Assembly: GCF_001921215.1 (NCBI RefSeq)
Contig: NZ_MSIF01000035.1
Span: 1-64,000 of the forward strand
Reading direction: 5' to 3'
Origin: Actinophytocola xinjiangensis
Lineage (GTDB): Bacteria > Actinomycetota > Actinomycetes > Mycobacteriales > Pseudonocardiaceae
Length of the DNA stretch: 64,000 bases
Numbering within the stretch: position 1 is the first letter of the stretch; each line of letters begins with the position of its first letter. Below the pieces are notes generated by a model that saw nothing but the letters and a program-made list of their open reading frames with translations, was not told the DNA's origin and searched no databases. Shown here piece by piece: positions 1 through 64,000 of the stretch. Position numbers and translations under genes: made by a program.

Positions 1-1
1 G

Positions 2-733
2 CCTCGCCGTCCGCTCCCGCCGCCGCCCCGGCTGCCGGTGCCCAGGACCCCGACGGCCACCCCGGCCGGCGGACCGCCGGTCCCGCCGCCGGTCCCGCCA
101 GCAGCGCCGCCGCCGCGCCGGGACAACCGGATGCTGCTGTTCGGTGCCGGCGGGGCGGTGGCCGTGGTGGTCGCGGTCGTGCTGGTGGTGGTGCTGAACG
201 GCAGTGGCTCGGGCAGTGGCTCGGGCAGTGGCTCGGGCAGTGGCTCGGGGGACGGGCCGCCGTCGTCGTCGGCGGCGACCGGCCAGCCGCCGCCGACCAG
301 GATCATCGCCCAGTACGAGTACCAGTTCGCGCTGCCGGAGGGCTGGTCGCAGTCCGGCGCCGACGAGAACCTGCTGCGCACCGAGCTCAAGCCGCAGGGC
401 GCGGAGAGCGGCCGCGACCGGTTGCTGGTGGAGGAGATCCGGCTGGCGTTCGACAGCTCCACCGACCGCACCCGCGCGGTGACCAAGCTGCGCGACGACT
501 TCGAGCGCGCCGGGGCCACCTACGCCGACTTCGACGAGCGGGCCTCCTTCGGCGGCCGCGAGGTCGTCAGCTACTCCGAGCGGCTCGCGGACGCCACAGT
601 GGACTGGTACGTCGTGTTCGACGGACGCACCCAGATCAACATCGGCTGTCAGTACGCCGACGACAGTCCGGCGGCGCGGGACGTGCGCACCGCCTGCGAA
701 ACAGTTGTCGCAACGTTGACCGTCACCGGCTAA
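2..733 (+). CDS. Type VII secretion-associated membrane protein, Rv3446c-like, 5' end outside the window
   Basis: The frame is open to the left edge, so the protein begins upstream; the GTG at 38 is probably an internal valine. The visible part starts with a Pro/Arg-rich stretch, followed by one membrane segment (bases 131-198), a Ser-Gly linker made by a DNA tandem repeat (200-247), and a folded C-terminal domain (about 300-730) with the YEYQF...LPEGW and YSERLADATVDWYVVFDG pattern that I recognise from the C-terminal domain of type VII secretion-associated proteins (Rv3446c family). In mycobacteria this gene sits in the ESX-4 locus beside two esx genes and rplM, as it does here. It probably anchors in the inner membrane with the C-terminal domain outside. 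Its role in the secretion machine is not established. Confidence 0.8.
   Translation, partial: PRRPLPPPPRLPVPRTPTATPAGGPPVPPPVPPAAPPPRRDNRMLLFGAGGAVAVVVAVVLVVVLNGSGSGSGSGSGSGSGSGDGPPSSSAATGQPPPTRIIAQYEYQFALPEGWSQSGADENLLRTELKPQGAESGRDRLLVEEIRLAFDSSTDRTRAVTKLRDDFERAGATYADFDERASFGGREVVSYSERLADATVDWYVVFDGRTQINIGCQYADDSPAARDVRTACETVVATLTVTG
200..247 (+). repeat. 12-bp tandem repeat, 4 perfect copies
   Basis: Unit GGCAGTGGCTCG repeated four times in phase with the reading frame. It encodes an alternating Ser-Gly linker directly after the membrane segment. Perfect identity suggests recent slippage expansion, so copy number may vary between strains. Confidence 0.9.
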
Positions 734-763
734 GCAGTCGCTACGCTCCACCCGGAGGTACCT

Positions 764-1411
764 ATGACCGGGCAGGATGGCGGTTTCCGGGCTGCGTCGG
801 CACGCTTCTCGGCCGAGGTCGCGGCCGCGTTGACCCGCGCCCGCCGGGCCGCGAGCGAGGCGAAGGCCCAGTCGGCCGAGTTCCGCAAGAAGACCAGCGA
901 GCTGGCCGAGCAGGCGAAAACGGGGCGGTTGCGCGGAGTTCACCGCGACCAGGTGGAGCCGACCGGTGAGGCCGCCCGCACGGACGCGGCGAAGTTCAGG
1001 AACGACAACGGGTTGCCCGTCGAGGACCTGCCGGCCGCCGACGCGCTGATCGGCCGGCTGCCCGAACCCGAGCCGGTTCCCGACGACGATGATCTCGACG
1101 AGGACTTCTCCCAGCACGCGGTCATGGTCGACGTGGACGAGCGCGCCGTGCCGGCCGAACCCGTCCAGCCGGTCCAGGATCCCCCCGACGATCGCCCCGA
1201 CGATGGTTCCCGCGACGTTTCCCGAACCCGCGAAACCGTCGGATCCGACTCCACTGTGCCGCCGAACACGCCGCCGAACGTGGGGACCGTTCCCGACGAC
1301 GAGGACTTTTCGCAACAGCGAATCCTGTTCGACGTGAGCGGTGAAACCTACCGCCCGAGCGCGTTTCCGGACTCCGTTCTCGGCCTCTCCGACGAACAAA
1401 ACCCCAGCTAG
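764..1411 (+). CDS. Acidic, largely disordered secretion-locus protein with two DFSQ motifs
   Basis: 215 aa, no recognised domain. Residues 1-55 are a basic, Ala/Arg/Lys-rich helix (coiled-coil-like). The rest is Pro/Asp-rich and probably disordered. Two copies of an acidic motif are visible: DDLDEDFSQ near residue 110 and DDEDFSQQ near residue 185. The same motif closes the proteins at 10599 and 13611, which also begin with a basic helix, so the three look like one loosely conserved family tied to this secretion locus. An RBS-like GGAGG lies just upstream of the ATG, about 30 bases after the previous stop. No function can be assigned; a chaperone or adaptor that docks through the DFSxQ motif is a guess. 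Confidence 0.7.
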   Translation: MTGQDGGFRAASARFSAEVAAALTRARRAASEAKAQSAEFRKKTSELAEQAKTGRLRGVHRDQVEPTGEAARTDAAKFRNDNGLPVEDLPAADALIGRLPEPEPVPDDDDLDEDFSQHAVMVDVDERAVPAEPVQPVQDPPDDRPDDGSRDVSRTRETVGSDSTVPPNTPPNVGTVPDDEDFSQQRILFDVSGETYRPSAFPDSVLGLSDEQNPS

Positions 1412-1648
1412 AGCGCACTTTTGCGGGATTGCCAGAGCAAACGTCCTTGTGCTGCGGGAAATCTGTTGACCCAGCCTGTCCAAACGCAACTGACCAGCGG
1501 TTCCCCACCGGGGCGTTCACTGACGCAACGACCTCGGAACAGGTGGCGACAACGTGGAACCGAACGTGGCAGGGTCTACGTCGCAGAAGGCGTACGAACC
1601 AAGAAGCGTACGACCACCACAGACCCGAACGAAGGGGGCTAAGTCCCG

Positions 1649-1963
1649 ATGGGTGACTTCAAGACAGGGACAGAGCAGCTCGCGACCGCGGCCGACCAGA
1701 TGGTCGACACCAACGAGCTGCTCCAGGACAACGGCCGCAAGCTGGCCCAGGGTGTCGACTCGGTGCAGGGCGCCTGGTCCGGTGCCGCCGCCACGGCGTT
1801 CACCAACCTGATGACGCAGTACCAGGCCGACTTCAAGACGCTGAACGACTCGCTCTTCCAGATCGCCGAGCAGGTCACCGGTTCGTCCCGTGACTACGCC
1901 CAGCAGGAAGAGACCGCGGCGTCCGACGTCTCCGCCATCATGGCGACGCTGGAAGACGGCTGA
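1649..1963 (+). CDS. WXG100 family type VII secretion substrate (first of a pair)
   Basis: 104 aa, the usual length for the family: two helices joined by the W-x-G turn (Trp43-Ser-Gly). Near the C-terminus Tyr83-AQQ-Glu87 matches the YxxxD/E export signal of ESX substrates. A clear GGGGG ribosome site lies about 12 bases upstream. With the next gene it forms a likely antiparallel heterodimer exported by the ESX-4-type apparatus; place and order correspond to esxU/esxT in mycobacteria, though I cannot say which is which. The 237 bases upstream (1412-1648) show no gene. Confidence 0.93.
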   Translation: MGDFKTGTEQLATAADQMVDTNELLQDNGRKLAQGVDSVQGAWSGAAATAFTNLMTQYQADFKTLNDSLFQIAEQVTGSSRDYAQQEETAASDVSAIMATLEDG

Positions 1964-2016
1964 TCGTTCCTCATCCCCAGTCAGACACTCGTCATCACAT
2001 CTAGGAGTTAGGTTCA

Positions 2017-2304
2017 ATGGGCGACATTAGGGTTACATTCGGCTCCCTGGAGGAGCTGGCGGGCACCATCAAGTCCCAGGTTGCGGCCATCGAGGGCAAC
2101 CTGGACACCCTCGGCAACCAGATCCGCAACCTGGAGCAGGACTGGGAGGGTGGCGCGTCGGCCGGCTTCCAGACCACCAAGACCCAGTGGTTCACCTCCG
2201 CCGACCACCTCCGCGCGGTGCTGGCCAAGATCGAGATGGCCGTCGTGCAGAGCACCGACGGTTACCGCGACACCGAGCAGCGGAACACCGCTCGCTGGGA
2301 GTGA
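2017..2304 (+). CDS. WXG100 family type VII secretion substrate (second of a pair)
   Basis: 95 aa. Trp43-Glu-Gly forms the W-x-G turn, and Tyr83-RDT-Glu87 the export signal, at exactly the residue numbers seen in its neighbour, as expected for paired EsxA/EsxB-like partners. A ribosome site (AGGAGTTAGG) precedes the ATG. It lies 53 bases after the first WXG100 gene and is followed by a strong bidirectional hairpin, so this closes the secretion operon on the left side of the window. Confidence 0.93.
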   Translation: MGDIRVTFGSLEELAGTIKSQVAAIEGNLDTLGNQIRNLEQDWEGGASAGFQTTKTQWFTSADHLRAVLAKIEMAVVQSTDGYRDTEQRNTARWE

Positions 2305-2330
2305 GTCGGTAGCTCCACACCGAACATCAC

Positions 2331-2368
2331 GCGAGAGGGGCCCGGGAGATCTCCCGGGCCCCTCTCGC
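2331..2368. terminator. 38-bp perfect palindrome between convergent genes
   Basis: Two 19-base arms with no spacer, centred on AGATCT and made almost wholly of G/C. It lies between the stop of the second WXG100 gene (2304) and the stop of the convergent lipoprotein gene (2379), so it most likely terminates both transcripts. It lacks a U-tract, as is common in actinobacteria. Confidence 0.85.
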
Positions 2369-2378
2369 GTGCTGGGTG

Positions 2379-3254
2379 TCAGTTGCTGTTCTGGCGGGCG
2401 TTGAAACCCGCCCAGAACTCGTCGGCCTTGGCCTTGTCGGTGATGACCGTCACGTCCTTGGGGCCGGGCGCCTCGGGGAAGTCGTCCTCGGTGGCCTTGC
2501 CCAGCACCTCGTAGCCGATCTGGATCTCCAGCGGGACCGCGTCGCCGTCGGTGATCTTGCCCCGGATGTCGAACCCGGTGAACCGCATCTTCTCGTTCAG
2601 CGAGAACGTCACCGGCACCATCGACTCGCGCATCGGGTCGGTGATCTCGTCACGCTGGTCGTCGGGGACGGTGATGAAGCCCTCGTCGAGCATCAGGCCC
2701 AGCAGCGCGCCGGTGGTCACCTCGTAGCCGTCGTCGGTGCGCACGACCTCCCGCGGCAGCCGGTCCGGGGCCTCCAGCTTGGTCTGGGCCAGCGCGTTGT
2801 CCAGGTGGCAGGCCACCCACGCGGTCAGCAGGAAACAGGTCTGGAACCCGCCCTGGTAGAGCGTGGGCACCGACACCCAGGGGGTCGGCGCGAGGTTCTT
2901 GTGCCGCTCGTCGAGACGCACCAGGTCGACCGGCGCGTCCGGCTGGTGCAGGATCGCCGACTGGTCGCCGTCCTCGTTCTGCCGGCGCAGCAGCAGCGTC
3001 ACCGGCGGCTGGCCGAGCTTGTACGACTCGTGCTCGGTGGTGATCTTGGTGTCGCCGTGGTTGAGGTAGTTGTAGACCCGCGCGTGCTCGTCGCCCAGAC
3101 CGCCGAAGTGCTCCTGGAACGCCTTGAGCGCCTTGTCGACGATGACCAGGTCGGCCGCGGCCTGGTTCGGTACCGGCGCGCCGGCCGTCGGTTGCGCGCA
3201 CCCGGCCAGTACCACCAGCGTGGCCAGCCCCGCGACGAGTCGTCGGATCACCAT
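2379..3254 (-). CDS. Putative lipoprotein of unknown function
   Basis: 291 aa from the ATG at 3254, chosen because AGGAGG stands 5 to 10 bases upstream and a good lipoprotein signal begins there: Arg-Arg, a hydrophobic core, and the lipobox Leu-Ala-Gly-Cys at about residues 16-19. The frame remains open upstream to 3647, but that part reads through the ribosomal promoter. The mature part has no enzyme motif I recognise; a central segment around PWVSVPTLYQGGFQTCFL looks folded and has two Cys. It is transcribed towards the WXG100 genes and away from rplM. Predicted to sit on the outer face of the membrane; a link with secretion or the envelope is only suggested by position. Confidence 0.85.
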   Translation of the reverse strand: MVIRRLVAGLATLVVLAGCAQPTAGAPVPNQAAADLVIVDKALKAFQEHFGGLGDEHARVYNYLNHGDTKITTEHESYKLGQPPVTLLLRRQNEDGDQSAILHQPDAPVDLVRLDERHKNLAPTPWVSVPTLYQGGFQTCFLLTAWVACHLDNALAQTKLEAPDRLPREVVRTDDGYEVTTGALLGLMLDEGFITVPDDQRDEITDPMRESMVPVTFSLNEKMRFTGFDIRGKITDGDAVPLEIQIGYEVLGKATEDDFPEAPGPKDVTVITDKAKADEFWAGFNARQNSN

Positions 3255-3335
3255 GACACCCCTCCTGATCACCCGGCTGCACGGTAGTCGAGGGCCGGCG
3301 TGAGGGCACAGGTCCCGGCTCAGAAGGGGGGCGCT

Positions 3336-3365
3336 TTGACCCTGCTCACGGACGACGGGTATCTT
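3336..3365 (+). promoter_or_regulatory. Predicted housekeeping promoter for rplM-rpsI
   Basis: TTGACC (3336-3341), 18-base spacer, TATCTT (3360-3365), which matches the SigA-type consensus well for such GC-rich DNA. Predicted transcript start near 3372, giving a leader of about 70 bases that contains the hairpin at 3382-3411. Confidence 0.6.
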
Positions 3366-3381
3366 CCTGTGTTGTTGCGCG

Positions 3382-3411
3382 GCGCGGGCTCGTGCCCGTT
3401 GACGCCCGCGC
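3382..3411 (+). promoter_or_regulatory. Hairpin in the rplM leader
   Basis: Perfect 8-base G/C stem (3382-3389 with 3404-3411) and 14-base loop between the predicted promoter and the rplM start. Ribosomal protein operons often carry leader structures for autoregulation, and this could be one; sequence alone cannot show it. Confidence 0.4.
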
Positions 3412-3444
3412 AGGCACCCAGACGAATGACGACGAGGTAGATCC

Positions 3445-3888
3445 GTGCGCACGTACAGCCCGAAGCCTGGCGAGGTGGACCGCACCTGGCATGTCATCGA
3501 TGCCGAGGACGTGGTGCTCGGCCGGCTTGCCTCGAATGTCGCCACGCTGCTGCGCGGCAAGCACAAGCCGACGTTCGCGCCGCATGTCGACACCGGTGAC
3601 TTCGTCGTCATCGTCAATGCCGACAAGGTCGTGTTGACCGGCAACAAGCGTGACCAGGCCTTCGCCTACCGGCACAGCGGCTACCCCGGCGGTCTGCGCA
3701 AGCAGTCCTTCGGTGAGCTGCTGGACTCCAGGCCGGAGCGGCTGCTGGAGAAGGTCGTCAAGGGCATGCTGCCGAAGAACAAGCTCGGCCGCGCCCAGGG
3801 CAAGAAACTGAAGGTCTACGCGGGCCCCGACCACCCGCACGCCGCCCAGAAGCCGACGCCGTTCGAGATCGCCAAGGTCAGCCGGTAA
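3445..3888 (+). CDS. rplM: 50S ribosomal protein L13
   Basis: 147 aa, full family length. Diagnostic blocks are present in order: [17 protein letters not shown] at the N-terminus, [19 protein letters not shown], the [10 protein letters not shown] segment and the C-terminal [12 protein letters not shown]13 is an early-assembling large-subunit protein that binds 23S rRNA. The start is GTG at 3445 with a GA-rich ribosome site. It is the first gene of the L13-S9 operon, as in nearly all bacteria, placed next to the ESX-4 genes as in mycobacteria. Confidence 0.98.
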
Positions 3889-3917
3889 TTCCGGCTGCCA
3901 GCACGAATTGAGGACCA

Positions 3918-4367
3918 TTGACTACCCCTGAGACCGACGCCGCCGAGCCGGTGGCCGAGCCCGCCACGCCGCGCGTGACCGGGGAGACCGCCCAGACCGT
4001 CGGCCGGCGCAAGGAGGCGGTCGTCCGCGTCCGCCTGGTGTCCGGCACCGGCCAGTTCGTGCTGAACGGCAAGTCCCTCGAGGAGTACTTCCCGAACAAG
4101 GTGCACCAGCAGCTCATCCGTGAGCCGCTGGTCATCCTGGACAAGCCCGAGGCCTTCGACATCCGCGCGAACCTCAAGGGCGGCGGCATCACCGGCCAGG
4201 CCGGTGCGCTGCGCCTGGCGATCGCCCGCGCGCTGATCGAGATCGACAGCGAGGACCGTCCGGCGCTGAAGAAGGCTGGCTTCCTCACCCGTGACCCCCG
4301 GGTCAAGGAGCGCAAGAAGTACGGCCTGAAGAAGGCCCGCAAGGCGCCTCAGTACAGCAAGCGCTGA
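3918..4367 (+). CDS. rpsI: 30S ribosomal protein S9
   Basis: 149 aa. After an acidic N-terminal extension typical of actinobacteria (about residues 1-25) come [12 protein letters not shown], the [19 protein letters not shown] block and the basic tail ending in YSKR, whose last residues reach towards the P-site tRNA in the ribosome. The start is a rare TTG at 3918 preceded by TGAGGA; no ATG or GTG fits the conserved N-terminus. 29 bases separate it from rplM, with a strong hairpin after the stop. Confidence 0.98.
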
Positions 4368-4409
4368 TCACCCGGCACGAGCTGGTGTGGATCACGCCGT
4401 AGCTTCACC

Positions 4410-4451
4410 GAACGCCACGGCCGGTGCGACAACGCATCGGCCGTGGCGTTC
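4410..4451 (+). terminator. Hairpin terminator after rpsI
   Basis: 19-base-pair stem (4410-4428 with 4433-4451, one G-U pair) closed by an ACAA tetraloop, followed by TTTTC at 4455-4459. It lies between rpsI and glmM and marks the end of the L13-S9 transcript, or attenuates read-through into glmM. Confidence 0.85.
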
Positions 4452-4483
4452 GCCGTTTTCGCCCTCTGGAGGTTCCCCCAACG

Positions 4484-5824
4484 ATGGCGCGCCTGTTCGG
4501 TACCGACGGTGTCCGTGGACTGGCCAACGGCGATCTCGGCCCTGAGCTGGCCCTGTCCGTCGCGGCGGCGGCCGCCAGGGTGCTGGCCGCGCACGACAGC
4601 TCCCACCGGCCGGTCGCGGTCGTCGGCCGGGACCCGAGGGCCAGCGGGGAGATGCTGCAGGCGGCCGTCGCCGCCGGGCTGACCTCGGCCGGCGCGGACG
4701 TCATGCAGGTCGGCGTGCTGCCCACTCCCGGCGTCGCCCACCTGGTCGGCGAGCTGAACGCCGACCTGGGCGTGATGATCTCCGCCTCGCACAACCCGAT
4801 GCCGGACAACGGGATCAAGCTGTTCGCGGACGGCGGGCACAAGCTGGCCGACACCATCGAGGACGAGATCGAGGCCACCATCGCCGGCGGGGCCGGGTTC
4901 ACCCGCCCGACCGGCGCCGGCGTCGGCCGGATCTACGACATCTCCGACGCCCTGGACCGCTACCTGGCGCACCTGCTCAAGGCCCTGCCCAACCGGCTGG
5001 AGGGCCTGCGCGTGGTGGTCGACTGCGCCAACGGCGCCGCCTGGGCCGCCGCCCCGCAGGTCTACCGGGAGGCCGGCGCCGAGGTCATCGCCATCCACGC
5101 CCTGCCCGACGGCGAGAACATCAACGACGGCTGCGGGTCGACCCACCTGGAGGACCTGCGCGAGACGGTCCTCGCCGAGCGGGCCGACCTGGGCATCGCC
5201 CACGACGGCGACGCCGACCGCTGTCTGGCCGTCGACGCGGCCGGCAACGAGATCGACGGCGACCAGATCATGGCGGTGCTCGCGCTGGCGATGAAGGAGG
5301 CCGGCGAGCTGACCGACGACACGCTGGTCGCCACCGTGATGAGCAACCTCGGCCTGCACCTGGCGATGCGCGAGCACGGGGTCACGCTGCGTACCACCGC
5401 CGTCGGCGACCGGTACGTGCTGGAGGAGCTGCGCGCCGGTGGCCTGTCGCTGGGCGGTGAGCAGTCCGGGCACCTGGTGCTGCCGGCCTACGCCACCACC
5501 GGCGACGGTCTGCTGACCGCGATGCGGCTGATGGCCAGGATCGCCGACACGGGGCGGCCGCTGGCCGACCTGGCCGGGGTGATGACCCGGTTGCCGCAGG
5601 TGCTGGTGAACGTGAAGGTCGCCGACAAGGCCGCGGTCGCCACGTCGGCGACGGTCAACGAGGCGGTCGCCGAGGTCGAGGCGAGCCTCGGCGAGACCGG
5701 CCGGGTGTTGTTGCGACCGTCGGGCACCGAACAACTCGTCCGGGTGATGGTGGAGGCACCGTCACACGAGGAGGCCGAGGCGGCCGCCCAGCGGCTGGTC
5801 GGCGTAGTCTCCGCGGCGGGCTGA
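4484..5824 (+). CDS. glmM: Phosphoglucosamine mutase
   Basis: 446 aa from the ATG at 4484, chosen for its GGAGG site and because the protein then begins [12 protein letters not shown], the standard GlmM N-terminus. The catalytic phosphoserine loop ISASHNP places the active Ser at residue 102, as in characterised GlmM. The metal loop DGDADRC (about residue 244) and the C-terminal phosphate-binding [11 protein letters not shown] are intact. It converts glucosamine-6-phosphate to glucosamine-1-phosphate for UDP-GlcNAc and peptidoglycan synthesis. glmS does not follow here, unlike in mycobacteria, where it lies nearby. Confidence 0.97.
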
Positions 5825-5852
5825 CCACTGCGTCACTGAGGGAGCTCCAAGC

Positions 5853-7217
5853 ATGCCGCAGGGCTTCGAGTACGACCCGACGATCGTTCGCGCCCGCGCC
5901 ATGACACTCCGAACTCCCCGCACGTCGGCGGCCGACTTCGGTGCCGCGTGGTCCTGTCGCGGGGCGGCTTTCCGGGTGTCGCTGGCGGTTCTGGCCGAGG
6001 ACCTCACCCACCTGCCGTCGACGCTCACCGCCGCCGACCTGGCCCCGCTGCGCACCTTCCCGCTTCGGGCGGCCGAGGCGAACGACGAGCCAGACGCCGC
6101 TGCCGCCGCGAAGCCCGCCTCCAGCGCCGGAGCCGCCTCCTCGGCCGAGGCCGGCGCGGAGACGACCGGGTCAGCCCCGGAGGCGGACGGGAAGGCCGAC
6201 ACCTCCGCCGGGGAAGCTGGAGCGGCCGCGAAGGCCGGTGCCGCTGCCGAGAAGGCCGAGGCCGGTGCCGTCGGGGAGGCCGAAGCCATCGCGCCCGAGG
6301 CGGCGGAGTTCTCCGGGGATTCGTGGGAGATCGTCGGCGGGGCGTTGGGCGGGGTGTCGGCGCAGCGGCGGGGGGAGCTGCGCGGGCTGCACTTCGGTCG
6401 GGTCCGGGAGGACCTGCGGCGGCTGGACGCGGTGGCGGACGCCCTCGACGGGCAGGCCCCGCTCACCGACTACGCCCGGGCGTTGCGCGGCGCCGTCGCG
6501 GGGTTGCGTTCGGCGTTGGGGGCGGCGCACCGGCGGCTGGTCGCCTACCGCGCGACGCTGGAGGCCGGCTCCGCCCCGGCGAACGCCACCGCGGACGTCA
6601 CGTCCGATGTGGACGATCTGCTCGGGTCGGCGCTGGCCGGGCTGCGGGCCGTGGTCGCGGTGCGGCCGTTCAGCGCGGGGCGGCAACTGCTGGCGCTTGG
6701 CCGCCAGGTCACGGTCGTCGACGGCGGGATCGACCACGTGACCGTCACCATCGCCGACGGGGCCGGCGACCCGACCACCTACGACCTGGACTTCGACGCG
6801 GCCAGCGGGCAGGCGCTCACCCCCGCCCGGACCCGCCCCAGTGCCCGGCGGATCCCGGCCGGTACCAACGGAAAGTGCGTCTTCGACCACCCTGGGGTGA
6901 CGGTCACCGTCGAACGGGACCTGTTCGACGCCGCCACCGTCATCCTGACTCTCGACGACGGCCGCGCCGAGCCCAGCACGCACACCGTCGCGGTGTCGCC
7001 GGCGCCCGTGCTGCCCCGGGTGCCCGAGCAGGCCGCCGGGTCCGACGAGATCGCCGCCGGCGGCGCTGCCGGCAGCACCGCCGGCAGCACCGCCGGCAGC
7101 GCAGTCGGCACCGCAGCCGGCACCGGGTGGAGCGTGCACGGCGACCTGTTCGACACCCGCGACCCGGTGCACAGCGTGCACGGCGTCCTGTCCCTCGACG
7201 ACCGACCGGGGAACTGA
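5853..7217 (+). CDS. Secretion-locus protein A: helical N-terminus, two beta-repeats, LFD C-terminal motif
   Basis: 454 aa, no known function. Residues 1-70 are helical with an Ala-Trp-Ser-Cys turn loosely like a WXG protein. Residues 75-150 are Ala/Glu/Lys-rich low complexity. Residues 150-270 are a predicted helical domain. From about 285 come two copies of a beta-repeat (VTVTIADGAGDPTTYDLDF and a second with LTLDDGRAEPSTH), separated by TNGKCVFD. The C-terminus has Trp-Ser-Val-His-Gly-Asp-Leu-Phe-Asp. Both the repeats and the C-terminal motif recur in the giant proteins at 7717 and 14130, which ties this gene to that operon although it lies just after glmM. A GGAG ribosome site precedes the ATG. 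Likely a substrate or scaffold of the secretion system; this is inference. Confidence 0.7.
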   Translation: MPQGFEYDPTIVRARAMTLRTPRTSAADFGAAWSCRGAAFRVSLAVLAEDLTHLPSTLTAADLAPLRTFPLRAAEANDEPDAAAAAKPASSAGAASSAEAGAETTGSAPEADGKADTSAGEAGAAAKAGAAAEKAEAGAVGEAEAIAPEAAEFSGDSWEIVGGALGGVSAQRRGELRGLHFGRVREDLRRLDAVADALDGQAPLTDYARALRGAVAGLRSALGAAHRRLVAYRATLEAGSAPANATADVTSDVDDLLGSALAGLRAVVAVRPFSAGRQLLALGRQVTVVDGGIDHVTVTIADGAGDPTTYDLDFDAASGQALTPARTRPSARRIPAGTNGKCVFDHPGVTVTVERDLFDAATVILTLDDGRAEPSTHTVAVSPAPVLPRVPEQAAGSDEIAAGGAAGSTAGSTAGSAVGTAAGTGWSVHGDLFDTRDPVHSVHGVLSLDDRPGN

Positions 7218-7218
7218 A

Positions 7219-7275
7219 CCAGGTTTGGGTATGCAAATACCTGGTGTTGGCATGTCCTGGACCTGCTGATAGGTA
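7219..7275 (+). promoter_or_regulatory. Predicted promoter and small inverted repeat ahead of the giant-protein operon
   Basis: TTGGCA (7247-7252), 17-base spacer, TAGGTA (7270-7275). Just upstream is an interrupted inverted repeat, CCAGGT (7219-7224) with ACCTGG (7239-7244), which could bind a regulator. The gap 7218-7372 is the only break long enough to hold a promoter between glmM and 16454. Confidence 0.45.
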
Positions 7276-7372
7276 CATTCTGGGAGCGGATGGAACGGCA
7301 CCGGCGGCCGATTCGTCACGTCGAACGTTGCGTCGCGCACGCACCGTGCCTTGATTCTGAGGGGGAACCGGT

Positions 7373-7720
7373 ATGACCAGCCACTCGACCTCCGGCGGCG
7401 TCGCAGCCCCGGAGGGGTACACCACCGACACCGACCAGATGGGTTCGTCGGGCCGCACCATCAACAACGCGGCCGAGGACGCGCAGGACGAGGTCGAGGA
7501 CCTGAGTCAGACCGAGCTCAGCGCGCAGGAGTTCGGCACCGCCCACTCCGAGAAGCACGGCGACTACTCGGCGGCGATCCAGCTGCTCGGCGAGGGCGCC
7601 ACCGCCATGTGCACCAACCTGATCTCCTTCGCCGGCCAGCTCGGCGGCGCCGGCCAGTCCTACGCGTCCGAGGAGGCCTCCGCGACCAGCACGGTCACCG
7701 CTTCGGGGAGTGACCTTTGA
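7373..7720 (+). CDS. EspC-like small type VII secretion protein
   Basis: 115 aa. The C-terminal half fits the EspC/WXG-like helical pattern (EFGTAHSEKHGDY, then SFAGQLGGAGQSYASEE), and Tyr97-ASE-Glu101 matches the YxxxD/E export signal. The N-terminal 45 residues are polar and acidic. No W-x-G turn is present, which is also the case for EspC-type partners. A GGGGGA ribosome site precedes the ATG. Its stop overlaps the TTG start of the 955-aa protein by 4 bases, so the two are translationally coupled, as expected of a small partner co-exported with a large substrate. Confidence 0.75.
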   Translation: MTSHSTSGGVAAPEGYTTDTDQMGSSGRTINNAAEDAQDEVEDLSQTELSAQEFGTAHSEKHGDYSAAIQLLGEGATAMCTNLISFAGQLGGAGQSYASEEASATSTVTASGSDL

Positions 7721-10584
7721 GCCACTCCTGGGAGGACGTCAGAGCCTTACTCGACGACCCGTTCGTCGACGCCGACACCAAGGAACACCTGCTCGGCGCC
7801 TACATGCAGGAAAACGGGATGGCGTACGGCTCCATGGTCCTGTCGGACAACATGCCGCCGGAGGTCCGCCAGTACTACGACCAGTACCCGATCCGGGGCG
7901 GCGACTTCGACCAGGGCTCGCTGGACGAGGTCTACGACCGGGCGCAGGGCCAGTCCGACGAGGCCGGCTACGCCTCGCGTCTCGTGCAGGAGGACCTCGC
8001 CGAGAACACGTCCACTTTGGACGGTATGACGGCGCCGACGTCCTCGTCCTCCGGGGTCGCGACCTCCGACGAGCTGTTCGACCTCGCCCGGCCGGCGCTG
8101 CGGGTGTTCGAGGACTTCATCCCGGTCAACGACAAGGTCCCCGGCGACTCCGTCGGCCCGGCCGGCCGGTTCACGATGGAGGACGTCAACACCAAGTTCG
8201 ACGAGCAGCTGGGCATCTCCTTCAAGAAGTTCCTGGAGGATGCCGAGCGGATCCGGGCCGCGCACGAGGCCATCACCAACCTGGACACGACCACCCAGAC
8301 CGAGCTGAACACCGTCTACCAGTCGTGGACCGGCCCGGCGGCCAACGCCTCCTACCAGTACTACTCCGAGCAGATCGAGCCCAACTCCGCCGAGCTGATC
8401 GAGTTCCTGGCCGCCACCCCGGACACCATCACCACCACGGTGGAGAACGTGTTCGCCGAGTGCAAGGCCAAGGCCGACTACGTGATGGGCATCTACACGC
8501 CCACGATCGGCAACGCCACCCCGGACATGGCCGGCAAGGTCGTGGCCCTGGCCAACGGTGACGGGCTGGACAGCGAGGACAAGATCCTCGAGGTCGCGGC
8601 CTGGGTCGACTCGGTGTGCGGCACCGACATCGAGAACCGCATCCGCGACGACGACTGCGAGCTCAACGACGAGAACAAGGCCTACGTGCAGAGCGAGTGC
8701 AAGGCCTGGATCCGGGACTCGTTCAACCCGCACCTGCACGAGAGCCTGTACGAGACGTTCGTCCAGACGTGTGAGGACACCCTGGACGCGATCAACGCCT
8801 ACTACGACGAGCTGAACAGCTACCTCGGCGACTACGAGAACGACTTCGGTGAGGCGCCCCCGCCGTTCGCCGGCGACCAGGGTCCCGGCGATCCCGGTGG
8901 TCCGGGTGACGGCGGCGGCTCGGGTGGCGGTTCCGGTGGGGGTTCGGGCGGTGGCTCGGGCGGCGGCTCCGGCGGTGGTTCCGGTGGTGGTTCCGGGGGC
9001 GGGAACCCGGAGATCCCCGAGATGCCGTCGCCGACGGGGCCCGGTGGCGGTCCCGGGGAGGCCCCGGAGGTGGAGACCCCCGAACTGCCCGGCGACCCGT
9101 CAGACCCGGCGGACCCGTCCGATCCGGACGCGTTCGCGCCGACGACACCGACGGCTCCCGGCGAGCAGGAGACCGTCACGATCGACGACGGGGAGCGTTC
9201 GATCGAGGTGACCAGCCCGGACGGCCAGGGCCAGGTGACGGTGACCGTCGATGACGGCTCCGGCGAGCCGAAGACCTACACCCTGGACTTCGGCGACGGC
9301 ACCGAAACCCCGGGCACGCCAGGCACTCCGGGTACGCCAGGCACTCCCGGGGCTCCGGGCGGCCCGGTGACCACCCAGCCCGGTTCGGCGTTCGGCCCGG
9401 AGGGCAGCCAGCCGCCGACGGTCGACGAACCGATCCAGCCCGGCGCCGACGGCAAGTGCGTCATCCAGGACGGCGACCTCACGATCACCGCCGAGCGTCC
9501 CGAGGGCTCCACCGACACCGTGATCGTCACCGTCGACGACGGCTCGGGTGAACCGGTGACCTACAACCTCGACTACTCGGGCGAGGAGGGTGAGGCCACC
9601 GCGCGTCCGCTGCCGGCCATGCCCGCCGCCCCCGGCGGCGGTGGCGGCGGGGAGGACGTCCGGATCATGCCGGCCCCGCTCGACCCCGACGGGCCCGGCG
9701 ACCCCGAGGCCCAGTTCGGCCTGCCCGACCCGCGCGGCCAGTTCGCCGACACCGGCGCCCCGCTGCCCCAGGGCCAGTTCGTCGACGGTGGGCCCGGTGG
9801 CGGCCCGGGCGGTCTGCCGGATCCGCGCGGCCAGTTCGCCGACGGTGGCTTCGGCGGTCCGGGCGGCCCGGACCCCCAGGGCCAGTTCGGCGGCGGCCCC
9901 GGCGGTGGCTCCGGTGGCGGCCCCGGTGGGCTGCCCGATCCGCGGGGGCAGTTCGCCGACGGCGGGTTCGGTGCTCCCGACCGGCAGGGGCCCTTCGGTG
10001 GCCTGCCGGACCCGCAGGGCCAGTTCGGCGGCGGTCAGGGTGGTGGTCCGGGCGGTGGTCCGGGTGGTCTGCCGGACCCGCGTGGGCAGTTCGCCGACGG
10101 CGGGTTCGGCGGCGAGCCGGGGCGGTTCGGCCCGATGCCCGCCGAGTTCGACGTGCGGGACCCGGGGGCCCAGTTCGGGGTGACGTCCGCGCAGTCGGCC
10201 GTCGGCGGGTTCGGCGAGGGGCTGTTCGACGAGGACGGCGGCGGCTCCGGCGAGGCCGGGTCCTTCGGCGTGCCGCGCGAGGGCGACTACACCGGGACGC
10301 CCGGTGACGGGCCGGGTGAGGCTGGACTCGCCAGCGCGGCGGAGGATGATGGAGCCCAGCAGCACGACCAGCGGGACGGGTCCTCGGGCGGCGGTTCGGA
10401 CGGCAGCGCGTCCGGCATGGCCGGCGGGATGGGCGGCGGCATGCCGATGATGGGCGGCGGTGGCGGTGGTGGTGGCGGCGGTGAGCAGGAACGGGCCGGC
10501 AGCCAGTGGCGCACCACCGGCGACCTGTTCGACGACGTCACCGATGTCCAGGTCCGTGGTGCCTTCGGCGAGGGCAGCCGGTAG
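7717..10584 (+). CDS. Giant WXG-like, Gly/Pro-rich secretion-locus protein B1
   Basis: 955 aa. The TTG start at 7717 overlaps the previous stop and aligns with the paralogue at 14130. Residues 1-390 are helical and conserved with that paralogue, starting with SWEDVRALLDDPF and including a W-x-G-like turn at Trp204 (SWTGPAANASYQ). Residues about 395-430 are a (GGGS)n linker, followed by two beta-repeats of the type VTVTVDDGSGEPKTYTLDF (about 490-530 and 590-625), a PGT repeat, and about eight copies of a (L)PDPRGQF-like motif (about 665-810). The end is Gly/Met-rich with a C-terminal QWRTTGDLFDD motif. The fold order resembles a secreted stalk or matrix protein, but no homologue of known function is recognised. 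Conserved export signals are not obvious; export via the EspC-like partner is inferred. Confidence 0.75.
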   Translation: MSHSWEDVRALLDDPFVDADTKEHLLGAYMQENGMAYGSMVLSDNMPPEVRQYYDQYPIRGGDFDQGSLDEVYDRAQGQSDEAGYASRLVQEDLAENTSTLDGMTAPTSSSSGVATSDELFDLARPALRVFEDFIPVNDKVPGDSVGPAGRFTMEDVNTKFDEQLGISFKKFLEDAERIRAAHEAITNLDTTTQTELNTVYQSWTGPAANASYQYYSEQIEPNSAELIEFLAATPDTITTTVENVFAECKAKADYVMGIYTPTIGNATPDMAGKVVALANGDGLDSEDKILEVAAWVDSVCGTDIENRIRDDDCELNDENKAYVQSECKAWIRDSFNPHLHESLYETFVQTCEDTLDAINAYYDELNSYLGDYENDFGEAPPPFAGDQGPGDPGGPGDGGGSGGGSGGGSGGGSGGGSGGGSGGGSGGGNPEIPEMPSPTGPGGGPGEAPEVETPELPGDPSDPADPSDPDAFAPTTPTAPGEQETVTIDDGERSIEVTSPDGQGQVTVTVDDGSGEPKTYTLDFGDGTETPGTPGTPGTPGTPGAPGGPVTTQPGSAFGPEGSQPPTVDEPIQPGADGKCVIQDGDLTITAERPEGSTDTVIVTVDDGSGEPVTYNLDYSGEEGEATARPLPAMPAAPGGGGGGEDVRIMPAPLDPDGPGDPEAQFGLPDPRGQFADTGAPLPQGQFVDGGPGGGPGGLPDPRGQFADGGFGGPGGPDPQGQFGGGPGGGSGGGPGGLPDPRGQFADGGFGAPDRQGPFGGLPDPQGQFGGGQGGGPGGGPGGLPDPRGQFADGGFGGEPGRFGPMPAEFDVRDPGAQFGVTSAQSAVGGFGEGLFDEDGGGSGEAGSFGVPREGDYTGTPGDGPGEAGLASAAEDDGAQQHDQRDGSSGGGSDGSASGMAGGMGGGMPMMGGGGGGGGGGEQERAGSQWRTTGDLFDDVTDVQVRGAFGEGSR

Positions 10585-10598
10585 CAGGGGAGGGTGAG

Positions 10599-11108
10599 AT
10601 GGGCGCGCACGACAGGGCGGCCAAGGCCCGGGAACGCATGGACCAGGTCCGCCGGGAGATGTCCGAGCGGCGGGCGCTGCGTGCCCGCAAGGCCCGCGAG
10701 GCCAAGGACCGCTCGGCGGACAACCTGCGCAAGCAGGGAGCGGTCTCCGCGCAGATGACCAAGCACCTCAAGGAGATCGGCCGGCGGCGCGCGCAGGCCG
10801 GCGGCTGGGCCACCGAGAAGACCGAGCGTGACCGCGACTACGTCATGGGGTTCGGCAGCGAGGACGAGGACGGCAAGCAGCGGTTCACCTTCCGGCCGCC
10901 GCCGCCCCGGGCGCGGACCCAGCCGGGCGGCATCGGGTCCCTTGAGGACGATCCGCCGGCGCCCGAGCCGGCCCTGCCGCCGCCCCCACCGCCCCCGCCG
11001 CCGCCGCCCGCGCCCAGGGCGGTGCCGCCGCGCCGGCCGGCCGCCCGGCGCGACGAGATCGACGACGACGACGACTTCTCCAACCAGTCCTGGATGCGGC
11101 GCAAGTGA
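10599..11108 (+). CDS. Small basic/acidic DFSNQ protein C1
   Basis: 169 aa from the ATG at 10599 (GGGGAGGG ribosome site); the longer upstream frame lacks support. Residues 1-65 are a highly charged helix rich in Arg/Lys/Glu (DRAAKARERMDQVRREMSER). Then come a conserved patch, AGGWATEKTERDRDYVMGFG, and a poly-Pro region (about residues 120-140). The C-terminus is DDDDDFSNQSWMRRK. The paralogue C2 at 13611 keeps the helix, the patch and the C-terminal motif. Cytoplasmic by composition, with no signal or membrane segment. Its gene lies 14 bases after B1 and its stop overlaps the ACP start, so it belongs to the same operon. Possibly a chaperone or adaptor for B1. Confidence 0.7.
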   Translation: MGAHDRAAKARERMDQVRREMSERRALRARKAREAKDRSADNLRKQGAVSAQMTKHLKEIGRRRAQAGGWATEKTERDRDYVMGFGSEDEDGKQRFTFRPPPPRARTQPGGIGSLEDDPPAPEPALPPPPPPPPPPPAPRAVPPRRPAARRDEIDDDDDFSNQSWMRRK

Positions 11109-11356
11109 ACGCGCGGGTCGCCGAGCGGGCCGGGGAGATCAAGGCGGTGGTGTGCCGGGTGCTGGAGGTCGACGAGGCCGCCGTGTCCCCGTCGGACAAC
11201 TTCGTCCAGGTCCACGGCGCCGACTCGATGAAGCTGATCGAACTGCTGGCGAACCTGGAGATCGAGTTCGACGTCGACGTCGACTCCGCCGAGTTCGACC
11301 GGATGGTCGACCTGAACGGCGTCTACGACGTGTTGAGCACCGCGCTGGAGGGGTGA
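11105..11356 (+). CDS. Acyl carrier protein
   Basis: 83 aa, the normal size for a discrete ACP. Helix II begins with Gly-Ala-Asp-Ser41-Met, where Ser41 is the expected 4'-phosphopantetheine attachment site, and the surface is acidic, as in other ACPs. The GTG start overlaps the preceding stop by 4 bases. It is followed after 6 bases by a ketosynthase gene, so it most likely carries the acyl or malonyl chain for that enzyme. It is not the housekeeping fatty-acid ACP by context, since no fabD/fabH/fabG is near. Confidence 0.9.
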   Translation: MNARVAERAGEIKAVVCRVLEVDEAAVSPSDNFVQVHGADSMKLIELLANLEIEFDVDVDSAEFDRMVDLNGVYDVLSTALEG

Positions 11357-11362
11357 GGCGGC

Positions 11363-12550
11363 GTGCGTCGGGTGGTGGTCACCGGCCTCGGCGTGGTGTC
11401 GAGCATCGGGACCGGGGCGGTCGAGTACGCCGCCGGGCTGCGGGCCGGGCGCAGCGGTGCCCGGCCGATCGGCGCGTTCGACACCACCGGGTTCGCGCAC
11501 GCGGTGGGCTGCGAGGTCGTCGGGTTCGAGCCTCGGCGGTGGCTGGCCGCGCCCGCGACGCTGCCCAGGGCCGCCCAGTTCGCCGCGTCGGCGGCCACGA
11601 TGGCGGTGCGTGACGCCGGCCTCGACGGGCTGGCCGACGCGCGCACGATGATCTCCGTCGGCACCACCGACGGCAGCGGTGACCGGGGCGAGCGGATCGC
11701 CGGGGCGGTCGTGCGGGGTGCGGACGTCACCGCCGCGCAGGTGGCCCAGGTGCCGGCGTCGTGGCTGTCGGTCGGTGTCGCCCGCGAACTCGGGCTGTCC
11801 ACTGTGGACGTCTCGACGGTGGCGACGGCGTGCGCCGCCGGCAACTACGCCATCGGCGACGGCTACGACGCGGTCGCCACCGGCGACGTCGACGTCGCGC
11901 TGTGCGGCGGCGCGGACGCCATGTGCCGCATGACCTTCACCGGGTTCTACCGCCTCGGCGCGGTCGACCCGGTGCACTGCCGGCCGTTCGACACCGACCG
12001 CAAGGGCATCCTCACCGGCGAGGGCGCCGCCGTGCTGGTGCTCGAACCGCTCGACGCCGCGCTCGCGCGCGGCGCCCGGATCTACGCCGAGGTCCTCGGC
12101 CACGGCCTCAACTGCGACGCCGGCCACCCGGTGGCCCCCGACCGCGAGTCGGTGGCCCGCTGCATGCGCCTGGCCATCGAGGACGCCGGGCTGGTACCCG
12201 GCCAGGTCGACCTGATCTCCGCGCACGGCACCGGCACCCGGGCCAACGACGTCACCGAGTGCGGCGCCATCCGTGACGTGTTCGGCGACACACCGCCGCG
12301 CACGGTGGCGGTCAAGTCGATGCTCGGGCACACCATGGGCGCGGCCAGCGCGCTGTCGGCCGCCGCGTGCGTGCTGGCCCTGGCGCACGGGTTCGTCCCG
12401 CCGACGATCAACCACGTCCGCACCGACCCGGAGTGCGCGGTGGACTGCGTGCCGAACACCTCGGTCGAGGCTGACCTGCGGGTGGTGCAGAACAACGCGT
12501 TGGCCTTCGGCGGCAACAACTCCGTCGTGCTGTTCGGCAGGAAACCCTGA
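11363..12550 (+). CDS. Beta-ketoacyl-ACP synthase (KS-alpha, intact active site)
   Basis: 395 aa, thiolase fold, FabF/KS-alpha type. It starts RRVVVTGLGVVSSIG. The catalytic set is complete: Cys157 in TACAAG, His288 in HGTGTRAND, Lys318 and His323 in KSMLGHTMGA. The C-terminal NNALAFGGNNSVVLF loop is present. It would condense an ACP-bound malonyl unit with an acyl starter. Its position between an ACP and a Cys-less partner copies the minimal unit of type II polyketide and aryl-polyene systems, but no ketoreductase, dehydratase, acyltransferase or cyclase accompanies it. The operon otherwise encodes secretion-type proteins, so the product may act on, or with, an exported protein (inference). 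Confidence 0.92.
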   Translation: MRRVVVTGLGVVSSIGTGAVEYAAGLRAGRSGARPIGAFDTTGFAHAVGCEVVGFEPRRWLAAPATLPRAAQFAASAATMAVRDAGLDGLADARTMISVGTTDGSGDRGERIAGAVVRGADVTAAQVAQVPASWLSVGVARELGLSTVDVSTVATACAAGNYAIGDGYDAVATGDVDVALCGGADAMCRMTFTGFYRLGAVDPVHCRPFDTDRKGILTGEGAAVLVLEPLDAALARGARIYAEVLGHGLNCDAGHPVAPDRESVARCMRLAIEDAGLVPGQVDLISAHGTGTRANDVTECGAIRDVFGDTPPRTVAVKSMLGHTMGAASALSAAACVLALAHGFVPPTINHVRTDPECAVDCVPNTSVEADLRVVQNNALAFGGNNSVVLFGRKP

Positions 12551-13614
12551 TGGCGCTCGAGATCGCCGCCTGGTCGGCCACCTCCCCGTTCGGCCACGGC
12601 CACGACGCGTTCGCCGCCGGGGTGGCCACCGGCGCGCCGGCCCCGGCCGCCCAGGTGTCCGACGAGTGGTTCCCCGGCCCGGACACCGCCCACCTGGTGC
12701 CCGACTTCGACATCCAGGACCTGTTGGGGCGCAAGGGAACCGGCGTGATGGACCGGACCACGGCGCTGGCCGTGCACACCATCGGCCTGCTCGGCGAGCA
12801 GGACCAGCGGGTGCGGATCGACGCCAGGACCGGGGTCGTACTGGGCACCACCAGCGGCAGCACGCTCACCCAGTTCACCTTCACCGCGCACTCGCTGACC
12901 CGCCGCAAGCCCTACCTGGTCGACCCGGCGCAGATGCCCTTCGCCCTGATGAACAGTGCCGCCGCGCGCGGCGCCAGCTGGCACGGGCTGACCGGGCCGA
13001 ACACCACGCTGGCCGCCGGGCGGCTCTCGGCGGTCGCCGTGCTGCGCTACGCCGACCGGCTGCTGCGCACCGGCCGGGCCAGCGGCCTGTTCGCCGGCGC
13101 CGCCGAGGAGTACAGCGGGCCGCGCGCACTGCTGGAGCGCCGCGCCGGCAACCGGGCGCGCCTGGGCGAGGGCTGCGCGGTGCTGTTCGTCCGGGCGGTA
13201 CCGGAAGGGAACCGATCGGCGGCCGCGACGGTCGTAGCGTTGGACACCCGCCTCGCCGGGGACGGCGAGCAGCGGGCCGCCCTCACCGCGAGCCTGCGGC
13301 ACGCCCTCACCGGGGTGGCGCCGGAGGAGGTGTGGGGTCTGGCCGTGTCCGGAGTGGACGGCGTGGAGAGCGAAGCGGTACGCGAGGTGTTGGGGATGCC
13401 GGTCGAGCGGGTCGTCGAGCCGAGCCGGCTCGTCGGCGACACCGGTGCGGCGTCGGGCGTGTTCGGCCTGGCGGCGTTGCTGGCGTTGGCCGAACGTGCC
13501 GGCGCCGCTCGGGGCCGGGTCGCGGTCGCCACGGCCGTCGAACGGGACGGGATGGTCGGCTGCGTGGTGGTCCGCCTGCCCGGCGGACCGGTGGGTGAGG
13601 GGAGCGGGACATGA
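12550..13614 (+). CDS. Ketosynthase-like partner lacking the catalytic cysteine (chain-length-factor-like)
   Basis: 354 aa. The start ATG shares one base with the KS-alpha stop (TGATG), implying coupled synthesis and a heterodimer. The thiolase-fold pattern is recognisable (MALEIAAWSATSPFG, GVVLGTTSGS, then GDTGAASGVFGLAALLALAE near the C-terminus), but at the nucleophile elbow it has TTLAAGR where KS-alpha has TACAAG, so the cysteine is missing (Leu in a by-eye alignment). The HGTGT and GHTMGA histidines are also not evident. It is about 40 aa shorter than KS-alpha. By analogy with chain-length factors it would shape the active-site tunnel instead of catalysing. Confidence 0.8.
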   Translation: MALEIAAWSATSPFGHGHDAFAAGVATGAPAPAAQVSDEWFPGPDTAHLVPDFDIQDLLGRKGTGVMDRTTALAVHTIGLLGEQDQRVRIDARTGVVLGTTSGSTLTQFTFTAHSLTRRKPYLVDPAQMPFALMNSAAARGASWHGLTGPNTTLAAGRLSAVAVLRYADRLLRTGRASGLFAGAAEEYSGPRALLERRAGNRARLGEGCAVLFVRAVPEGNRSAAATVVALDTRLAGDGEQRAALTASLRHALTGVAPEEVWGLAVSGVDGVESEAVREVLGMPVERVVEPSRLVGDTGAASGVFGLAALLALAERAGAARGRVAVATAVERDGMVGCVVVRLPGGPVGEGSGT

Positions 13615-14120
13615 GCGTGCGGGACCGGGCGGCACTGGCGATCGCGCGGATGGACCAGACCCGGCGGGAGATGGCCGAACGCCGGTCGCTGCGCGAACGC
13701 AACTCCCGTGAGCTGCTCGCCAGGACGGCCAAGGCCATGCGTGAGCAGGTGCCGGGGATGATCGAGGCGGCCAAGCAGGCCGCGGCCGTGGCCCAGCACC
13801 GGGAGAAGGCCGGCGGCTGGGCGACCACGAGCACCGACCGCGACCGCAGCCACGTCATGGGTTTCGGTATCGACGAGGAGAACGCGGGCGGCTACCGGCC
13901 GCCGGCCGCCCAGCCGGGCAGGACCGCGTTCGTGCCCGGCCAGGACGACGAGCGGCCGGCCGGACAGGCGCCCAGCGCCCCGCCGGCCCCGCCGGCCCCG
14001 GCCGCCCCGGCTCCGGCCGCGCCGCCGGTGAGAGCGGCGCGCGCCCGGCCCCCGGACGAACTCGACCTCGACGACGAAGACGACTTTTCCAACCAGTCCT
14101 CGTGGCTGCGCAACCGGTAG
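13611..14120 (+). CDS. Small basic/acidic DFSNQ protein C2
   Basis: 169 aa, the same length as its paralogue C1 (10599). It shares the charged N-terminal helix (ARMDQTRREMAERRSLRER), the AGGWATTSTDRDRSHVMGFG patch near residues 68-87, an Ala/Pro-rich middle and the acidic C-terminal DDEDDFSNQSSWLRNR. The ATG overlaps the stop of the ketosynthase-like gene by 4 bases. It precedes B2 by 9 bases, so each giant B protein has its own adjacent C protein. Function unknown. Confidence 0.72.
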   Translation: MSVRDRAALAIARMDQTRREMAERRSLRERNSRELLARTAKAMREQVPGMIEAAKQAAAVAQHREKAGGWATTSTDRDRSHVMGFGIDEENAGGYRPPAAQPGRTAFVPGQDDERPAGQAPSAPPAPPAPAAPAPAAPPVRAARARPPDELDLDDEDDFSNQSSWLRNR

Positions 14121-14129
14121 GGGTAGTTG

Positions 14130-16454
14130 ATGAGCAGGTCGTGGACCGAGGTCAAGGCGCTACTCGACGACCCCTACGTCGACGGGGACACCAAGGAGCA
14201 TCTGCTCGCCTCGTACATGAACGAGAACGGTTATCCGTTCAACATGGACGAGCTCGACCCCGAGGTGCTGGAGTACGCCGAGAGCTACTCCCTGGAGGGC
14301 GGTGACTTCGACCAGGGTTCGCTGGACGAGGTCTACGACCGGGCGCAGGGCGAGTCCGACGAGAACGGGTACCAGAACCGGCTGACCACCGAGGCGCTGG
14401 ACGAGGCGCGGACCACCATGGACGACCTGGGGTCGCCGACGCTCACCAGCGGCCCGGAGACCTCCGACGAGATCCTCGAACCGGCGCGCGAGGGCCTGGA
14501 CGTGTTCGAGACGTGGTTACCGATCAACGACCAGGTGCCGGCCGGCATGCTCGGCCGCCACGGCCGGATCGCCCTGGGCGACCTGCAGACCCGCTACGAC
14601 GAGCAGCTGGGCATCAACTTCCGCAAGTTCCTCACCGACGCCGACCGGATCCGCACGGCCAACACCGCGCTCACCGAGCTGAACACCACGACCGAGGGCG
14701 AGCTGAACAGGACCTACGAGTCGTGGACCGGCCCGGCGGCCAACGCCTCCTACCAGCACTGGTCCGAGCAGATCACGCCGAACATCGCCGAGCTGCTTGA
14801 GGCGACCGCCGCGGCGCCGGGGCTCATCGAGACGACCGTGGAGAACCTCTACGCCGAGGTCCGCTACAAGGCCGAGCAGGTCATCGACCTGTACCAGCCG
14901 CTGATCGGCCTGGCCACCCCGGACATCGCCGACTCGCTGGTGAAGATGGCCGCCGGTGAGGACATCGGCAAGGACCGGCAGATCCAGGTGGCGTCCTGGC
15001 TGGACCGGACCTACGGCACCGAGTACGAGGACTTCTCCAACAGCATGGACCTCGTCTGGGAGATGGTCGTCATGCAGATGGTCGAGTTCTCCGGCAACTG
15101 GGTGCGCAACGCCTTCAACCCGGAGCTGCACGACTACCTGTACGAGAACTTCATCAGCCTGTGCGACGACACGAAGGAAGCGGTCGACGGCTACTACGAG
15201 GAGCTGAACTCCGCCCTCGGCGAGTACGACAACGACTTCAGCGAGGCCGGCGCCATGCCGCCCGGCCCGGAGGGCCCCGGCGGCCCGGGAGACCCCGCCG
15301 GCCCCGGCGGTCCCGGCGGCACGGGCCCCGGACCCGGCGGCATGGGTCCCGGTGGCGGTCCTGGCGGCGGTGGCCCCGGCGGCGGTGGTCCTGGCGGTGG
15401 TGGTCCCGGTGGTGGCGGTCCCGGTGGCGGCTCGCCGGCCATGCCGGAGATCCCCGAGATGCCGATGCCGACCGCGCCGTCGGGCCTGACCGACCCCTCG
15501 GGCGCGGGCGGCGGTCCCGGCGGCGGTCCCGGTGGTGGCCTCGGCGGCGGCCCGGGCGGCATCCCCGGGATGCCCTCGCCCGGTGACCCCACCGGTCCCG
15601 GCGGGATGCCGCTGGTGCCGGGCATGCCCGGGATGCCGGGCGGCGGCCCGGGAACCCCCGGCGCCCCCAAGCAGGTCACGATCCGCGACGGCGACCGCAC
15701 GATCACCGTCGGCCAGCCCGACGAGCAGGGCCGCAGCACGGTGACCGTGGACAACGGCACCGGCGAGCCGTCGGAGTACGTCGTGGACTGGACCGACGAC
15801 CCCGGCGAGACCGCCGAGGACGGCGTGATCCGCGCGGTCGACGGCAAGGCCGTGATCAAGGACGGCGACGCCGAGATCACCCTGGAGCAGCTGCCCGGCC
15901 CGACCGACCGGCTGAAGATGACCGTCGACGACGGCACCCCGGAGACCTACGACGTCGACTTCGGCCCGGACACCGAGGTGCCCGGCCTGCCCGACCCGGC
16001 GGCCCCGTCCCTGCCCGGCGCGTCCAGCTTCGGCCCGGACGGCGGCGGCGCGGGTGGCGGCGCGGGTGGCGGCGGCCTCGGTGGCGGCGGCGGAGGTGGG
16101 CTCGGCGGTGGTGGCGGCGGTGCGTTCAGCGGCGGCGAGACACCCGGTGTCGGTGCCGGCGCCGGTGGTGGCACGGCCGGCGGCGCGATGGTCGGCGCGG
16201 CCGCGCCCGACGGCGGCGACCAGCGGGCGGCGGCGGCCGGTGGCGCGGCGGCCGGCGGTGCCGGTGGCGGCGCCCCGATGGGCGGCATGCCGATGGGCGG
16301 CATGGGTGGCGGCAGTGGCCAGGGCGGAGACCAGACCCGGCAGAGCAAGTGGCGCACCACCGGCTCGCTGTTCGACGACCCCGACCCGGCGGCCAACTTC
16401 AGCGGTGTCGTCGGCCGCGACCCGGCGGAGAAGCCCGCCAAGCCCAAACGCTAG
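14130..16454 (+). CDS. Giant WXG-like, Gly-rich secretion-locus protein B2
   Basis: 774 aa from the ATG at 14130, preferred over the TTG three bases earlier because MSRSW then aligns with MSHSW of B1. Residues 1-380 parallel B1: ALLDDPYVDGDTKEHLL, the W-x-G turn at Trp199 (SWTGPAANASYQ) and FNPELHDYLYENF. A (GPGGG)n linker follows, then two beta-repeats (VTVDNGTGEPSEYVVDW and MTVDDGTPETYDVDF) joined by VDGKAVIKDGD, a Gly/Ala-rich tail, and SKWRTTGSLFDD near the C-terminus. The DPRGQF repeats of B1 are absent. It ends the operon, and its TAG stop overlaps the stop of the convergent hydrolase gene. Probably exported or surface-associated; not shown. Confidence 0.75.
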   Translation: MSRSWTEVKALLDDPYVDGDTKEHLLASYMNENGYPFNMDELDPEVLEYAESYSLEGGDFDQGSLDEVYDRAQGESDENGYQNRLTTEALDEARTTMDDLGSPTLTSGPETSDEILEPAREGLDVFETWLPINDQVPAGMLGRHGRIALGDLQTRYDEQLGINFRKFLTDADRIRTANTALTELNTTTEGELNRTYESWTGPAANASYQHWSEQITPNIAELLEATAAAPGLIETTVENLYAEVRYKAEQVIDLYQPLIGLATPDIADSLVKMAAGEDIGKDRQIQVASWLDRTYGTEYEDFSNSMDLVWEMVVMQMVEFSGNWVRNAFNPELHDYLYENFISLCDDTKEAVDGYYEELNSALGEYDNDFSEAGAMPPGPEGPGGPGDPAGPGGPGGTGPGPGGMGPGGGPGGGGPGGGGPGGGGPGGGGPGGGSPAMPEIPEMPMPTAPSGLTDPSGAGGGPGGGPGGGLGGGPGGIPGMPSPGDPTGPGGMPLVPGMPGMPGGGPGTPGAPKQVTIRDGDRTITVGQPDEQGRSTVTVDNGTGEPSEYVVDWTDDPGETAEDGVIRAVDGKAVIKDGDAEITLEQLPGPTDRLKMTVDDGTPETYDVDFGPDTEVPGLPDPAAPSLPGASSFGPDGGGAGGGAGGGGLGGGGGGGLGGGGGGAFSGGETPGVGAGAGGGTAGGAMVGAAAPDGGDQRAAAAGGAAAGGAGGGAPMGGMPMGGMGGGSGQGGDQTRQSKWRTTGSLFDDPDPAANFSGVVGRDPAEKPAKPKR

Positions 16455-17251
16455 GCGGGGCGGTCGGTGCCCTTGAGATCGGCGTCCAGGACCGCCTGGA
16501 AGCGGGTCTCGCCGGCCAGGTGGACCAGGAAGAACGCGGTCAGCATGATCCGCGCGACCCGCTGGGTGGTCGACTCGGCCTTGCCGGGCAGCAGCAGCGT
16601 CGACCAGTGGCGGCCCTCGGTGAACCCCAGGTGGGACGCCTTGGTGACCGTCCGCAGCTGCGCCGGGCCGGCCCAGTTCGCGGCGATCGCGCCCACGTTG
16701 CCCGCCGTCGGCGCGACCAGGTCCTGGCCGGCGGCCAGGTGCAGCGAGGGCATGGCACAGCGGCTGGCGGCGTCGGAGGCGTAGGGCCGGGTCTGGGTGG
16801 CGGCCAGGGTCGCGACCGCGCGCACCCGGGAGTCGTCGGCCGCCGCCAGCACCGCGCAGCCGCCGCCGACCGAGTGCCCGGCCAGCCCCAGCTTCTCCGG
16901 GTCGACGCTGATGTCGCCCTCGCCCAGCCGCACCCCGACACACACGTCCAGCGCGGTCCGCAGGTCGGCGGCGAACAGCCGGTGCGAGGCCAGCGGCCCG
17001 AGCTGGGTGCCCGGCGCGGCCACCACGAACCCCCAGGACGCGAGGTGGCGCAGCAGACCCCGGTAACGCGCGGGCGGCTGCAACCAGCCGTGTCCGAAGG
17101 ACACCGCCGGTAGACCGAGTCCGCTCGTTGGCGTGTACACCACGCCCGGAAGGCCGACCAGGGCCAGGTCGCCGCGTAGCACCCGGTGGGGCCCTCGGTG
17201 GGTCAGCTCCTCGATCAGGTGTTTCGGCTTGGTCACCAGCTTGGGTGGCAT
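16451..17251 (-). CDS. Alpha/beta hydrolase family protein (dienelactone hydrolase/esterase-like)
   Basis: 266 aa. Alpha/beta-hydrolase features are intact: oxyanion segment FGHGW (about residue 54), nucleophile elbow Gly-His-Ser127-Val-Gly-Gly, Asp177 in AAGQDLVAP and His207 in ASHLGF. No signal peptide. The His-Gly near the oxyanion hole and the overall layout resemble chlorophyllase/PAF-acetylhydrolase-like esterases, but the substrate cannot be told. Its stop overlaps that of B2 through the tetranucleotide CTAG. Start ATG at 17251; the divergent nnr gene begins about 75 bases away. Confidence 0.85.
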   Translation of the reverse strand: MPPKLVTKPKHLIEELTHRGPHRVLRGDLALVGLPGVVYTPTSGLGLPAVSFGHGWLQPPARYRGLLRHLASWGFVVAAPGTQLGPLASHRLFAADLRTALDVCVGVRLGEGDISVDPEKLGLAGHSVGGGCAVLAAADDSRVRAVATLAATQTRPYASDAASRCAMPSLHLAAGQDLVAPTAGNVGAIAANWAGPAQLRTVTKASHLGFTEGRHWSTLLLPGKAESTTQRVARIMLTAFFLVHLAGETRFQAVLDADLKGTDRPA

Positions 17252-17325
17252 GGTCGATGACCCTAGCGACAGTTCCGTCGTTACGCTCTCAAGGAGTCCG
17301 GAACGGCCCGCGGGTGGAGTGGCGC

Positions 17326-18840
17326 GTGTATGGCGTGTGGACGGTTGACCAGGTCAGGGCCGCGGAGGACGTGGCGCTCGCGAAGGCCCCCGACGGGGCG
17401 CTGATGCGCCGGGCCGCCTTCGCGGTCGCGGTGCGCGCGGCGGCGATGCTGCGCGCGGCCACCGGCGGGGTCGCCGGCCGGCACGTCGTGCTGCTCGTCG
17501 GCTCCGGCAACAACGGCGGCGACGCGCTGTGGGCGGGGGCCTTCCTGCGCCGCCGCGCCGTCGCGGTCACCGCCGTGCTGTTCGCCCCCGACCGCACCCA
17601 CCCGCCCGGCCTGGCCGCGTTGCGCCGCGCCGGCGGCCGGGTCGTCGACGCCGGCGACCAGGTCGCCGCGGGCCGCCGTGACCTGGTCACCGGCGCCGAC
17701 CTGGTGGTCGACGGGATCGTCGGGCTGTCCGCGCGTGGCCCGCTGCGCCCGGCCGCCGCCGCGTGGGTCGCCGCCGTCACCTCGCCGGTGCTGGCCGTGG
17801 ACCTGCCCAGCGGCGTCGACCCGGACACCGGCCACGCCGAGCCGTCGGCGGTGCGCGCCGACGTGACGGTGACCTTCGGTGCCCACAAACCCGCGCACGT
17901 GCTGGCCGCCCCGCGCTGCGGCCTGGTCCAGCTGGTCGACCTGGGCCTGGACCTGCCGGCGCCGGACCTGGAGGTGCTCGGCCCGGCCGACGTCGGGCGG
18001 GCGTGGCGGCTGCCCGGACCGGCCGACGACAAGTTCACCCAGGGCGTGACCGGGGTGGCGGCCGGCTCGGCGACCTACCCCGGCGCGGCCGTGCTGGCCG
18101 TCGGGTCGGCCGTGCGGGCGACGTCCGGGATGGTCCGCTACGCCGGCTGGGCGGCCGACGAGGTGCGTTCCCGCTGGCCGGAGGTGGTGGCCACCGGCTC
18201 GGTCGCCGACGCCGGCCGGGTGCAGGCGTGGGCGGTCGGGCCGGGGCTGGGCACCGGGCAGGCCGGCCGGGACGTGCTGGCCGCCGTCCTCGACGCGGGC
18301 GTTCCGACCTGCGTGGACGCCGACGGCATCACGCTGCTGGCCCGCTACCCCGACCTGTGGGACCACCGCGAGCCGGACCGGACCGTGGTGCTGACCCCGC
18401 ACGACCGCGAGTTCGCCCGGATCGCCGAGCCGCTGGGCATCGAGTTGGGCACCGACCGGGTGGCCGCGACCCGCGAGCTGGCCCGCCGGCTGAACACGGT
18501 CGTGCTGCTCAAGGGCCACGCGACGGTGATCGCCTCGCCGGGCGGGCGCACGCTGGTCAACGCGGCCCGCTCGGCGTGGCTGGCCACCCCCGGCTCCGGT
18601 GACGTGCTGACCGGGCTGGTCGGCGCCGCGCTGGCCGCCGGCGGCGACCCGCTGGTGGCGGCCGGGGCGGCGAGCTGGCTGCACGTGCGGGCCGGTGAGC
18701 TGGCCGCCGGTGGCGCGCCGACCTCGGCGTCGGCGGTGGTCGCCGCGGTGCCAGGGGCGGTCCGCGCGGCGCTGGTGTCGGCCGGCCGGGCGCCGGGGGA
18801 GACGGGGGAGCTGTGCGACCATGAACGGCGTTATGGCTGA
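17326..18840 (+). CDS. nnr: Bifunctional NAD(P)H-hydrate epimerase / ADP-dependent NAD(P)H-hydrate dehydratase
   Basis: 504 aa with the GTG start at 17326, chosen because the protein then begins YGVWTVDQVRAAE and aligns with mycobacterial Rv3433c, and GGAG lies upstream. The N-terminal epimerase (about 1-215) shows VGSGNNGGDALWAG and VDLPSGVDPDTG. The C-terminal kinase-like dehydratase (about 225-504) shows DDKFTQGVTGV, GPGLGTG, VDADGITLL, LTPHDREFARI and the ATP/ADP-site TPGSGDVLTG. It repairs hydrated, damaged NAD(P)H. The 3' end overlaps the alr start by 20 bases, so the two are probably cotranscribed. Confidence 0.95.
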   Translation: MYGVWTVDQVRAAEDVALAKAPDGALMRRAAFAVAVRAAAMLRAATGGVAGRHVVLLVGSGNNGGDALWAGAFLRRRAVAVTAVLFAPDRTHPPGLAALRRAGGRVVDAGDQVAAGRRDLVTGADLVVDGIVGLSARGPLRPAAAAWVAAVTSPVLAVDLPSGVDPDTGHAEPSAVRADVTVTFGAHKPAHVLAAPRCGLVQLVDLGLDLPAPDLEVLGPADVGRAWRLPGPADDKFTQGVTGVAAGSATYPGAAVLAVGSAVRATSGMVRYAGWAADEVRSRWPEVVATGSVADAGRVQAWAVGPGLGTGQAGRDVLAAVLDAGVPTCVDADGITLLARYPDLWDHREPDRTVVLTPHDREFARIAEPLGIELGTDRVAATRELARRLNTVVLLKGHATVIASPGGRTLVNAARSAWLATPGSGDVLTGLVGAALAAGGDPLVAAGAASWLHVRAGELAAGGAPTSASAVVAAVPGAVRAALVSAGRAPGETGELCDHERRYG

Positions 18841-19948
18841 TCGAAATCTGCCGAGGGCCGAGGTCGTGGTCGACCTGGAGGCCCTGGCCCACAACGTCGC
18901 CCTGCTGGCCGGGCGGGCCGCCGCGAGCGGGGCCGCCACGATGGCGGTGGTCAAGGCCGACGGCTACGGGCACGGCGCGGTCCCGGTGGCCCGCGCCGCG
19001 CTGGGCGCCGGCGCCAGCTGGATCGGGGTCGCCTCGCAGGCCGAGGCGCTCGCGCTGCGCACGGCCGGCATCGACGCGCCCGTGCTGAGCTGGCTGGACA
19101 CCATCGACACCGACTTCGCGCCCGGCATCGCCGCCGGGATCGACGTCTCGGCGTCGAGCACCCGCGAGCTGGGCGCGATCATCGAGGGCGCGCGGGCCGC
19201 CGGTGCCACCGCCAGGGTGCACCTGAAGATCGACACCGGGCTGTCCAGGAACGGTTGCCCCGCAACGGAATGGCCCGAACTGGTGGCCGCCGCGAACGCC
19301 GCGCCCGAGGTGGAGACGGTGGCCGTCTGGTCGCACCTGGCGTGCGCCGACGAGCCGGGGCACCCGTCGATCGACCGGCAGGCCGACCGCTTCGCGCGGG
19401 CCTGCGCGGCCGTCGACGGGCGCCCGCTGCGCCACTTGGCGAACTCCGCCGCCACCCTCACCCGGCCCGACCTGCACCTGGACCTGGTGCGCGTCGGGAT
19501 CGCCATGTACGGGCTGAACCCGGTGGCCCAGCCGGAGGATCTGCGTCCGGTGATGAGCTTCCGCTCGTCGGTCGTGCTCACCAAACGGATCGCCGCCGGC
19601 GAGTCCGTCTCCTATGGACAGACGTGGACCGCCGCCACCGACACCAACCTGGCGCTGGTCCCGGCCGGCTACGCCGACGGTGTGCCGCGCGCGCTGTCCG
19701 GCCGGCTGCACGTGTGGCTGGCCGGCCGGCGCCGCCCGGTCGTCGGGCGGGTGTGCATGGACCAGCTGGTCGTCGACTGCGGCGACGACCGGGTGCCGGT
19801 CGGCGAACAGGTCGTGCTGTTCGGCGACGGGTCGGCCGGCGAACCGACCGCCACCGAGTGGGCCGACACCCTGGGCACCATCGACTACGAGATCGTCACC
19901 GGCCTGTACCGGCCGAGGGTCACCCGCACCTACCGGGGCGCCGAGTGA
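18821..19948 (+). CDS. alr: Alanine racemase
   Basis: 375 aa from the ATG at 18821 (GGGGGAG 10 bases upstream); an ATG at 18833 is the alternative. Fold-type III PLP racemase: the PLP lysine is Lys45 in VVKADGYGHG, the opposite catalytic tyrosine is Tyr265 in SVSYGQTW, and GRVCMDQLVVD is conserved. It makes D-alanine for peptidoglycan. It lies in the nnr-alr-hydrolase-tsaE run; the next gene starts within its stop codon (GTGA). Confidence 0.97.
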   Translation: MNGVMADRNLPRAEVVVDLEALAHNVALLAGRAAASGAATMAVVKADGYGHGAVPVARAALGAGASWIGVASQAEALALRTAGIDAPVLSWLDTIDTDFAPGIAAGIDVSASSTRELGAIIEGARAAGATARVHLKIDTGLSRNGCPATEWPELVAAANAAPEVETVAVWSHLACADEPGHPSIDRQADRFARACAAVDGRPLRHLANSAATLTRPDLHLDLVRVGIAMYGLNPVAQPEDLRPVMSFRSSVVLTKRIAAGESVSYGQTWTAATDTNLALVPAGYADGVPRALSGRLHVWLAGRRRPVVGRVCMDQLVVDCGDDRVPVGEQVVLFGDGSAGEPTATEWADTLGTIDYEIVTGLYRPRVTRTYRGAE

Positions 19949-20997
19949 CGGTCTCCCGCAGGGTCGGCGCGCTCGTCGGCGCCGCGGTCGGGCTGGCCGC
20001 CGCCGGCACCGCGATCGCCATCGGCGTCGCCCGCCGCCGAGACGAGCCCCCGGAGGGCGTGCGCACGCTGCCCGCCGACCGCACCGTGAGCGTGCGCACC
20101 GACGACGGCCTGGAACTGGTGGTCGAGGAGGTCGACCCGGCCGACGGCGGCGCCCCCGAGCTGACCGTGGTCTACGTGCACGGGTTCGCGCTGTCCCGGC
20201 GGTCGTGGCACTTCCAGCGGCGCGCGCTGGCCAGGCTGACCGAGCCGAGGGTGCGCCAGGTGCTCTACGACCACCGCAGCCACGGCGGGTCCGCCCGCGC
20301 CACCGAGTCCTCCAGCACCATCGACCAGCTGGGCCGCGACCTCGGCACGGTGCTGGACGCGGTGGTGCCGCACGGCCGCGTCGTGCTGGCCGGGCACTCG
20401 ATGGGCGGGATGACGATCATGGCGCTGGCCGAGCAGCGCCCGGAGCTGTTCGCCGACCGGGTGTGCGGGGTCGCGCTGATCGGCACGTCGGCCGGCGAGG
20501 TCGGCAAGAGCGGGCTGCCGCGCCCGCTGCTGTCCCGCTACAACCCGCTGACCCGCAACCTCGGCCGGCTCGCCGACTGGCAGCCCGGCCTGGTCGAACT
20601 GGCCAGGGCGGCCGGCGGGCAGCTGACCCGCCGGGCCGTGCGCTCACTCGCGTTCGGCTCCCGCGACGTGGCCCCCGAGCGGGTGGACTTCCTGCTGGAG
20701 CTGCTCAACGCGACACCGGTGCGGGTGCTGGCCGACTTCATCGACACCCTCGGCACGCACAACCGCTACGCCGCGCTCGCCGGCCTGCGCCACACCCACG
20801 TCCTGGTGCTCAGCGGCGACGCCGACCGGCTGACCGCGTTCAGCCACGCCGAGCGGATGGCCGCCGAACTGCCCGACGCCGACCTGGTGCGGGTGCGCGG
20901 CGCCGGGCACATGGTGATGTTCGAGCAGCCCCAACTGGTCGACGACCACCTGGTGCGGCTGGCACAACGCTGCGTGCGCGGCGAGGGAGAGGGATGA
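19945..20997 (+). CDS. Membrane-anchored alpha/beta hydrolase
   Basis: 350 aa from the GTG at 19945, overlapping the alr stop by 4 bases. Residues 7-28 form one hydrophobic segment followed by Arg-Arg-Arg, so the enzyme is probably tethered to the membrane. The catalytic domain has VYVHGFALSRRSW, the elbow Gly-His-Ser152-Met-Gly-Gly, the acid loop LSGDADRLTAF and the His loop RGAGHMVMFEQP. Substrate unknown. A hydrolase between alr and tsaE is, as far as I recall, common in actinobacteria. Confidence 0.88.
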   Translation: MTVSRRVGALVGAAVGLAAAGTAIAIGVARRRDEPPEGVRTLPADRTVSVRTDDGLELVVEEVDPADGGAPELTVVYVHGFALSRRSWHFQRRALARLTEPRVRQVLYDHRSHGGSARATESSSTIDQLGRDLGTVLDAVVPHGRVVLAGHSMGGMTIMALAEQRPELFADRVCGVALIGTSAGEVGKSGLPRPLLSRYNPLTRNLGRLADWQPGLVELARAAGGQLTRRAVRSLAFGSRDVAPERVDFLLELLNATPVRVLADFIDTLGTHNRYAALAGLRHTHVLVLSGDADRLTAFSHAERMAAELPDADLVRVRGAGHMVMFEQPQLVDDHLVRLAQRCVRGEGEG

Positions 20998-21455
20998 CCA
21001 CCGTGGAACTGCCCACCGAGGCGGACACCGTCGACCTCGGCCGCCGGATCGGTGCCCTGCTGGTGCCCGGCGACGTGGTGCTGCTGGCCGGCCCGCTCGG
21101 CGCGGGAAAGACCGTGCTGGCCAAGGGAATCGCGCAGGGCCTGGGGGTGCTCGGCCGGGTCAGCTCGCCGACGTTCATCATCGCCCGCGAGCACCGCCCG
21201 GCCCCCGGCGGCCGGGGCATCCCGCTGGTGCACGTCGACGCCTACCGCCTCGGCGGCCTGGACGAACTCGACGACCTCGACCTGGACACCACCCTGGTCG
21301 AGGCCGCCGTGGTCGTCGAATGGGGCGAGGGCGCCGGCGAACGCCTCTCGGCCGACCACCTGCTGATCCGCCTCCACCGCCGCGACGACGACTCCCGCCT
21401 GGCGAGCCTGGAGCCGCACGGCACCTGGACCGAGCGGCTCAGCCCAGCGCACTGA
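20994..21455 (+). CDS. tsaE: tRNA threonylcarbamoyladenosine biosynthesis ATPase TsaE
   Basis: 153 aa from the ATG at 20994, overlapping the previous stop (ATGA). It has Walker A GPLGAGKT (about residues 33-40), the SSPTFIIAREH segment, HVDAYRLGGLDEL and VVVEWGEGAGERL, the standard order for the TsaE family. It powers the TsaB-TsaD-TsaE complex that completes t6A at position 37 of ANN-decoding tRNAs. tsaB and tsaD lie about 4 kb downstream, separated by two regulator/oxidoreductase pairs. Confidence 0.96.
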   Translation: MTTVELPTEADTVDLGRRIGALLVPGDVVLLAGPLGAGKTVLAKGIAQGLGVLGRVSSPTFIIAREHRPAPGGRGIPLVHVDAYRLGGLDELDDLDLDTTLVEAAVVVEWGEGAGERLSADHLLIRLHRRDDDSRLASLEPHGTWTERLSPAH

Positions 21456-21732
21456 TTCCGGCGCGCGGGGTTCCGTCTGGTGCTGTGTGGTGTCTGGGTC
21501 GGGTGGTTTGGCTCGGTTCGCTGTTTTCGGCGTGCTGGCTCTGCCTGGGGCTGTGCGGTGCCGGGTCGAGTGGGTTCGGCTCGGTTCGCTGATTCCGGTG
21601 CCCTTGGCTCCTGGCGCCGTCGTGCACCGCGTTGCCAGGAGCCGATGTTGTCCACAGGCGCCCCGATCGCGGACCAGAACTGTCGGTCCCGCGCAGTAGG
21701 CTGGAAAGCGGGGGCCCCCGCCGGCCCCGGGG
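21456..21732. other. Gene-free gap with imperfect direct repeats
   Basis: No convincing gene. A 21-base element (GGCTCGGTTCGCTG followed by TTTTCGG or ATTCCGG) occurs at 21510-21530 and 21578-21598 with two mismatches, and a partial third copy (CACTGATTCCGG) lies at the end of tsaE. Nature unknown; no hairpin with a T-run is visible. Confidence 0.4.
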
Positions 21733-22101
21733 TCAGTACGGGTGGTCGTGGGCGGGGGTGGTGGTCAGGTTCTCGCGGTGCAGCCGGTGCCGGCCCCATT
21801 CGCCGAGGGGGCGCAGTGCCTCGTTGAGGGCGGCGCCGTCCTCGGTGAGGGAGTACTCGACCTTCGGCGGCACCTGCGCGTGGACCTCGCGGTGGACCAG
21901 GCCGTCCTCCTCCATCTGGCGCAGGTGTTGGGTGAGCATCTTCTCGCTGACGCCCGGCAGTCCGCGCCGGAGCTCGCTGAAGCGCCGGACGCCGTGGGCG
22001 TGCAGCTCCCACAGGACCAGGCCCTTCCACTTGCCGCTGACGACGTCCAGCGCGGCGTCGATGCCACAGACGTACGGTCCCGACCTCGGTCCCTTCGCCA
22101 C
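21733..22101 (-). CDS. HxlR-family winged-helix regulator
   Basis: 122 aa. HxlR pattern: an N-terminal Cys (YVCGIDAALDVVSGKWKGLVLWEL), the recognition region RRFSELRRGLPGVSEKMLTQHLRQMEEDGLV and the wing VPPKVEYSLTEDG. The Cys at about residue 12 could be redox-sensing, as in some family members. It is transcribed divergently from an imine-reductase-like gene, with a long inverted repeat between the two starts, so it most likely represses or switches both genes. Confidence 0.92.
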   Translation of the reverse strand: MAKGPRSGPYVCGIDAALDVVSGKWKGLVLWELHAHGVRRFSELRRGLPGVSEKMLTQHLRQMEEDGLVHREVHAQVPPKVEYSLTEDGAALNEALRPLGEWGRHRLHRENLTTTPAHDHPY

Positions 22102-22124
22102 GGTCCCCGCCTTCCGCTAACCAA

Positions 22125-22161
22125 TTGGTAAGTACCGAAGAATATAGTGGGTACTTACCAA
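22125..22161. promoter_or_regulatory. Probable HxlR operator overlapping divergent promoters
   Basis: Perfect 12-base inverted repeat, TTGGTAAGTACC (22125-22136) and GGTACTTACCAA (22150-22161), with 13 bases between. The spacer holds TATAGT (22143-22148), a good -10 element for the rightward gene. The arrangement suits a dimeric winged-helix regulator blocking both promoters. Confidence 0.7.
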
Positions 22162-22189
22162 ATCCGGCGTCACTGTCCAGCATGGACGT

Positions 22190-23065
22190 ATGACTTCAGC
22201 CACCACCCCGGACACCGTCGCGGTTGTCGGGCTCGGCGCGATGGGCAGGGCGCTGGCCGCCCGGCTGCTCGACACCGGCCACGGCGTGACCGCGTGGAAC
22301 CGAACCCCCGGCCGGGACGCGGACCTGGGAGTACGCGCCAGCGCCACCGTGGCCGAGGCGGTCGCCGCGTCGCCGCTGGTCGTCGCCTGCCTGCTGCGGC
22401 ACTCCTCGGTGCACGAGACCCTCGACCCGGTCGCCGGCCGGTTGCGCGGCAAGGCGTTGGTCAACCTCACCACGACCACGCCGAACGAGGCCCGCGAACT
22501 GGCCGGGTGGGCCGCCGGGCACGGGATCGACTACCTGGACGGCGCGATCCTGGCCGTTCCCGACATGATCGGCTCGCCCGGCGCGCAGGTCTACTACAGC
22601 GGCTCGCGGGCCGTCTTCGACCGGTTCCGCACGGTGCTCGACGCGTGGGCGACCAGCACCTTCGACGGTTCGGACGCGGGCCGGGCGTCGCTGATCGACC
22701 TGGCCATGCTGTCGGGGATGTACCAGATGTTCGCCGGTTTCCTGCACGGCGCGGCCATGGTGGGCTCGGAGGGCATGTCCGCCACCGACTTCGCCGCCCG
22801 CGCGACCCCGTTCATCAGCGCCATGACCGACGGTTTCGCCGGCTTCGCGCAGGTCGTCGACGGCGGTGACTACACGGTCGCCGGCCAGCAGAGCCTGGAC
22901 TTCTCCGACCTGTCCGACATCGTGCGCGCCAGTGAGGAGCAGGGCGTGAACTCGGCGACGCTCGCGGTGGTGCAGGCCCTCGTGAGCCGCCAGATCGCCA
23001 CGGGCCACGGCTCGGAGGGGTTCGCGCGCCTGTACGAGAGCTTCCGCGCGCGGGCGGTCCGGTGA
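22190..23065 (+). CDS. NAD(P)-binding reductase, imine-reductase/beta-hydroxyacid-dehydrogenase-like
   Basis: 291 aa. The N-terminal Rossmann domain carries VVGLGAMGRALA and WNRTPGRD (NADP-type, with Arg after the second strand). The substrate signature DGAILAVPDMIGSPGA is of the imine-reductase subgroup rather than the hydroxyisobutyrate-dehydrogenase DAPVSGG form. The C-terminal helical dimerisation domain is complete. Cytosolic, and probably reduces a C=N or C=O bond on a small molecule; the natural substrate is unknown. It is divergent from the HxlR gene across the operator. Confidence 0.85.
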   Translation: MTSATTPDTVAVVGLGAMGRALAARLLDTGHGVTAWNRTPGRDADLGVRASATVAEAVAASPLVVACLLRHSSVHETLDPVAGRLRGKALVNLTTTTPNEARELAGWAAGHGIDYLDGAILAVPDMIGSPGAQVYYSGSRAVFDRFRTVLDAWATSTFDGSDAGRASLIDLAMLSGMYQMFAGFLHGAAMVGSEGMSATDFAARATPFISAMTDGFAGFAQVVDGGDYTVAGQQSLDFSDLSDIVRASEEQGVNSATLAVVQALVSRQIATGHGSEGFARLYESFRARAVR

Positions 23066-23088
23066 CGGTTGCCCGGCCGGCGGGCGTG

Positions 23089-23685
23089 CTACTCGGCCGG
23101 CACGTACACGCCCCGTTCGGCCGCGACGGCCGCCGCCGTGGCCGCGCGGTCGGCGACGGTGTGGTCCGGCGGTGTGGCGGTGGTCAGCAGCCGGTAGTAC
23201 AGCGGGGCCGAGACCGCGCGGATCACCTCCCCGGGGTCGGTGCCGGCCGGCACCTCGCCCCGGGCGATCGCCTGCTCGACGCACGGCGCCCACTCGGCGA
23301 CCCGGGTCTCGTAGAACTGGTGCAGGGCCTGCGCGGTCCGCTCGTCGCAGGTCGCCGAGGCGATGAGCGCGGCGAACAGGGGGCCCTGGCGGGGGTCGGT
23401 GAGGGTGTCGGCGACCAGGCGGGCGTTGGCCGTGAGGTCGCCGAGCAGGGTGCCGGTGTCGGTGCGCGGCAGGGACTCCTCGGCCATCTCGTCGAGCAGG
23501 TCGGCGACGAGCGCGGCGACCGTGCCCCACCGCCGGTAGACGGTGGTCTTGCCGACGACAGCGCGGCGGCCGATCTCGGCCAGGTCCAGGTGTCCGAAGC
23601 CCTGCTCGGCCAGCATGTCCCCGGCCGCGCGCAGCACGGCCGAGCGCACGCGCGCGGACCGGCCACCGGGACGTGTGGTCGTCAT
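23089..23685 (-). CDS. TetR/AcrR-family transcriptional regulator
   Basis: 198 aa. The N-terminal helix-turn-helix is typical (RSAVLRAAGDMLAEQGF, then LAEIGRRAVVGKTTVYRRWGT). The C-terminal ligand domain contains the LYYRLLTT segment found in many actinobacterial TetR proteins. It is divergent from an aldo/keto reductase gene over a palindromic site, so it probably represses itself and that gene until an unknown ligand binds. Confidence 0.93.
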   Translation of the reverse strand: MTTTRPGGRSARVRSAVLRAAGDMLAEQGFGHLDLAEIGRRAVVGKTTVYRRWGTVAALVADLLDEMAEESLPRTDTGTLLGDLTANARLVADTLTDPRQGPLFAALIASATCDERTAQALHQFYETRVAEWAPCVEQAIARGEVPAGTDPGEVIRAVSAPLYYRLLTTATPPDHTVADRAATAAAVAAERGVYVPAE

Positions 23686-23726
23686 AACGGGACTCCGGTT
23701 CCTTTAGTGGCTCACGTGGTGCTAGC

Positions 23727-23750
23727 TTAATGGAACTATAGTTCCGTTAA
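23727..23750. promoter_or_regulatory. Probable TetR operator
   Basis: 24-base near-perfect palindrome: left half TTAATGGAACTA, right half TAGTTCCGTTAA, with one mismatched pair. The centre contains TATAGT read on either strand, so binding would cover the -10 elements of both divergent genes. Confidence 0.72.
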
Positions 23751-23761
23751 GGGAGGGTGTC

Positions 23762-24796
23762 ATGGAGTACCGACAGTTGGGGGCCTCCGGGCTGCGGGTC
23801 CCGGCGCTGGCCTTCGGCGCCGGCACGTTCGGCGGTCGCGGCGACCTGTTCGGCGCCTGGGGCAACACCGACCTCGCCCAGGCCAGACGCATCGTCGACC
23901 TGTCGCTCGACGCCGGCGTGACCCTGTTCGACACCGCCGACGTCTACTCCGACGGCGCGTCCGAGGAGGTGCTCGGCGCGGCCCTGCGCGGGCGCCGCGA
24001 CCGCGCCCTGATCTCCACCAAGCTCGGTCTGCCCACCGGCGACGGCCCCAACGACGCCGGCTCCTCACGCGCCCGGCTGATCACCGCCACCGACGCCGCC
24101 CTGCGCCGGCTGGACACCACCCACCTCGACCTGTTGCAACTGCACGCCTTCGACGCCTACACCCCGATCCCCGAAGTGCTGTCCACATTGGACGACCTGG
24201 TGCGCGCGGGGAAGGTCCGCTACGTCGGCGTCTCCAACTTCGCCGGCTGGCAGCTGATGAAGTCCCTGGACGTCGCCGACCGGCACGGCTACCCGCGCTA
24301 CGTCGCCCACCAGGTCTACTACTCGCTGGTCGGCCGCGACTACGAGTGGGACCTGATGCCGCTGGGCAGCGACCAGGGCGTCGGCGCGGTGGTGTGGAGC
24401 CCGCTGGGCTGGGGCCGGCTGACCGGAAAGATCCGCCGCGACCGCCCACTGCCCGAGGTCAGCCGGCTGCACCGCACCGCCGCCCTCGGCCCGCACGTGC
24501 CGGAGGCGCTGCTCCACGACGTGGTCGACGTCCTGCTGGAGCTGTCGGCGGAAACCGGCCACACCGTGCCGCAGATCGCGCTGAACTGGTTGCTGGGCCG
24601 GCCGACCGTGGCCTCGGTGCTCATCGGCGCGCGCACCGAGGAGCAATTGCTGGACAACCTGGGCGCCGTCGGCTGGTCGCTCGACGCCACCCAGATCGCC
24701 CGCCTGGACGCGGTGAGCGCCGTGCCAGCGCCGTACCCGCACCACCCGTACCGCGTCCAGGAGGGGTTCGCCCGCCGCAACCCGCCGGCCGCCTGA
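23762..24796 (+). CDS. Aldo/keto reductase
   Basis: 344 aa, a complete (beta/alpha)8 AKR. The catalytic tetrad is visible: Asp57 and Tyr62 in FDTADVYSDG, Lys87 in STKLGL and His128 in LQLHAF. GVSNFAGWQL and the C-terminal cofactor loop VLIGARTEEQL follow the usual order. It should reduce carbonyls with NADPH; substrate unknown. The ribosome site GGGAGGG precedes the ATG. Control by the divergent TetR gene is suggested by the palindrome at 23727. Confidence 0.93.
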   Translation: MEYRQLGASGLRVPALAFGAGTFGGRGDLFGAWGNTDLAQARRIVDLSLDAGVTLFDTADVYSDGASEEVLGAALRGRRDRALISTKLGLPTGDGPNDAGSSRARLITATDAALRRLDTTHLDLLQLHAFDAYTPIPEVLSTLDDLVRAGKVRYVGVSNFAGWQLMKSLDVADRHGYPRYVAHQVYYSLVGRDYEWDLMPLGSDQGVGAVVWSPLGWGRLTGKIRRDRPLPEVSRLHRTAALGPHVPEALLHDVVDVLLELSAETGHTVPQIALNWLLGRPTVASVLIGARTEEQLLDNLGAVGWSLDATQIARLDAVSAVPAPYPHHPYRVQEGFARRNPPAA

Positions 24797-24820
24797 GCGC
24801 CGCCCCGTAGGCTGGAACCC

Positions 24821-25519
24821 ATGCGCGCGGTGATTTTCGACTGGGGTGGCACGCTCACCCCGTGGCTGTCGGTCGACTACCGGGCGGCGTGGCGCAGCTA
24901 CGCCGACGCCCTGCACCCCGGCGACGTCGACCAGGCCACCCGGGTGACCTCGGCGATCCTGGCGGCCGAGGCCGACGCGTGGCGGGTCGCCCGCGACGAG
25001 CACCGGGCGTTCACCCTCGGCCAGGTGCTCGCCACCGCGCAGGCCGCCGAGCACCCCGGCGGGTTCACCGCCTACCGCGCCTACTGGGAGCACGCCACCT
25101 ACACCGACCCGGAGGTCGCGCCGCTGCTCACCGGGCTGCGCGCGCAGGGGCTGAGGGTCGGCGTGCTGTCCTCGACACCGTGGCCGGCCGCCTGGCACGA
25201 GGAGGTGCTGCGCCGCGACGGTGTCCTTGACCTGTTCCACGCCACCGTGTGGAGCAGCGACCTGGAGTACACCAAGCCGCACCCGTCGGCGTTCCGCGCG
25301 GCCATGGCCGCCGTCGGCGTCGACGACCCGGCCGACTGCGTCTACGTCGGCGACCGGCCCTACGACGACATCAGCGGCGCGAAGGGCGTCGGGATGCGCG
25401 CGGTGCTGGTGCCGCACACCGAGATCCCGGTCGAGCAGCAGGTGCCGGTGGACGTGGAGCCGGACGCGGTGCTCCAGCGCCTGTCCGAGCTGCCGGCGGT
25501 CCTCGACCGGTGGCGCTGA
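24821..25519 (+). CDS. HAD-family hydrolase
   Basis: 232 aa. Motif I is FDWGGTL with nucleophile Asp7; the second aspartate of the phosphatase DxD signature is replaced by Gly, as in some non-phosphatase HAD enzymes. Motif II is near LSSTPWP, motif III lies in KPHPSAF, and motif IV is VGDRPYDDISGAK. An alpha-helical cap lies between residues 15 and 110. Substrate unknown. It is 24 bases after the aldo/keto reductase and ahead of tsaB. Confidence 0.88.
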   Translation: MRAVIFDWGGTLTPWLSVDYRAAWRSYADALHPGDVDQATRVTSAILAAEADAWRVARDEHRAFTLGQVLATAQAAEHPGGFTAYRAYWEHATYTDPEVAPLLTGLRAQGLRVGVLSSTPWPAAWHEEVLRRDGVLDLFHATVWSSDLEYTKPHPSAFRAAMAAVGVDDPADCVYVGDRPYDDISGAKGVGMRAVLVPHTEIPVEQQVPVDVEPDAVLQRLSELPAVLDRWR

Positions 25520-25553
25520 GGGTCCGACTGGCCTGCGGCTACGCTTGAGCGTC

Positions 25554-26195
25554 GTGCTGGTTCTCGCAGTCGACACGGCGACGCCCTCGGTCACGGCCGG
25601 GGTGGTCGCCGTCGACGGATCGTCCCCCGAGGTGCTCGCCACCCTGGTCACCGTGGACGCCCGCGCCCACGGTGAGCTGCTCACCCCGCACATCCTGGGT
25701 GCGCTCGACGACGCCGGCCACGCCTTACCGGACCTCGACGCGATCGTCTGCGGGGTGGGTCCCGGCCCGTTCACCGGCCTGCGGGCCGGCATGGCCACCG
25801 CCGGTGCGCTCGGTCACGCGTTGGGCGTGCCGGTGCACCCGGTCCGCACCCTGGACGCCATCGCCGCCGGCACCACCGGCCACCTGCTGGTGACCACCGA
25901 CGCCCGCCGCCGGGAGCTGTACTGGGCGACCTACGCCGACGGGGTGGCGCTGACCAACCCGGCCGTGGACCGCCCGGCCGACGTGCCGGCCGACGCGCCC
26001 CGCCGCGCCGGCACGACCCTCTACGGGGACGTGCTGACGATGCCGCACACCGGCGAGGAGTACCCGACCCCGCTGGGTCTGGTGACCGCCGCTCTGGGGC
26101 AGCTGGACCGTCCGGCCCGGCCGTTGGTGCCGCTGTACCTGCGCCGCCCGGACGCCACCGTGCCCGGCACCCGCAAGCGGGTGACGGCGCCGTGA
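25554..26195 (+). CDS. tsaB: tRNA threonylcarbamoyladenosine biosynthesis protein TsaB
   Basis: 213 aa from the GTG at 25554, giving the typical N-terminus MLVLAVDTATPS; a TTG at 25545 would add three residues. The ASKHA-fold features DTATP, HGELLTPHI and VGVGPGPFTGLRAGMATA are clear. TsaB is the inactive partner that binds TsaD and TsaE in t6A synthesis. Its stop overlaps the rimI start. Confidence 0.95.
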   Translation: MLVLAVDTATPSVTAGVVAVDGSSPEVLATLVTVDARAHGELLTPHILGALDDAGHALPDLDAIVCGVGPGPFTGLRAGMATAGALGHALGVPVHPVRTLDAIAAGTTGHLLVTTDARRRELYWATYADGVALTNPAVDRPADVPADAPRRAGTTLYGDVLTMPHTGEEYPTPLGLVTAALGQLDRPARPLVPLYLRRPDATVPGTRKRVTAP

Positions 26196-26665
26196 GCGTG
26201 CGGCTGGCCCCGCTGGAGTACGAGGAGCTGCCCCGGGTCGCCGAGCTGGAACGCCAGCTGTTCGCCGGTGACGATCCGTGGAGCGAGTCGATGCTGCGCG
26301 CGGAGTTGGACCACGGCAACCACTACGTTGGCGCGCACGTCGACGATTCCCTGGTCGGCTACGCCGGTCTGGCCGTGGTCGGCACCCGCCGCGACGCCGA
26401 GGCGAGCGTGCACACGATCGGCGTGGACCCCGCGTGGCAGCGCCACGGTGTCGGCCGCGCGCTGCTCGGTGCCCTGCTGGCGGTGGCCGACGAGTTCCGC
26501 GCGCCGGTGTACCTGGAGGTGCGCACCGACAACGCCGCCGCCATCGGCCTGTACCGGGCGCACGGCTTCACCACGATCGGCCTGCGACGCGGCTACTACC
26601 AGCCCTCCGGCGCCGACGCGTTCACCATGGCCCGCCCGGCTCGGGTCGGCGAGGAGGCACAGTGA
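26192..26665 (+). CDS. rimI: Ribosomal protein S18 alanine N-acetyltransferase (GNAT)
   Basis: 157 aa GNAT protein. The acetyl-CoA motif A is [17 protein letters not shown], followed by [19 protein letters not shown] and the C-terminal [15 protein letters not shown], diagnostic for RimI. The GTG start overlaps tsaB and its stop overlaps tsaD, the classic tsaB-rimI-tsaD order. It acetylates the N-terminus of S18 and possibly other proteins. Confidence 0.95.
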
Positions 26666-27705
26666 GTCTCGTTCTGGGTATCGAGAGTTCGTGCGACGAG
26701 ACCGGGGTCGGCATCGCCAGACTGCACACCGACGGCCGGATCGAGCTGCTCGCCGACGAGGTGGCCTCCAGCGTCGACCAGCACGCCCGGTTCGGCGGCG
26801 TGGTGCCGGAGGTCGCGAGCCGAGCCCACCTGGAGGCCATGGTGCCCACCATGCGCCGCGCCCTGGCGGCGGCCGAGGTCGACCTGGCCGACATCGACGC
26901 GGTGGCCGTGACCTGCGGCCCCGGCCTGGCCGGCGCCCTGCTCGTCGGCGTCTCGGCGGCGAAGGCCTACTCGGCCGCGTTGCGGGTGCCGCTCTACGGC
27001 GTCAACCACCTGCCCGGTCATGTCGCGGCCGACACCCTGCAACACGGTGCCCTCCCGTCACCGGCGTTGGCGCTGCTCGTCTCGGGCGGCCACACCCAGC
27101 TCCTGCGCGTCGACGACCTGGCCACCAAGATCACCGAGGTGGGCTCGACCATCGACGACGCCGCGGGCGAGGCGTACGACAAGGTGGCGAGGATCCTCGG
27201 CCTGCCCTACCCCGGCGGTCCGCCGATCGACAAGGCGGCCGCCAAGGGCGACCCGGAGGCGATCCGTTTCCCCCGGGGCCTCACGGGTCCCCGGGACGCC
27301 AGGTTCGACTTCTCGTTCTCCGGCCTGAAGACGGCGGTGGCCCGCTGGGTGGAGAACCGCGAACGCGACGGCCTGCCCGTCCCGGTGGAGGACGTGGCGG
27401 CCTCGTTCCAGGAGGCCGTGGCCGACGTGCTGACGATGAAGGCCGTCCGCGCCGCGCACGAGCTGGGCATCGGCACGATGGTCCTGTCCGGCGGGGTGGC
27501 CGCGAACTCGCGCCTGTCGTCGCTGGCCAGGCAGCGGTGTGCCGAGGCCGGTATCGAGTTGCGCGTGCCGCGCCCCCGGCTGTGCACGGACAACGGCGCC
27601 ATGATCGCCGCGTTGGGCGCGCACCTGGTGGCGGCCGAGGTCCACCCGTCCCCCCTGGACCTGAGTGCCGACCCCGCGCTTCCCGTGACCACGGTCTCCG
27701 TCTGA
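26662..27705 (+). CDS. tsaD: tRNA N6-adenosine threonylcarbamoyltransferase TsaD
   Basis: 347 aa from the GTG at 26662, overlapping rimI by 4 bases. It begins [16 protein letters not shown]. The metal-binding histidines are in [11 protein letters not shown], with [12 protein letters not shown], the [17 protein letters not shown] block and the C-terminal [10 protein letters not shown] and CTDNGAMIA motifs. It transfers the threonylcarbamoyl group to A37 of tRNA. Last gene of the t6A run. Confidence 0.98.
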
Positions 27706-27712
27706 AAACCTA

Positions 27713-27725
27713 TTACCAGCGGTAA
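27713..27725. promoter_or_regulatory. Small inverted repeat ahead of the DUF4873 gene
   Basis: TTACC-AGC-GGTAA, perfect 5-base arms, starting 7 bases after the tsaD stop and ending 9 bases before the next ATG. It may be a regulator site, but it is short enough to arise by chance. Confidence 0.3.
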
Positions 27726-27734
27726 CATGTACCG

Positions 27735-28037
27735 ATGGACGCCCCCCATGACGACGACGGCTACGAGGGCCCCGCGACCCTGCGCGTCGACGACACCGAC
27801 CTCCCGGTGACGGTGACCCTCGCCGGCCACTTCGAACCGATCGACGGCAAGTACCACTGGTACGGCCGCATCCAACCCAACGAGTCCCTGACGGCGTTGC
27901 TGGGCACCCGCCGCGCCACGGCCAACCTGACCACGCCGACCGGCCAGGCGCAGGGTGACCTGACCGACCCCGACCCGTGGGGCCGCTACCGCATCACCGG
28001 CACCACCCCGCCGCCCTTCCCCACGGATCTGCACTGA
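27735..28037 (+). CDS. DUF4873 domain protein
   Basis: 100 aa, almost all of it the DUF4873 pattern: YEGPATLRVDD, then LAGHFEPIDGKYHWYGRI and GRYRITGTTPPPF. In other actinobacteria the domain occurs alone or fused to flavin monooxygenases; its role is unknown. It is predicted to be a small beta-sandwich. 29 bases separate it from tsaD, and no strong ribosome site is seen. Confidence 0.85.
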   Translation: MDAPHDDDGYEGPATLRVDDTDLPVTVTLAGHFEPIDGKYHWYGRIQPNESLTALLGTRRATANLTTPTGQAQGDLTDPDPWGRYRITGTTPPPFPTDLH

Positions 28038-28091
28038 GCACAGGCGTGCGGGGCCGACCACCTGGCCGACCCCGCCCGTCTCACGCCGTCC

Positions 28092-29999
28092 TCACCGCGA
28101 GAACGACGGCCGAATGTCCACCTCCGCCGCGTTCACGTAGGCGATCCGATGCCCGAACTGGACCTGCACGTAGGTCATCGCCCCACGAACGACCCGGTGA
28201 TTGGCCGAGTCGAACGTCACCGCGTAGTAGTACTCCGACCCGGTGACCAGTCCCACCGCGTACTTCTGCCCGGCCGGCAGGGAGTACTGCAGGGGAACGA
28301 CGGCCTGCGCCGGCACCCCTTCCGGGTAGGCCGCCGCCTCCGGATAGGCCCGCCCGTAGACCGGAACGGAATCCAGCCCACGCTTCGGCGTGACCACCAA
28401 CCCGCCGGACCACACCGCCGTCGGCGCCGAGCGTGGGTTGTGGAACCACCCCTTCTGCCCCAGGTACCACACGGCGGTCCACTCGCCCTGCCGGTCAGCC
28501 ACGGCGAACCGCTGCCCGGTCTCCACCCGCGACGAGTGGTCCGAGATGTGCATCGTCCCTGGCGAACCGTCCGGTCGCAGCCCGATGTCCTTGAGCAGCG
28601 GCGAGTCGAACGACGGTTCCGAGTGGAGGATCACCGAGGTCGATCCCCGGGAGGGGCAGGGCTCGCCGGTGGCGTCGCAACCGGTGAAGGCCGGTCGGTT
28701 CCGGTCGAAGTCCGGTTTGATCGTCACCAGGCCGGCGCGCTCGTTCCCGACGCCACGCAACGGTGCGCCCAACAGGTCGAAGTAGTGGCCCCAGTCCCAG
28801 TACGGGCCCGGGTCCCAGTGCATTCCCCGCACGGTCGAGGGAATGGTCCCCGGAACGTTGTCGTGACCGATGATGTGTGCCCGGTCCAGCGGAATGCGGT
28901 GCTTCGCCGCGAGGTAGCGCACCAGTTTCGCGGAGCTGCGGTACATGGCCTCGGTGTACCAGGTGCCCTGGGCCGCGAATCCCTCGTGCTCCAACCCGAT
29001 CGACTTGGAGTTGACGTACCAGTTCCCGGCCTGCCACGCGACGTCCTTGGCCTTGACGTGCTGCGCGATGTGCCCGTCGGCCGACCGCAGGCTGTACTGC
29101 CAGCTCACGTACGTCGGGTCGGCGACCAGGTCCAGCGTCGTCTGCCAGCTGGCCTCGGTGTCGTGGATGACGATGTAGTCGATCTTCTGCGACTGCGGAC
29201 GGTTGGCCTTGTCGTGGTTGCCGTAGTCGCCGTCGCCGAACTGTTCGTAGGGCGCCGGGAGCCACTCGCAGCCCAGCCCGCGCGGGCACTCGGCCTCCGA
29301 CCGTCGGGTCTCGCGCAGCCCGAGCGCGTCGAGCTGACCGGTGTCGGGCGTGAGGTCGGTGGCCGCGAGCCGCACCCGCTGGCCGTCGTCGGTGACCCGG
29401 TCGGCGCCCTGGCCGATCGTGGCGAACACCTCGTCGGCGAACGCGGCGGCCGTGTCGGTGTCGGTGGCGCCGGAGTACCGGGCGACCGCGCCGTACCAGT
29501 CCGCCGGGTCGTCGCTGTCGATGCCGAGCGTGCGCTGGTGGTGGGCCAGCAGCGCGGCCCCACCGCGGATGTTCTGCGTGACGTCGGTCCGCAGGGTGGC
29601 CCGGTCGACCCCGGTCAGGTCCTCGGCCCGCTCGATGGTGCGCAGTGTCGGCGACGACAGGTCCACCGCGCGGGGCTCGGGCAGCAGCGTCGGCCGCGCG
29701 GTGTCGCCCCGGGGGTCCTCGGTCCCGCCGTCATGATGGCTTCCGCCGGCGTTGGCGGCGGCGACGTCGGTCAGGTGCATCGGCCCGTAACCCGCGCTGG
29801 TACTGGGAGTTCCGCTGTTGACGTTCCACCGGGACTCCAAATAGGACACTCCGAGTAGGACGCTGTCCGGAACTCCGAACTCGGCGGCCGCGGCGGCGTA
29901 GACCTCCTGGCGCCCCGGCACTTCGGCGGCCGCGTCGACCACCCCCACGCCGAGAGCCGCGGTGGCCACCGCGACGAGGAACACAGACGACCGGCGCAT
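28092..29999 (-). CDS. Secreted N-acetylmuramoyl-L-alanine amidase
   Basis: 635 aa. A signal peptide is present (Arg-Arg, hydrophobic residues 5-20, AAA cleavage region near 25). Residues 30-80 resemble a lysozyme/transglycosylase-type segment (VPDSVLLGVSYLESRWN). The amidase_2/PGRP domain spans about 270-400: zinc ligands His279 in VIHDTE and His394 in MHWDPGPYWDW are seen, with GLEHEG and HIIGHDNVPGT between them. The C-terminal 200 residues look like SH3-type wall-binding repeats. It cleaves the stem peptide from MurNAc in peptidoglycan. Single gene, convergent with the DUF4873 gene. Confidence 0.88.
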   Translation of the reverse strand: MRRSSVFLVAVATAALGVGVVDAAAEVPGRQEVYAAAAAEFGVPDSVLLGVSYLESRWNVNSGTPSTSAGYGPMHLTDVAAANAGGSHHDGGTEDPRGDTARPTLLPEPRAVDLSSPTLRTIERAEDLTGVDRATLRTDVTQNIRGGAALLAHHQRTLGIDSDDPADWYGAVARYSGATDTDTAAAFADEVFATIGQGADRVTDDGQRVRLAATDLTPDTGQLDALGLRETRRSEAECPRGLGCEWLPAPYEQFGDGDYGNHDKANRPQSQKIDYIVIHDTEASWQTTLDLVADPTYVSWQYSLRSADGHIAQHVKAKDVAWQAGNWYVNSKSIGLEHEGFAAQGTWYTEAMYRSSAKLVRYLAAKHRIPLDRAHIIGHDNVPGTIPSTVRGMHWDPGPYWDWGHYFDLLGAPLRGVGNERAGLVTIKPDFDRNRPAFTGCDATGEPCPSRGSTSVILHSEPSFDSPLLKDIGLRPDGSPGTMHISDHSSRVETGQRFAVADRQGEWTAVWYLGQKGWFHNPRSAPTAVWSGGLVVTPKRGLDSVPVYGRAYPEAAAYPEGVPAQAVVPLQYSLPAGQKYAVGLVTGSEYYYAVTFDSANHRVVRGAMTYVQVQFGHRIAYVNAAEVDIRPSFSR

Positions 30000-30189
30000 G
30001 GCGGCCTCCCCGGGAAGGGCGAATTCCGGACAGGATCACTCTGGTGTCCGCCACCGGGGCCGTCAACGTTTTACGTCCAAACGGCTTAGTTGGTAACAGA
30101 CTGTCAGCCGGGGTGGCCCGCTCCGGCACGTCCCGGCGTGCGGTCATGGCCCCGCGCGAACGGGTCCCCCATGACAGTCACCACCCTCG

Positions 30190-30219
30190 TTGCACGGTTA
30201 GCAGTCGCATGGGTAGAGT
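30190..30219 (+). promoter_or_regulatory. Predicted SigA-type promoter of groES-groEL
   Basis: TTGCAC (30190-30195), 18-base spacer, TAGAGT (30214-30219). It lies in the 329-base gene-free stretch 30000-30328 between the divergent amidase gene and groES and is overlapped by the CIRCE element. Nothing else recognisable is seen in that stretch. Confidence 0.65.
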
Positions 30220-30224
30220 GCCAG
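30198..30224. promoter_or_regulatory. CIRCE element (HrcA operator)
   Basis: TTAGCAGTC, 9-base spacer, GAGTGCCAG: matches TTAGCACTC-N9-GAGTGCTAA at 15 of 18 arm positions. It covers the -10 of the groES promoter, so HrcA binding would block initiation except under heat or protein-folding stress. Confidence 0.82.
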
Positions 30225-30328
30225 CGAACGGCCGACACCGCCCCGGCACCCGCGACGGCGGGGTGGCAGGAGCCGCAGCTACAAGGTAACTGCCAACGCA
30301 ATCGAGTCGACCCGTGGAGGTCACAGCG

Positions 30329-30622
30329 GTGAGCGTGAACATCAAGCCGCTCGAGGACAAGATCGTTGTCCAGGCGAGCGAGGCCGAGGCCGTGACGGCT
30401 TCCGGTCTCGTCATCCCGGACACTGCCAAGGAGAAGCCCCAGGAGGGCAAGGTCATGGCCGTCGGGCCGGGCCGGATCGACGACAACGGCAACCGCGTCC
30501 CGCTGGACGTGGCCGTCGGTGATGTCGTCATCTACTCCAAGTACGGCGGCACCGAGGTGAAGTACAACGGCGAGGAGTACCTCATCCTCTCCGCCCGCGA
30601 CGTGCTGGCCGTCATCAACTGA
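30329..30622 (+). CDS. groES: Co-chaperonin GroES
   Basis: 97 aa from the GTG at 30329 (GGAGG 8 bases upstream); the in-frame GTG at 30314 would add residues not found in the family. It has [13 protein letters not shown], the mobile loop [12 protein letters not shown] that docks on GroEL, and [23 protein letters not shown] at the C-terminus. It caps the GroEL ring. First gene of the groESL operon. Confidence 0.98.
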
Positions 30623-30642
30623 CGCCTGGCGAAGTCAACCGC

Positions 30643-30676
30643 ACGCCCCGGTGGCCCAGTGGGGCTGCCGGGGCGT
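30643..30676 (+). other. Hairpin between groES and groEL
   Basis: 9-base G/C stem (30643-30651 with 30668-30676) with a further short inner stem. It lies in the 77-base intercistronic space; such structures can be processing sites or partial attenuators that set the GroES:GroEL ratio. No T-run. Confidence 0.45.
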
Positions 30677-30696
30677 GGTGCGTCTGAGAAAGGTAG

Positions 30697-32337
<1,641 letters not shown>

Positions 32338-32359
32338 CCCGGCCACCAGCAAACAGCGG

Positions 32360-32392
32360 AACGCCGCGTCCGAATTTCGGACGCGGCGTTTT
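32360..32392 (+). terminator. Rho-independent terminator of groESL
   Basis: Perfect 15-base stem (32360-32374 with 32376-32390) around a single unpaired T; the base of the stem runs into TTTT. It starts 22 bases after the groEL stop. Confidence 0.9.
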
Positions 32393-32471
32393 CGTTGTCC
32401 CCACGTTGGTCGGGTCGTGTCTTTTTCGTGACCTCACGTTCCGCGCGATCTCGAAACGGCATTCGGAATGG

Positions 32472-32506
32472 CGAACGCCGCGCAACCGGGGGTGGCGCGG
32501 CGTTCG
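32472..32506 (-). terminator. Terminator hairpin of the whiB3-like gene
   Basis: Perfect 12-base stem (32472-32483 with 32495-32506), 31 bases beyond the stop of the minus-strand whiB gene and facing the groEL terminator. Convergent operons thus have separate hairpins. Confidence 0.75.
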
Positions 32507-32537
32507 GCTGTGACGACTGTCGAGGACTGTCGGCGGC

Positions 32538-32837
32538 TCAGGTGGCGACGGCGAGGGCCCGTTTCTCCAACTTGATGATCGCCTCGCGCTCGCCCTCGGA
32601 CAGCCCGCCCCAGATGCCGTAGGGCTCGTGGACGGCGAGCGCGTGCTTGCGGCACAACGTCAGCACCGGGCACGCCTGACAGATGGCCTTCGCTCTCGCC
32701 TCGCGGCGGGCCCGCGCTGGGCCCCGTTCGCCGTCGGGGTGGAAGAAGAACGCACTGTCCATGCCGCGGCAGGAACCCTCGAGCTGCCAGTCCCACACAT
32801 CTGCGTTGGGCCCGGGGAGCCTCCGAGTGTCTGCCAT
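32538..32837 (-). CDS. whiB3: WhiB-family iron-sulfur regulator, WhiB3-like
   Basis: 99 aa. Four cluster cysteines are in WhiB spacing: Cys23, Cys53-x2-Cys56 and Cys62. The GIWGGLSEGER turn and a basic tail (KLEKRAL) follow. LPGPNADVWDWQLEGSCRGMD and FFHPDGERG match WhiB3 of mycobacteria, and the place next to groEL1 and near sigD agrees with Rv3416. A [4Fe-4S] redox sensor that works with the main sigma factor at target promoters. It has its own promoter and terminator. Confidence 0.93.
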   Translation of the reverse strand: MADTRRLPGPNADVWDWQLEGSCRGMDSAFFFHPDGERGPARARREARAKAICQACPVLTLCRKHALAVHEPYGIWGGLSEGEREAIIKLEKRALAVAT

Positions 32838-32900
32838 GGTGACCGCCTCCCTCGCCGGAAAATGGACGTACCGACTACTCCATTCGGTGCAGCGGGACCA

Positions 32901-32929
32901 ACGCTAGAACCGCGCCAATGCTTGTTCAA
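32901..32929 (-). promoter_or_regulatory. Predicted promoter of the whiB3-like gene
   Basis: On the minus strand TTGAAC (32929-32924), 17-base spacer, TAGCGT (32906-32901). It lies about 65 bases upstream of the ATG at 32837, within the 223-base divergent gap 32838-33060. Confidence 0.6.
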
Positions 32930-33060
32930 GGGTGATCGACTCTTTGGCCAGGCATTTCAGCCGATCGGTGAAACAGATAGACAGAGCGTGTTCGTTGATC
33001 CTGTTGCCGGACGCTGTCGATCACCCGACGATGGGAGGGTGGCGACGTGAGGAGGCGTCC

Positions 33061-34020
33061 GTGGGCGATCATCGCGACCCCGTGTCGGGTGGGGTCTCAC
33101 TCCTGCGACCGGCCGTCGCGGGGGACCCGGCCGAACCGACCCTGTCGGTGGCCGCCGTCGCGCGCCGGCTGGGCGTCGCGCCCGCGACCCTGCGCACCTG
33201 GGACCGCCGCTACGGCATCGGCCCGCGCGGCCACACCACCGGCCGCCACCGCCGCTACGCCCCGGCCGACGTCGCCCGCCTCGAACTGATGCAGCAGGCG
33301 CTGCTGCGCGGGGTCACCCCGGCCGAGGCCGCCGGCTACGCGCTGAGCTCGCGACGGCCCGCCGAGGGCGTGCGGATCATCGCCCAGCGGGACCGCCCGC
33401 CCGACATCCTCGACCGGTCGGCGTCGGTGGTCGGCATCAACCGCGCCGCCACGGCCATGGACGCCGTCGTCACCCAGCAGCTGGTGGAGGCCGCCGTGCG
33501 CGACCTCGGCGTCCTGGCCTGCTGGGACGGTGTGCTGGCGCCGGTGCTGGGCGCGCTGGGCGGGCACGGCGGGTGTGTCGAGGTCGCCAGGATGGTCGAG
33601 GAGTGCGTCCTGGCCGCGATGATCGGCGCGACGCCGCTGGTCACCGTCGCGCGCAACCCGCACCCGGTGCTGCTGTGCGGCGTGCCGGGCGAGCGGCGTG
33701 CCCTGCCCGTCTATGTACTGCGCGCGGCGCTGGCCCAGGCGGGCATCGGCACCCAGCTGCTCGGGCCGGACCTGCCGCCGGCCGCGCTGGCCGCCGCCGT
33801 GCGCCGCACCGGGCCGGCCGCGGTCGCCGTCTGGTCGGCGCGCGCCCGCCGGGGCGGGGCGGAGGTGTTCGGCGGGGTGCCGCGCACCCGCCAGCGGGTG
33901 CGGCTGTTCGCCTGCGGCCCCGGCTGGCTGGCCGACGACCTGCCCGGCCGGGTGGAGCGGCTCGACGGCCTGGCCGGCGCCGTCCGCCGGATCGAGGCCC
34001 TGGTCGGTGCGCCCCGGTGA
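33061..34020 (+). CDS. MerR-family regulator with a B12-binding-like C-terminal half
   Basis: 319 aa from the GTG at 33061, chosen for its AGGAGG 6 bases upstream. The N-terminal MerR helix-turn-helix is of the MlrA/CarA subtype (LSVAAVARRLGVAPATLRTWDRRYGIG, then TTGRHRRYAPADVARL; residues about 27-90). Residues 140-200 look like the helical cap and 205-290 like the Rossmann lobe of cobalamin-binding light/redox sensors, but the cobalamin-ligating Asp-x-His-x-x-Gly is not present, so B12 binding is doubtful. It is divergent from whiB3, and its stop overlaps the next gene, suggesting coupled expression. Confidence 0.85.
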   Translation: MGDHRDPVSGGVSLLRPAVAGDPAEPTLSVAAVARRLGVAPATLRTWDRRYGIGPRGHTTGRHRRYAPADVARLELMQQALLRGVTPAEAAGYALSSRRPAEGVRIIAQRDRPPDILDRSASVVGINRAATAMDAVVTQQLVEAAVRDLGVLACWDGVLAPVLGALGGHGGCVEVARMVEECVLAAMIGATPLVTVARNPHPVLLCGVPGERRALPVYVLRAALAQAGIGTQLLGPDLPPAALAAAVRRTGPAAVAVWSARARRGGAEVFGGVPRTRQRVRLFACGPGWLADDLPGRVERLDGLAGAVRRIEALVGAPR

Positions 34021-34928
34021 GCTCCCCGGTCGGTTCACCGCACGACGTGCCGCACGAATTGCCACACGGCGTGCTGCACGATGCCGCGTTCGGAGCCAGG
34101 CCGGACCTGGAGGTCAGCGCCGTGCCGCCCGACCCGCGCGAACGCTGGCTGGCGGCGGTCGTCCTCGGCGCCCAGGGCTGGTACGCGCGTGCCGCGACTC
34201 TGCTCGACGAGCTGATGCTCGGCGCGGACCCGGTGCTGGCCGCCCTGGCCGCCGCGACGTTCGCCTCGCACCGCCGCCAGCTCGGCGGCCACGCCGACGC
34301 CCGCCGCCTCGACGCGGCCGGTCTGGGCCGGTTGGCCGGCGTGACCGTGGGTCGAACGGGTGAACACGACCCGGCGTTCGCCGGGCTGGTCGCCCTCGCC
34401 CGGTCGGACCTCCTGGTGGGGTTGGCGGCCGACGCGGTGGGCCTCGGGCGGCTGGCCGAGGCGCGGCGGCTGGTCGCGGCGGCGGACGCCTCGGTGCCGG
34501 CGGCCGGCTGGCGGGCCGGGGTGCGGGCGGGCTGGGTGCGGGCCGAGATCGAGCTGGCCGCCGGGCGGGCGGCCGACGCGGTCCGGCACGCCGAACCGGC
34601 GGCCGAGGAGGCCCTGGCCGGGCCGTCGTCGCGCCACCAGGTCAAGTCGTCGCTGGTCCTGGGGGCCGCCCTGGCGGCGAGCGGTCACGGGGCGCGGGCG
34701 GCGCGGCTGGTGTCCCCGGCGCTGGACCAGGCCGCCGACCTGGGACTCGTCACACTCGAGTGGCCCGCGGCGATGATTATGGCGGAGTTGGCACCCACCC
34801 GAGCGGACCAATTCTGTCGGTGTGCCGCAGTAGCCTTACACAGCGTGTTACGTCGGGCCGACCCGGTCGGCCGCCAGCTCGCGGAGCGCTCAGTCTGGGT
34901 GCCTCGCTTCGCTGGCCCAACCGGGTGA
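34017..34928 (+). CDS. TPR-like helical protein of unknown function
   Basis: 303 aa; the GTG start overlaps the MerR-type gene stop by 4 bases. After a short disordered N-terminus the sequence is Ala/Leu/Arg-rich, with helix pairs of TPR character (LGAQGWYARAATLLDELMLGADPVLAALA; RLVAAADAS; LVLGAALAASGHGARAARLVSPAL). There is no catalytic motif, signal or membrane segment. Location suggests correspondence to the uncharacterised Rv3415c of mycobacteria. It could be a protein-binding partner of the MerR-type regulator. Confidence 0.72.
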   Translation: MSSPVGSPHDVPHELPHGVLHDAAFGARPDLEVSAVPPDPRERWLAAVVLGAQGWYARAATLLDELMLGADPVLAALAAATFASHRRQLGGHADARRLDAAGLGRLAGVTVGRTGEHDPAFAGLVALARSDLLVGLAADAVGLGRLAEARRLVAAADASVPAAGWRAGVRAGWVRAEIELAAGRAADAVRHAEPAAEEALAGPSSRHQVKSSLVLGAALAASGHGARAARLVSPALDQAADLGLVTLEWPAAMIMAELAPTRADQFCRCAAVALHSVLRRADPVGRQLAERSVWVPRFAGPTG

Positions 34929-35049
34929 CGGGGTGGGTACGGACATCTGGGCGAACTGGTCGGAAGAATTACCACCAGATCGTGTCAAGGTTCGCCCCGA
35001 AGCGTCCGATAGGGAGGAGTACGTCACTCGGCTGCAGGAAGGAGTCCCC

Positions 35050-35646
35050 GTGACGACGGTCTTGATTTGCGACGACCGCCGCGGCGTGCGGGAAGGCTTG
35101 ACCCGTGTCATGTCCGCGGTTCCAGGGGTTAGTCGCATCGACTGTGTAGCACACGGTGACGAGCTGCTCGCCAGATTCTCCCGGGCTCCGGTCGACGTCG
35201 TCCTCGTCGGCACCCAGCGTGCTGTGCCGACCGGGGTCGAGGCGACCAGGCGTCTGGTCTCGGCGAACCCGCAGGCGAACGTGATCGTGTTCGGTGCGCC
35301 CGACGACGCCGGCAGCATCGCCGCCGCGATCGCCGGTGGGGCCAGGGGTTACCTGCGCTGGGACGCCTCGCGCCCGGAGCTGGTGGCCGCGCTCGCGCAC
35401 ACCCTGGCGAGCACCTCGGTGCCCGCCCCGCGCCAGCCCTCCGATCCCGGTGTCCAGCTCACCGATCGCGAGTTGCAGGTGCTGCGCGGCATGGCGATGG
35501 GCAAGAGCAACGGTCAGATCGGCCGCGAGCTCTACCTCTCGGAGGACACCGTGAAGACCCACGCCCGGCGGCTGTTCCGCAAGCTGGGCGTCCGGGACCG
35601 CGCGCAGGCCGTCGCTCACGGCTTCCGCCGCGGTCTCGTTTCCTGA
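35050..35646 (+). CDS. Orphan LuxR/NarL-type response regulator lacking the phospho-acceptor Asp
   Basis: 198 aa from the GTG at 35050 (AAGGAG upstream). The receiver domain (1-115) starts TTVLICDDRRGVREGL, but at the end of strand 3, where Asp is expected, there is Gly54 (DVVLVGTQ). The conserved Lys after strand 5 is also replaced (GYLRWDAS). So it is unlikely to be phosphorylated in the usual way. The C-terminal LuxR helix-turn-helix is intact (LTDRELQVLRGMAMG and EDTVKTHARRLFRKLGVRDR). No kinase gene is adjacent. Such atypical receivers often act as constitutive or ligand-gated dimers, as in BldM/WhiI-type developmental regulators. Confidence 0.9.
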   Translation: MTTVLICDDRRGVREGLTRVMSAVPGVSRIDCVAHGDELLARFSRAPVDVVLVGTQRAVPTGVEATRRLVSANPQANVIVFGAPDDAGSIAAAIAGGARGYLRWDASRPELVAALAHTLASTSVPAPRQPSDPGVQLTDRELQVLRGMAMGKSNGQIGRELYLSEDTVKTHARRLFRKLGVRDRAQAVAHGFRRGLVS

Positions 35647-35664
35647 ATCACACTCGGCGAACCG

Positions 35665-35703
35665 GACGACGCCACCCGCACGCCATGCGGGGCAGGCGTC
35701 GTT
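35665..35703 (+). terminator. Hairpin terminator after the orphan regulator
   Basis: Two stacked stems: outer 35665-35673 with 35695-35703 (one G-U) and inner 35675-35680 with 35686-35691. It begins 19 bases after the stop. The rest of the gap to 35883 probably holds the sigD promoter, which I could not identify. Confidence 0.7.
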
Positions 35704-35883
35704 CAGCGCGTTCCGGACAAGTTCGCTGGTCAGGCCGTCGCCGATCCACGCGTACGCGCGCGGATCGGACTCCGTTGCTCTGCGCGGTACGGTGGATGGG
35801 ACCCGCTGGCGGGACGGGCCGCTCCCGGGTAAGTGATGGCTGACTGACTGTACCCGCACGTAACACTGAGGCTGCTCGCTGCG

Positions 35884-36456
35884 ATGACCACATTGGGGGA
35901 CGGACTGGATGCTTCCGTTGGGGCCGCCGTCGACGGTGACCCACGCGCCATCGACCGGGTGCTGGCGTCCATCCGGCCCCTAGTCGTGCGGTACTGCCGC
36001 GCGCGGGTTGGGAGGCAGGAGCGTTCGTTCGCTTCGGCAGACGACGTCGCACAGGAGGTGTGTCTCGCGGTGCTCACGGCATTGCCCAGCTACCGCGACC
36101 AGGGACGCCCTTTTCTGGCGTTCGTCTACGGCATCGCCGCGCACAAGGTCGCCGACGCGCATCGCGCCGCCGGGCGTAACCGTTCCGAGCCGGTGGCCGA
36201 CGTTCCTGATGAACCGGAGACCGAGGCCGGTCCTGAGCAGCGCGCGATGCAGCAGGATCTGAGCCGCCGGATGAAGGAACTGCTCGAGGTACTACCCGAC
36301 AAGCAGCGGGACATCGTCCTGCTGCGCGTCGTGGTGGGGCTCTCGGCCGAGGAGACCGCCGAGGCGGTCGGCTCGACACCGGGGGCGGTCCGGGTGGCGC
36401 AGCACCGCGCGCTCGCCCGGTTACGCAAGACGTTGTCCGCGGAGGAGGTGGTCTGA
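35884..36456 (+). CDS. sigD: RNA polymerase sigma factor SigD (ECF family)
   Basis: 190 aa. Region 2 is present (YCRARVGRQERSFASADDVAQEVCLAVL and FLAFVYGIAAHKVADAHRAA). Region 4 is at the C-terminus (LLEVLPDKQRDIVLLRVVVGLSAEETAEAVGSTPGAVRVAQHRALARLR). The gene runs directly into a gene for an RsdA-type anti-sigma factor, so this is SigD of the mycobacterial type (Rv3414c). In mycobacteria SigD acts in stationary phase and nutrient stress. Confidence 0.94.
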   Translation: MTTLGDGLDASVGAAVDGDPRAIDRVLASIRPLVVRYCRARVGRQERSFASADDVAQEVCLAVLTALPSYRDQGRPFLAFVYGIAAHKVADAHRAAGRNRSEPVADVPDEPETEAGPEQRAMQQDLSRRMKELLEVLPDKQRDIVLLRVVVGLSAEETAEAVGSTPGAVRVAQHRALARLRKTLSAEEVV

Positions 36457-37410
36457 ATGAACGATCGAGACGATCACGACTCGCCCGAGGAAGGCCGTCC
36501 TTTCGGCACCGCCGCGGATCTGGAACTCGACCTGTCGATGGTGCACGCCGACGACGAGTACCTCGACCTGCTGGCCGGCGCCGACCTGGACGACCCCGAC
36601 GGTGTGCCCGACGACCAGCTCAGCGCGCTGCTGATGTCCTGGAGACGTGACGTCGAGGCCGAACCCGCCGGAGAACTCGTCGACCCGAAGCTCGCCACCG
36701 TCACCGTGCAGGCCGCGCGGCTGCGCCGCAAGCGCCGGCCCCGCCTGCTGGTCCCCGTCGCCGCCGCTGCCGCGGTACTCGCCATCGCCTTCGCCGGGAT
36801 CGGCCTTGCCGCCCGCGACGCCCAGCCGGGCGACACGCTCTGGGCACTGGCCAAGGTGCTCTACTCCGACCACACCCGCTCGGTCGAGGCCGCCGAGGCG
36901 GTCCGCGCCGACCTGCGCGAGGCCAGGGCCGCGCTGACCGAGGGCCGGGTCGCCGAGGCGAAGTCCAAGCTGGAGGACGCGCACGCCGCGCTGCCGACCG
37001 TGTCGGTCGAGGACGGCCAGAAGGACCTGGAGAAACAGCACGCGTCGCTGGTCGAGCAGCTGCCGGGCAACCCGTCCGGCGAGGCCTCCAACCCGCCCAA
37101 GCCCAACCCGACCACCGCGCCCGACTCCGACACGCGACCGGGCGGGTCCGACTCGGGCACCAGCCCGACCTCGCCGTCCTCGCCGCCGGTGGACACCACC
37201 CAGCCGCAGGCCCCGGTCACCACGACCCCGCCGTCGGACACCACGACGCCCAGCGAGTCCTCCCGCAGCGAGACCACGCCCGGCTCCGGTGACACCGGCG
37301 GGGGCGGCGGCGGGACCGGTGGCGTCGGCGAGCCGGCCGGCGGCAGCGACAGTGGCAGTGGCAACACGATCAACGTCGAGCCCAACAGCGCGTTGGCGCC
37401 GCGCGAATGA
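36457..37410 (+). CDS. rsdA: Anti-sigma-D factor RsdA
   Basis: 317 aa; the ATG follows the sigD stop with no gap. The N-terminal sigma-binding segment is recognisable: DDEYLDLLAGADLDDPDG then LSALLMSWRRDVEAEP (about residues 27-72). One membrane segment lies at about 98-120 after a basic RLRRKRRPR. The outer part has a helical hairpin (about 130-200) and a long Ser/Thr/Pro/Gly-rich tail. The protein holds SigD at the membrane; in mycobacteria release involves ClpXP degradation of the exposed cytosolic part. Confidence 0.92.
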   Translation: MNDRDDHDSPEEGRPFGTAADLELDLSMVHADDEYLDLLAGADLDDPDGVPDDQLSALLMSWRRDVEAEPAGELVDPKLATVTVQAARLRRKRRPRLLVPVAAAAAVLAIAFAGIGLAARDAQPGDTLWALAKVLYSDHTRSVEAAEAVRADLREARAALTEGRVAEAKSKLEDAHAALPTVSVEDGQKDLEKQHASLVEQLPGNPSGEASNPPKPNPTTAPDSDTRPGGSDSGTSPTSPSSPPVDTTQPQAPVTTTPPSDTTTPSESSRSETTPGSGDTGGGGGGTGGVGEPAGGSDSGSGNTINVEPNSALAPRE

Positions 37411-37601
37411 CGGAACTGGCGCCGGGGACCGTGTACAGCCAGGCACCGAGGTGCGCCGAGTGCGCCGGCCGGGCCCTGCTCGTCGAGCAGGCGGCGACCG
37501 CGCTGGTCGAGGAGTCACTCGGGCGGCTGACCGCGCGCCGCTGCCCGCACGGCGACGGCTGGCACGTTCACGACCCGGTGACCGAGACGGCGAGCCAGTA
37601 G
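37407..37601 (+). CDS. Small Cys-rich protein downstream of rsdA
   Basis: 64 aa; ATG overlaps the rsdA stop by 4 bases. Cys16-x2-Cys19 and a later Cys-Pro-His-Gly...Trp-His-Val-His segment form a plausible zinc site. No known family. Operon position suggests co-expression with sigD-rsdA. Confidence 0.65.
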   Translation: MTELAPGTVYSQAPRCAECAGRALLVEQAATALVEESLGRLTARRCPHGDGWHVHDPVTETASQ

Positions 37602-37640
37602 CTGGTCGGTACCGCGGTCAGCGCTGGGTCAGCGCTGCGG

Positions 37641-39646
<2,006 letters not shown>

Positions 39647-39671
39647 GGCGCGCTCGCTCGGAGGTAGGACA

Positions 39672-40808
39672 GTGCGGGATCTTGTCGAGATCGGCATGGG
39701 CCGGACGGCGCGGCGCGCGTTCGGTCTGGAGGACGTGGAGATCGTGCCGTCGCGGCGCACGCGCTCGTCCAAGGACGTGTCCACCGCGTGGCAGATCGAC
39801 GCCTACCGGTTCGACATCCCGCTGATCACCCACCCGACCGACGCGGTGGTCTCGCCGTCGACGGCGGTGGAGGTCGGGCGGCTGGGCGGGCTGGGGGTGC
39901 TCAACGCCGAGGGCCTGTGGGCCCGGCACGCCAACGTCGAGGAGGCGCTGGGGCGGGTGCAGGCGGCCGTCGACGACGCCGACCTGACGGCGCTGACCCG
40001 GGTCCTGCAGGAGCTGCACGCGGCCCCGATCCGCACCGAGCTGATCGCCGAGGCGGTCAAGAAGGTCACCGAGTCGGGGGTGACGGCCGCGGCGCGGGTC
40101 AGCCCGCAGCGGGCGGCCGAGCTGACCCCGGAGCTGCTGGCGGCCGGGGTGGAGATCCTGGTCGTGCAGGGCACGATCGTGTCGGCCGAGCACGTCTCGC
40201 GCGGCGGCGAGCCGCTGAACCTGAAGAACTTCATCGCCGACCTCGACGTGCCGGTGATCGCCGGCGGCGTGCACGACTACCGCACGGCCATGCACCTGAT
40301 GCGCACCGGCGCGGCCGGCGTGATCGTGGGCTACGGCTCGGGTGAGGCCACCACCACCGAGCACGTGCTGGGCATCGGCGTGCCGATGGCCACCGCGATC
40401 GTGGACGCGGCCGCCGCCCGCCGCGACTACCTCGACGAGACCGGCGGCCGGTACGTGCACGTGATCGCCGACGGCGGTGTGCACGTCTCGGGCGACATCG
40501 CCAAGTCCGTGGCCTGCGGCGCGGACGCGGTGATGCTCGGCGCGCCGCTCGCCCTGGCCAGCGAGTCCCCTGGCGGCGGGCTGTACTGGACGGCCGCCGC
40601 CGCGCACCCGTCGCTGCCGCGCAGCCGGGTCGAGCCGGTCGCCGGCCCGGACGAGGTCGTCGACCTGCGCACGCTGCTGTTCGGCCCGTCGGCCGACGCC
40701 GACGGCCTGATCAACCTGTTCGGCGCGCTGCGCCGCGCCATGGCCAAGACCGGCTACTCGGATCTCAAGGAGTTCCAGAAGGTCGGCCTGACGGTTCGCG
40801 CCGGATGA
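39672..40808 (+). CDS. guaB3: GuaB3-family IMPDH/GMP reductase-like protein
   Basis: 378 aa, no CBS domains. It starts VEIGMGRTARRAFGLEDVEIVPSRRTRSSKDV and ends DLKEFQKVGLTV, both signatures of the GuaB3 family (Rv3410c). In the region of the catalytic loop there is GYGSGEATTTEHVLGIG, without the Cys seen in GuaB, as in the mycobacterial homologue. Related GuaB3 proteins of cyanobacteria have been reported as GMP reductases; whether that holds here is unknown. Cotranscribed with guaB (25-base gap). Confidence 0.93.
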   Translation: MRDLVEIGMGRTARRAFGLEDVEIVPSRRTRSSKDVSTAWQIDAYRFDIPLITHPTDAVVSPSTAVEVGRLGGLGVLNAEGLWARHANVEEALGRVQAAVDDADLTALTRVLQELHAAPIRTELIAEAVKKVTESGVTAAARVSPQRAAELTPELLAAGVEILVVQGTIVSAEHVSRGGEPLNLKNFIADLDVPVIAGGVHDYRTAMHLMRTGAAGVIVGYGSGEATTTEHVLGIGVPMATAIVDAAAARRDYLDETGGRYVHVIADGGVHVSGDIAKSVACGADAVMLGAPLALASESPGGGLYWTAAAAHPSLPRSRVEPVAGPDEVVDLRTLLFGPSADADGLINLFGALRRAMAKTGYSDLKEFQKVGLTVRAG

Positions 40809-40923
40809 GCGGCAGCGACAGAGCGTGCGCCGTCTGGACTGAGGGGCGCGCGCAGGCGCGTCAGCGCCGGGCACGCGACGAGGGAAGACGGCGTGTTGGC
40901 GGCGGAGCGGGAGCGGAGCGACC

Positions 40924-41955
40924 ATGAGCACCTCCACCCGCAGGAAGGTCGTGGTCTCGGGCGAAGGGGTCGCGCTCGGGGAGGTGCTCGACGGGGACCG
41001 GGAGTGGCTCGGTTCGCGCGACGACGGGGCTTTCGACGTCGACGACGACGGGCGGCGCCCGGAGCACCATGTCCAGGTGCACCGGCTGGCGGTGGTGGAC
41101 CTGTCCGACGGGGAGCTGGTGGGCCAGGTCAACTGGCACCCGGTCGGGCACGGGCGGACCAGGGCGTGCGGGGCGTGGAACATCGGCATGTCGCTGCTGC
41201 CGAACGCGCGGGGGCGCGGGGTCGGTGCGCGGACGCTGCGGCTGCTGGCCGAGTACCTGCTCGACACCACCGACCTCGACCGGATCGAGGCCAGTACCGA
41301 CGTGACGAACGTGGCCGCGCAGCGTGTCCTGGCCAAGGGCGGGTTCCGCGCCGAGGGTGTGCTGCGGGGCGCGCAGCTGCGTGACGGGGTGCGCCACGAC
41401 CTGGTCCAGTACGCCCTGCTGCGGAGCGATCTGGAGCCGCCGGCGGCGGGGTCGCCGCGTGCGGTGGTGGCGTCCGGGGACGGGGTGGCGCTGGCGGTGC
41501 CGGTGGCCGGTGAGCGGGAACGCTACGTGCGGGCCTCGGTCGGCGAGTTCACCGTGGACCGGGACGACCGGCCGCAGGTGATGGGGCCGTCGCACAGCAC
41601 GCTGCTCAGCGTGCTGGACGAGCGGGAGCACACGCTGCTCGGCGGGGTCAGCTACCACGCGGTCGACTACGGCGGCACGGTCGGCTGCGCGGCGTGGAAC
41701 ATCGGCATCGCGCTGCTGGCCGGCGAACGCGGCCGGGGGGTCGGGTCGACGGCGCAGCGGCTGCTGGCCGAGTACCTGTTCGCCACGACCGAGGTGGACC
41801 GGGTGGAGGCCAGTACCGACGTCGACAACGTCGCCGAGCAGAAGGCGCTGGCCAGGGCGGGGTTCACCCGGGAGGGTGTGCTGCGCGGGGCGCAGCTGCG
41901 TGGCGGGGTCCGGCGGGATCTGGTGCATTTCGGGAAGTTACGTACTGACCAGTAG
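40924..41955 (+). CDS. Tandem GNAT (RimJ/RimL-type) acetyltransferase
   Basis: 343 aa made of two similar GNAT halves. Residues about 84-165 and 245-340 share the pattern AWNIG, then LL, RGRGVG, RLLAEYL, EASTDV, NVA, EGVLRGAQLR and a closing GVR-DLV. Both copies retain the acetyl-CoA loop (ARGRGVGARTLRLL and RGRGVGSTAQRLL). This is an internal gene duplication, not a repeat in the DNA, since the two halves have diverged. Substrate unknown. Confidence 0.88.
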   Translation: MSTSTRRKVVVSGEGVALGEVLDGDREWLGSRDDGAFDVDDDGRRPEHHVQVHRLAVVDLSDGELVGQVNWHPVGHGRTRACGAWNIGMSLLPNARGRGVGARTLRLLAEYLLDTTDLDRIEASTDVTNVAAQRVLAKGGFRAEGVLRGAQLRDGVRHDLVQYALLRSDLEPPAAGSPRAVVASGDGVALAVPVAGERERYVRASVGEFTVDRDDRPQVMGPSHSTLLSVLDEREHTLLGGVSYHAVDYGGTVGCAAWNIGIALLAGERGRGVGSTAQRLLAEYLFATTEVDRVEASTDVDNVAEQKALARAGFTREGVLRGAQLRGGVRRDLVHFGKLRTDQ

Positions 41956-41983
41956 ATAACGCGCCGGCCGCTGGCTAGCCTCA

Positions 41984-43672
41984 GTGCGTATGGACTACGA
42001 CGTGGTGGTGGTCGGCTCGGGTTTCGGCGGCAGTGTCGCCGCGCTGCGGCTGACCGAGAAGGGCTACCGGGTGGCGGTGGTCGAGGCCGGTCGCCGCTTC
42101 GCCGACGACGAGTTCGCCGAGACCTCCTGGGACTTCCGCCGGTACCTGTGGGCGCCCGCGCTGGGCTGTTTCGGCATCCAGCGCATCCACCTGCTGCGGG
42201 ACGTGATGATCCTGGCCGGCTCCGGCGTCGGCGGCGGCTCGCTGGTGTACGCGAACACCCTCTACCGCCCGCTGGCGCCGTTCTTCACCGACCGGCAGTG
42301 GGCCCACCTCACCGACTGGGAGGCCGAGCTCTCCCCGCACTACGACCAGGCCTCGCGGATGCTCGGCGTGGTCACCAACCCGTCGACCACCCCGGCCGAC
42401 GAGGTGATGCGCAAGGTCGCCGCCGACCTCGGCGTCGCCGAGTCCTACCACCCGACGCCGGTCGGCGTGTACTTCGGCCGGCCCGGCGAGAACGCGGCCG
42501 ACCCGTACTTCGGCGGCGCCGGCCCGGCGCGCACCGGCTGCACCGAATGCGGCTCGTGCATGACCGGCTGCCGCGTCGGCGCGAAGAACACCCTGGTGAA
42601 GAACTACCTGTACCTGGCGGAGCGGGCCGGGGCGAAGGTCCTGCCGCTGACCACGGTGACCGCCGTGCGTCCGCGCGCCGACGGCGGGTTCGCTGTCGAC
42701 CTGCGGCGCACCGGCCACCGCACCCGGGCCAGCGTGACGGCCCAGCGGGTCGTGCTGGCGGCCGGCACCTGGGGCACCCAGCGGCTGCTGCACGCCATGC
42801 GCGACCAGGGCGTCCTGCCGGACCTCTCGCCGCGCCTCGGCGAGCTGACCCGCACCAACTCCGAGGCCATCATCGGCGCCGGGCGCACCTCGGTGGACCC
42901 AGACCGGGACTTCTCCCGGGGCGTGGCGATCACCTCGTCGATCCACCCGGACGAGACAACGCACATCGAGCCGGTGCGCTACGGCCGGGGCAGCAACGCC
43001 ATGGGCCTGTTGCAGACCATCGCCACCGACGGCGCGTCGGCCACCCCGCGCTGGCTCCAGGTCCTGCGCTACCTGGTCCGTCACCCGGCGCGCAGCGCCG
43101 CGCTGCTGCGGGTGCGCCGGTGGAGCGAGCGGACGGTGATCCTGCTGGTGATGCAGAGCCTGGACAACTCGATCACCACGTTCACCCGCAAGGGCCTGTT
43201 CGGCCGCCGCCGCTACACCTCGCGGCAGGGCCACGGCGAGCCGAACCCGACGTTCATCAGGGCCGGCTACGAGGCCAACCAGCTGGCCGCCAAACACATC
43301 GACGGGATCGCCGGCGGGACCTGGGGCGAGGTGTTCAACATCCCGCTGACCGCGCACTTCATCGGCGGCTGCCCGATCGGCGCGACCGCCGACGACGGGG
43401 TGATCGACCCCTACCACCGGGTGCACCACTACCCGGGCCTGTCGGTGGTCGACGGGTCGGCGATCTCGGCGAACCTGGGCGTCAACCCGTCGTTGACGAT
43501 CGCCGCGCAGGCCGAGCGGGCGTTCTCGTTGTGGCCCAACAAGGGTGAGCCCGATCCCCGGCCGGAGCCCGGCGCGGACTACGCGCGGATCGAGCCGGTC
43601 GCGCCGAAGGCCCCCGCGGTGCCGGCGAGCGCGCCGGGGGCGCTGTCCGTGGCAGGCTGGGACCGTGGCTAA
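41984..43672 (+). CDS. choD: GMC-type FAD oxidoreductase, cholesterol-oxidase-like (ChoD-like)
   Basis: 562 aa from the GTG at 41984 (the ATG at 41990 is also possible). The FAD-binding fold is VVVVGSGFGGSVAALRLTEKGYRVAVVEAG, then AGSGVGGGSLVYANTL. The C-terminal catalytic His-Asn region is HFIGGCPIG and SANLGVNPSLTIAAQAE. Residues about 183-193 hold a ferredoxin-like Cys-x2-Cys-x2-Cys-x3-Cys (CTECGSCMTGC), found in this subgroup. The place near guaB3 agrees with Rv3409c. The mycobacterial protein is called cholesterol oxidase, but a true sterol substrate is not certain. Confidence 0.85.
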   Translation: MRMDYDVVVVGSGFGGSVAALRLTEKGYRVAVVEAGRRFADDEFAETSWDFRRYLWAPALGCFGIQRIHLLRDVMILAGSGVGGGSLVYANTLYRPLAPFFTDRQWAHLTDWEAELSPHYDQASRMLGVVTNPSTTPADEVMRKVAADLGVAESYHPTPVGVYFGRPGENAADPYFGGAGPARTGCTECGSCMTGCRVGAKNTLVKNYLYLAERAGAKVLPLTTVTAVRPRADGGFAVDLRRTGHRTRASVTAQRVVLAAGTWGTQRLLHAMRDQGVLPDLSPRLGELTRTNSEAIIGAGRTSVDPDRDFSRGVAITSSIHPDETTHIEPVRYGRGSNAMGLLQTIATDGASATPRWLQVLRYLVRHPARSAALLRVRRWSERTVILLVMQSLDNSITTFTRKGLFGRRRYTSRQGHGEPNPTFIRAGYEANQLAAKHIDGIAGGTWGEVFNIPLTAHFIGGCPIGATADDGVIDPYHRVHHYPGLSVVDGSAISANLGVNPSLTIAAQAERAFSLWPNKGEPDPRPEPGADYARIEPVAPKAPAVPASAPGALSVAGWDRG

Positions 43673-44621
43673 GTCGTTCGCGTCCAGCGGAGATCTCGAG
43701 GCGAAGTCGGAGACGTTCACCGAGCTGGCGGACGGGGTGTACGCGCTGACCGCGGAAGGCGACCCGAACGTCGCCGCCGTGGAGGGCGAGGACTTCCTGG
43801 TCTGCTTCGAGGCGCGGGCCACCCCGGTGGCCGCCCGGCGGTGGCTCGACCTGCTGCGGGAGCGGACCGACAAACCCGTGCGGTACCTGGTGCTCAGCCA
43901 CTACCACGCGGTGCGGGTGCTGGGCGCGAGCGCGTTCGGGGCGGGCGAGATCATCACCCACGAGCGGACCCGCGCGCTGATCGCCGAACGCGGGCAGGCC
44001 GACTGGGCCTCGGAACTGGCGCGGATGCCCCGGCTGTTCGAGGACCCGTCGTCGATCCCCGGCCTGACCTGGCCGACGCTCACCTTCGCCGACCGGCTGA
44101 CGATCCCGCTGGGCGGAGACCGGGAGCTGGTGCTGGCGTACTGCGGGCGCGGGCACACGGCCGGTGACATCGTGGCGTGGCTGCCGGCCGAGCGGATCCT
44201 GTTCGCCGGGGACCTGGTCGAGGCGCGGGCCGCGCTCTACACCGGCGACGCGTTCCACCGCGACTGGGCGACGTCCACCTTGGACACCGTGGCGGAGTTC
44301 CCGGCGGTGGCGCTGGTCGGCGGGCGCGGGCCGGTGGTGCACGGCGAGGACGAGGTCCGCGCGGCGATCGCGCAGAGCCGCCACTTCCTCGACGAACTGT
44401 GCCGCACGGTCGGGCAGGTGCACGCGCGGGCCGGCACCCTGGCCGAGGCGTTCGCGGCGGCACACGCGGCACTGGTCGACGAGTACGGCGGCTGGCCGAT
44501 CTTCGAGCACTGCCTGCCCTTCAACGTCGCGCGCCACTGGGACGAACTGGACGGGATCGACTGGCCGAGGGTGTGGACCGCCGAACGCGACCAGCGGGTG
44601 TGGGCGGAGTTGCAGTCCTGA
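43665..44621 (+). CDS. MBL-fold hydrolase with variant metal motif
   Basis: 318 aa from the GTG at 43665, overlapping the previous gene by 8 bases. The metallo-beta-lactamase fold is seen in LVLSHYHAVRVLGAS, GRGHTAGDIVAWLP and ILFAGDLVEA. The usual H-x-H-x-D-H is HYHAVR, so the Asp and third His that complete a second metal site are missing; one metal or none is likely. A helical C-terminal third (about 240-318) is added. Substrate unknown. It sits among oxidoreductases. Confidence 0.85.
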   Translation: MAKSFASSGDLEAKSETFTELADGVYALTAEGDPNVAAVEGEDFLVCFEARATPVAARRWLDLLRERTDKPVRYLVLSHYHAVRVLGASAFGAGEIITHERTRALIAERGQADWASELARMPRLFEDPSSIPGLTWPTLTFADRLTIPLGGDRELVLAYCGRGHTAGDIVAWLPAERILFAGDLVEARAALYTGDAFHRDWATSTLDTVAEFPAVALVGGRGPVVHGEDEVRAAIAQSRHFLDELCRTVGQVHARAGTLAEAFAAAHAALVDEYGGWPIFEHCLPFNVARHWDELDGIDWPRVWTAERDQRVWAELQS

Positions 44622-45904
44622 GCGCGCGGGACACGCGGCCGGTGGTGATCGCGGGAGCCGGGCCGGTCGGCATGGTGGCGGCGCTGCTGCTGGCCCGCTG
44701 CGGGGTGCCCACCGTCGTGCTGGAGGAGCAGCCGCGGCGGATCGCGGTCGGCAGCCGGTCGATCTGCGTACAGCGCGACTCGCTGGACATCCTGGAACGG
44801 GCCGGGGTGGGGGCGGCGGTCGCCGAGTCCGGGGTGACCTGGACGCGCGGCCGCACCTACTACCGCGAGCACCAGGTCGCCGAGATCACCTTCCCGGTGC
44901 TCGGCGACAGCGCGTTCCCGCCGTTCGTCAACACCCCGCAGTCGGTCGTGGAACTGTTGCTGGAGGACCGGATCGCGGCCGAGCCGCTGGTCGAGGTGCG
45001 GCGCGGGCAGCGGGTGGTGGGCGTCGAGCAGGACGCCGACGGCGTCACCGTGTCCACGTCGGACTCAGAGGTCCTCGGCTCACACCTCGTCGGCGCCGAC
45101 GGCGGGCACTCGGCGGTCCGCGAGTCACTCGGCCTGCCGTTCCCCGGAACGTCCTACTCGGACAAGTTCCTGATCGCCGACCTGCGCGCCGACCTCGGCC
45201 TCACCGTGCCGGAACGCCGGTTCTACTTCGACCCGCCGTGGAACCCCGGCCGCCAGGTCCTGCTGCACCCCCAACCCGGCGGCGTGTGGCGCATCGACTG
45301 GCAGGTACCGCACGACTTCGACCTGGACGCCGAACGCGCCGGCGACGGCCTCGACCGGCGGATCAGGGCCGTCGTCGGACACGGCGACTACGAGATCATC
45401 TGGCTGTCGGTCTACCGGTTCCACCAGCGGCGGGTACCGGCCATGCGCGTCGGGCGGGTCCTGCTGGCCGGCGACGCGGCGCACGTGATGAGCCCGTTCG
45501 GCGCGCGCGGCCTCAACTCCGGGATCTGCGACGCCGACAACGCCGCCTGGAAGATCGCCCTGGACCGCGCCGGGCGTGCCGGCCCCGGCCTGCTCGCCTC
45601 CTACGACACCGAGCGCGGCGCCGCCGCCGAGGAGAACCTGCGGGTCACCGGCGAGACCATGCGCTTCCTCGTCCCGGGCACCGACGCCGACCGCGCCCAC
45701 CGCACCGACGTCCTGACCCGCGCGGTCACCGACGAACACGCCCGCGACCAGATCGACTCCGGCCGCCTCGCCGAACCCCACCACTACCCCGACTCGCCGC
45801 TCACCACCCCGGTTCACCCCGGTGCCGTACCTGGCGCCGAACCTGCTGCGGCCCGGCGCGCCCTGCCCGGACGCCCGGCTGGAGTGGGGCATGCGGCTGC
45901 GTGA
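44600..45904 (+). CDS. FAD-dependent aromatic-ring monooxygenase, N-terminal part before an apparent frameshift
   Basis: About 434 aa as read. The start is uncertain: GTG at 44600, or a CTG at 44618 overlapping the previous stop with GGAG upstream. The FAD/NADPH fold is complete: VVIAGAGPVGMVAALLLARCGVPTVVLEE, LVGADGGHSAVRESLGL and RVLLAGDAAHVMSPFGARGLNSG (MhpA/PheA-type hydroxylase). After TTPVHPG (about 45820) the reading changes to low-quality sequence and stops at 45904, while the usual C-terminal thioredoxin-like domain continues in another frame (next feature). One C missing from the C-run at 45807-45810 would restore a single protein of about 527 aa. Confidence 0.75.
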   Translation: MGGVAVLSARDTRPVVIAGAGPVGMVAALLLARCGVPTVVLEEQPRRIAVGSRSICVQRDSLDILERAGVGAAVAESGVTWTRGRTYYREHQVAEITFPVLGDSAFPPFVNTPQSVVELLLEDRIAAEPLVEVRRGQRVVGVEQDADGVTVSTSDSEVLGSHLVGADGGHSAVRESLGLPFPGTSYSDKFLIADLRADLGLTVPERRFYFDPPWNPGRQVLLHPQPGGVWRIDWQVPHDFDLDAERAGDGLDRRIRAVVGHGDYEIIWLSVYRFHQRRVPAMRVGRVLLAGDAAHVMSPFGARGLNSGICDADNAAWKIALDRAGRAGPGLLASYDTERGAAAEENLRVTGETMRFLVPGTDADRAHRTDVLTRAVTDEHARDQIDSGRLAEPHHYPDSPLTTPVHPGAVPGAEPAAARRALPGRPAGVGHAAA

Positions 45905-46181
45905 ACTCGTCGGCCCGCGCTTCGCCGTGCTCACCCACTGGTGCCCGTGGCGCCCGGCCGACGACTGGGAACGCGAACTCACCGGCCGGCCCGTGCCGCT
46001 GGACCAGTCCGCCGACGACACCCTCGCCCGGGCCATCGGGCTGGCGCCCCGCTCGCTCGCCGTCGTGCGCCCCGACGGGTACCTGGCCGCCAGGATCACC
46101 GAGCCGCAGGTGCCCGCCCAGCTCGCGCCGCTGGTCAGCGCGGCCCTGCGGCGCGCGACCGGGTGGTCGCCGGCAACCTGA
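45810..46181 (+). pseudogene. Out-of-frame C-terminal domain of the FAD monooxygenase
   Basis: About 120 codons in the frame following the break: YLAPNLLRPGAPCPDARLEWG, then LRELVGPRFAVLTHW and SLAVVRPDGYLAARITEP, the typical thioredoxin-like tail of class A flavoprotein hydroxylases. It has no plausible start of its own (a GTG at 45822 without a ribosome site). Either a sequencing error in a C-run or a recent frameshift mutation. Confidence 0.7.
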
Positions 46182-46205
46182 CCAACGCCAGGACGTCTAC
46201 CAGGC

Positions 46206-47723
46206 GTGCTCACCCGCCGAACGTTCCTCGGTGCCGCCGCCGCGCTGACCGCCGGCGCGGCCACCGCCTGCTCGGGCACCACCGGCGACCCGCGTCCCAC
46301 CCCGACCAGGTCCTCCACCGCCCTGCCGCCACCGACGACCACCGCCACGACCGAGCCGGGACCGCCCGACTGGGCCGGCCTGGCCGCCCGCCTGCCCGGC
46401 GGCCTCCACCTGCCCGGCCAGCCCGGCTACGACGCCGCCCGCCGGGTGTACAACCCGCTGTTCGACGGCCGCCGCCCGGCCGCCGTGGCCCGCTGCACGC
46501 GCGACGAGGACGTCCAGGCCTGCGTCGAGGTCGCCGCCGGGTCACGGATCCCGATCGCCGCCCGCTCCGGCGGGCACAGCTACGCCGGCTACAGCAACCC
46601 CGACGGCGCGCTGGTCGTCGACCTCAACCCGCTCTCGGGGGTGGAGGTCGCGCCGGACGGCACCGCCGTTGTCGGCGCCGGCACCCGGCTGATCGACGTC
46701 TACGCCGGCCTGGCCGCCGCCGGCCGCGCCCTGCCGGCCGGGTCCTGCCCGACCGTCGGCGTCGCCGGCCTGACCCTGGGCGGCGGCATCGGCGTGCTGG
46801 CCCGCAAGTACGGCCTGACCTGCGACCGGCTGGTGTCGGCGCGGATCGTCACCGCCGGCGGCGAGGTCGCCACGGTGTCCCAGGCCCAGGACCCCGACCT
46901 GTTCTGGGCGCTGCGCGGCGGCGGTGGCGGCAACGTCGGCATCGTCACCTCGTTCACCTTCGCCACCGAGCCGGCGCCCGAGCTGACCGTGTTCTCGCTG
47001 CGCTTCGGCGTCGGCGCCGACCAGGTGCTCGGCGCCTGGCAGAACTGGGTCGCCGACCTGCCCGACGAGCTGTGGACCAACTGCGTGCTCTCCGCCGGGT
47101 CCCCACCCGGCGTGCGGATCGGCGGCTGCTTCGTCGGCGACGAGACCGGCTGCCGGCGCCAGCTCGACCGGATCGGGCTCACCGCGACCTCGGTGCTGCT
47201 GTCCACCAGGAGCTACCTGGACGCCATGCGCTACTTCGGCGGCTGCTCCACCCGCGACCTCGCCCAGTGCCACCCGGAGACCGAGGGCGGACAACTGGGC
47301 CGCGAGTCGTTCGTCGCCTCGTCCCGCATCCTCGACGGGCCGGTCGACCCGGCGGCGGTGACCGGCCTGCTCGCCGGCCGAACCGGCCTTGACCTGCTGC
47401 TGGACTCCCTCGGCGGCGCTGTGTCAGCGGTCGCGCCGGGCGACACCGCGTTCCCGCACCGGGGCGCGCTGGCCAGCGCCCAGATCTACGCCAACACCGC
47501 CGCCGGTGCCCGGGCCGCCACCGACCAGGTCGGCGAGGTCCGCGACGGCCTCGGCGCACTGGCCGGCGCGAAGGGCTACGTCAACTACATCGACCCGGCC
47601 ATGCCCGACTGGGCCGACGCCTACTACGGCCAGAACCTCCCGCGCCTGCGGGAGGTCGCCAGCCGCTACGACCCCGACGGCGTGTTCGCCTTCCGGCAGG
47701 GCCTCACAGCTCCAGACCGGTGA
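46206..47723 (+). CDS. Tat-exported FAD-linked oxidase with bicovalent flavin (berberine-bridge type)
   Basis: 505 aa from the GTG at 46206. The N-terminus has a twin-arginine signal (RRTFLGAAAALTAGAATAC) with a lipobox-like Cys near residue 22, so it may be a Tat lipoprotein. Then comes a Thr/Pro linker. The FAD domain shows SGGHSYAGYSNPDG with His124, and AGSCPTVGVAGLTLGGG with Cys181, the two residues that bind FAD in the 8-alpha-His/6-S-Cys class. The C-terminal BBE segment YVNYIDPAMPDWADAYYG is present. It oxidises an alcohol, sugar or alkaloid-like substrate with O2; identity unknown. It overlaps the convergent aldehyde dehydrogenase gene by 20 bases. Confidence 0.9.
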   Translation: MLTRRTFLGAAAALTAGAATACSGTTGDPRPTPTRSSTALPPPTTTATTEPGPPDWAGLAARLPGGLHLPGQPGYDAARRVYNPLFDGRRPAAVARCTRDEDVQACVEVAAGSRIPIAARSGGHSYAGYSNPDGALVVDLNPLSGVEVAPDGTAVVGAGTRLIDVYAGLAAAGRALPAGSCPTVGVAGLTLGGGIGVLARKYGLTCDRLVSARIVTAGGEVATVSQAQDPDLFWALRGGGGGNVGIVTSFTFATEPAPELTVFSLRFGVGADQVLGAWQNWVADLPDELWTNCVLSAGSPPGVRIGGCFVGDETGCRRQLDRIGLTATSVLLSTRSYLDAMRYFGGCSTRDLAQCHPETEGGQLGRESFVASSRILDGPVDPAAVTGLLAGRTGLDLLLDSLGGAVSAVAPGDTAFPHRGALASAQIYANTAAGARAATDQVGEVRDGLGALAGAKGYVNYIDPAMPDWADAYYGQNLPRLREVASRYDPDGVFAFRQGLTAPDR

Positions 47724-49158
47724 GCACCATGATCCGCTCCTCGGTGAAGTCGTTCATCGCGCTGCGGATGCCCTCGCGGCCGACCCCGGAGCCCTTCACC
47801 CCGCCGTAGGGCATCTGGTCGGCGCGGAAGGACGGCACGTCGCCCACGATCACGCCACCCACGTCCAGCTCGGCGCGGGCCCGGAACGCCACCTGGACGT
47901 CGCGGGTGAACACCCCGGCCTGCAGGCCGTACTGGGAGTCGTTGACCTGCGCGAACGCGTCGTCGATGCCGTCGGTGACCGACACCGCCAGCAGCGGGCC
48001 GAACACCTCCTCCGACCAGGCCTTGGCGTCGCGGGGGACCTCGGAGAGCACGGTCGGCTCCAGGCTCGCGCCGTCGCGCTTGCCACCGGCCAGCAGCTTC
48101 GCGCCCCCGTCGACGGCCTCCTGGACCCAGGTCTCCAGCCGCCGCGCGGCCGCCTCGTCGACCAGCGGGCCGACCTCGACGTCCGGGTCGTGCGGGTCGC
48201 CGGTGCGCAGCCGGCCCACCGCGCCCAGCAGCATCGGCAGGAACTTGTCGGCGACCTTGCGGTCCACCAGCACCCGCTGCACCGCGATGCACGACTGCCC
48301 GGCCTGGTAGTTGCCGAAGGTCGCGATCCGCTGCGCGGCGAAGTCCAGGTCCGGCCAGTCGGCGCAGACCACGGCCGCGCCGTTGCCGCCGAGTTCGAGC
48401 ACCACCTGCTTGCGCGGGGCGGCGTCCATCAGCGACCAGCCGACCGGACCCGATCCGGTGAACGACACCACCGGCAGCCGAGGGTCGGTGACCAGCGCGG
48501 AGGTCTCCTCGTTGCCCAGCGCCAGCACCGAGAACGCGCCCTCGGGCAGGTTGGTCTCGGCGAGCAGCTCACCGAGCAGCAGCGCCGAGAGCGGGGTGCG
48601 CGGCGCCGGCTTGACGATGATCGGCGCGCCGACGGCGATCGCCGGGGCGATCTTGTGCGCGACCAGGTTCAGCGGGAAGTTGAACGGGGCGATGCCCAGC
48701 ACCGGGCCGCGCGGCACCCGCCGCACGATCGCCAGCCGGCCCTCCGCGGTCGGATCGGTGTCCAGCCGCTGGACCTCGCCGGAGAACCGGCGGGCCTCCT
48801 CGGCGGCGAACCGGAACGTCGACACGGCCCGGTTGACCTCGACGTTGGCCCACTTGAGCGGCTTGCCGTTCTCGGCGGTGATCATCTCCGCGACCTCGTC
48901 GGCGCGTTCGCGCAGCGAACGGGACACGTGGTCGAGGGCGGCGGCCCGCAGGTGCGCCGGCGTCGTGCGGAACTCCTTGGCCACCGCCACCGCGGCGCTG
49001 ACCGCGCGCTCGACCTGCTCGGCGGTGGGCACACACACGGTGGCGATCTCGTCACCGTCGTAGGGGTGGTGCACCGCCAGCGTCTGGTCGCTCTGCTCGG
49101 CCTGGCCGGCGATCCAGGCCGGCCGGGGGGTCGGCAGGTGCGGCTCTGTCGCGTTCAT
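47704..49158 (-). CDS. Aldehyde dehydrogenase family protein
   Basis: 484 aa from the ATG at 49158; the frame stays open further upstream but only through guaA. NAD(P) fold and catalytic residues: Glu255 in LELGGNGA, Cys290 in QAGQSCIAVQR, IAPFNFPLNL and the C-terminal MPYGGVKGSGVGREG. It oxidises an aldehyde to the acid; the subgroup resembles succinate-semialdehyde/glyceraldehyde-3-phosphate (non-phosphorylating) types. Divergent from guaA with a 39-base gap. Confidence 0.92.
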   Translation of the reverse strand: MNATEPHLPTPRPAWIAGQAEQSDQTLAVHHPYDGDEIATVCVPTAEQVERAVSAAVAVAKEFRTTPAHLRAAALDHVSRSLRERADEVAEMITAENGKPLKWANVEVNRAVSTFRFAAEEARRFSGEVQRLDTDPTAEGRLAIVRRVPRGPVLGIAPFNFPLNLVAHKIAPAIAVGAPIIVKPAPRTPLSALLLGELLAETNLPEGAFSVLALGNEETSALVTDPRLPVVSFTGSGPVGWSLMDAAPRKQVVLELGGNGAAVVCADWPDLDFAAQRIATFGNYQAGQSCIAVQRVLVDRKVADKFLPMLLGAVGRLRTGDPHDPDVEVGPLVDEAAARRLETWVQEAVDGGAKLLAGGKRDGASLEPTVLSEVPRDAKAWSEEVFGPLLAVSVTDGIDDAFAQVNDSQYGLQAGVFTRDVQVAFRARAELDVGGVIVGDVPSFRADQMPYGGVKGSGVGREGIRSAMNDFTEERIMVLTGLEL

Positions 49159-49197
49159 GCCCCCACCGTAGTTCCTTCCGGCCCGTGACATGCTTCC

Positions 49198-50790
<1,593 letters not shown>

Positions 50791-50791
50791 G

Positions 50792-50827
50792 CGAACGGGT
50801 GGCCTCCGGTCGGAGACCACCCGTTCG
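50792..50827. terminator. Hairpin between guaA and a convergent gene
   Basis: Perfect 11-base stem (50792-50802 with 50817-50827), beginning directly after the guaA stop. Serves guaA and probably the convergent small membrane protein gene. Confidence 0.75.
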
Positions 50828-50850
50828 TGGTGTGAGGGGCGGGGACGCGC

Positions 50851-51081
50851 TCAGCGTTTGCGGCGGCCGCCGCGCAGCGAGGAGGCCAGCATCAGCAGGC
50901 CGACCAGGCCGGCGCCGCCGGCCAGCACCCACCTCGGGTCCATCGTGGGCACCCAGACCTGGCCGTCGGTGAGCACGTAGGCCGAGGCGAACAGCGTCGC
51001 CAGGCCGACGAGCAGGGTGAACAGGTCCGGCCAGCGCCGGGCCTCGGTACGGTCGTCGTCGCGCTCAGCCACGGTCCACAT
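50851..51081 (-). CDS. Small membrane protein with two transmembrane segments
   Basis: 76 aa (or 73 from the GTG at 51072). A polar N-terminus is followed by two hydrophobic segments (about residues 20-38 and 52-68) and a basic end, GGRRKR. The start lies inside the 3' end of the PspC-type gene, so the two are coupled. Function unknown; probably part of the same envelope-stress unit. Confidence 0.75.
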   Translation of the reverse strand: MWTVAERDDDRTEARRWPDLFTLLVGLATLFASAYVLTDGQVWVPTMDPRWVLAGGAGLVGLLMLASSLRGGRRKR

Positions 51082-52441
51082 CCAGACTTCCGACGCCCAC
51101 GTCGATGGTCATGTACACCTGGAGTCCGCCCGGCCCGTCGACGCCGTGGTCGACGATCTCGGACAGCTCGTCGTTGTCGATGCCGTCGCGCTTGTGGTCA
51201 AGGCAGTTGGTCGTGCCGACGTTGGTCCGGCAGGTCAGCCACACGTCCGCGTTCGGCGGCAGGTCCACCTTCACGTCCCCGACACCGAGGTCGATCCGGG
51301 TGTCCACGGTGCCCGTGTCGGGCAGTTCGGTCAGGTCGAGCTTGACCGAGCCGAGCGAGCGGTTGTACTCCGGTGTCACGTGCGCCACCTCGGTGGGCCG
51401 CGCGTCGATGTCCCCGACGCCGTGCCAGCCGTCCGGCGTGATCGCCGTCAGGCCGATCCCGATCACCGACAGCGGCACCGCCAGGCCGATCAGGCCCCGG
51501 CCGCCCCGCACGAACGACCCGGCGACCAGGCCAAGGCCCAGGACGGCCATCGCCACGCCGATGATGTGCTGCGCGTCGAGCCAGCTGTTGTCGGCGATCG
51601 ACATGCCGGCCACCGTGATCAGCGCGACACCCACGGTCACCAGGCCGATGCGGGACCTGCGCCGGCGCACCGGCGGTGGCGGCGGCTCCTGCTCGTCCAG
51701 CGGCGGGTTCGGGTCTGGCAGGTCCCAGGCGAAGGGCGCGGCACCGAGCGGGTCCCACGAGGGCGGCGTGTTCCTCGGCTCGGGCTCCGCCACGCGCTCC
51801 TCGGCGGCCGGGGTCTCCTCCGGCAGCGGCACGGTCGTCCCACCGGCGGCCGGCGTCGACATCGGTGTCGACACAGGGGGCGGCACCGGGCTCGACATCG
51901 GCATGGTCGGCATGGTCGGCGGCACGGGGGGCATCGGCGGCATCGGGGGCATCGGGGCCTCCGCCGCCGGCCGAGGTGACGCGCTGGCCTGGTCGCGGCG
52001 CAGGTGGCCGCGTCCCCGGTGCAGCAGGTACAGCGCCCCGGCGCAGATCAGCAGGCCGAGGAAACCCGGGTAGAACCCGTTGAAGAACCAGCTGAACAGC
52101 GGGATGAACGACAGGCACAGCAGCACCGTGAACATCGACGACGTGGAGCTGCGCCCGCGCCCGATCAGCGACTCGAACGGCGACACCTCGTCGTCCTGCT
52201 CGGGCAGGAACAGCCAGCCCATCAGGTACACGACCAGCCCGGCGCCCCCGTAGACGGCCGCCACGACGAACCCGATCCTGACCAGCGTCGGGTCGATGCC
52301 GTAACGGTTGGCGATCCCGGCGGCCACGCCGGCGATCTTGCGGCCACGCCGCGGCCGTCTCGGCCGCGTCGCCCAGAAATCCTGTGCAAGCTCCTCCACG
52401 TCGGCCAGGCCGCCGCGGTTCGATCCCGTTGTCCCACTCAC
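51065..52441 (-). CDS. PspC-domain membrane protein
   Basis: 458 aa from the GTG at 52441 (an ATG at 52453 is possible; no clear ribosome site). The PspC domain is at about residues 20-75 (KIAGVAAGIANRYGIDPTLVRIGFVVAAVYGGAGLVVYLMGWLFLP). Further membrane segments and a long Met/Pro-rich cytosolic or linker region (about 125-235) follow, then more membrane helices (about 245-320). The C-terminal domain is beta-rich and resembles toastrack/LiaF-like repeats (DLTELPDTGTVDTRIDLGVGDVKVDLP). It is divergent from a PspC-histidine kinase, so it likely senses or modulates the envelope stress relayed by that kinase. Confidence 0.85.
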   Translation of the reverse strand: MSGTTGSNRGGLADVEELAQDFWATRPRRPRRGRKIAGVAAGIANRYGIDPTLVRIGFVVAAVYGGAGLVVYLMGWLFLPEQDDEVSPFESLIGRGRSSTSSMFTVLLCLSFIPLFSWFFNGFYPGFLGLLICAGALYLLHRGRGHLRRDQASASPRPAAEAPMPPMPPMPPVPPTMPTMPMSSPVPPPVSTPMSTPAAGGTTVPLPEETPAAEERVAEPEPRNTPPSWDPLGAAPFAWDLPDPNPPLDEQEPPPPPVRRRRSRIGLVTVGVALITVAGMSIADNSWLDAQHIIGVAMAVLGLGLVAGSFVRGGRGLIGLAVPLSVIGIGLTAITPDGWHGVGDIDARPTEVAHVTPEYNRSLGSVKLDLTELPDTGTVDTRIDLGVGDVKVDLPPNADVWLTCRTNVGTTNCLDHKRDGIDNDELSEIVDHGVDGPGGLQVYMTIDVGVGSLDVDRG

Positions 52442-52596
52442 GGTAACGAGCATTCCCGCTGGTCGCGTTCGGCACATCCGGGACGACCCCTGAGTTTGAC
52501 CCGGAGTCAGGGTTGGCGCGCTGTTCGGGGTATTTCCCCGATGATCCGGCATCCTGGACGTGTGACCATGGAGCGGTGGTCGTACAGCAGGTGGTG

Positions 52597-53868
52597 GTGA
52601 ACTCGGACATCGAGCGCGTGCCGGCGAAAGCCCCGGAACCGGTCGACGACGTGCGGAAGATGCGTCGGCGGCGGTCCGGGCGTGCCGTGGCGGGGGTCGC
52701 CGGGGGGATCGCCGACCACCTCGACATCAAGGTCCTGTGGGTGCGGCTGGCGTTCGCCCTGCTGGCCGCGCTCGGCGGCGCCGGGGTCCTCGCCTACGGC
52801 CTGCTGTGGATGTTCGTGCCGCAGAGCAAGCGCGAGGAGCAGGTCAAGGAGGTCACCCGCAAGGAACGCCAGCAGGCGCGCGGGCTGCTCGCCCTGGGCT
52901 TCGGCCTGGCGCTGGGCCTGGGGACCCTGTCCGGCACGCTCAACGGCTGGGTGGCCGGCGGTGTCGGCGTCACCCTGGTCGGTATCGCGCTGGTCTGGCG
53001 GGAGGCCGACGAGTCCACCCGCAAACGCACCCGGGCCGGCGTCTCGTCGGTGCTGCTCGGCGACGGCGGACGCAGCGCCCTGGTCAGGGTGCTGTCCGGG
53101 GCCGCGCTGGTGATCACCGGGATCACCCTGTTCCTGGTCCGCAACGTCAACATCGACCAGATGCAGTTCGCGCTGCTGTCGGTGCTGGCCGCGCTGATCG
53201 GGGTGGCCGTGCTGACCGTGCCGTTCTGGCTGCGCCTGGTCCGCGACCTGGGCGAGGAGCGCCGCGAACGCATCCGTTCCGAGGAGCGCGCCGAGATCGC
53301 CGCGCACCTGCACGACTCGGTGCTCCAGACCCTCGCGCTGATCCAGAAGCAGTCCGAGGCCCCGCGCGAGGTGCTGCGCCTGGCCAGGGGCCAGGAACGG
53401 CAGCTGCGTGGCTGGCTGTACGGGCCGTCGGGCTACGGCAAGGGCGGTGACCCGTCGGACGCGATGAAGTTCGCCGAGGCCGTCGCGCAGGCCTGCGGCG
53501 AGGTCGAGGACACCTTCGCCATCCAGGTCCAGCAGGTCGTCGTCGGCGACTGCGAGCTGGACGAGAAGCTCACCGGCCTGGTGTTCGCCGCCCGCGAGGC
53601 CGTGGTCAACGCCGCCAAGCACGCCGGGGTGTCCGAGGTCAGCGTGTACGCCGAGGTCGAGTCCGACCAGGTGACGATCTTCATCCGGGACCGGGGCACG
53701 GGCTTCGACCCGTCGGCCGTGCCGACCGACCGCCATGGCCTGGCCGACTCGATCCGGGGCAGGATGGAACGCAACGGCGGCGAACTGCGCCTGCGGACCG
53801 CGCCCGGTGAGGGCACCGAGGTCCAGCTGCACATGCCACGCGCTACCGTCGGAGCCAGGTCGGCGTGA
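52597..53868 (+). CDS. PspC-domain sensor histidine kinase (LiaS/DesK type)
   Basis: About 423 aa; the start is ambiguous among several in-frame GTGs (52576, 52591-52597). A PspC domain begins near residue 18 (GRAVAGVAGGIADHLDIKVLWVRL), and three or more further membrane helices follow. The HisKA_3 dimerisation motif has the phospho-His at about 239 (HLHDSVLQTLALIQ). The ATPase domain has AAREAVVNAAKHAG and DRGTGFDP. It should autophosphorylate in response to membrane stress and pass phosphate to the regulator encoded next (28-base gap). Confidence 0.92.
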   Translation: MNSDIERVPAKAPEPVDDVRKMRRRRSGRAVAGVAGGIADHLDIKVLWVRLAFALLAALGGAGVLAYGLLWMFVPQSKREEQVKEVTRKERQQARGLLALGFGLALGLGTLSGTLNGWVAGGVGVTLVGIALVWREADESTRKRTRAGVSSVLLGDGGRSALVRVLSGAALVITGITLFLVRNVNIDQMQFALLSVLAALIGVAVLTVPFWLRLVRDLGEERRERIRSEERAEIAAHLHDSVLQTLALIQKQSEAPREVLRLARGQERQLRGWLYGPSGYGKGGDPSDAMKFAEAVAQACGEVEDTFAIQVQQVVVGDCELDEKLTGLVFAAREAVVNAAKHAGVSEVSVYAEVESDQVTIFIRDRGTGFDPSAVPTDRHGLADSIRGRMERNGGELRLRTAPGEGTEVQLHMPRATVGARSA

Positions 53869-53896
53869 GCGCCGACAGGACAGAGAGGGAGGCGTG

Positions 53897-54547
53897 ATGG
53901 CCGTCCGGGTGTTCCTTGTTGACGATCACGGGTTGTTCCGGGCGGGGGTCCGCGCCGAGCTGGACTCGATCACCGACGACATCGAGGTGGTCGGCGAGGC
54001 CGGCACCGTCGGTGAGGCGGTGGCCGGCATCGGGCACCTCAAGCCGGACGTGGTGCTGCTGGACGTGCACATGCCCGACGGCGGTGGCGCCGAGGTGCTG
54101 CGCCGGGCGCGGCCGGAGAACCCGGAGGTCGTGTTCCTGGCGCTGTCGGTGTCCGACGCCGCCGAGGACGTGATCGCGGTGATCCGCGCCGGCGCCAGGG
54201 GCTACGTCACCAAGACGATCTCCAGCCACGAGCTGGTGCGGGCGGTCGTGCGGGTCTCCGAGGGCGACGCGGTGTTCTCACCGAGGCTGGCCGGGTTCGT
54301 GCTGGACGCGTTCGCCGACCGGCCGGGTGCGGCCCCCATCTCCGACCCGGAGCTCGACCTGCTGACCCCGCGCGAACGCGACGTGCTGCGCCTGCTGGCC
54401 AGGGGTTACGCGTACAAGGAGATCGCCGCGGAGCTGTTCATCTCGGTGAAGACCGTGGAGACGCACGTGTCGAGCGTGCTGCGCAAGACCCAGCTGTCCA
54501 ACCGCTACGAGCTGTCCCGCTGGGCGTCGGACCGGCGGCTGGTCTGA
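53897..54547 (+). CDS. LuxR/NarL-type response regulator
   Basis: 216 aa from the ATG at 53897 with GAGGGAGG upstream. The receiver is intact: VFLVDDHGLFRAGV, phospho-acceptor Asp56 in VVLLDVHMPDGGG, and Lys in GYVTKTIS. The LuxR helix-turn-helix is LTPRERDVLRLLARGYAYKEIAAEL and KTVETHVSSVLRKTQLSNR. Cognate partner of the PspC-histidine kinase, a LiaRS-like pair. Confidence 0.95.
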   Translation: MAVRVFLVDDHGLFRAGVRAELDSITDDIEVVGEAGTVGEAVAGIGHLKPDVVLLDVHMPDGGGAEVLRRARPENPEVVFLALSVSDAAEDVIAVIRAGARGYVTKTISSHELVRAVVRVSEGDAVFSPRLAGFVLDAFADRPGAAPISDPELDLLTPRERDVLRLLARGYAYKEIAAELFISVKTVETHVSSVLRKTQLSNRYELSRWASDRRLV

Positions 54548-54575
54548 GACGTCAGCCGGTGGATCAGCCGGTGGA

Positions 54576-56195
54576 TCAGCCGCTGCCCCGGCCGGTGCGC
54601 ACGAAGTTGTCGATCATCAGCTCGCCGTCCTGCTCGATCAGGGCGAACGAGTAGGCCTCGGTCGACTTGCCGCCCTTCTTGCGGTCGAACAACAGGGTGG
54701 CGGCGACCCGGTTGCCGTTCGCGTAGGGCTCGCGGACCTTCACCGACTTGACCGTGCCCCAGAAGTTCGCGTAGCCCTCGAAACCGTCGGAGATGCCCTG
54801 CGCCCGCTCGGTCAGGTGCTCCCACGCGGCCTCCGGGTCGTCGGGTAACAGCGCGTAGTAGTCCTTGACGGCCTCGATGTAGTCCTCGTCGGTCGGCTCG
54901 TCGCCCTCGTCCTCGTCGTCCTCGGTGGTGGTCTCCTCGTCCGAGGTGGCGGTGTCCGGCGACGGCTGGGGCTGGGGCTGCTCCTGGGTGGTCGTCGGGC
55001 CGGCGCCGCCGGCGCCGTTGGTGCCCTCGGAGGTGAACAGGCTGGCCACGAGGATCCCGACGAGCGCGGCGGCCACGATCGCCAGCAGCGTCAGCACCAC
55101 CGAGCGGACCTTGTTCGGCTGGGCCGGCGGGCGCGGCGGGCGGGAACGGGGGAGCGGGCCGGAGGGCATCGGCTCGCGGTGCGCGATCGGGCCGGGTCCG
55201 CTCGGCGCCGGCTCGGCGAACGGGTGGACGTCCAGGCGGGTGGAGTCCTTGGGTGGCTGCGGCCACTGCTGCTGGGGTGGGGTGGCGACCGGCGGGGGCA
55301 ACCGGTTCCCGGCGATCCGGTCGGTCGGCCCGAGCGCGGCGGCGCTGGGGGCGGCGGGCAGTCCGGGCACCGGCCGGCCCTCGGCGACCGCGGCGAGGCC
55401 GTCCCGCGCGGTGATCAGCGACGGCCGTTCCTCCGGGTCCACCCGCAGTAACTGCATCAGCAGCGCGGTCAGCGGCCCGGCCTGTCTCGGCGGGGTGATC
55501 TTGCCGGCGGCCACCGCGTACAGCAGGGCCAGCGTGTTCTCGCTCAGGCCGAACGGCGAGTGCCCCTCGACGGCCGTGTACAGCGTCGAGCCGAGGCTGA
55601 ACACGTCGGCGGCCGGCGTCGGGTTCTCGCCCTTGGCCACCTCGGGCGCCAGGTAGGCGGGGGTGCCGGCGAGCATCCCGGTGGCGGTGACGGTGACGTC
55701 GCCGGTGGCCCGGGAGATGCCGAAGTCGGTGATCTTGACCGTGCCGTCCTCGGCGAGCAGCACGTTGGCCGGCTTGATGTCCCGGTGGACGATGCCGGCC
55801 GCGTGCGCCGCGACCAGCGCGGACGCGACCTGCGTCCCGATCCCGGCGGCCTCGGCCGGCGGCAGCGTCCCGCGTTCGGTGAGCACGGCGGCCAGGCTCT
55901 TGGACGCCAGGTACTCCATGATCAGCCACGGGTCGTCGTCGTGTTCGGCGACGTCGTAGACCGTGATGGCGTTGGGGTGAGCCAGCCGCGCGGCGATGCG
56001 GCCCTCACGCATACATCTTCGCCGCGACTCCTCGGCCTGTGCCTCCGACAGCCCCGGCTGCAGCAGCATCTGCTTGACCGCGACCGTGCGGTGCAGCCGC
56101 TCGTCGTGCGCCTGCCACACGATGCCCATCGCCCCGGAGCCCAGCTGCCGGCCCAGCCGGTAGCGCCCGGCTACGAGATCGCCCTCACCCGTCAC
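54576..56195 (-). CDS. Membrane Ser/Thr protein kinase with extracellular NTF2-like domain
   Basis: 539 aa from the GTG at 56195, which aligns with the neighbouring kinase (TGEGDLVAGRYRL against TDEGRLVAGRYRL). Kinase domain, residues 1-265: glycine loop GSGAMGIVW, Lys41, catalytic HRDIKPANV, DFG and the GTPAYLAPE loop. A Pro-rich juxtamembrane segment follows, then a membrane helix at about 360-383 and an acidic Thr/Glu linker. The C-terminal extracellular domain (about 440-539) is YYALLPDDPEAAWEHLTERAQ and FWGTVKSVKV, of SnoaL/NTF2-like type, not PASTA. The extracytoplasmic domain presumably senses a ligand. 39 bases from the upstream kinase gene, one operon. Confidence 0.9.
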   Translation of the reverse strand: MTGEGDLVAGRYRLGRQLGSGAMGIVWQAHDERLHRTVAVKQMLLQPGLSEAQAEESRRRCMREGRIAARLAHPNAITVYDVAEHDDDPWLIMEYLASKSLAAVLTERGTLPPAEAAGIGTQVASALVAAHAAGIVHRDIKPANVLLAEDGTVKITDFGISRATGDVTVTATGMLAGTPAYLAPEVAKGENPTPAADVFSLGSTLYTAVEGHSPFGLSENTLALLYAVAAGKITPPRQAGPLTALLMQLLRVDPEERPSLITARDGLAAVAEGRPVPGLPAAPSAAALGPTDRIAGNRLPPPVATPPQQQWPQPPKDSTRLDVHPFAEPAPSGPGPIAHREPMPSGPLPRSRPPRPPAQPNKVRSVVLTLLAIVAAALVGILVASLFTSEGTNGAGGAGPTTTQEQPQPQPSPDTATSDEETTTEDDEDEGDEPTDEDYIEAVKDYYALLPDDPEAAWEHLTERAQGISDGFEGYANFWGTVKSVKVREPYANGNRVAATLLFDRKKGGKSTEAYSFALIEQDGELMIDNFVRTGRGSG

Positions 56196-56234
56196 CGACA
56201 ACCCCCAGCACGCCCTCGACGACGTCCGCGCGGG

Positions 56235-57614
56235 TCACCGGACCACCCCCGCCGGGGGCTCGTCCGGAGGCGTCGTCGTGGTCGTCGTCGTGGTCGTCGG
56301 TTCCTCCGGCGGCGTGGTGGTGGTCGTCGTCGTGGTCGTCGTGGTGGTGGTCGTCGTGGTCGTGGTGGTCGGCTCCGGCTCCTCCTCGACCGGCTCCTCC
56401 TCGACCGGCGGCGGTGTCGTCGTGGTCGTGGTGGTGGTCGAGGTGGTGGTCGGCACGACCGACGTGGTGGTCGTCCCGCCCGGGGTGCTGGGCGGCGGCG
56501 TCTCGTCCCGGCCGGACAGCAGCACGGCGGCGGTCGCGACCAGGGCGACCAGCAGCACACCGGCGAACACCAGCGGCTTGCGTGACTTGGCCGTGGGCGG
56601 CGGCGCGGTCGGCCGTTGCCGGGGCACCGAGCGGGTGCGGTCACCGGCGCCGACCAGCTGGGTCGTGCCGCCGTACCCGTCGTCGTAGTTGTCCCGGTAG
56701 TCGTACTCGTCCCGGTCGCCGTAGCCGCTGTTGGGCATGACCATGCGGGTCGCCGAGTCGGTCGCCGGGAACGCCCTGGGCAGCGACGGGGTCTCTCCGG
56801 CGGCCACGGCCGAGAGCAGGTCCCTGGCCCGCGCGGTCGCCGGCCGCTGCTCCGGCTCGGCGGCCAGCAGCCAGTTCAGCACGCCGGTCATCGGGCCGGA
56901 GCGCTGCGGCGGGTTGATCCGCCCGGCGGCCACCGCGTGCAGCAGTTGCAGGGTGTTGTCGGTCAGGCCGAACGGCGGCTCGCCCTCGATCGCGGCGTAG
57001 AGCGTCGAGCCGAGGGAGAACACGTCCGAGGCGGGCGATGGCTCCTGGCCGACGGCCGACTCCGGCGCGAGGTAGGCGGGGGTGCCGGCGATCATGCCGG
57101 TCTTGGTGACCGTGACGTCGTCGGTGGCCCGGGAGATCCCGAAGTCGGTGATCTTCACCGTGCCGTCGTCGGCGATCAGGATGTTGCCCGGCTTGACGTC
57201 GCGGTGGACGATGCCGGCCGCGTGCGCGGCGGCCAGCGCGGCCGCCGACTGGGCGCCGATCCAGGCCACCTCACGCGGCGAGAGCGGGCCCCGCTCGGCC
57301 ATCACCATGGCCAGGCTCTTGGACGGCAGGTACTCCATCACCAGGCACGGCACGCCGTCCTCGTCCACCACGTCGAACACCGCGATGGCGTTCGGGTGCT
57401 GGAGCTTGGCGGCGATCCGGCCCTCGCGCATGCACCGCGCGACCGCCTCGGCCGCCTCGTCGGGCGGGAGGCCGGGCTGGAGCAGGAGTCTCTTGACAGC
57501 GACCGTTCGGTTCAACCGCTCGTCGTGCGCCTGCCACACAACGCCCATCGCACCCGTACCGATGCGGTGGACGAGGCGGTAGCGCCCGGCTACCAGGCGA
57601 CCCTCATCGGTCAT
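56235..57614 (-). CDS. Membrane Ser/Thr protein kinase with poly-Thr extracellular tail
   Basis: 459 aa. The kinase domain (1-270) has GTGAMGVVW, AVKRLLLQ, HRDVKPGNI, DFGISRATDD and the GTPAYLAPE activation loop. An acidic-Tyr juxtamembrane segment (DRDEYDYRDNYDDGYGG) and a membrane helix (about 345-367) follow, then almost only Thr/Pro/Glu with runs of up to 20 threonines. No sensor domain is visible outside, in contrast to its neighbour. The Thr tail could be glycosylated or span the wall. Upstream 57615-57843 holds the promoter region, with no further gene. Confidence 0.9.
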   Translation of the reverse strand: MTDEGRLVAGRYRLVHRIGTGAMGVVWQAHDERLNRTVAVKRLLLQPGLPPDEAAEAVARCMREGRIAAKLQHPNAIAVFDVVDEDGVPCLVMEYLPSKSLAMVMAERGPLSPREVAWIGAQSAAALAAAHAAGIVHRDVKPGNILIADDGTVKITDFGISRATDDVTVTKTGMIAGTPAYLAPESAVGQEPSPASDVFSLGSTLYAAIEGEPPFGLTDNTLQLLHAVAAGRINPPQRSGPMTGVLNWLLAAEPEQRPATARARDLLSAVAAGETPSLPRAFPATDSATRMVMPNSGYGDRDEYDYRDNYDDGYGGTTQLVGAGDRTRSVPRQRPTAPPPTAKSRKPLVFAGVLLVALVATAAVLLSGRDETPPPSTPGGTTTTSVVPTTTSTTTTTTTTPPPVEEEPVEEEPEPTTTTTTTTTTTTTTTTTTTPPEEPTTTTTTTTTPPDEPPAGVVR

Positions 57615-57843
57615 CGCGACGAGTCCTCCCTGCCTGCAGGCGTTCGGTTGTCATGCCGGCTCCGAGAGTGCGGGAATACTGGACCGCAGGGCACAGAACA
57701 CCTCCCGGGCTGGCGCGGGCGTTTCCAATGATCGCCAGTCCGAACGGCGGGTCCACGTACGCCGACCCGCACCAGGCTAGGCGTTCACTCTGTGCACACG
57801 AATGCGGACCACACCGTGCACGGTGTCTGTAAACGTTACTCGA

Positions 57844-58725
57844 TCAGTTGCGCTGGGCCGACAGCAGTTGGGCGCCGGTGATCCACCTCGGCGAGTCGGC
57901 CACGGTGAGCAACTGTTCGACCCGCATGGCGCCGCCGTCGGCGAGCGCCAGCCGGACCACGGCGATGACGCCCTCCGCGTGCTCGCGCACCTCCAGGACG
58001 TCGATCCGGCGGACGGTCGACCAGGAGTCGAGGAACTCACCGAGGGTGCTGCTGAGCAGATCGGGGGCGAGCAGGTCGAAGGCGCTGTCCGGGTTGGCGG
58101 GCAGCAGCTCGTAGAACTTCCTGACCAGCGCGACGTCCGACATCGGGGCGGCCACCGGCGGCGCGACGGCACGGGGCGCCTCGGCGGTGACCGTCGCGGC
58201 CGGTGGCACCGGCGCGCTGGCGGTGGGGGACGGGGTGGTCGTCTCGACTGGCTCGGGGGCCGGCGTCGCGGCGGGGGCCGGCGGTCGGGCCGCGCCGGAG
58301 GTCGGCAGGCTGCGTTCGAGCTGGTCGGGCAGCATGGCCTGGTCGCCGGTGATGCGCAGGGCGGGGCGGTCGGCGGCGGTCTCGCCGGAGCGCTGGTGGC
58401 TGATGGCGGCGCCGGTGGCGATCGCGGCGCAGAGCACCAGGGTGGCGGCGCCGAGGCTGGTCAGCTTGGCGAGCTGGGCGCCGCGCGAGGGTGGCCGCCG
58501 GTGGGACCCCGGTTCGACGACCATCACCCGTTCGAGGGGTTCGGTCGGTTCGGCGGCCGCCGGTCGGGGACGGGTGGGCCTGGGGCGGGCGTGGTCGGGG
58601 GTCCGGGTGGGTGGCGCGGCGAGCGGTGCCGGCGCGCCGGGGCGGAGCGCCTGTCTGTTGATCAGTTCGGTGACGTGAACCGACCCGGCGCGGACATGCC
58701 GTCGCCCGGTCGTCAGACGATCCAC
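57844..58725 (-). CDS. Single-pass membrane protein with extracellular NTF2-like domain
   Basis: 293 aa from the GTG at 58725. The cytosolic N-terminal 85 residues are Pro/Arg-rich. One membrane helix lies at about 88-110. A Pro/Thr/Ala linker leads to a C-terminal domain (about 195-293) starting VALVRKFYELLPANPDSAFDLLAPDLL and continuing VRRIDVLEV, which resembles the sensor part of the kinase at 54576. It may be a co-receptor or a substrate of the adjacent kinases. No family name recognised. Confidence 0.72.
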   Translation of the reverse strand: MDRLTTGRRHVRAGSVHVTELINRQALRPGAPAPLAAPPTRTPDHARPRPTRPRPAAAEPTEPLERVMVVEPGSHRRPPSRGAQLAKLTSLGAATLVLCAAIATGAAISHQRSGETAADRPALRITGDQAMLPDQLERSLPTSGAARPPAPAATPAPEPVETTTPSPTASAPVPPAATVTAEAPRAVAPPVAAPMSDVALVRKFYELLPANPDSAFDLLAPDLLSSTLGEFLDSWSTVRRIDVLEVREHAEGVIAVVRLALADGGAMRVEQLLTVADSPRWITGAQLLSAQRN

Positions 58726-58856
58726 TTTGTGACGGCCTCCGTGCGTAGCGTTAGGTCCCCAAGGGGTACTCCCGTGGGGCGGGGGAACGCTAGCTAATTG
58801 AAGTGGATCACCCGATCGGGCTGATCACTGACCGGGGATGTCACTCGTTCGGCCTA

Positions 58857-60161
58857 TCAGTCAGTGACGATCTCGTCGCTGATCATCGGATCACCACCCC
58901 AGGTGAACGTCAAACGGTGTCGCTCGGTCGTGACCTGACCGTCGGCGTGGTGCAGCCGCAGCGTGCTGGTCGTCACCGCACGGCCCCGGTCGATGACGAT
59001 GTCCACGACCTCGATCCGGTCCACGCCCGCGTAGCGCGCCTCGATGGCCTCCGGACCGCCCTTGGCCATGCTCCCGGTGCACAGCGCGTAGGCCGCCTCC
59101 GGGTCGCTGGTGACCAGCGCGAAGTACTGCTCGGTGCGGTCGCCCATGATCTGCGGCGCGGTCGGCGTCACCGGCTCGGGCCCGACCGTGGTCCGCCGGG
59201 GCGGGACCGCCGCGGCCATCACCGCCGCCGGCTCCCCTGCCTCCTCCGGTGCGTCGGTGCTGGTCGTGGTGGGGGTGTCGGTGGTGTCCCCGGCCGTGGC
59301 CGTGCGCCGGACGGTGGACTCGCGCGGTGCGGGCGCCTTGCCGGCCTCCGGGCGCGGCGAGGACACCGGGCTCCGCGAGGAACTGGGCGCCGGCGCGGCG
59401 GAGGTCTCCTCCGCCGGCAGCCGCTCGATCTCCAGCGGGCTGGTGGGATAGGCGGGCAGCGCGTCGATCGTCTGGCCGGGCCACTGCGGCCCGACCAGCC
59501 ACACGGCCGACAGCGTCAGCCCGCAGACCACCGCCACCGACGTCCCGACGGCGAACCAGGCGGCCGTCCGCCAGGTCCTCGGCGGGGTCACCGACGCCGG
59601 CACGGTGCCGAGGTCGAACTTGCGCAGGCCGCTCGGCGGGGTCGTCAGCGGTCCGACCACTGGTTCGGCGTCGCGCGGGAACGGAACCAGCGCCAACGGA
59701 ATCGTGTCCGCCGCGGGGTCGTCGTTCCTGGCGCTGCCCCGGGCGCGCCGGTGCCGCCGCGTCCGACGCGGCGCCGGGTCGGCGCACAGCGCGGCCACCA
59801 CCGACGGCGGCGCGGGCGGCGGCAGGTCGAGCGGGTCATCGGCGAGCTCCGCCGGCCCGGTCGGCCACGGGTCGTCCACACCGGCGAGCTGGTCGCGCCA
59901 CGGTCCGAGCAGCGGATCGTCCAGCACGTCGCCGTCCTCGCGCGTGACCGGCTGGTCCCGGTGCGCGGACGGGGGCAGTAAGGGGAGCGGGACGTCCCCC
60001 GGCCGGGCGTGGGTCGGCCCCTGGCTCGCCCCGTCCGGGCGAACGGCCGGTGTCCATGCCGCTGTCCCCGCCGGTGTCCCTGTGGCTGTCCATGCCGCGT
60101 CCACCGACCGACGCCGGTGCCTGCCATGACGTGACCCTGCGGGCCATCCCCCGCTACTCAT
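58857..60161 (-). CDS. Single-pass membrane protein with extracellular NTF2-like domain (longer paralogue)
   Basis: 434 aa from the ATG at 60161; the start could be further downstream because the first 60 residues are Arg/Pro-rich and weakly coding. The cytosolic part is acidic/Pro-rich. A membrane helix lies at about 205-228 (AAWFAVGTSVAVVCGLTLSAVW). A Ser/Thr/Pro linker and a C-terminal domain (about 340-434) follow with TEQYFALVTSDPEAAYALCTG and GVDRIEVVDIVIDRGRAVTTS, the same fold pattern as the two previous proteins. Unknown function. Confidence 0.68.
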   Translation of the reverse strand: MSSGGWPAGSRHGRHRRRSVDAAWTATGTPAGTAAWTPAVRPDGASQGPTHARPGDVPLPLLPPSAHRDQPVTREDGDVLDDPLLGPWRDQLAGVDDPWPTGPAELADDPLDLPPPAPPSVVAALCADPAPRRTRRHRRARGSARNDDPAADTIPLALVPFPRDAEPVVGPLTTPPSGLRKFDLGTVPASVTPPRTWRTAAWFAVGTSVAVVCGLTLSAVWLVGPQWPGQTIDALPAYPTSPLEIERLPAEETSAAPAPSSSRSPVSSPRPEAGKAPAPRESTVRRTATAGDTTDTPTTTSTDAPEEAGEPAAVMAAAVPPRRTTVGPEPVTPTAPQIMGDRTEQYFALVTSDPEAAYALCTGSMAKGGPEAIEARYAGVDRIEVVDIVIDRGRAVTTSTLRLHHADGQVTTERHRLTFTWGGDPMISDEIVTD

Positions 60162-60220
60162 GGCTGTTGAGACCTCGCTCCCGCCTGATCGTGATGTCAG
60201 GTGATGGCTTCGTCACCCGA

Positions 60221-60949
60221 TCAGCTGGTGTCAACCACCTGGAAGTCCTCGGCCAGCAATCCGTTCGCCAGCCCGTGACGAGTGGCGATCCCCGACAGGT
60301 AGGTCCGGATCCCCACATCGAGTCCGTCGCCGTCACCGACCTGCGAGACGTGCGAGCGCAGCGCGGCGAGCTTGCGGTCGAACGTCGCGGTCACGTCGAC
60401 CGCGTGGTTGCGCCGCTCCACCGGGCCGTCGACCAGCCACAACTCCCGCACGGTCCACGGCTCCAGGCCCTCGTCGGCCAGCAGCTCGGGGAAGACGTGC
60501 GGGTTGCGCGCGTCGGGATAGACAGCGGCGAACGTGGCCGTCCCGACCGCCCGGTGATCCGGATGGGTGGTCGCCACAAACGCCCAGTTGATCTCGGGAG
60601 ACCAGGTCATCACCCGTTCCGGGCGCACCGTGCGGATCACCCGGGTGATGTCCCGACGCAACGCGAGCGACGGCTCGACGGCCCCGTCCGGGTACCGCAG
60701 GAACCGCACGTCCCGGACCCCGACCACCTCGGCCGCCGCCCGCTGCTCGGCCTCCCGGCGCGCCGCCAGCGCGGCGGCGTCCCGGCCGACCTCCCCGCCG
60801 GCCTCGCCCGAGGTGACCACGCAGTAGCTGACCTCGACCCCCGCGTCCGTCCACCCCGCCACCGTCGCGGCCGCGCCGAAGTCGACGTCATCCGGATGCG
60901 CGGTGACCACCAGCGCCGAGCGCGCTTCTATGGGCGTAACGGGGCTCAC
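60221..60949 (-). CDS. PIG-L/LmbE-family deacetylase
   Basis: 242 aa with the GTG start at 60949 (a GTG at 60973 would add eight residues). Zinc motif Ala-His18-Pro-Asp-Asp21 near the N-terminus and the distal THPDHRAVG are intact, with EINWAFV between them. Members include MshB and Mca of mycothiol metabolism and GlcNAc-PI deacetylases; the sequence does not settle which substrate is used. Confidence 0.9.
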   Translation of the reverse strand: MSPVTPIEARSALVVTAHPDDVDFGAAATVAGWTDAGVEVSYCVVTSGEAGGEVGRDAAALAARREAEQRAAAEVVGVRDVRFLRYPDGAVEPSLALRRDITRVIRTVRPERVMTWSPEINWAFVATTHPDHRAVGTATFAAVYPDARNPHVFPELLADEGLEPWTVRELWLVDGPVERRNHAVDVTATFDRKLAALRSHVSQVGDGDGLDVGIRTYLSGIATRHGLANGLLAEDFQVVDTS

Positions 60950-61001
60950 CCGCGTCAGAGTAAGCGGTCGCACACGGTTCGCCCGCCCGGGTGCGCGCGC
61001 G

Positions 61002-61035
61002 ACCGTCGCCTCACTCGACCGGGTGAGGCGACGGT
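61002..61035 (-). terminator. Hairpin terminator
   Basis: Perfect 13-base stem (61002-61014 with 61023-61035) and 8-base loop, 9 bases beyond the stop of the minus-strand gene at 61044. Confidence 0.75.
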
Positions 61036-61043
61036 GTCAGGCG

Positions 61044-61349
61044 CTACTGACCCGAGCGGTAGCGGTCCTTCGTCGACTGGAGCGCCTTGGCCGCCACGCC
61101 GCCCGAACCCGCCGCGAGCACGATCGCCAGCACGTCCGCGAAGCCGGTACCGGCGGTCAGCGCCCACCCCAGCAGTGCCCCGGCCGTCGTGACACCCGCG
61201 ACCGGCCAGCGCGACCGCACGTACTGGGCGATCGGCGTCCCGCCGGCCCGCTTGGTCGCGGCCGAGTTCAGCAGCGCGAGATAGCCGACGTGAGCCAGCG
61301 TGGCCACCACCGCGGCGATGGCGATGATGACGGCGATCAGGTTCAGCAT
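61044..61349 (-). CDS. Small membrane protein of unknown function
   Basis: 101 aa: hydrophobic segments at about 2-22, 50-65 and 70-86, basic loops between them, and a polar C-terminus [14 protein letters not shown]. No family recognised. Good coding character and its own downstream hairpin support it as real. Confidence 0.75.
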
Positions 61350-61411
61350 GACTCCAGTGTGCCCGCCGCCGCGAGCTCCGGGATCGGTGACATCCCTGAG
61401 ATTTCCTGGTG

Positions 61412-61726
61412 CTAACGGCCCAGCGGCCCGCGACCCAGGTTGAGCAGGGCCATCGCGAGCTTGCGGCCCTCCGCGCCGAGCTCGCGGTAGCGGGCGAGCA
61501 CGTCCATCTCGCGGTTGTAGACGATCCTCGGCCCGCCGGCCGCCATCCGCGCCGCGCCGATCGTGCGCGACACCTCCACGCGCCGCTTCACCAGGCGCAG
61601 GATCTCGGCGTCGAGCCAGTCGATCTCCTCGCGGAGCTTGCCGATCTCGGTGTCGGCCGGCTGGTCGCTCGCCTGTTCACTCATTGCCGCGTTCTGGGGC
61701 ATGTCCTCATCCTTGTCCGGTGTCAT
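61412..61726 (-). CDS. aroQ: Chorismate mutase, AroQ class
   Basis: 104 aa. A short polar leader is followed by the AroQ helical core: [38 protein letters not shown], then [13 protein letters not shown] and LNLGRGPLG, matching the intracellular mycobacterial enzyme Rv0948c. It converts chorismate to prephenate for Phe/Tyr. In mycobacteria the enzyme depends on DAHP synthase for full activity. It is adjacent to and divergent from uvrD1, as in mycobacteria. Two hairpins lie in its leader. Confidence 0.93.
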
Positions 61727-61749
61727 GGAGTTCGCCGCCCCAGCGCGAT

Positions 61750-61833
61750 GAAGCCCCGGGGTCCGAGGACTCCGGGGCTTCGTTGTGGTCTGAGCGTGCT
61801 ACGCCACGACGGGAGCCGGAGTCCGGTTCCCGT
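61750..61833 (-). promoter_or_regulatory. Two hairpins in the aroQ leader
   Basis: Read on the minus strand, the first stem is 61833-61823 with 61819-61809 (11 bp, one G-U), directly preceded by a run of seven T. The second is 61781-61772 with 61759-61750 (10 bp perfect, extendable inwards), ending 23 bases before the ATG. Possible attenuator pair or 5' mRNA structure; no obvious leader peptide rich in Phe or Tyr was found. Confidence 0.4.
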
Positions 61834-61912
61834 AAAAAAAGTTGACGTGGCTGGTTCGCACTCGATCGATTCTGCCCCAGCCGCCCGGACCTGTCCACCA
61901 GGTGTCCACAGT

Positions 61913-61964
61913 GTGGTCAGGCGGCGTGGTCGGGCGGCGTGGTCGGGTGGCGCGGTCGGGCCGT
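61913..61964 (+). repeat. 13-bp tandem repeat upstream of uvrD1
   Basis: GTGGTCRGGYGGC, three close copies and a degenerate fourth (61913-61925, 61926-61938, 61939-61951, 61952-61964). Non-coding, 54 bases ahead of the uvrD1 start. May affect its expression or be neutral slippage. Confidence 0.8.
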
Positions 61965-62017
61965 GCCGGGCTTGCCGCGCGTTCGCTGTCGGTGGGGGCC
62001 GGTAACGTTGGCGCACG

Positions 62018-64000
62018 ATGGACACTCTGTTCGAATTGCCCTCACCGACCCCAGCGTCACCCCGGCCTCGCAAGGGGGTCGCCGACCTGCTCGCGGGCCT
62101 CAACGACCAGCAGCGACGCGCCGTCCAGCACGCCGGCACGCCGCTGCTCGTGGTGGCCGGCGCCGGCTCGGGCAAGACCAGGGTGCTCACCAGACGCATC
62201 GCCTACCTGCTGGCCGCGCGGGACGTGCACCCCGGCCAGATCATGGCGATCACGTTCACCAACAAGGCCGCCGCCGAGATGCGCGAGCGGGTGGTCGAGC
62301 TGGTCGGCCGCCGCGCCAACGCGATGTGGGTGTCCACGTTCCACTCGATGTGCGTGCGGGTGCTGCGCCGCGAGGCCACCACGCTGGGCATGAAGTCGAG
62401 CTTCTCGGTCTACGACGCCGACGACACCCGCCGGCTGATCACCCTGGTCTCCCGCGACCTGGACCTCGACCCGAAGCGCTACACCGCCCGTGGCCTCGCC
62501 GGACACATCTCGAACCTGAAGAACGAGCTGATCGTCCCCGAGGACGCCAAGGAGGCCGCGGCCAACGACTTCGAGCGCCGCGCCGCCGAGGTCTACGTCG
62601 AGTACCAGCGGCGACTCGAACAGGCCAACGCGTTCGACTTCGACGACCTGATCATGCGCACGGTCGAGCTGCTGCAACGCCACCCCGACGTCGCCGAGTA
62701 CTACCGCCGTCGCTTCCGGCACGTGCTGGTCGACGAGTACCAGGACACCAACCACGCCCAGTACACGCTGGTCCGCGAGCTGGTCGGCACCGGGGACACC
62801 GGTGTCGAGCCGGGTGAGCTGTGCGTGGTCGGCGACGCCGACCAGTCGATCTACGCCTTCCGCGGCGCGACCATCCGCAACATCGTGGAGTTCGAGCGGG
62901 ACTACCCGCAGGCCACCACGATCCTGCTGGAGCAGAACTACCGCTCGACCCAGACGATCCTGTCGGCGGCCAACGCGGTCATCTCCCGCAACCCCAACCG
63001 GCGCGACAAGCGCCTGTGGACGGCCCTGGGCGACGGCGAGAAGATCGTCGGCTACGTCGGCGACAACGACCACGACGAGGCCGCGTTCGTGGCCGGCGAG
63101 ATCGACCGGCTGATGGACTCCGGTGGCTCGGACGACGAGGAGACCCCGCACTACGGCGACGTCGCGGTCTTCTACCGCACGAACAACCAGTCCCGGGTGT
63201 TCGAGGAGATCTTCGTCCGGCTCGGCCTGCCCTACCGGGTGGTCGGCGGCGTCCGGTTCTACGAGCGCCGCGAGGTCCGCGACGCCCTTGCCTACCTGCG
63301 GGTTCTCGCCAACCCGGAGGACGCGGTCAGCCTGCGGCGGATCATCAACGTGCCCAAGCGCGGCATCGGTGACCGCGCCGAGGCCTGCGTGTCGACCCAC
63401 GCCGACAAGGAGCGGATCTCGTTCTGGGCCGCCCTGCGGGACGCGGTCGACGGCCGGGTCGCGCTGCTCAACCCGCGCTCCCGCAACGCGATCGCCGGGT
63501 TCGTGGAGCTGGTCGACGGTCTGCGGGAGATGGTCGAGGAGGGCTACGAGGTGGCCGAGGTGCTGGAGGCGGTGCTGGAGCGCACCGGCTACCGCGCCGA
63601 GCTGGAGGCCAGCGACGACCCGCAGGACGCCACCCGGGTGGAGAACCTGACCGAGCTGGTGACCGTGGCCAGGGAGTTCGCCCACGCCATGGACGGCGTG
63701 GAGGAGGTCGTCGAGGCCCCGGAGCAGGAGCCGCCGCCGGTCGAGGCCGGGTCGCTGGCCGCGTTCCTGGAGCGGGTGTCGCTGGTGGCCGACGCCGACC
63801 AGATCCCCGACGGCGACGAGGACGGCGAGTCGGCCGGCTCCGGGGTGGTCACGCTGATGACGTTGCACACCGCCAAGGGCCTGGAGTACCCGGTGGTGTT
63901 CTGCACCGGCTGGGAGGACGGCGTGTTCCCGCACATGCGGGCGCTGGGCGACCCGGTCGAGCTGGCCGAGGAGCGCCGGCTGGCCTACGTGGGGATCACC
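62018..64000 (+). CDS. uvrD1: ATP-dependent DNA helicase UvrD1/PcrA, 3' end outside the window
   Basis: 661 codons are visible from the ATG at 62018. Superfamily 1A helicase motifs in order: Q-motif region LNDQQRRAVQH, Walker A VVAGAGSGKT (Lys53), Ia ITFTNKAAAEM, II VDEYQDTN, III VVGDADQSIYAFRGA, IV LEQNYRST, V TLMTLHTAKGLEYPVVF, and the start of VI, AEERRLAYVGIT, cut by the window edge. It acts in nucleotide excision and mismatch-independent repair, and with Ku in mycobacteria. The family is usually about 770-850 aa. Confidence 0.97.
   Translation, partial: MDTLFELPSPTPASPRPRKGVADLLAGLNDQQRRAVQHAGTPLLVVAGAGSGKTRVLTRRIAYLLAARDVHPGQIMAITFTNKAAAEMRERVVELVGRRANAMWVSTFHSMCVRVLRREATTLGMKSSFSVYDADDTRRLITLVSRDLDLDPKRYTARGLAGHISNLKNELIVPEDAKEAAANDFERRAAEVYVEYQRRLEQANAFDFDDLIMRTVELLQRHPDVAEYYRRRFRHVLVDEYQDTNHAQYTLVRELVGTGDTGVEPGELCVVGDADQSIYAFRGATIRNIVEFERDYPQATTILLEQNYRSTQTILSAANAVISRNPNRRDKRLWTALGDGEKIVGYVGDNDHDEAAFVAGEIDRLMDSGGSDDEETPHYGDVAVFYRTNNQSRVFEEIFVRLGLPYRVVGGVRFYERREVRDALAYLRVLANPEDAVSLRRIINVPKRGIGDRAEACVSTHADKERISFWAALRDAVDGRVALLNPRSRNAIAGFVELVDGLREMVEEGYEVAEVLEAVLERTGYRAELEASDDPQDATRVENLTELVTVAREFAHAMDGVEEVVEAPEQEPPPVEAGSLAAFLERVSLVADADQIPDGDEDGESAGSGVVTLMTLHTAKGLEYPVVFCTGWEDGVFPHMRALGDPVELAEERRLAYVGIT

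Follow-up and report, generated by a model that had tools for sequence, protein, structure and literature searches.

An acyl carrier protein-ketosynthase trio coupled to genes of a putative type VII export pair in Actinophytocola xinjiangensis and its relatives

In the window, the 64,000-nucleotide stretch of Actinophytocola xinjiangensis contig NZ_MSIF01000035.1 that was analyzed, genes for an acyl carrier protein (ACP), a ketosynthase (KS), and a Cys-less KS partner (CLF) lay within a group of genes for putative type VII secretion cargo (EspC-like, B, and C). The functional linkage of the acyl genes and EspC-B-C is well supported. Because the trio lies in a cargo gene group and an unrelated pair, a fatty acyl-AMP ligase (FAAL) with an ACP, has joined a group of the same kind in other genera, these data suggest joint production of the cargo and an acyl chain. 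Judged from sequence, the reading that we tentatively favor, at somewhat less than an even chance, is that the cassette provides a dedicated acyl-ACP whose chain would be attached to the EspC-B export pair or would travel with it; both the fate of the chain and export as such we infer.

EspC-like, B1, C1, ACP, KS, CLF, C2, and B2 formed one co-directional run on the forward strand (positions 7373 to 16454; open reading frames re-read) downstream of glmM, with successive junctions of -4, 14, -4, 6, -1, -4, and 9 bases, which bore out the near-gapless arrangement described in the first-pass annotation. The run opened with the EspC/WXG100-like small partner (7373 to 7720; 115 amino acids [aa]; assigned by Pfam, alignment, and motif count), which carries a YASEE export-type motif, and continued with B1 (7717 to 10584; 955 aa), in which a WXG-type domain of about 380 aa was followed by a Gly/Pro-rich linker, two short Ig-like (Big_9) stretches, and a C-terminal WRTTGDLFDD motif. 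C1 (10599 to 11108; 169 aa), a charged protein with the C-terminal end DDDDDFSNQSWMRRK, and C2 (13611 to 14120; 169 aa), the second DFSNQ protein, were assigned from sequence and the family model. Between them lay the ACP (11105 to 11356; 83 aa; Pfam PP-binding, 5.7e-11), the KS, of the highly reducing type II polyketide synthase (PKS) kind (11363 to 12550; 395 aa), and the CLF partner (12550 to 13614; 354 aa). The KS residues named at first pass (C157, H288, K318, and H323) and Ser41 of the ACP (in GADSM) were all present upon re-reading, and the partner indeed carried Arg at the Cys position, with Asp at the second His. B2, the second giant WXG-type protein (14130 to 16454; 774 aa; ATG at 14130 preferred over TTG at 14127), closed the run; the doubling of B and C was not general among related loci. 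On the left, glmM, the usual left neighbor of the cassette (4484 to 5824, forward strand; named by sequence recognition, with homologues likewise placed in fetched loci), was followed by a shortened EspC'-B' fusion (5853 to 7217, forward strand), the start of which matched EspC' of locus L041 and later pieces its B', and which probably remains from a second cassette that lay upstream. The convergent right neighbor was an alpha/beta hydrolase (16451 to 17251, reverse strand; GHSVGG; Pfam PETase-like, 8.3e-12).

The proposed embedding in a type VII secretion-type operon needs correction: the run lay beside an ESX-4-type locus but outside the secretion-machine operon. It started after glmM, and between it and the ESX-4-type genes stood an esx pair, a gene on the opposite strand, rplM, and rpsI. 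At the start of the window, a gene cut by the contig start and encoding the C-terminal portion of an Hsp70-like protein of the ESX locus (38 to 733; phmmer match to a 606-aa L041 protein [HSP70, 1.5e-24]) preceded genes for an acidic DEDFSQ protein belonging to the ESX-4-type locus (764 to 1411; from sequence, with no Pfam or NCBIfam match) and two WXG100 (esx) proteins (1649 to 1963 and 2017 to 2304; Pfam WXG100, 6.1e-15 and 6.1e-16), all on the forward strand. The C-family model labeled 128-aa genes at the position of the 764 to 1411 gene in L172 and L186. Contig C48 (9.3 kb), which carried genes for an Hsp70-like protein, an EccC-type FtsK, EccD, a subtilase (Peptidase_S8), and EspG, ended in the N-terminal part of the Hsp70-like protein and, given a gene split between contigs, would adjoin the start of the window. 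ESX-4-type parts were found piecewise, namely, EccC-type, EccD, and Peptidase_S8 genes on C48, the esx pair in the window, and an EccC-type gene with an esx pair in L041, where an Hsp70-like gene and the cassette stood in the same stretch; no single stretch read showed EccC, EccD, mycosin, and an esx pair together. EccB was found only on contig C45, in two copies, and not on C48. The accessible part of PMC4791881 gives the ESX-4 components as a WXG-FtsK core plus eccB, eccD, mycP, and rv3446c; the window resembles such a locus in that it carries an esx pair and the tail of an Hsp70-like gene next to rplM-rpsI-glmM. The components given there do not include the cassette.

The name EspC is used here as a label of convenience, as the Pfam EspC model did not match the window protein. 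WXG100 matches of the EspC-like protein (E = 0.0014) and B1 (E = 0.013) were both under the curated Pfam cut-off, and we therefore describe the two as working like a type VII substrate pair and not as members of the class. The EspC/WXG-like identities assigned at first pass were thus weak by Pfam but gained from family data. W204 and G206 were the only invariant columns across 74 B domains, which puts the WXG in the long partner, and YxxxD/E, taken as a loose pattern with no prediction of helix positions, occurred in all EspC genes beside trios (20/20) and near FAAL genes (10/10), i.e., in 30/30 near acyl modules, and in 98 of 108 EspC genes overall. In the type VII substrate pairs EspC/EspA, PE/PPE, and EsxEF/CpnT, the genes for a small YxxxD/E protein and a long WXG-type protein likewise lie side by side and overlap. 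Pfam recognized neither a PE or PPE domain nor a toxin domain in B1. A role in anti-phage defense was rejected, six window proteins being without a PADLOC match.

Among 150 genomes of this family of soil actinobacteria, the B domain was found in 112, and the EspC-B-C cassette was common; the ACP-KS-CLF trio stood at the cassette in 21 (the source genome included) of nine genus groups, and named strains of Actinophytocola, Prauserella (eight species listed), and Crossiella carried the trio locus. These counts exclude L055 (one gene called), G066 (on a contig of 4.5 kb), and 15 named loci (L132 to L141 and L143 to L147) that duplicate G-handle loci; 14 of the 15 had contigs of equal length, and L138 had an identical gene table on a contig longer by about 2 kb. 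Loci were read mainly in family genomes whose B matches were not weak, and about a dozen weaker CLF matches were set aside. B of L041, recovered by a separate search, was overlooked by the gene caller, as were C of L054, L059, and L171 and EspC of L171. Beyond the window, 20 fetched loci also had the trio next to the cassette, in the same direction in 16 and inverted in four, and the association of the two is therefore not due to chance. Translational coupling of C and ACP was seen as a 4-base overlap in 12 of the 14 co-directional pairs, and in the four Crossiella-type loci the inverted trio still lay between C and EspC. No KS, FAAL, or ACP gene was present in 52 of 76 glmM/glmS-linked loci with B, and L112 and L113, nested among trio carriers, were without KS and CLF, which, from the B tree, would have been lost there. 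The trio is thus accessory and, being absent from most relatives examined, not part of the core secretion unit. Independence of the trio from the B and C genes, which would count against an acyl role, was found in part (these 52 loci, L112, and L113). The trio kept to one B clade in 24 of 24 trio-labeled rows.

In the B tree (label, KS or FAAL within four genes; B domains of <250 aa dropped), 33 of the 34 trio or FAAL labels fell in one starred clade of 43 rows, the 34th belonging to the second cassette of L121, so that labeled rows made up 33/43 inside the clade versus 1/53 outside. The ten unlabeled rows of the clade comprised eight with no acyl gene nearby and two (L113 and the second B of L047) with only an ACP nearby. 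Trio KS formed one group, the four inverted Crossiella-type loci included, in a quick KS tree (SH-aLRT of 93, under the star threshold of 95).

The KS matched Pfam ketoacyl-synt (1.3e-24) and its C domain (2.8e-31), and the CLF matched ketoacyl-synt (3.3e-7). Catalytic residues were intact throughout: the C/H/K/H set in 22/22 trio-type KS and the ACP Ser in 22/22, with Arg in place of Cys in all 20 readable CLF (of 21, one unreadable) and Asp in place of the second His in 21/21. Iga11-Iga12-Iga10 (PDB 6kxd, 6kxe, and 6kxf) was the best PDB match for both subunits (KS, 1.3e-144; CLF, 1.8e-58; CLF profile, 3.3e-93). Asp113 and Arg210 of Iga11, from the highly reducing type II PKS for ishigamide, align with D103 and R197 of the trio KS, and each was present in 22/22 trio KS as placed by this alignment; in the accessible parts of PMC8358021 and PMC7949117, Asp113 is assigned to the release of beta-ketoacyl-ACP for KR and DH and Arg210 to ACP contact. 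Neither residue is exclusive to trio KS, since KS from other clusters also carried the release Asp (22/27) and the ACP-contact Arg (27/27). The ishigamide system, a metabolite cluster, has its own KR (Iga13) and DH (Iga16) according to the accessible part of PMC8358021. The trio instead belongs to an operon for secretion cargo, and no KR or DH gene was recognized in 21/21 trio intervals (glmM to the alpha/beta hydrolase gene or glmS, or as far as the stretch extended). Genes in these intervals were cassette labeled except for 12, all of which were scanned with Pfam and showed no reductase or dehydratase domain. Because no dedicated KR or DH is encoded, we file the trio as a KS-CLF-ACP core and not as a complete highly reducing type II PKS cluster. 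The lack of KR and DH noted at first pass was therefore upheld, and their suggested borrowing from primary metabolism fits both this absence and the retained Iga11-type Asp; KR and DH would thus be supplied from outside the locus. An ordinary biosynthetic cluster was rejected as an identity for the trio, which is tied to EspC-B-C and without recognizable KR or DH, unlike the KS/CLF paralogues of the source genome (L009 to L011) in seemingly ordinary biosynthetic clusters (judged from gene order).

An acyl module of a second kind, non-homologous to KS-CLF, was found in genera other than those with the trio. A FAAL gene preceded EspC-B-C in nine loci of seven genomes; an ACP was called in eight, and in seven of these eight it was overlapped by the FAAL gene. 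The five ligases tested of the nine (L116, L118, L119, L121, and L188), each followed by an ACP, gave their best scores to FAAL models (about 402 to 487 bits), under the curated cut-offs. The FAAL-ACP pairs of the FadD32, FadD28, and MbtM kinds are alike in the ligase models that score best and in the ACP that follows; they differ in that the partners in the cassette are EspC-B-C and not a PKS or NRPS. In six FAAL loci, the stretch read contained neither glmM nor glmS.

We propose that EspC-like and B would be exported as a pair by an ESX-4-linked type VII system, that C would join them as a third partner, probably in the cytosol, and that in one B clade the operon often carries its own putative acyl-ACP supplier. 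In other genera the FAAL would load a ready-made fatty acid onto the ACP, so that the product common to both modules would be a fatty-type acyl-ACP. The EspC-B(-C) complex would receive or bind its chain ahead of export, giving a lipid-bearing protein at the surface. The earlier suggestion of a short acyl or ketide chain serving the giant proteins gains real support from the retained residues, the C-ACP coupling, the single B clade, and the parallel FAAL-ACP module, but the trio is accessory. HlyC/RTX (acyl-ACP-dependent toxin acylation) and PorH/PorA (O-mycoloylation) offer a working analogy, an exported protein receiving an acyl chain, and differ in that no protein acyltransferase, HlyC-like, or mycoloyltransferase gene was recognized in the cassette. 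Acyl-type loci were also without any acyltransferase gene specific to them; the alpha/beta hydrolase was rejected as a module-specific transferase, as it occurred with and without acyl modules (18/20 trio loci and 60/65 other glmM/glmS-linked loci); a transferase is presumed. As an acyl acceptor, also presumed, the Cys of the EspC AMC motif was present in the 16 non-Crossiella trio EspC proteins and was rejected as a universal site because EspC of the four Crossiella-type loci and of FAAL loci lacked it.

That the acyl chain ends up in a free lipid or polyene, which would leave the cell with the EspC-B assembly or be held by it with no covalent link to protein, is unlikely in our estimate. Such a product would suit a KS/CLF nearest to a polyene-making pair, the Asp that in Iga11 releases ketoacyl-ACP, and the missing protein acyltransferase; however, no thioesterase, amide synthase, or transporter gene was recognized in the trio interval, and the loading of a fatty acid already made, as by a FAAL, would be a strange route to a special metabolite. 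The tight operon coupling, the ACP common to modules that differ in enzyme, and the absence of the trio or of KS/CLF from L112 and L113 among carriers could also be read as a device in which the acyl-ACP or KS-CLF-ACP complex senses fatty-acid supply and gates cargo assembly or expression. We consider this improbable, as full catalytic conservation in 22/22 KS exceeds the need of a sensor and no regulator gene was recognized in the cassette.

At least as improbable is a bystander gene set in a permissive glmM-glmS site with an unrelated product. Most cassette-bearing relatives are indeed without the trio, and the paralogues in L009 to L011 have seemingly ordinary biosynthetic settings, but the reading frames are coupled, the link survives inversion and is restricted to one B clade, and the FAAL module is independent of the trio, with neither glmM nor glmS in the stretch read for six of its loci.

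The favored reading, a dedicated acyl-ACP serving the export pair, can be extended. Possibly, though this fuller version is more doubtful, the acyl-ACP line was gained on two or more occasions, its enzymes (KS-CLF or FAAL) being unrelated, and EspC-B would be acylated in the cytosol by the ACP of the operon and exported as a lipoprotein-like surface assembly in non-mycolic bacteria. We know of no type VII cargo that is lipidated by an ACP-dependent route, and the family is not known to make mycolic acids. Absence of mycolic acids from sampled non-mycolata orders, Pseudonocardiales included, is given in the accessible part of PMC4791881. In a full-text literature search (titles and abstract openings; open papers), no acyl module beside a type VII substrate pair or in a type VII locus was found, and in the accessible part of PMC11004387 ketosynthase and type VII secretion were mentioned in unrelated places only. 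If true, the proposal would describe a new way of making lipid-bearing exported proteins, give the ESX-4-type system of non-mycolic actinobacteria an assayable biochemical role, and account for a KS-CLF pair without reductive enzymes of its own.

Two further candidates near FAAL or FAAL-like genes were rejected: the FAAL-like gene of L068 and L072 as a cassette module, since it lies beyond alr and not beside the cassette, and a P450 as a general partner, since it stood beside only three FAAL loci (L116, L119, and L121), was too short for a complete P450, and passed the Pfam cut-off in L116 alone. A divergent 374-aa gene near L118 was of protease type (Pfam alpha-lytic protease prodomain), and genes of the same length were seen near L164, L173, and L182 (L173 and L182 compared by eye).

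The co-directional run at 7373-16454 claimed in the first-pass annotation was confirmed upon re-reading the ORFs and junctions from the sequence, as were the positions of the active residues it had named. In one direction, the run encodes an EspC/WXG100-like protein (EspC being a label of convenience), the giant WXG-type protein B1, the charged DFSNQ protein C1, an acyl carrier protein (ACP), a ketosynthase (KS), its Cys-less chain-length-factor partner (CLF), C2, and B2, with junctions of -4, 14, -4, 6, -1, -4, and 9 bases. Pfam confirmed the identities of ACP, KS, and CLF; WXG100 matches of the EspC-like protein and B1 were subthreshold only. The stretch at 5853-7217 resembles a shortened EspC'-B' fusion; upstream EspC' and B' are separate and longer in three fetched loci (L041, L042, and L043).

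The distribution of the ACP-KS-CLF trio was assessed in a tree of B domains (96 rows, quick IQ-TREE search, SH-aLRT support), each row labeled by the presence of KS or of a fatty acyl-AMP ligase (FAAL) within four genes. A single 43-row B clade (support 99, starred) takes 24/24 trio-labeled and 9/10 FAAL-labeled rows (Fisher test, P ~1e-15, which describes related rows and is not a probability), the tenth FAAL-labeled row being the second cassette in L121, outside the clade. The remaining rows of the clade are two with ACP only and eight without a module. Two loci nested among trio carriers, one lacking C and the trio (L112) and one with ACP and no KS or CLF (L113), are likely losses of module genes because of that position.

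Trio loci usually read glmM-EspC-B-C-ACP-KS-CLF-(alpha/beta hydrolase, opposite strand)-glmS, with a 4-base C-ACP overlap in 12/14 pairs; in four Crossiella-type loci (L078, L131, L165, and L183) the trio is inverted and retains its position between C and EspC. FAAL precedes EspC-B-C in nine loci from seven genomes and two genus groups, with ACP called in eight; FAAL and ACP overlap in 7/8 pairs, ACP lies at most 5 bases from EspC in 5/8, and six of the nine loci have no glmM or glmS within the stretch read. All five ligases tested scored best to FAAL models, at scores below the curated cutoffs. P450-like proteins (253 to 310 amino acids) adjoin FAAL on the opposite strand in L116 (13170-13931), L119 (6500-7384), and L121 (9052-9984), with the Cys loop retained and the front part apparently missing.

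The closest PDB match of both KS and CLF was 6kxd, the Iga11-Iga12 pair of ishigamide synthesis, in which, according to PMC7949117 and PMC8358021, an Asp of Iga11 promotes beta-ketoacyl-ACP release; this Asp and the ACP-contact Arg are common to Iga11 and the trio KS. Cys, His, Lys, His, the release Asp, and the ACP-contact Arg were each present in 22/22 trio KS, and Arg replaces Cys in 20/20 readable CLF. In a KS tree of 57 rows (22 trio, 27 other-cluster, and 8 outlying KS), trio KS formed one group (SH-aLRT 93, below the 95 needed for a star), adjoined by KS from other clusters. The 21 trio intervals yielded no recognisable KR or DH gene; the 12 genes in them that bear no cassette label were all scanned, with no such domain in any. 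Three further CLF paralogues of the same genome (L009, L010, and L011; 44 to 46%) lie in gene clusters that appear biosynthetic and contain genes of reductase size.

Two unrelated enzyme sets, KS-CLF and FAAL, whose only common product is acyl-ACP, became associated with predicted cargo operons of a single clade, which favours a fatty-type acyl-ACP over an aromatic polyketide as the product needed and suggests the EspC-B-C proteins as its putative user. The acyl chain might be transferred to protein, bound as a ligand, or coexported. The main gap in this reading is that no acyltransferase specific to acyl-type loci was found among those examined, and against it also count the majority of relatives, which manage without an acyl module, and the 10/43 rows of the clade with neither trio nor FAAL; the module thus represents an accessory line added to an old cassette. 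The earlier proposal of an acyl chain made for the giant proteins accordingly is supported in kind, with two acyl modules at one B clade, but not in full, most relatives having none. The parts are of known kinds; their union in a type VII secretion cargo cassette was not found among the matches listed by full-text searches of open-licence PMC papers.

The N-terminal domain of B, searched as a profile, matched 112/150 Pseudonocardiaceae genomes and 22/150 in an order-wide draw (family members included); a broader profile matched 41/197 genomes in a class-wide draw, there outside the order in the WXG stretch only, with one weak exception (G381). Of 95 loci retained from the 20-kb regions opened at CLF and B matches, 85 adjoined glmM or glmS, and 20 of these 85 contain KS and CLF (window not counted in either). 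Neither KS, FAAL, nor ACP was present in 52/76 glmM/glmS-linked loci having B. With the window counted, the trio occurs at the cassette in 21/150 family genomes and nine genus groups, carriers by gene order including Actinophytocola gossypii, A. oryzae, and A. algeriensis, Amycolatopsis arida, Qaidamihabitans albus, eight Prauserella species, two Crossiella strains, and one metagenome-assembled genome whose locus ends at a contig end. In another family of the order, a distant B relative lies between glmM and glmS without acyl genes (L129); by gene order, its counterpart may be the mycobacterial Rv3440c-Rv3439c pair.

Among 74 B domains, only W and G of WXG were invariant. YxxxD/E was present in EspC in 20/20 cases beside trios and 10/10 near FAAL genes; with or without an acyl module, 79/97 B genes encode a WRTxGxLF- or YRIDGxxF-type tail motif and 89/90 C genes an acidic tail. 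To the right, glmS was within the stretch of 76/79 fetched loci having the alpha/beta hydrolase. No glmS lies between hydrolase and nnr-type gene at 16451-18840 of the window, in a draft assembly whose best match to a congener's GlmS was only 32% identical.

Left of the run, the genes glmM, rpsI, and rplM were recognised by sequence; also on this side are two paired WXG100 proteins (Pfam, 6e-15 and 6e-16), an acidic protein with DEDFSQ, and an Hsp70-like gene of which the contig start leaves only the end. Contig C48 (9.3 kb) of the same genome holds an Hsp70-like gene front, an EccC-type FtsK protein (86% identical to its counterpart adjoining the L041 cassette), EccD, a subtilase, and EspG; we infer that it adjoins the window, no end overlap being found between them. 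L041 holds in a single stretch an EccC-type gene, an Hsp70-like gene, the esx pair, rplM, rpsI, glmM, and the cassette. The cassette is therefore a neighbour of an ESX-4-type locus, outside its machine operon. EccB was found solely on a contig other than C48. An EspG gene at 8196-9011 of L225 (Pfam, 3.4e-30) adjoins ESX-4-type EccD and subtilase genes, whereas espG enters only after ESX-4 in the model of PMC4791881. In L172 and L186, a gene of the ESX locus that lies between the esx pair and the Hsp70-like gene is labeled by the C-family model as well, and C may thus belong to a wider secretion-partner family.
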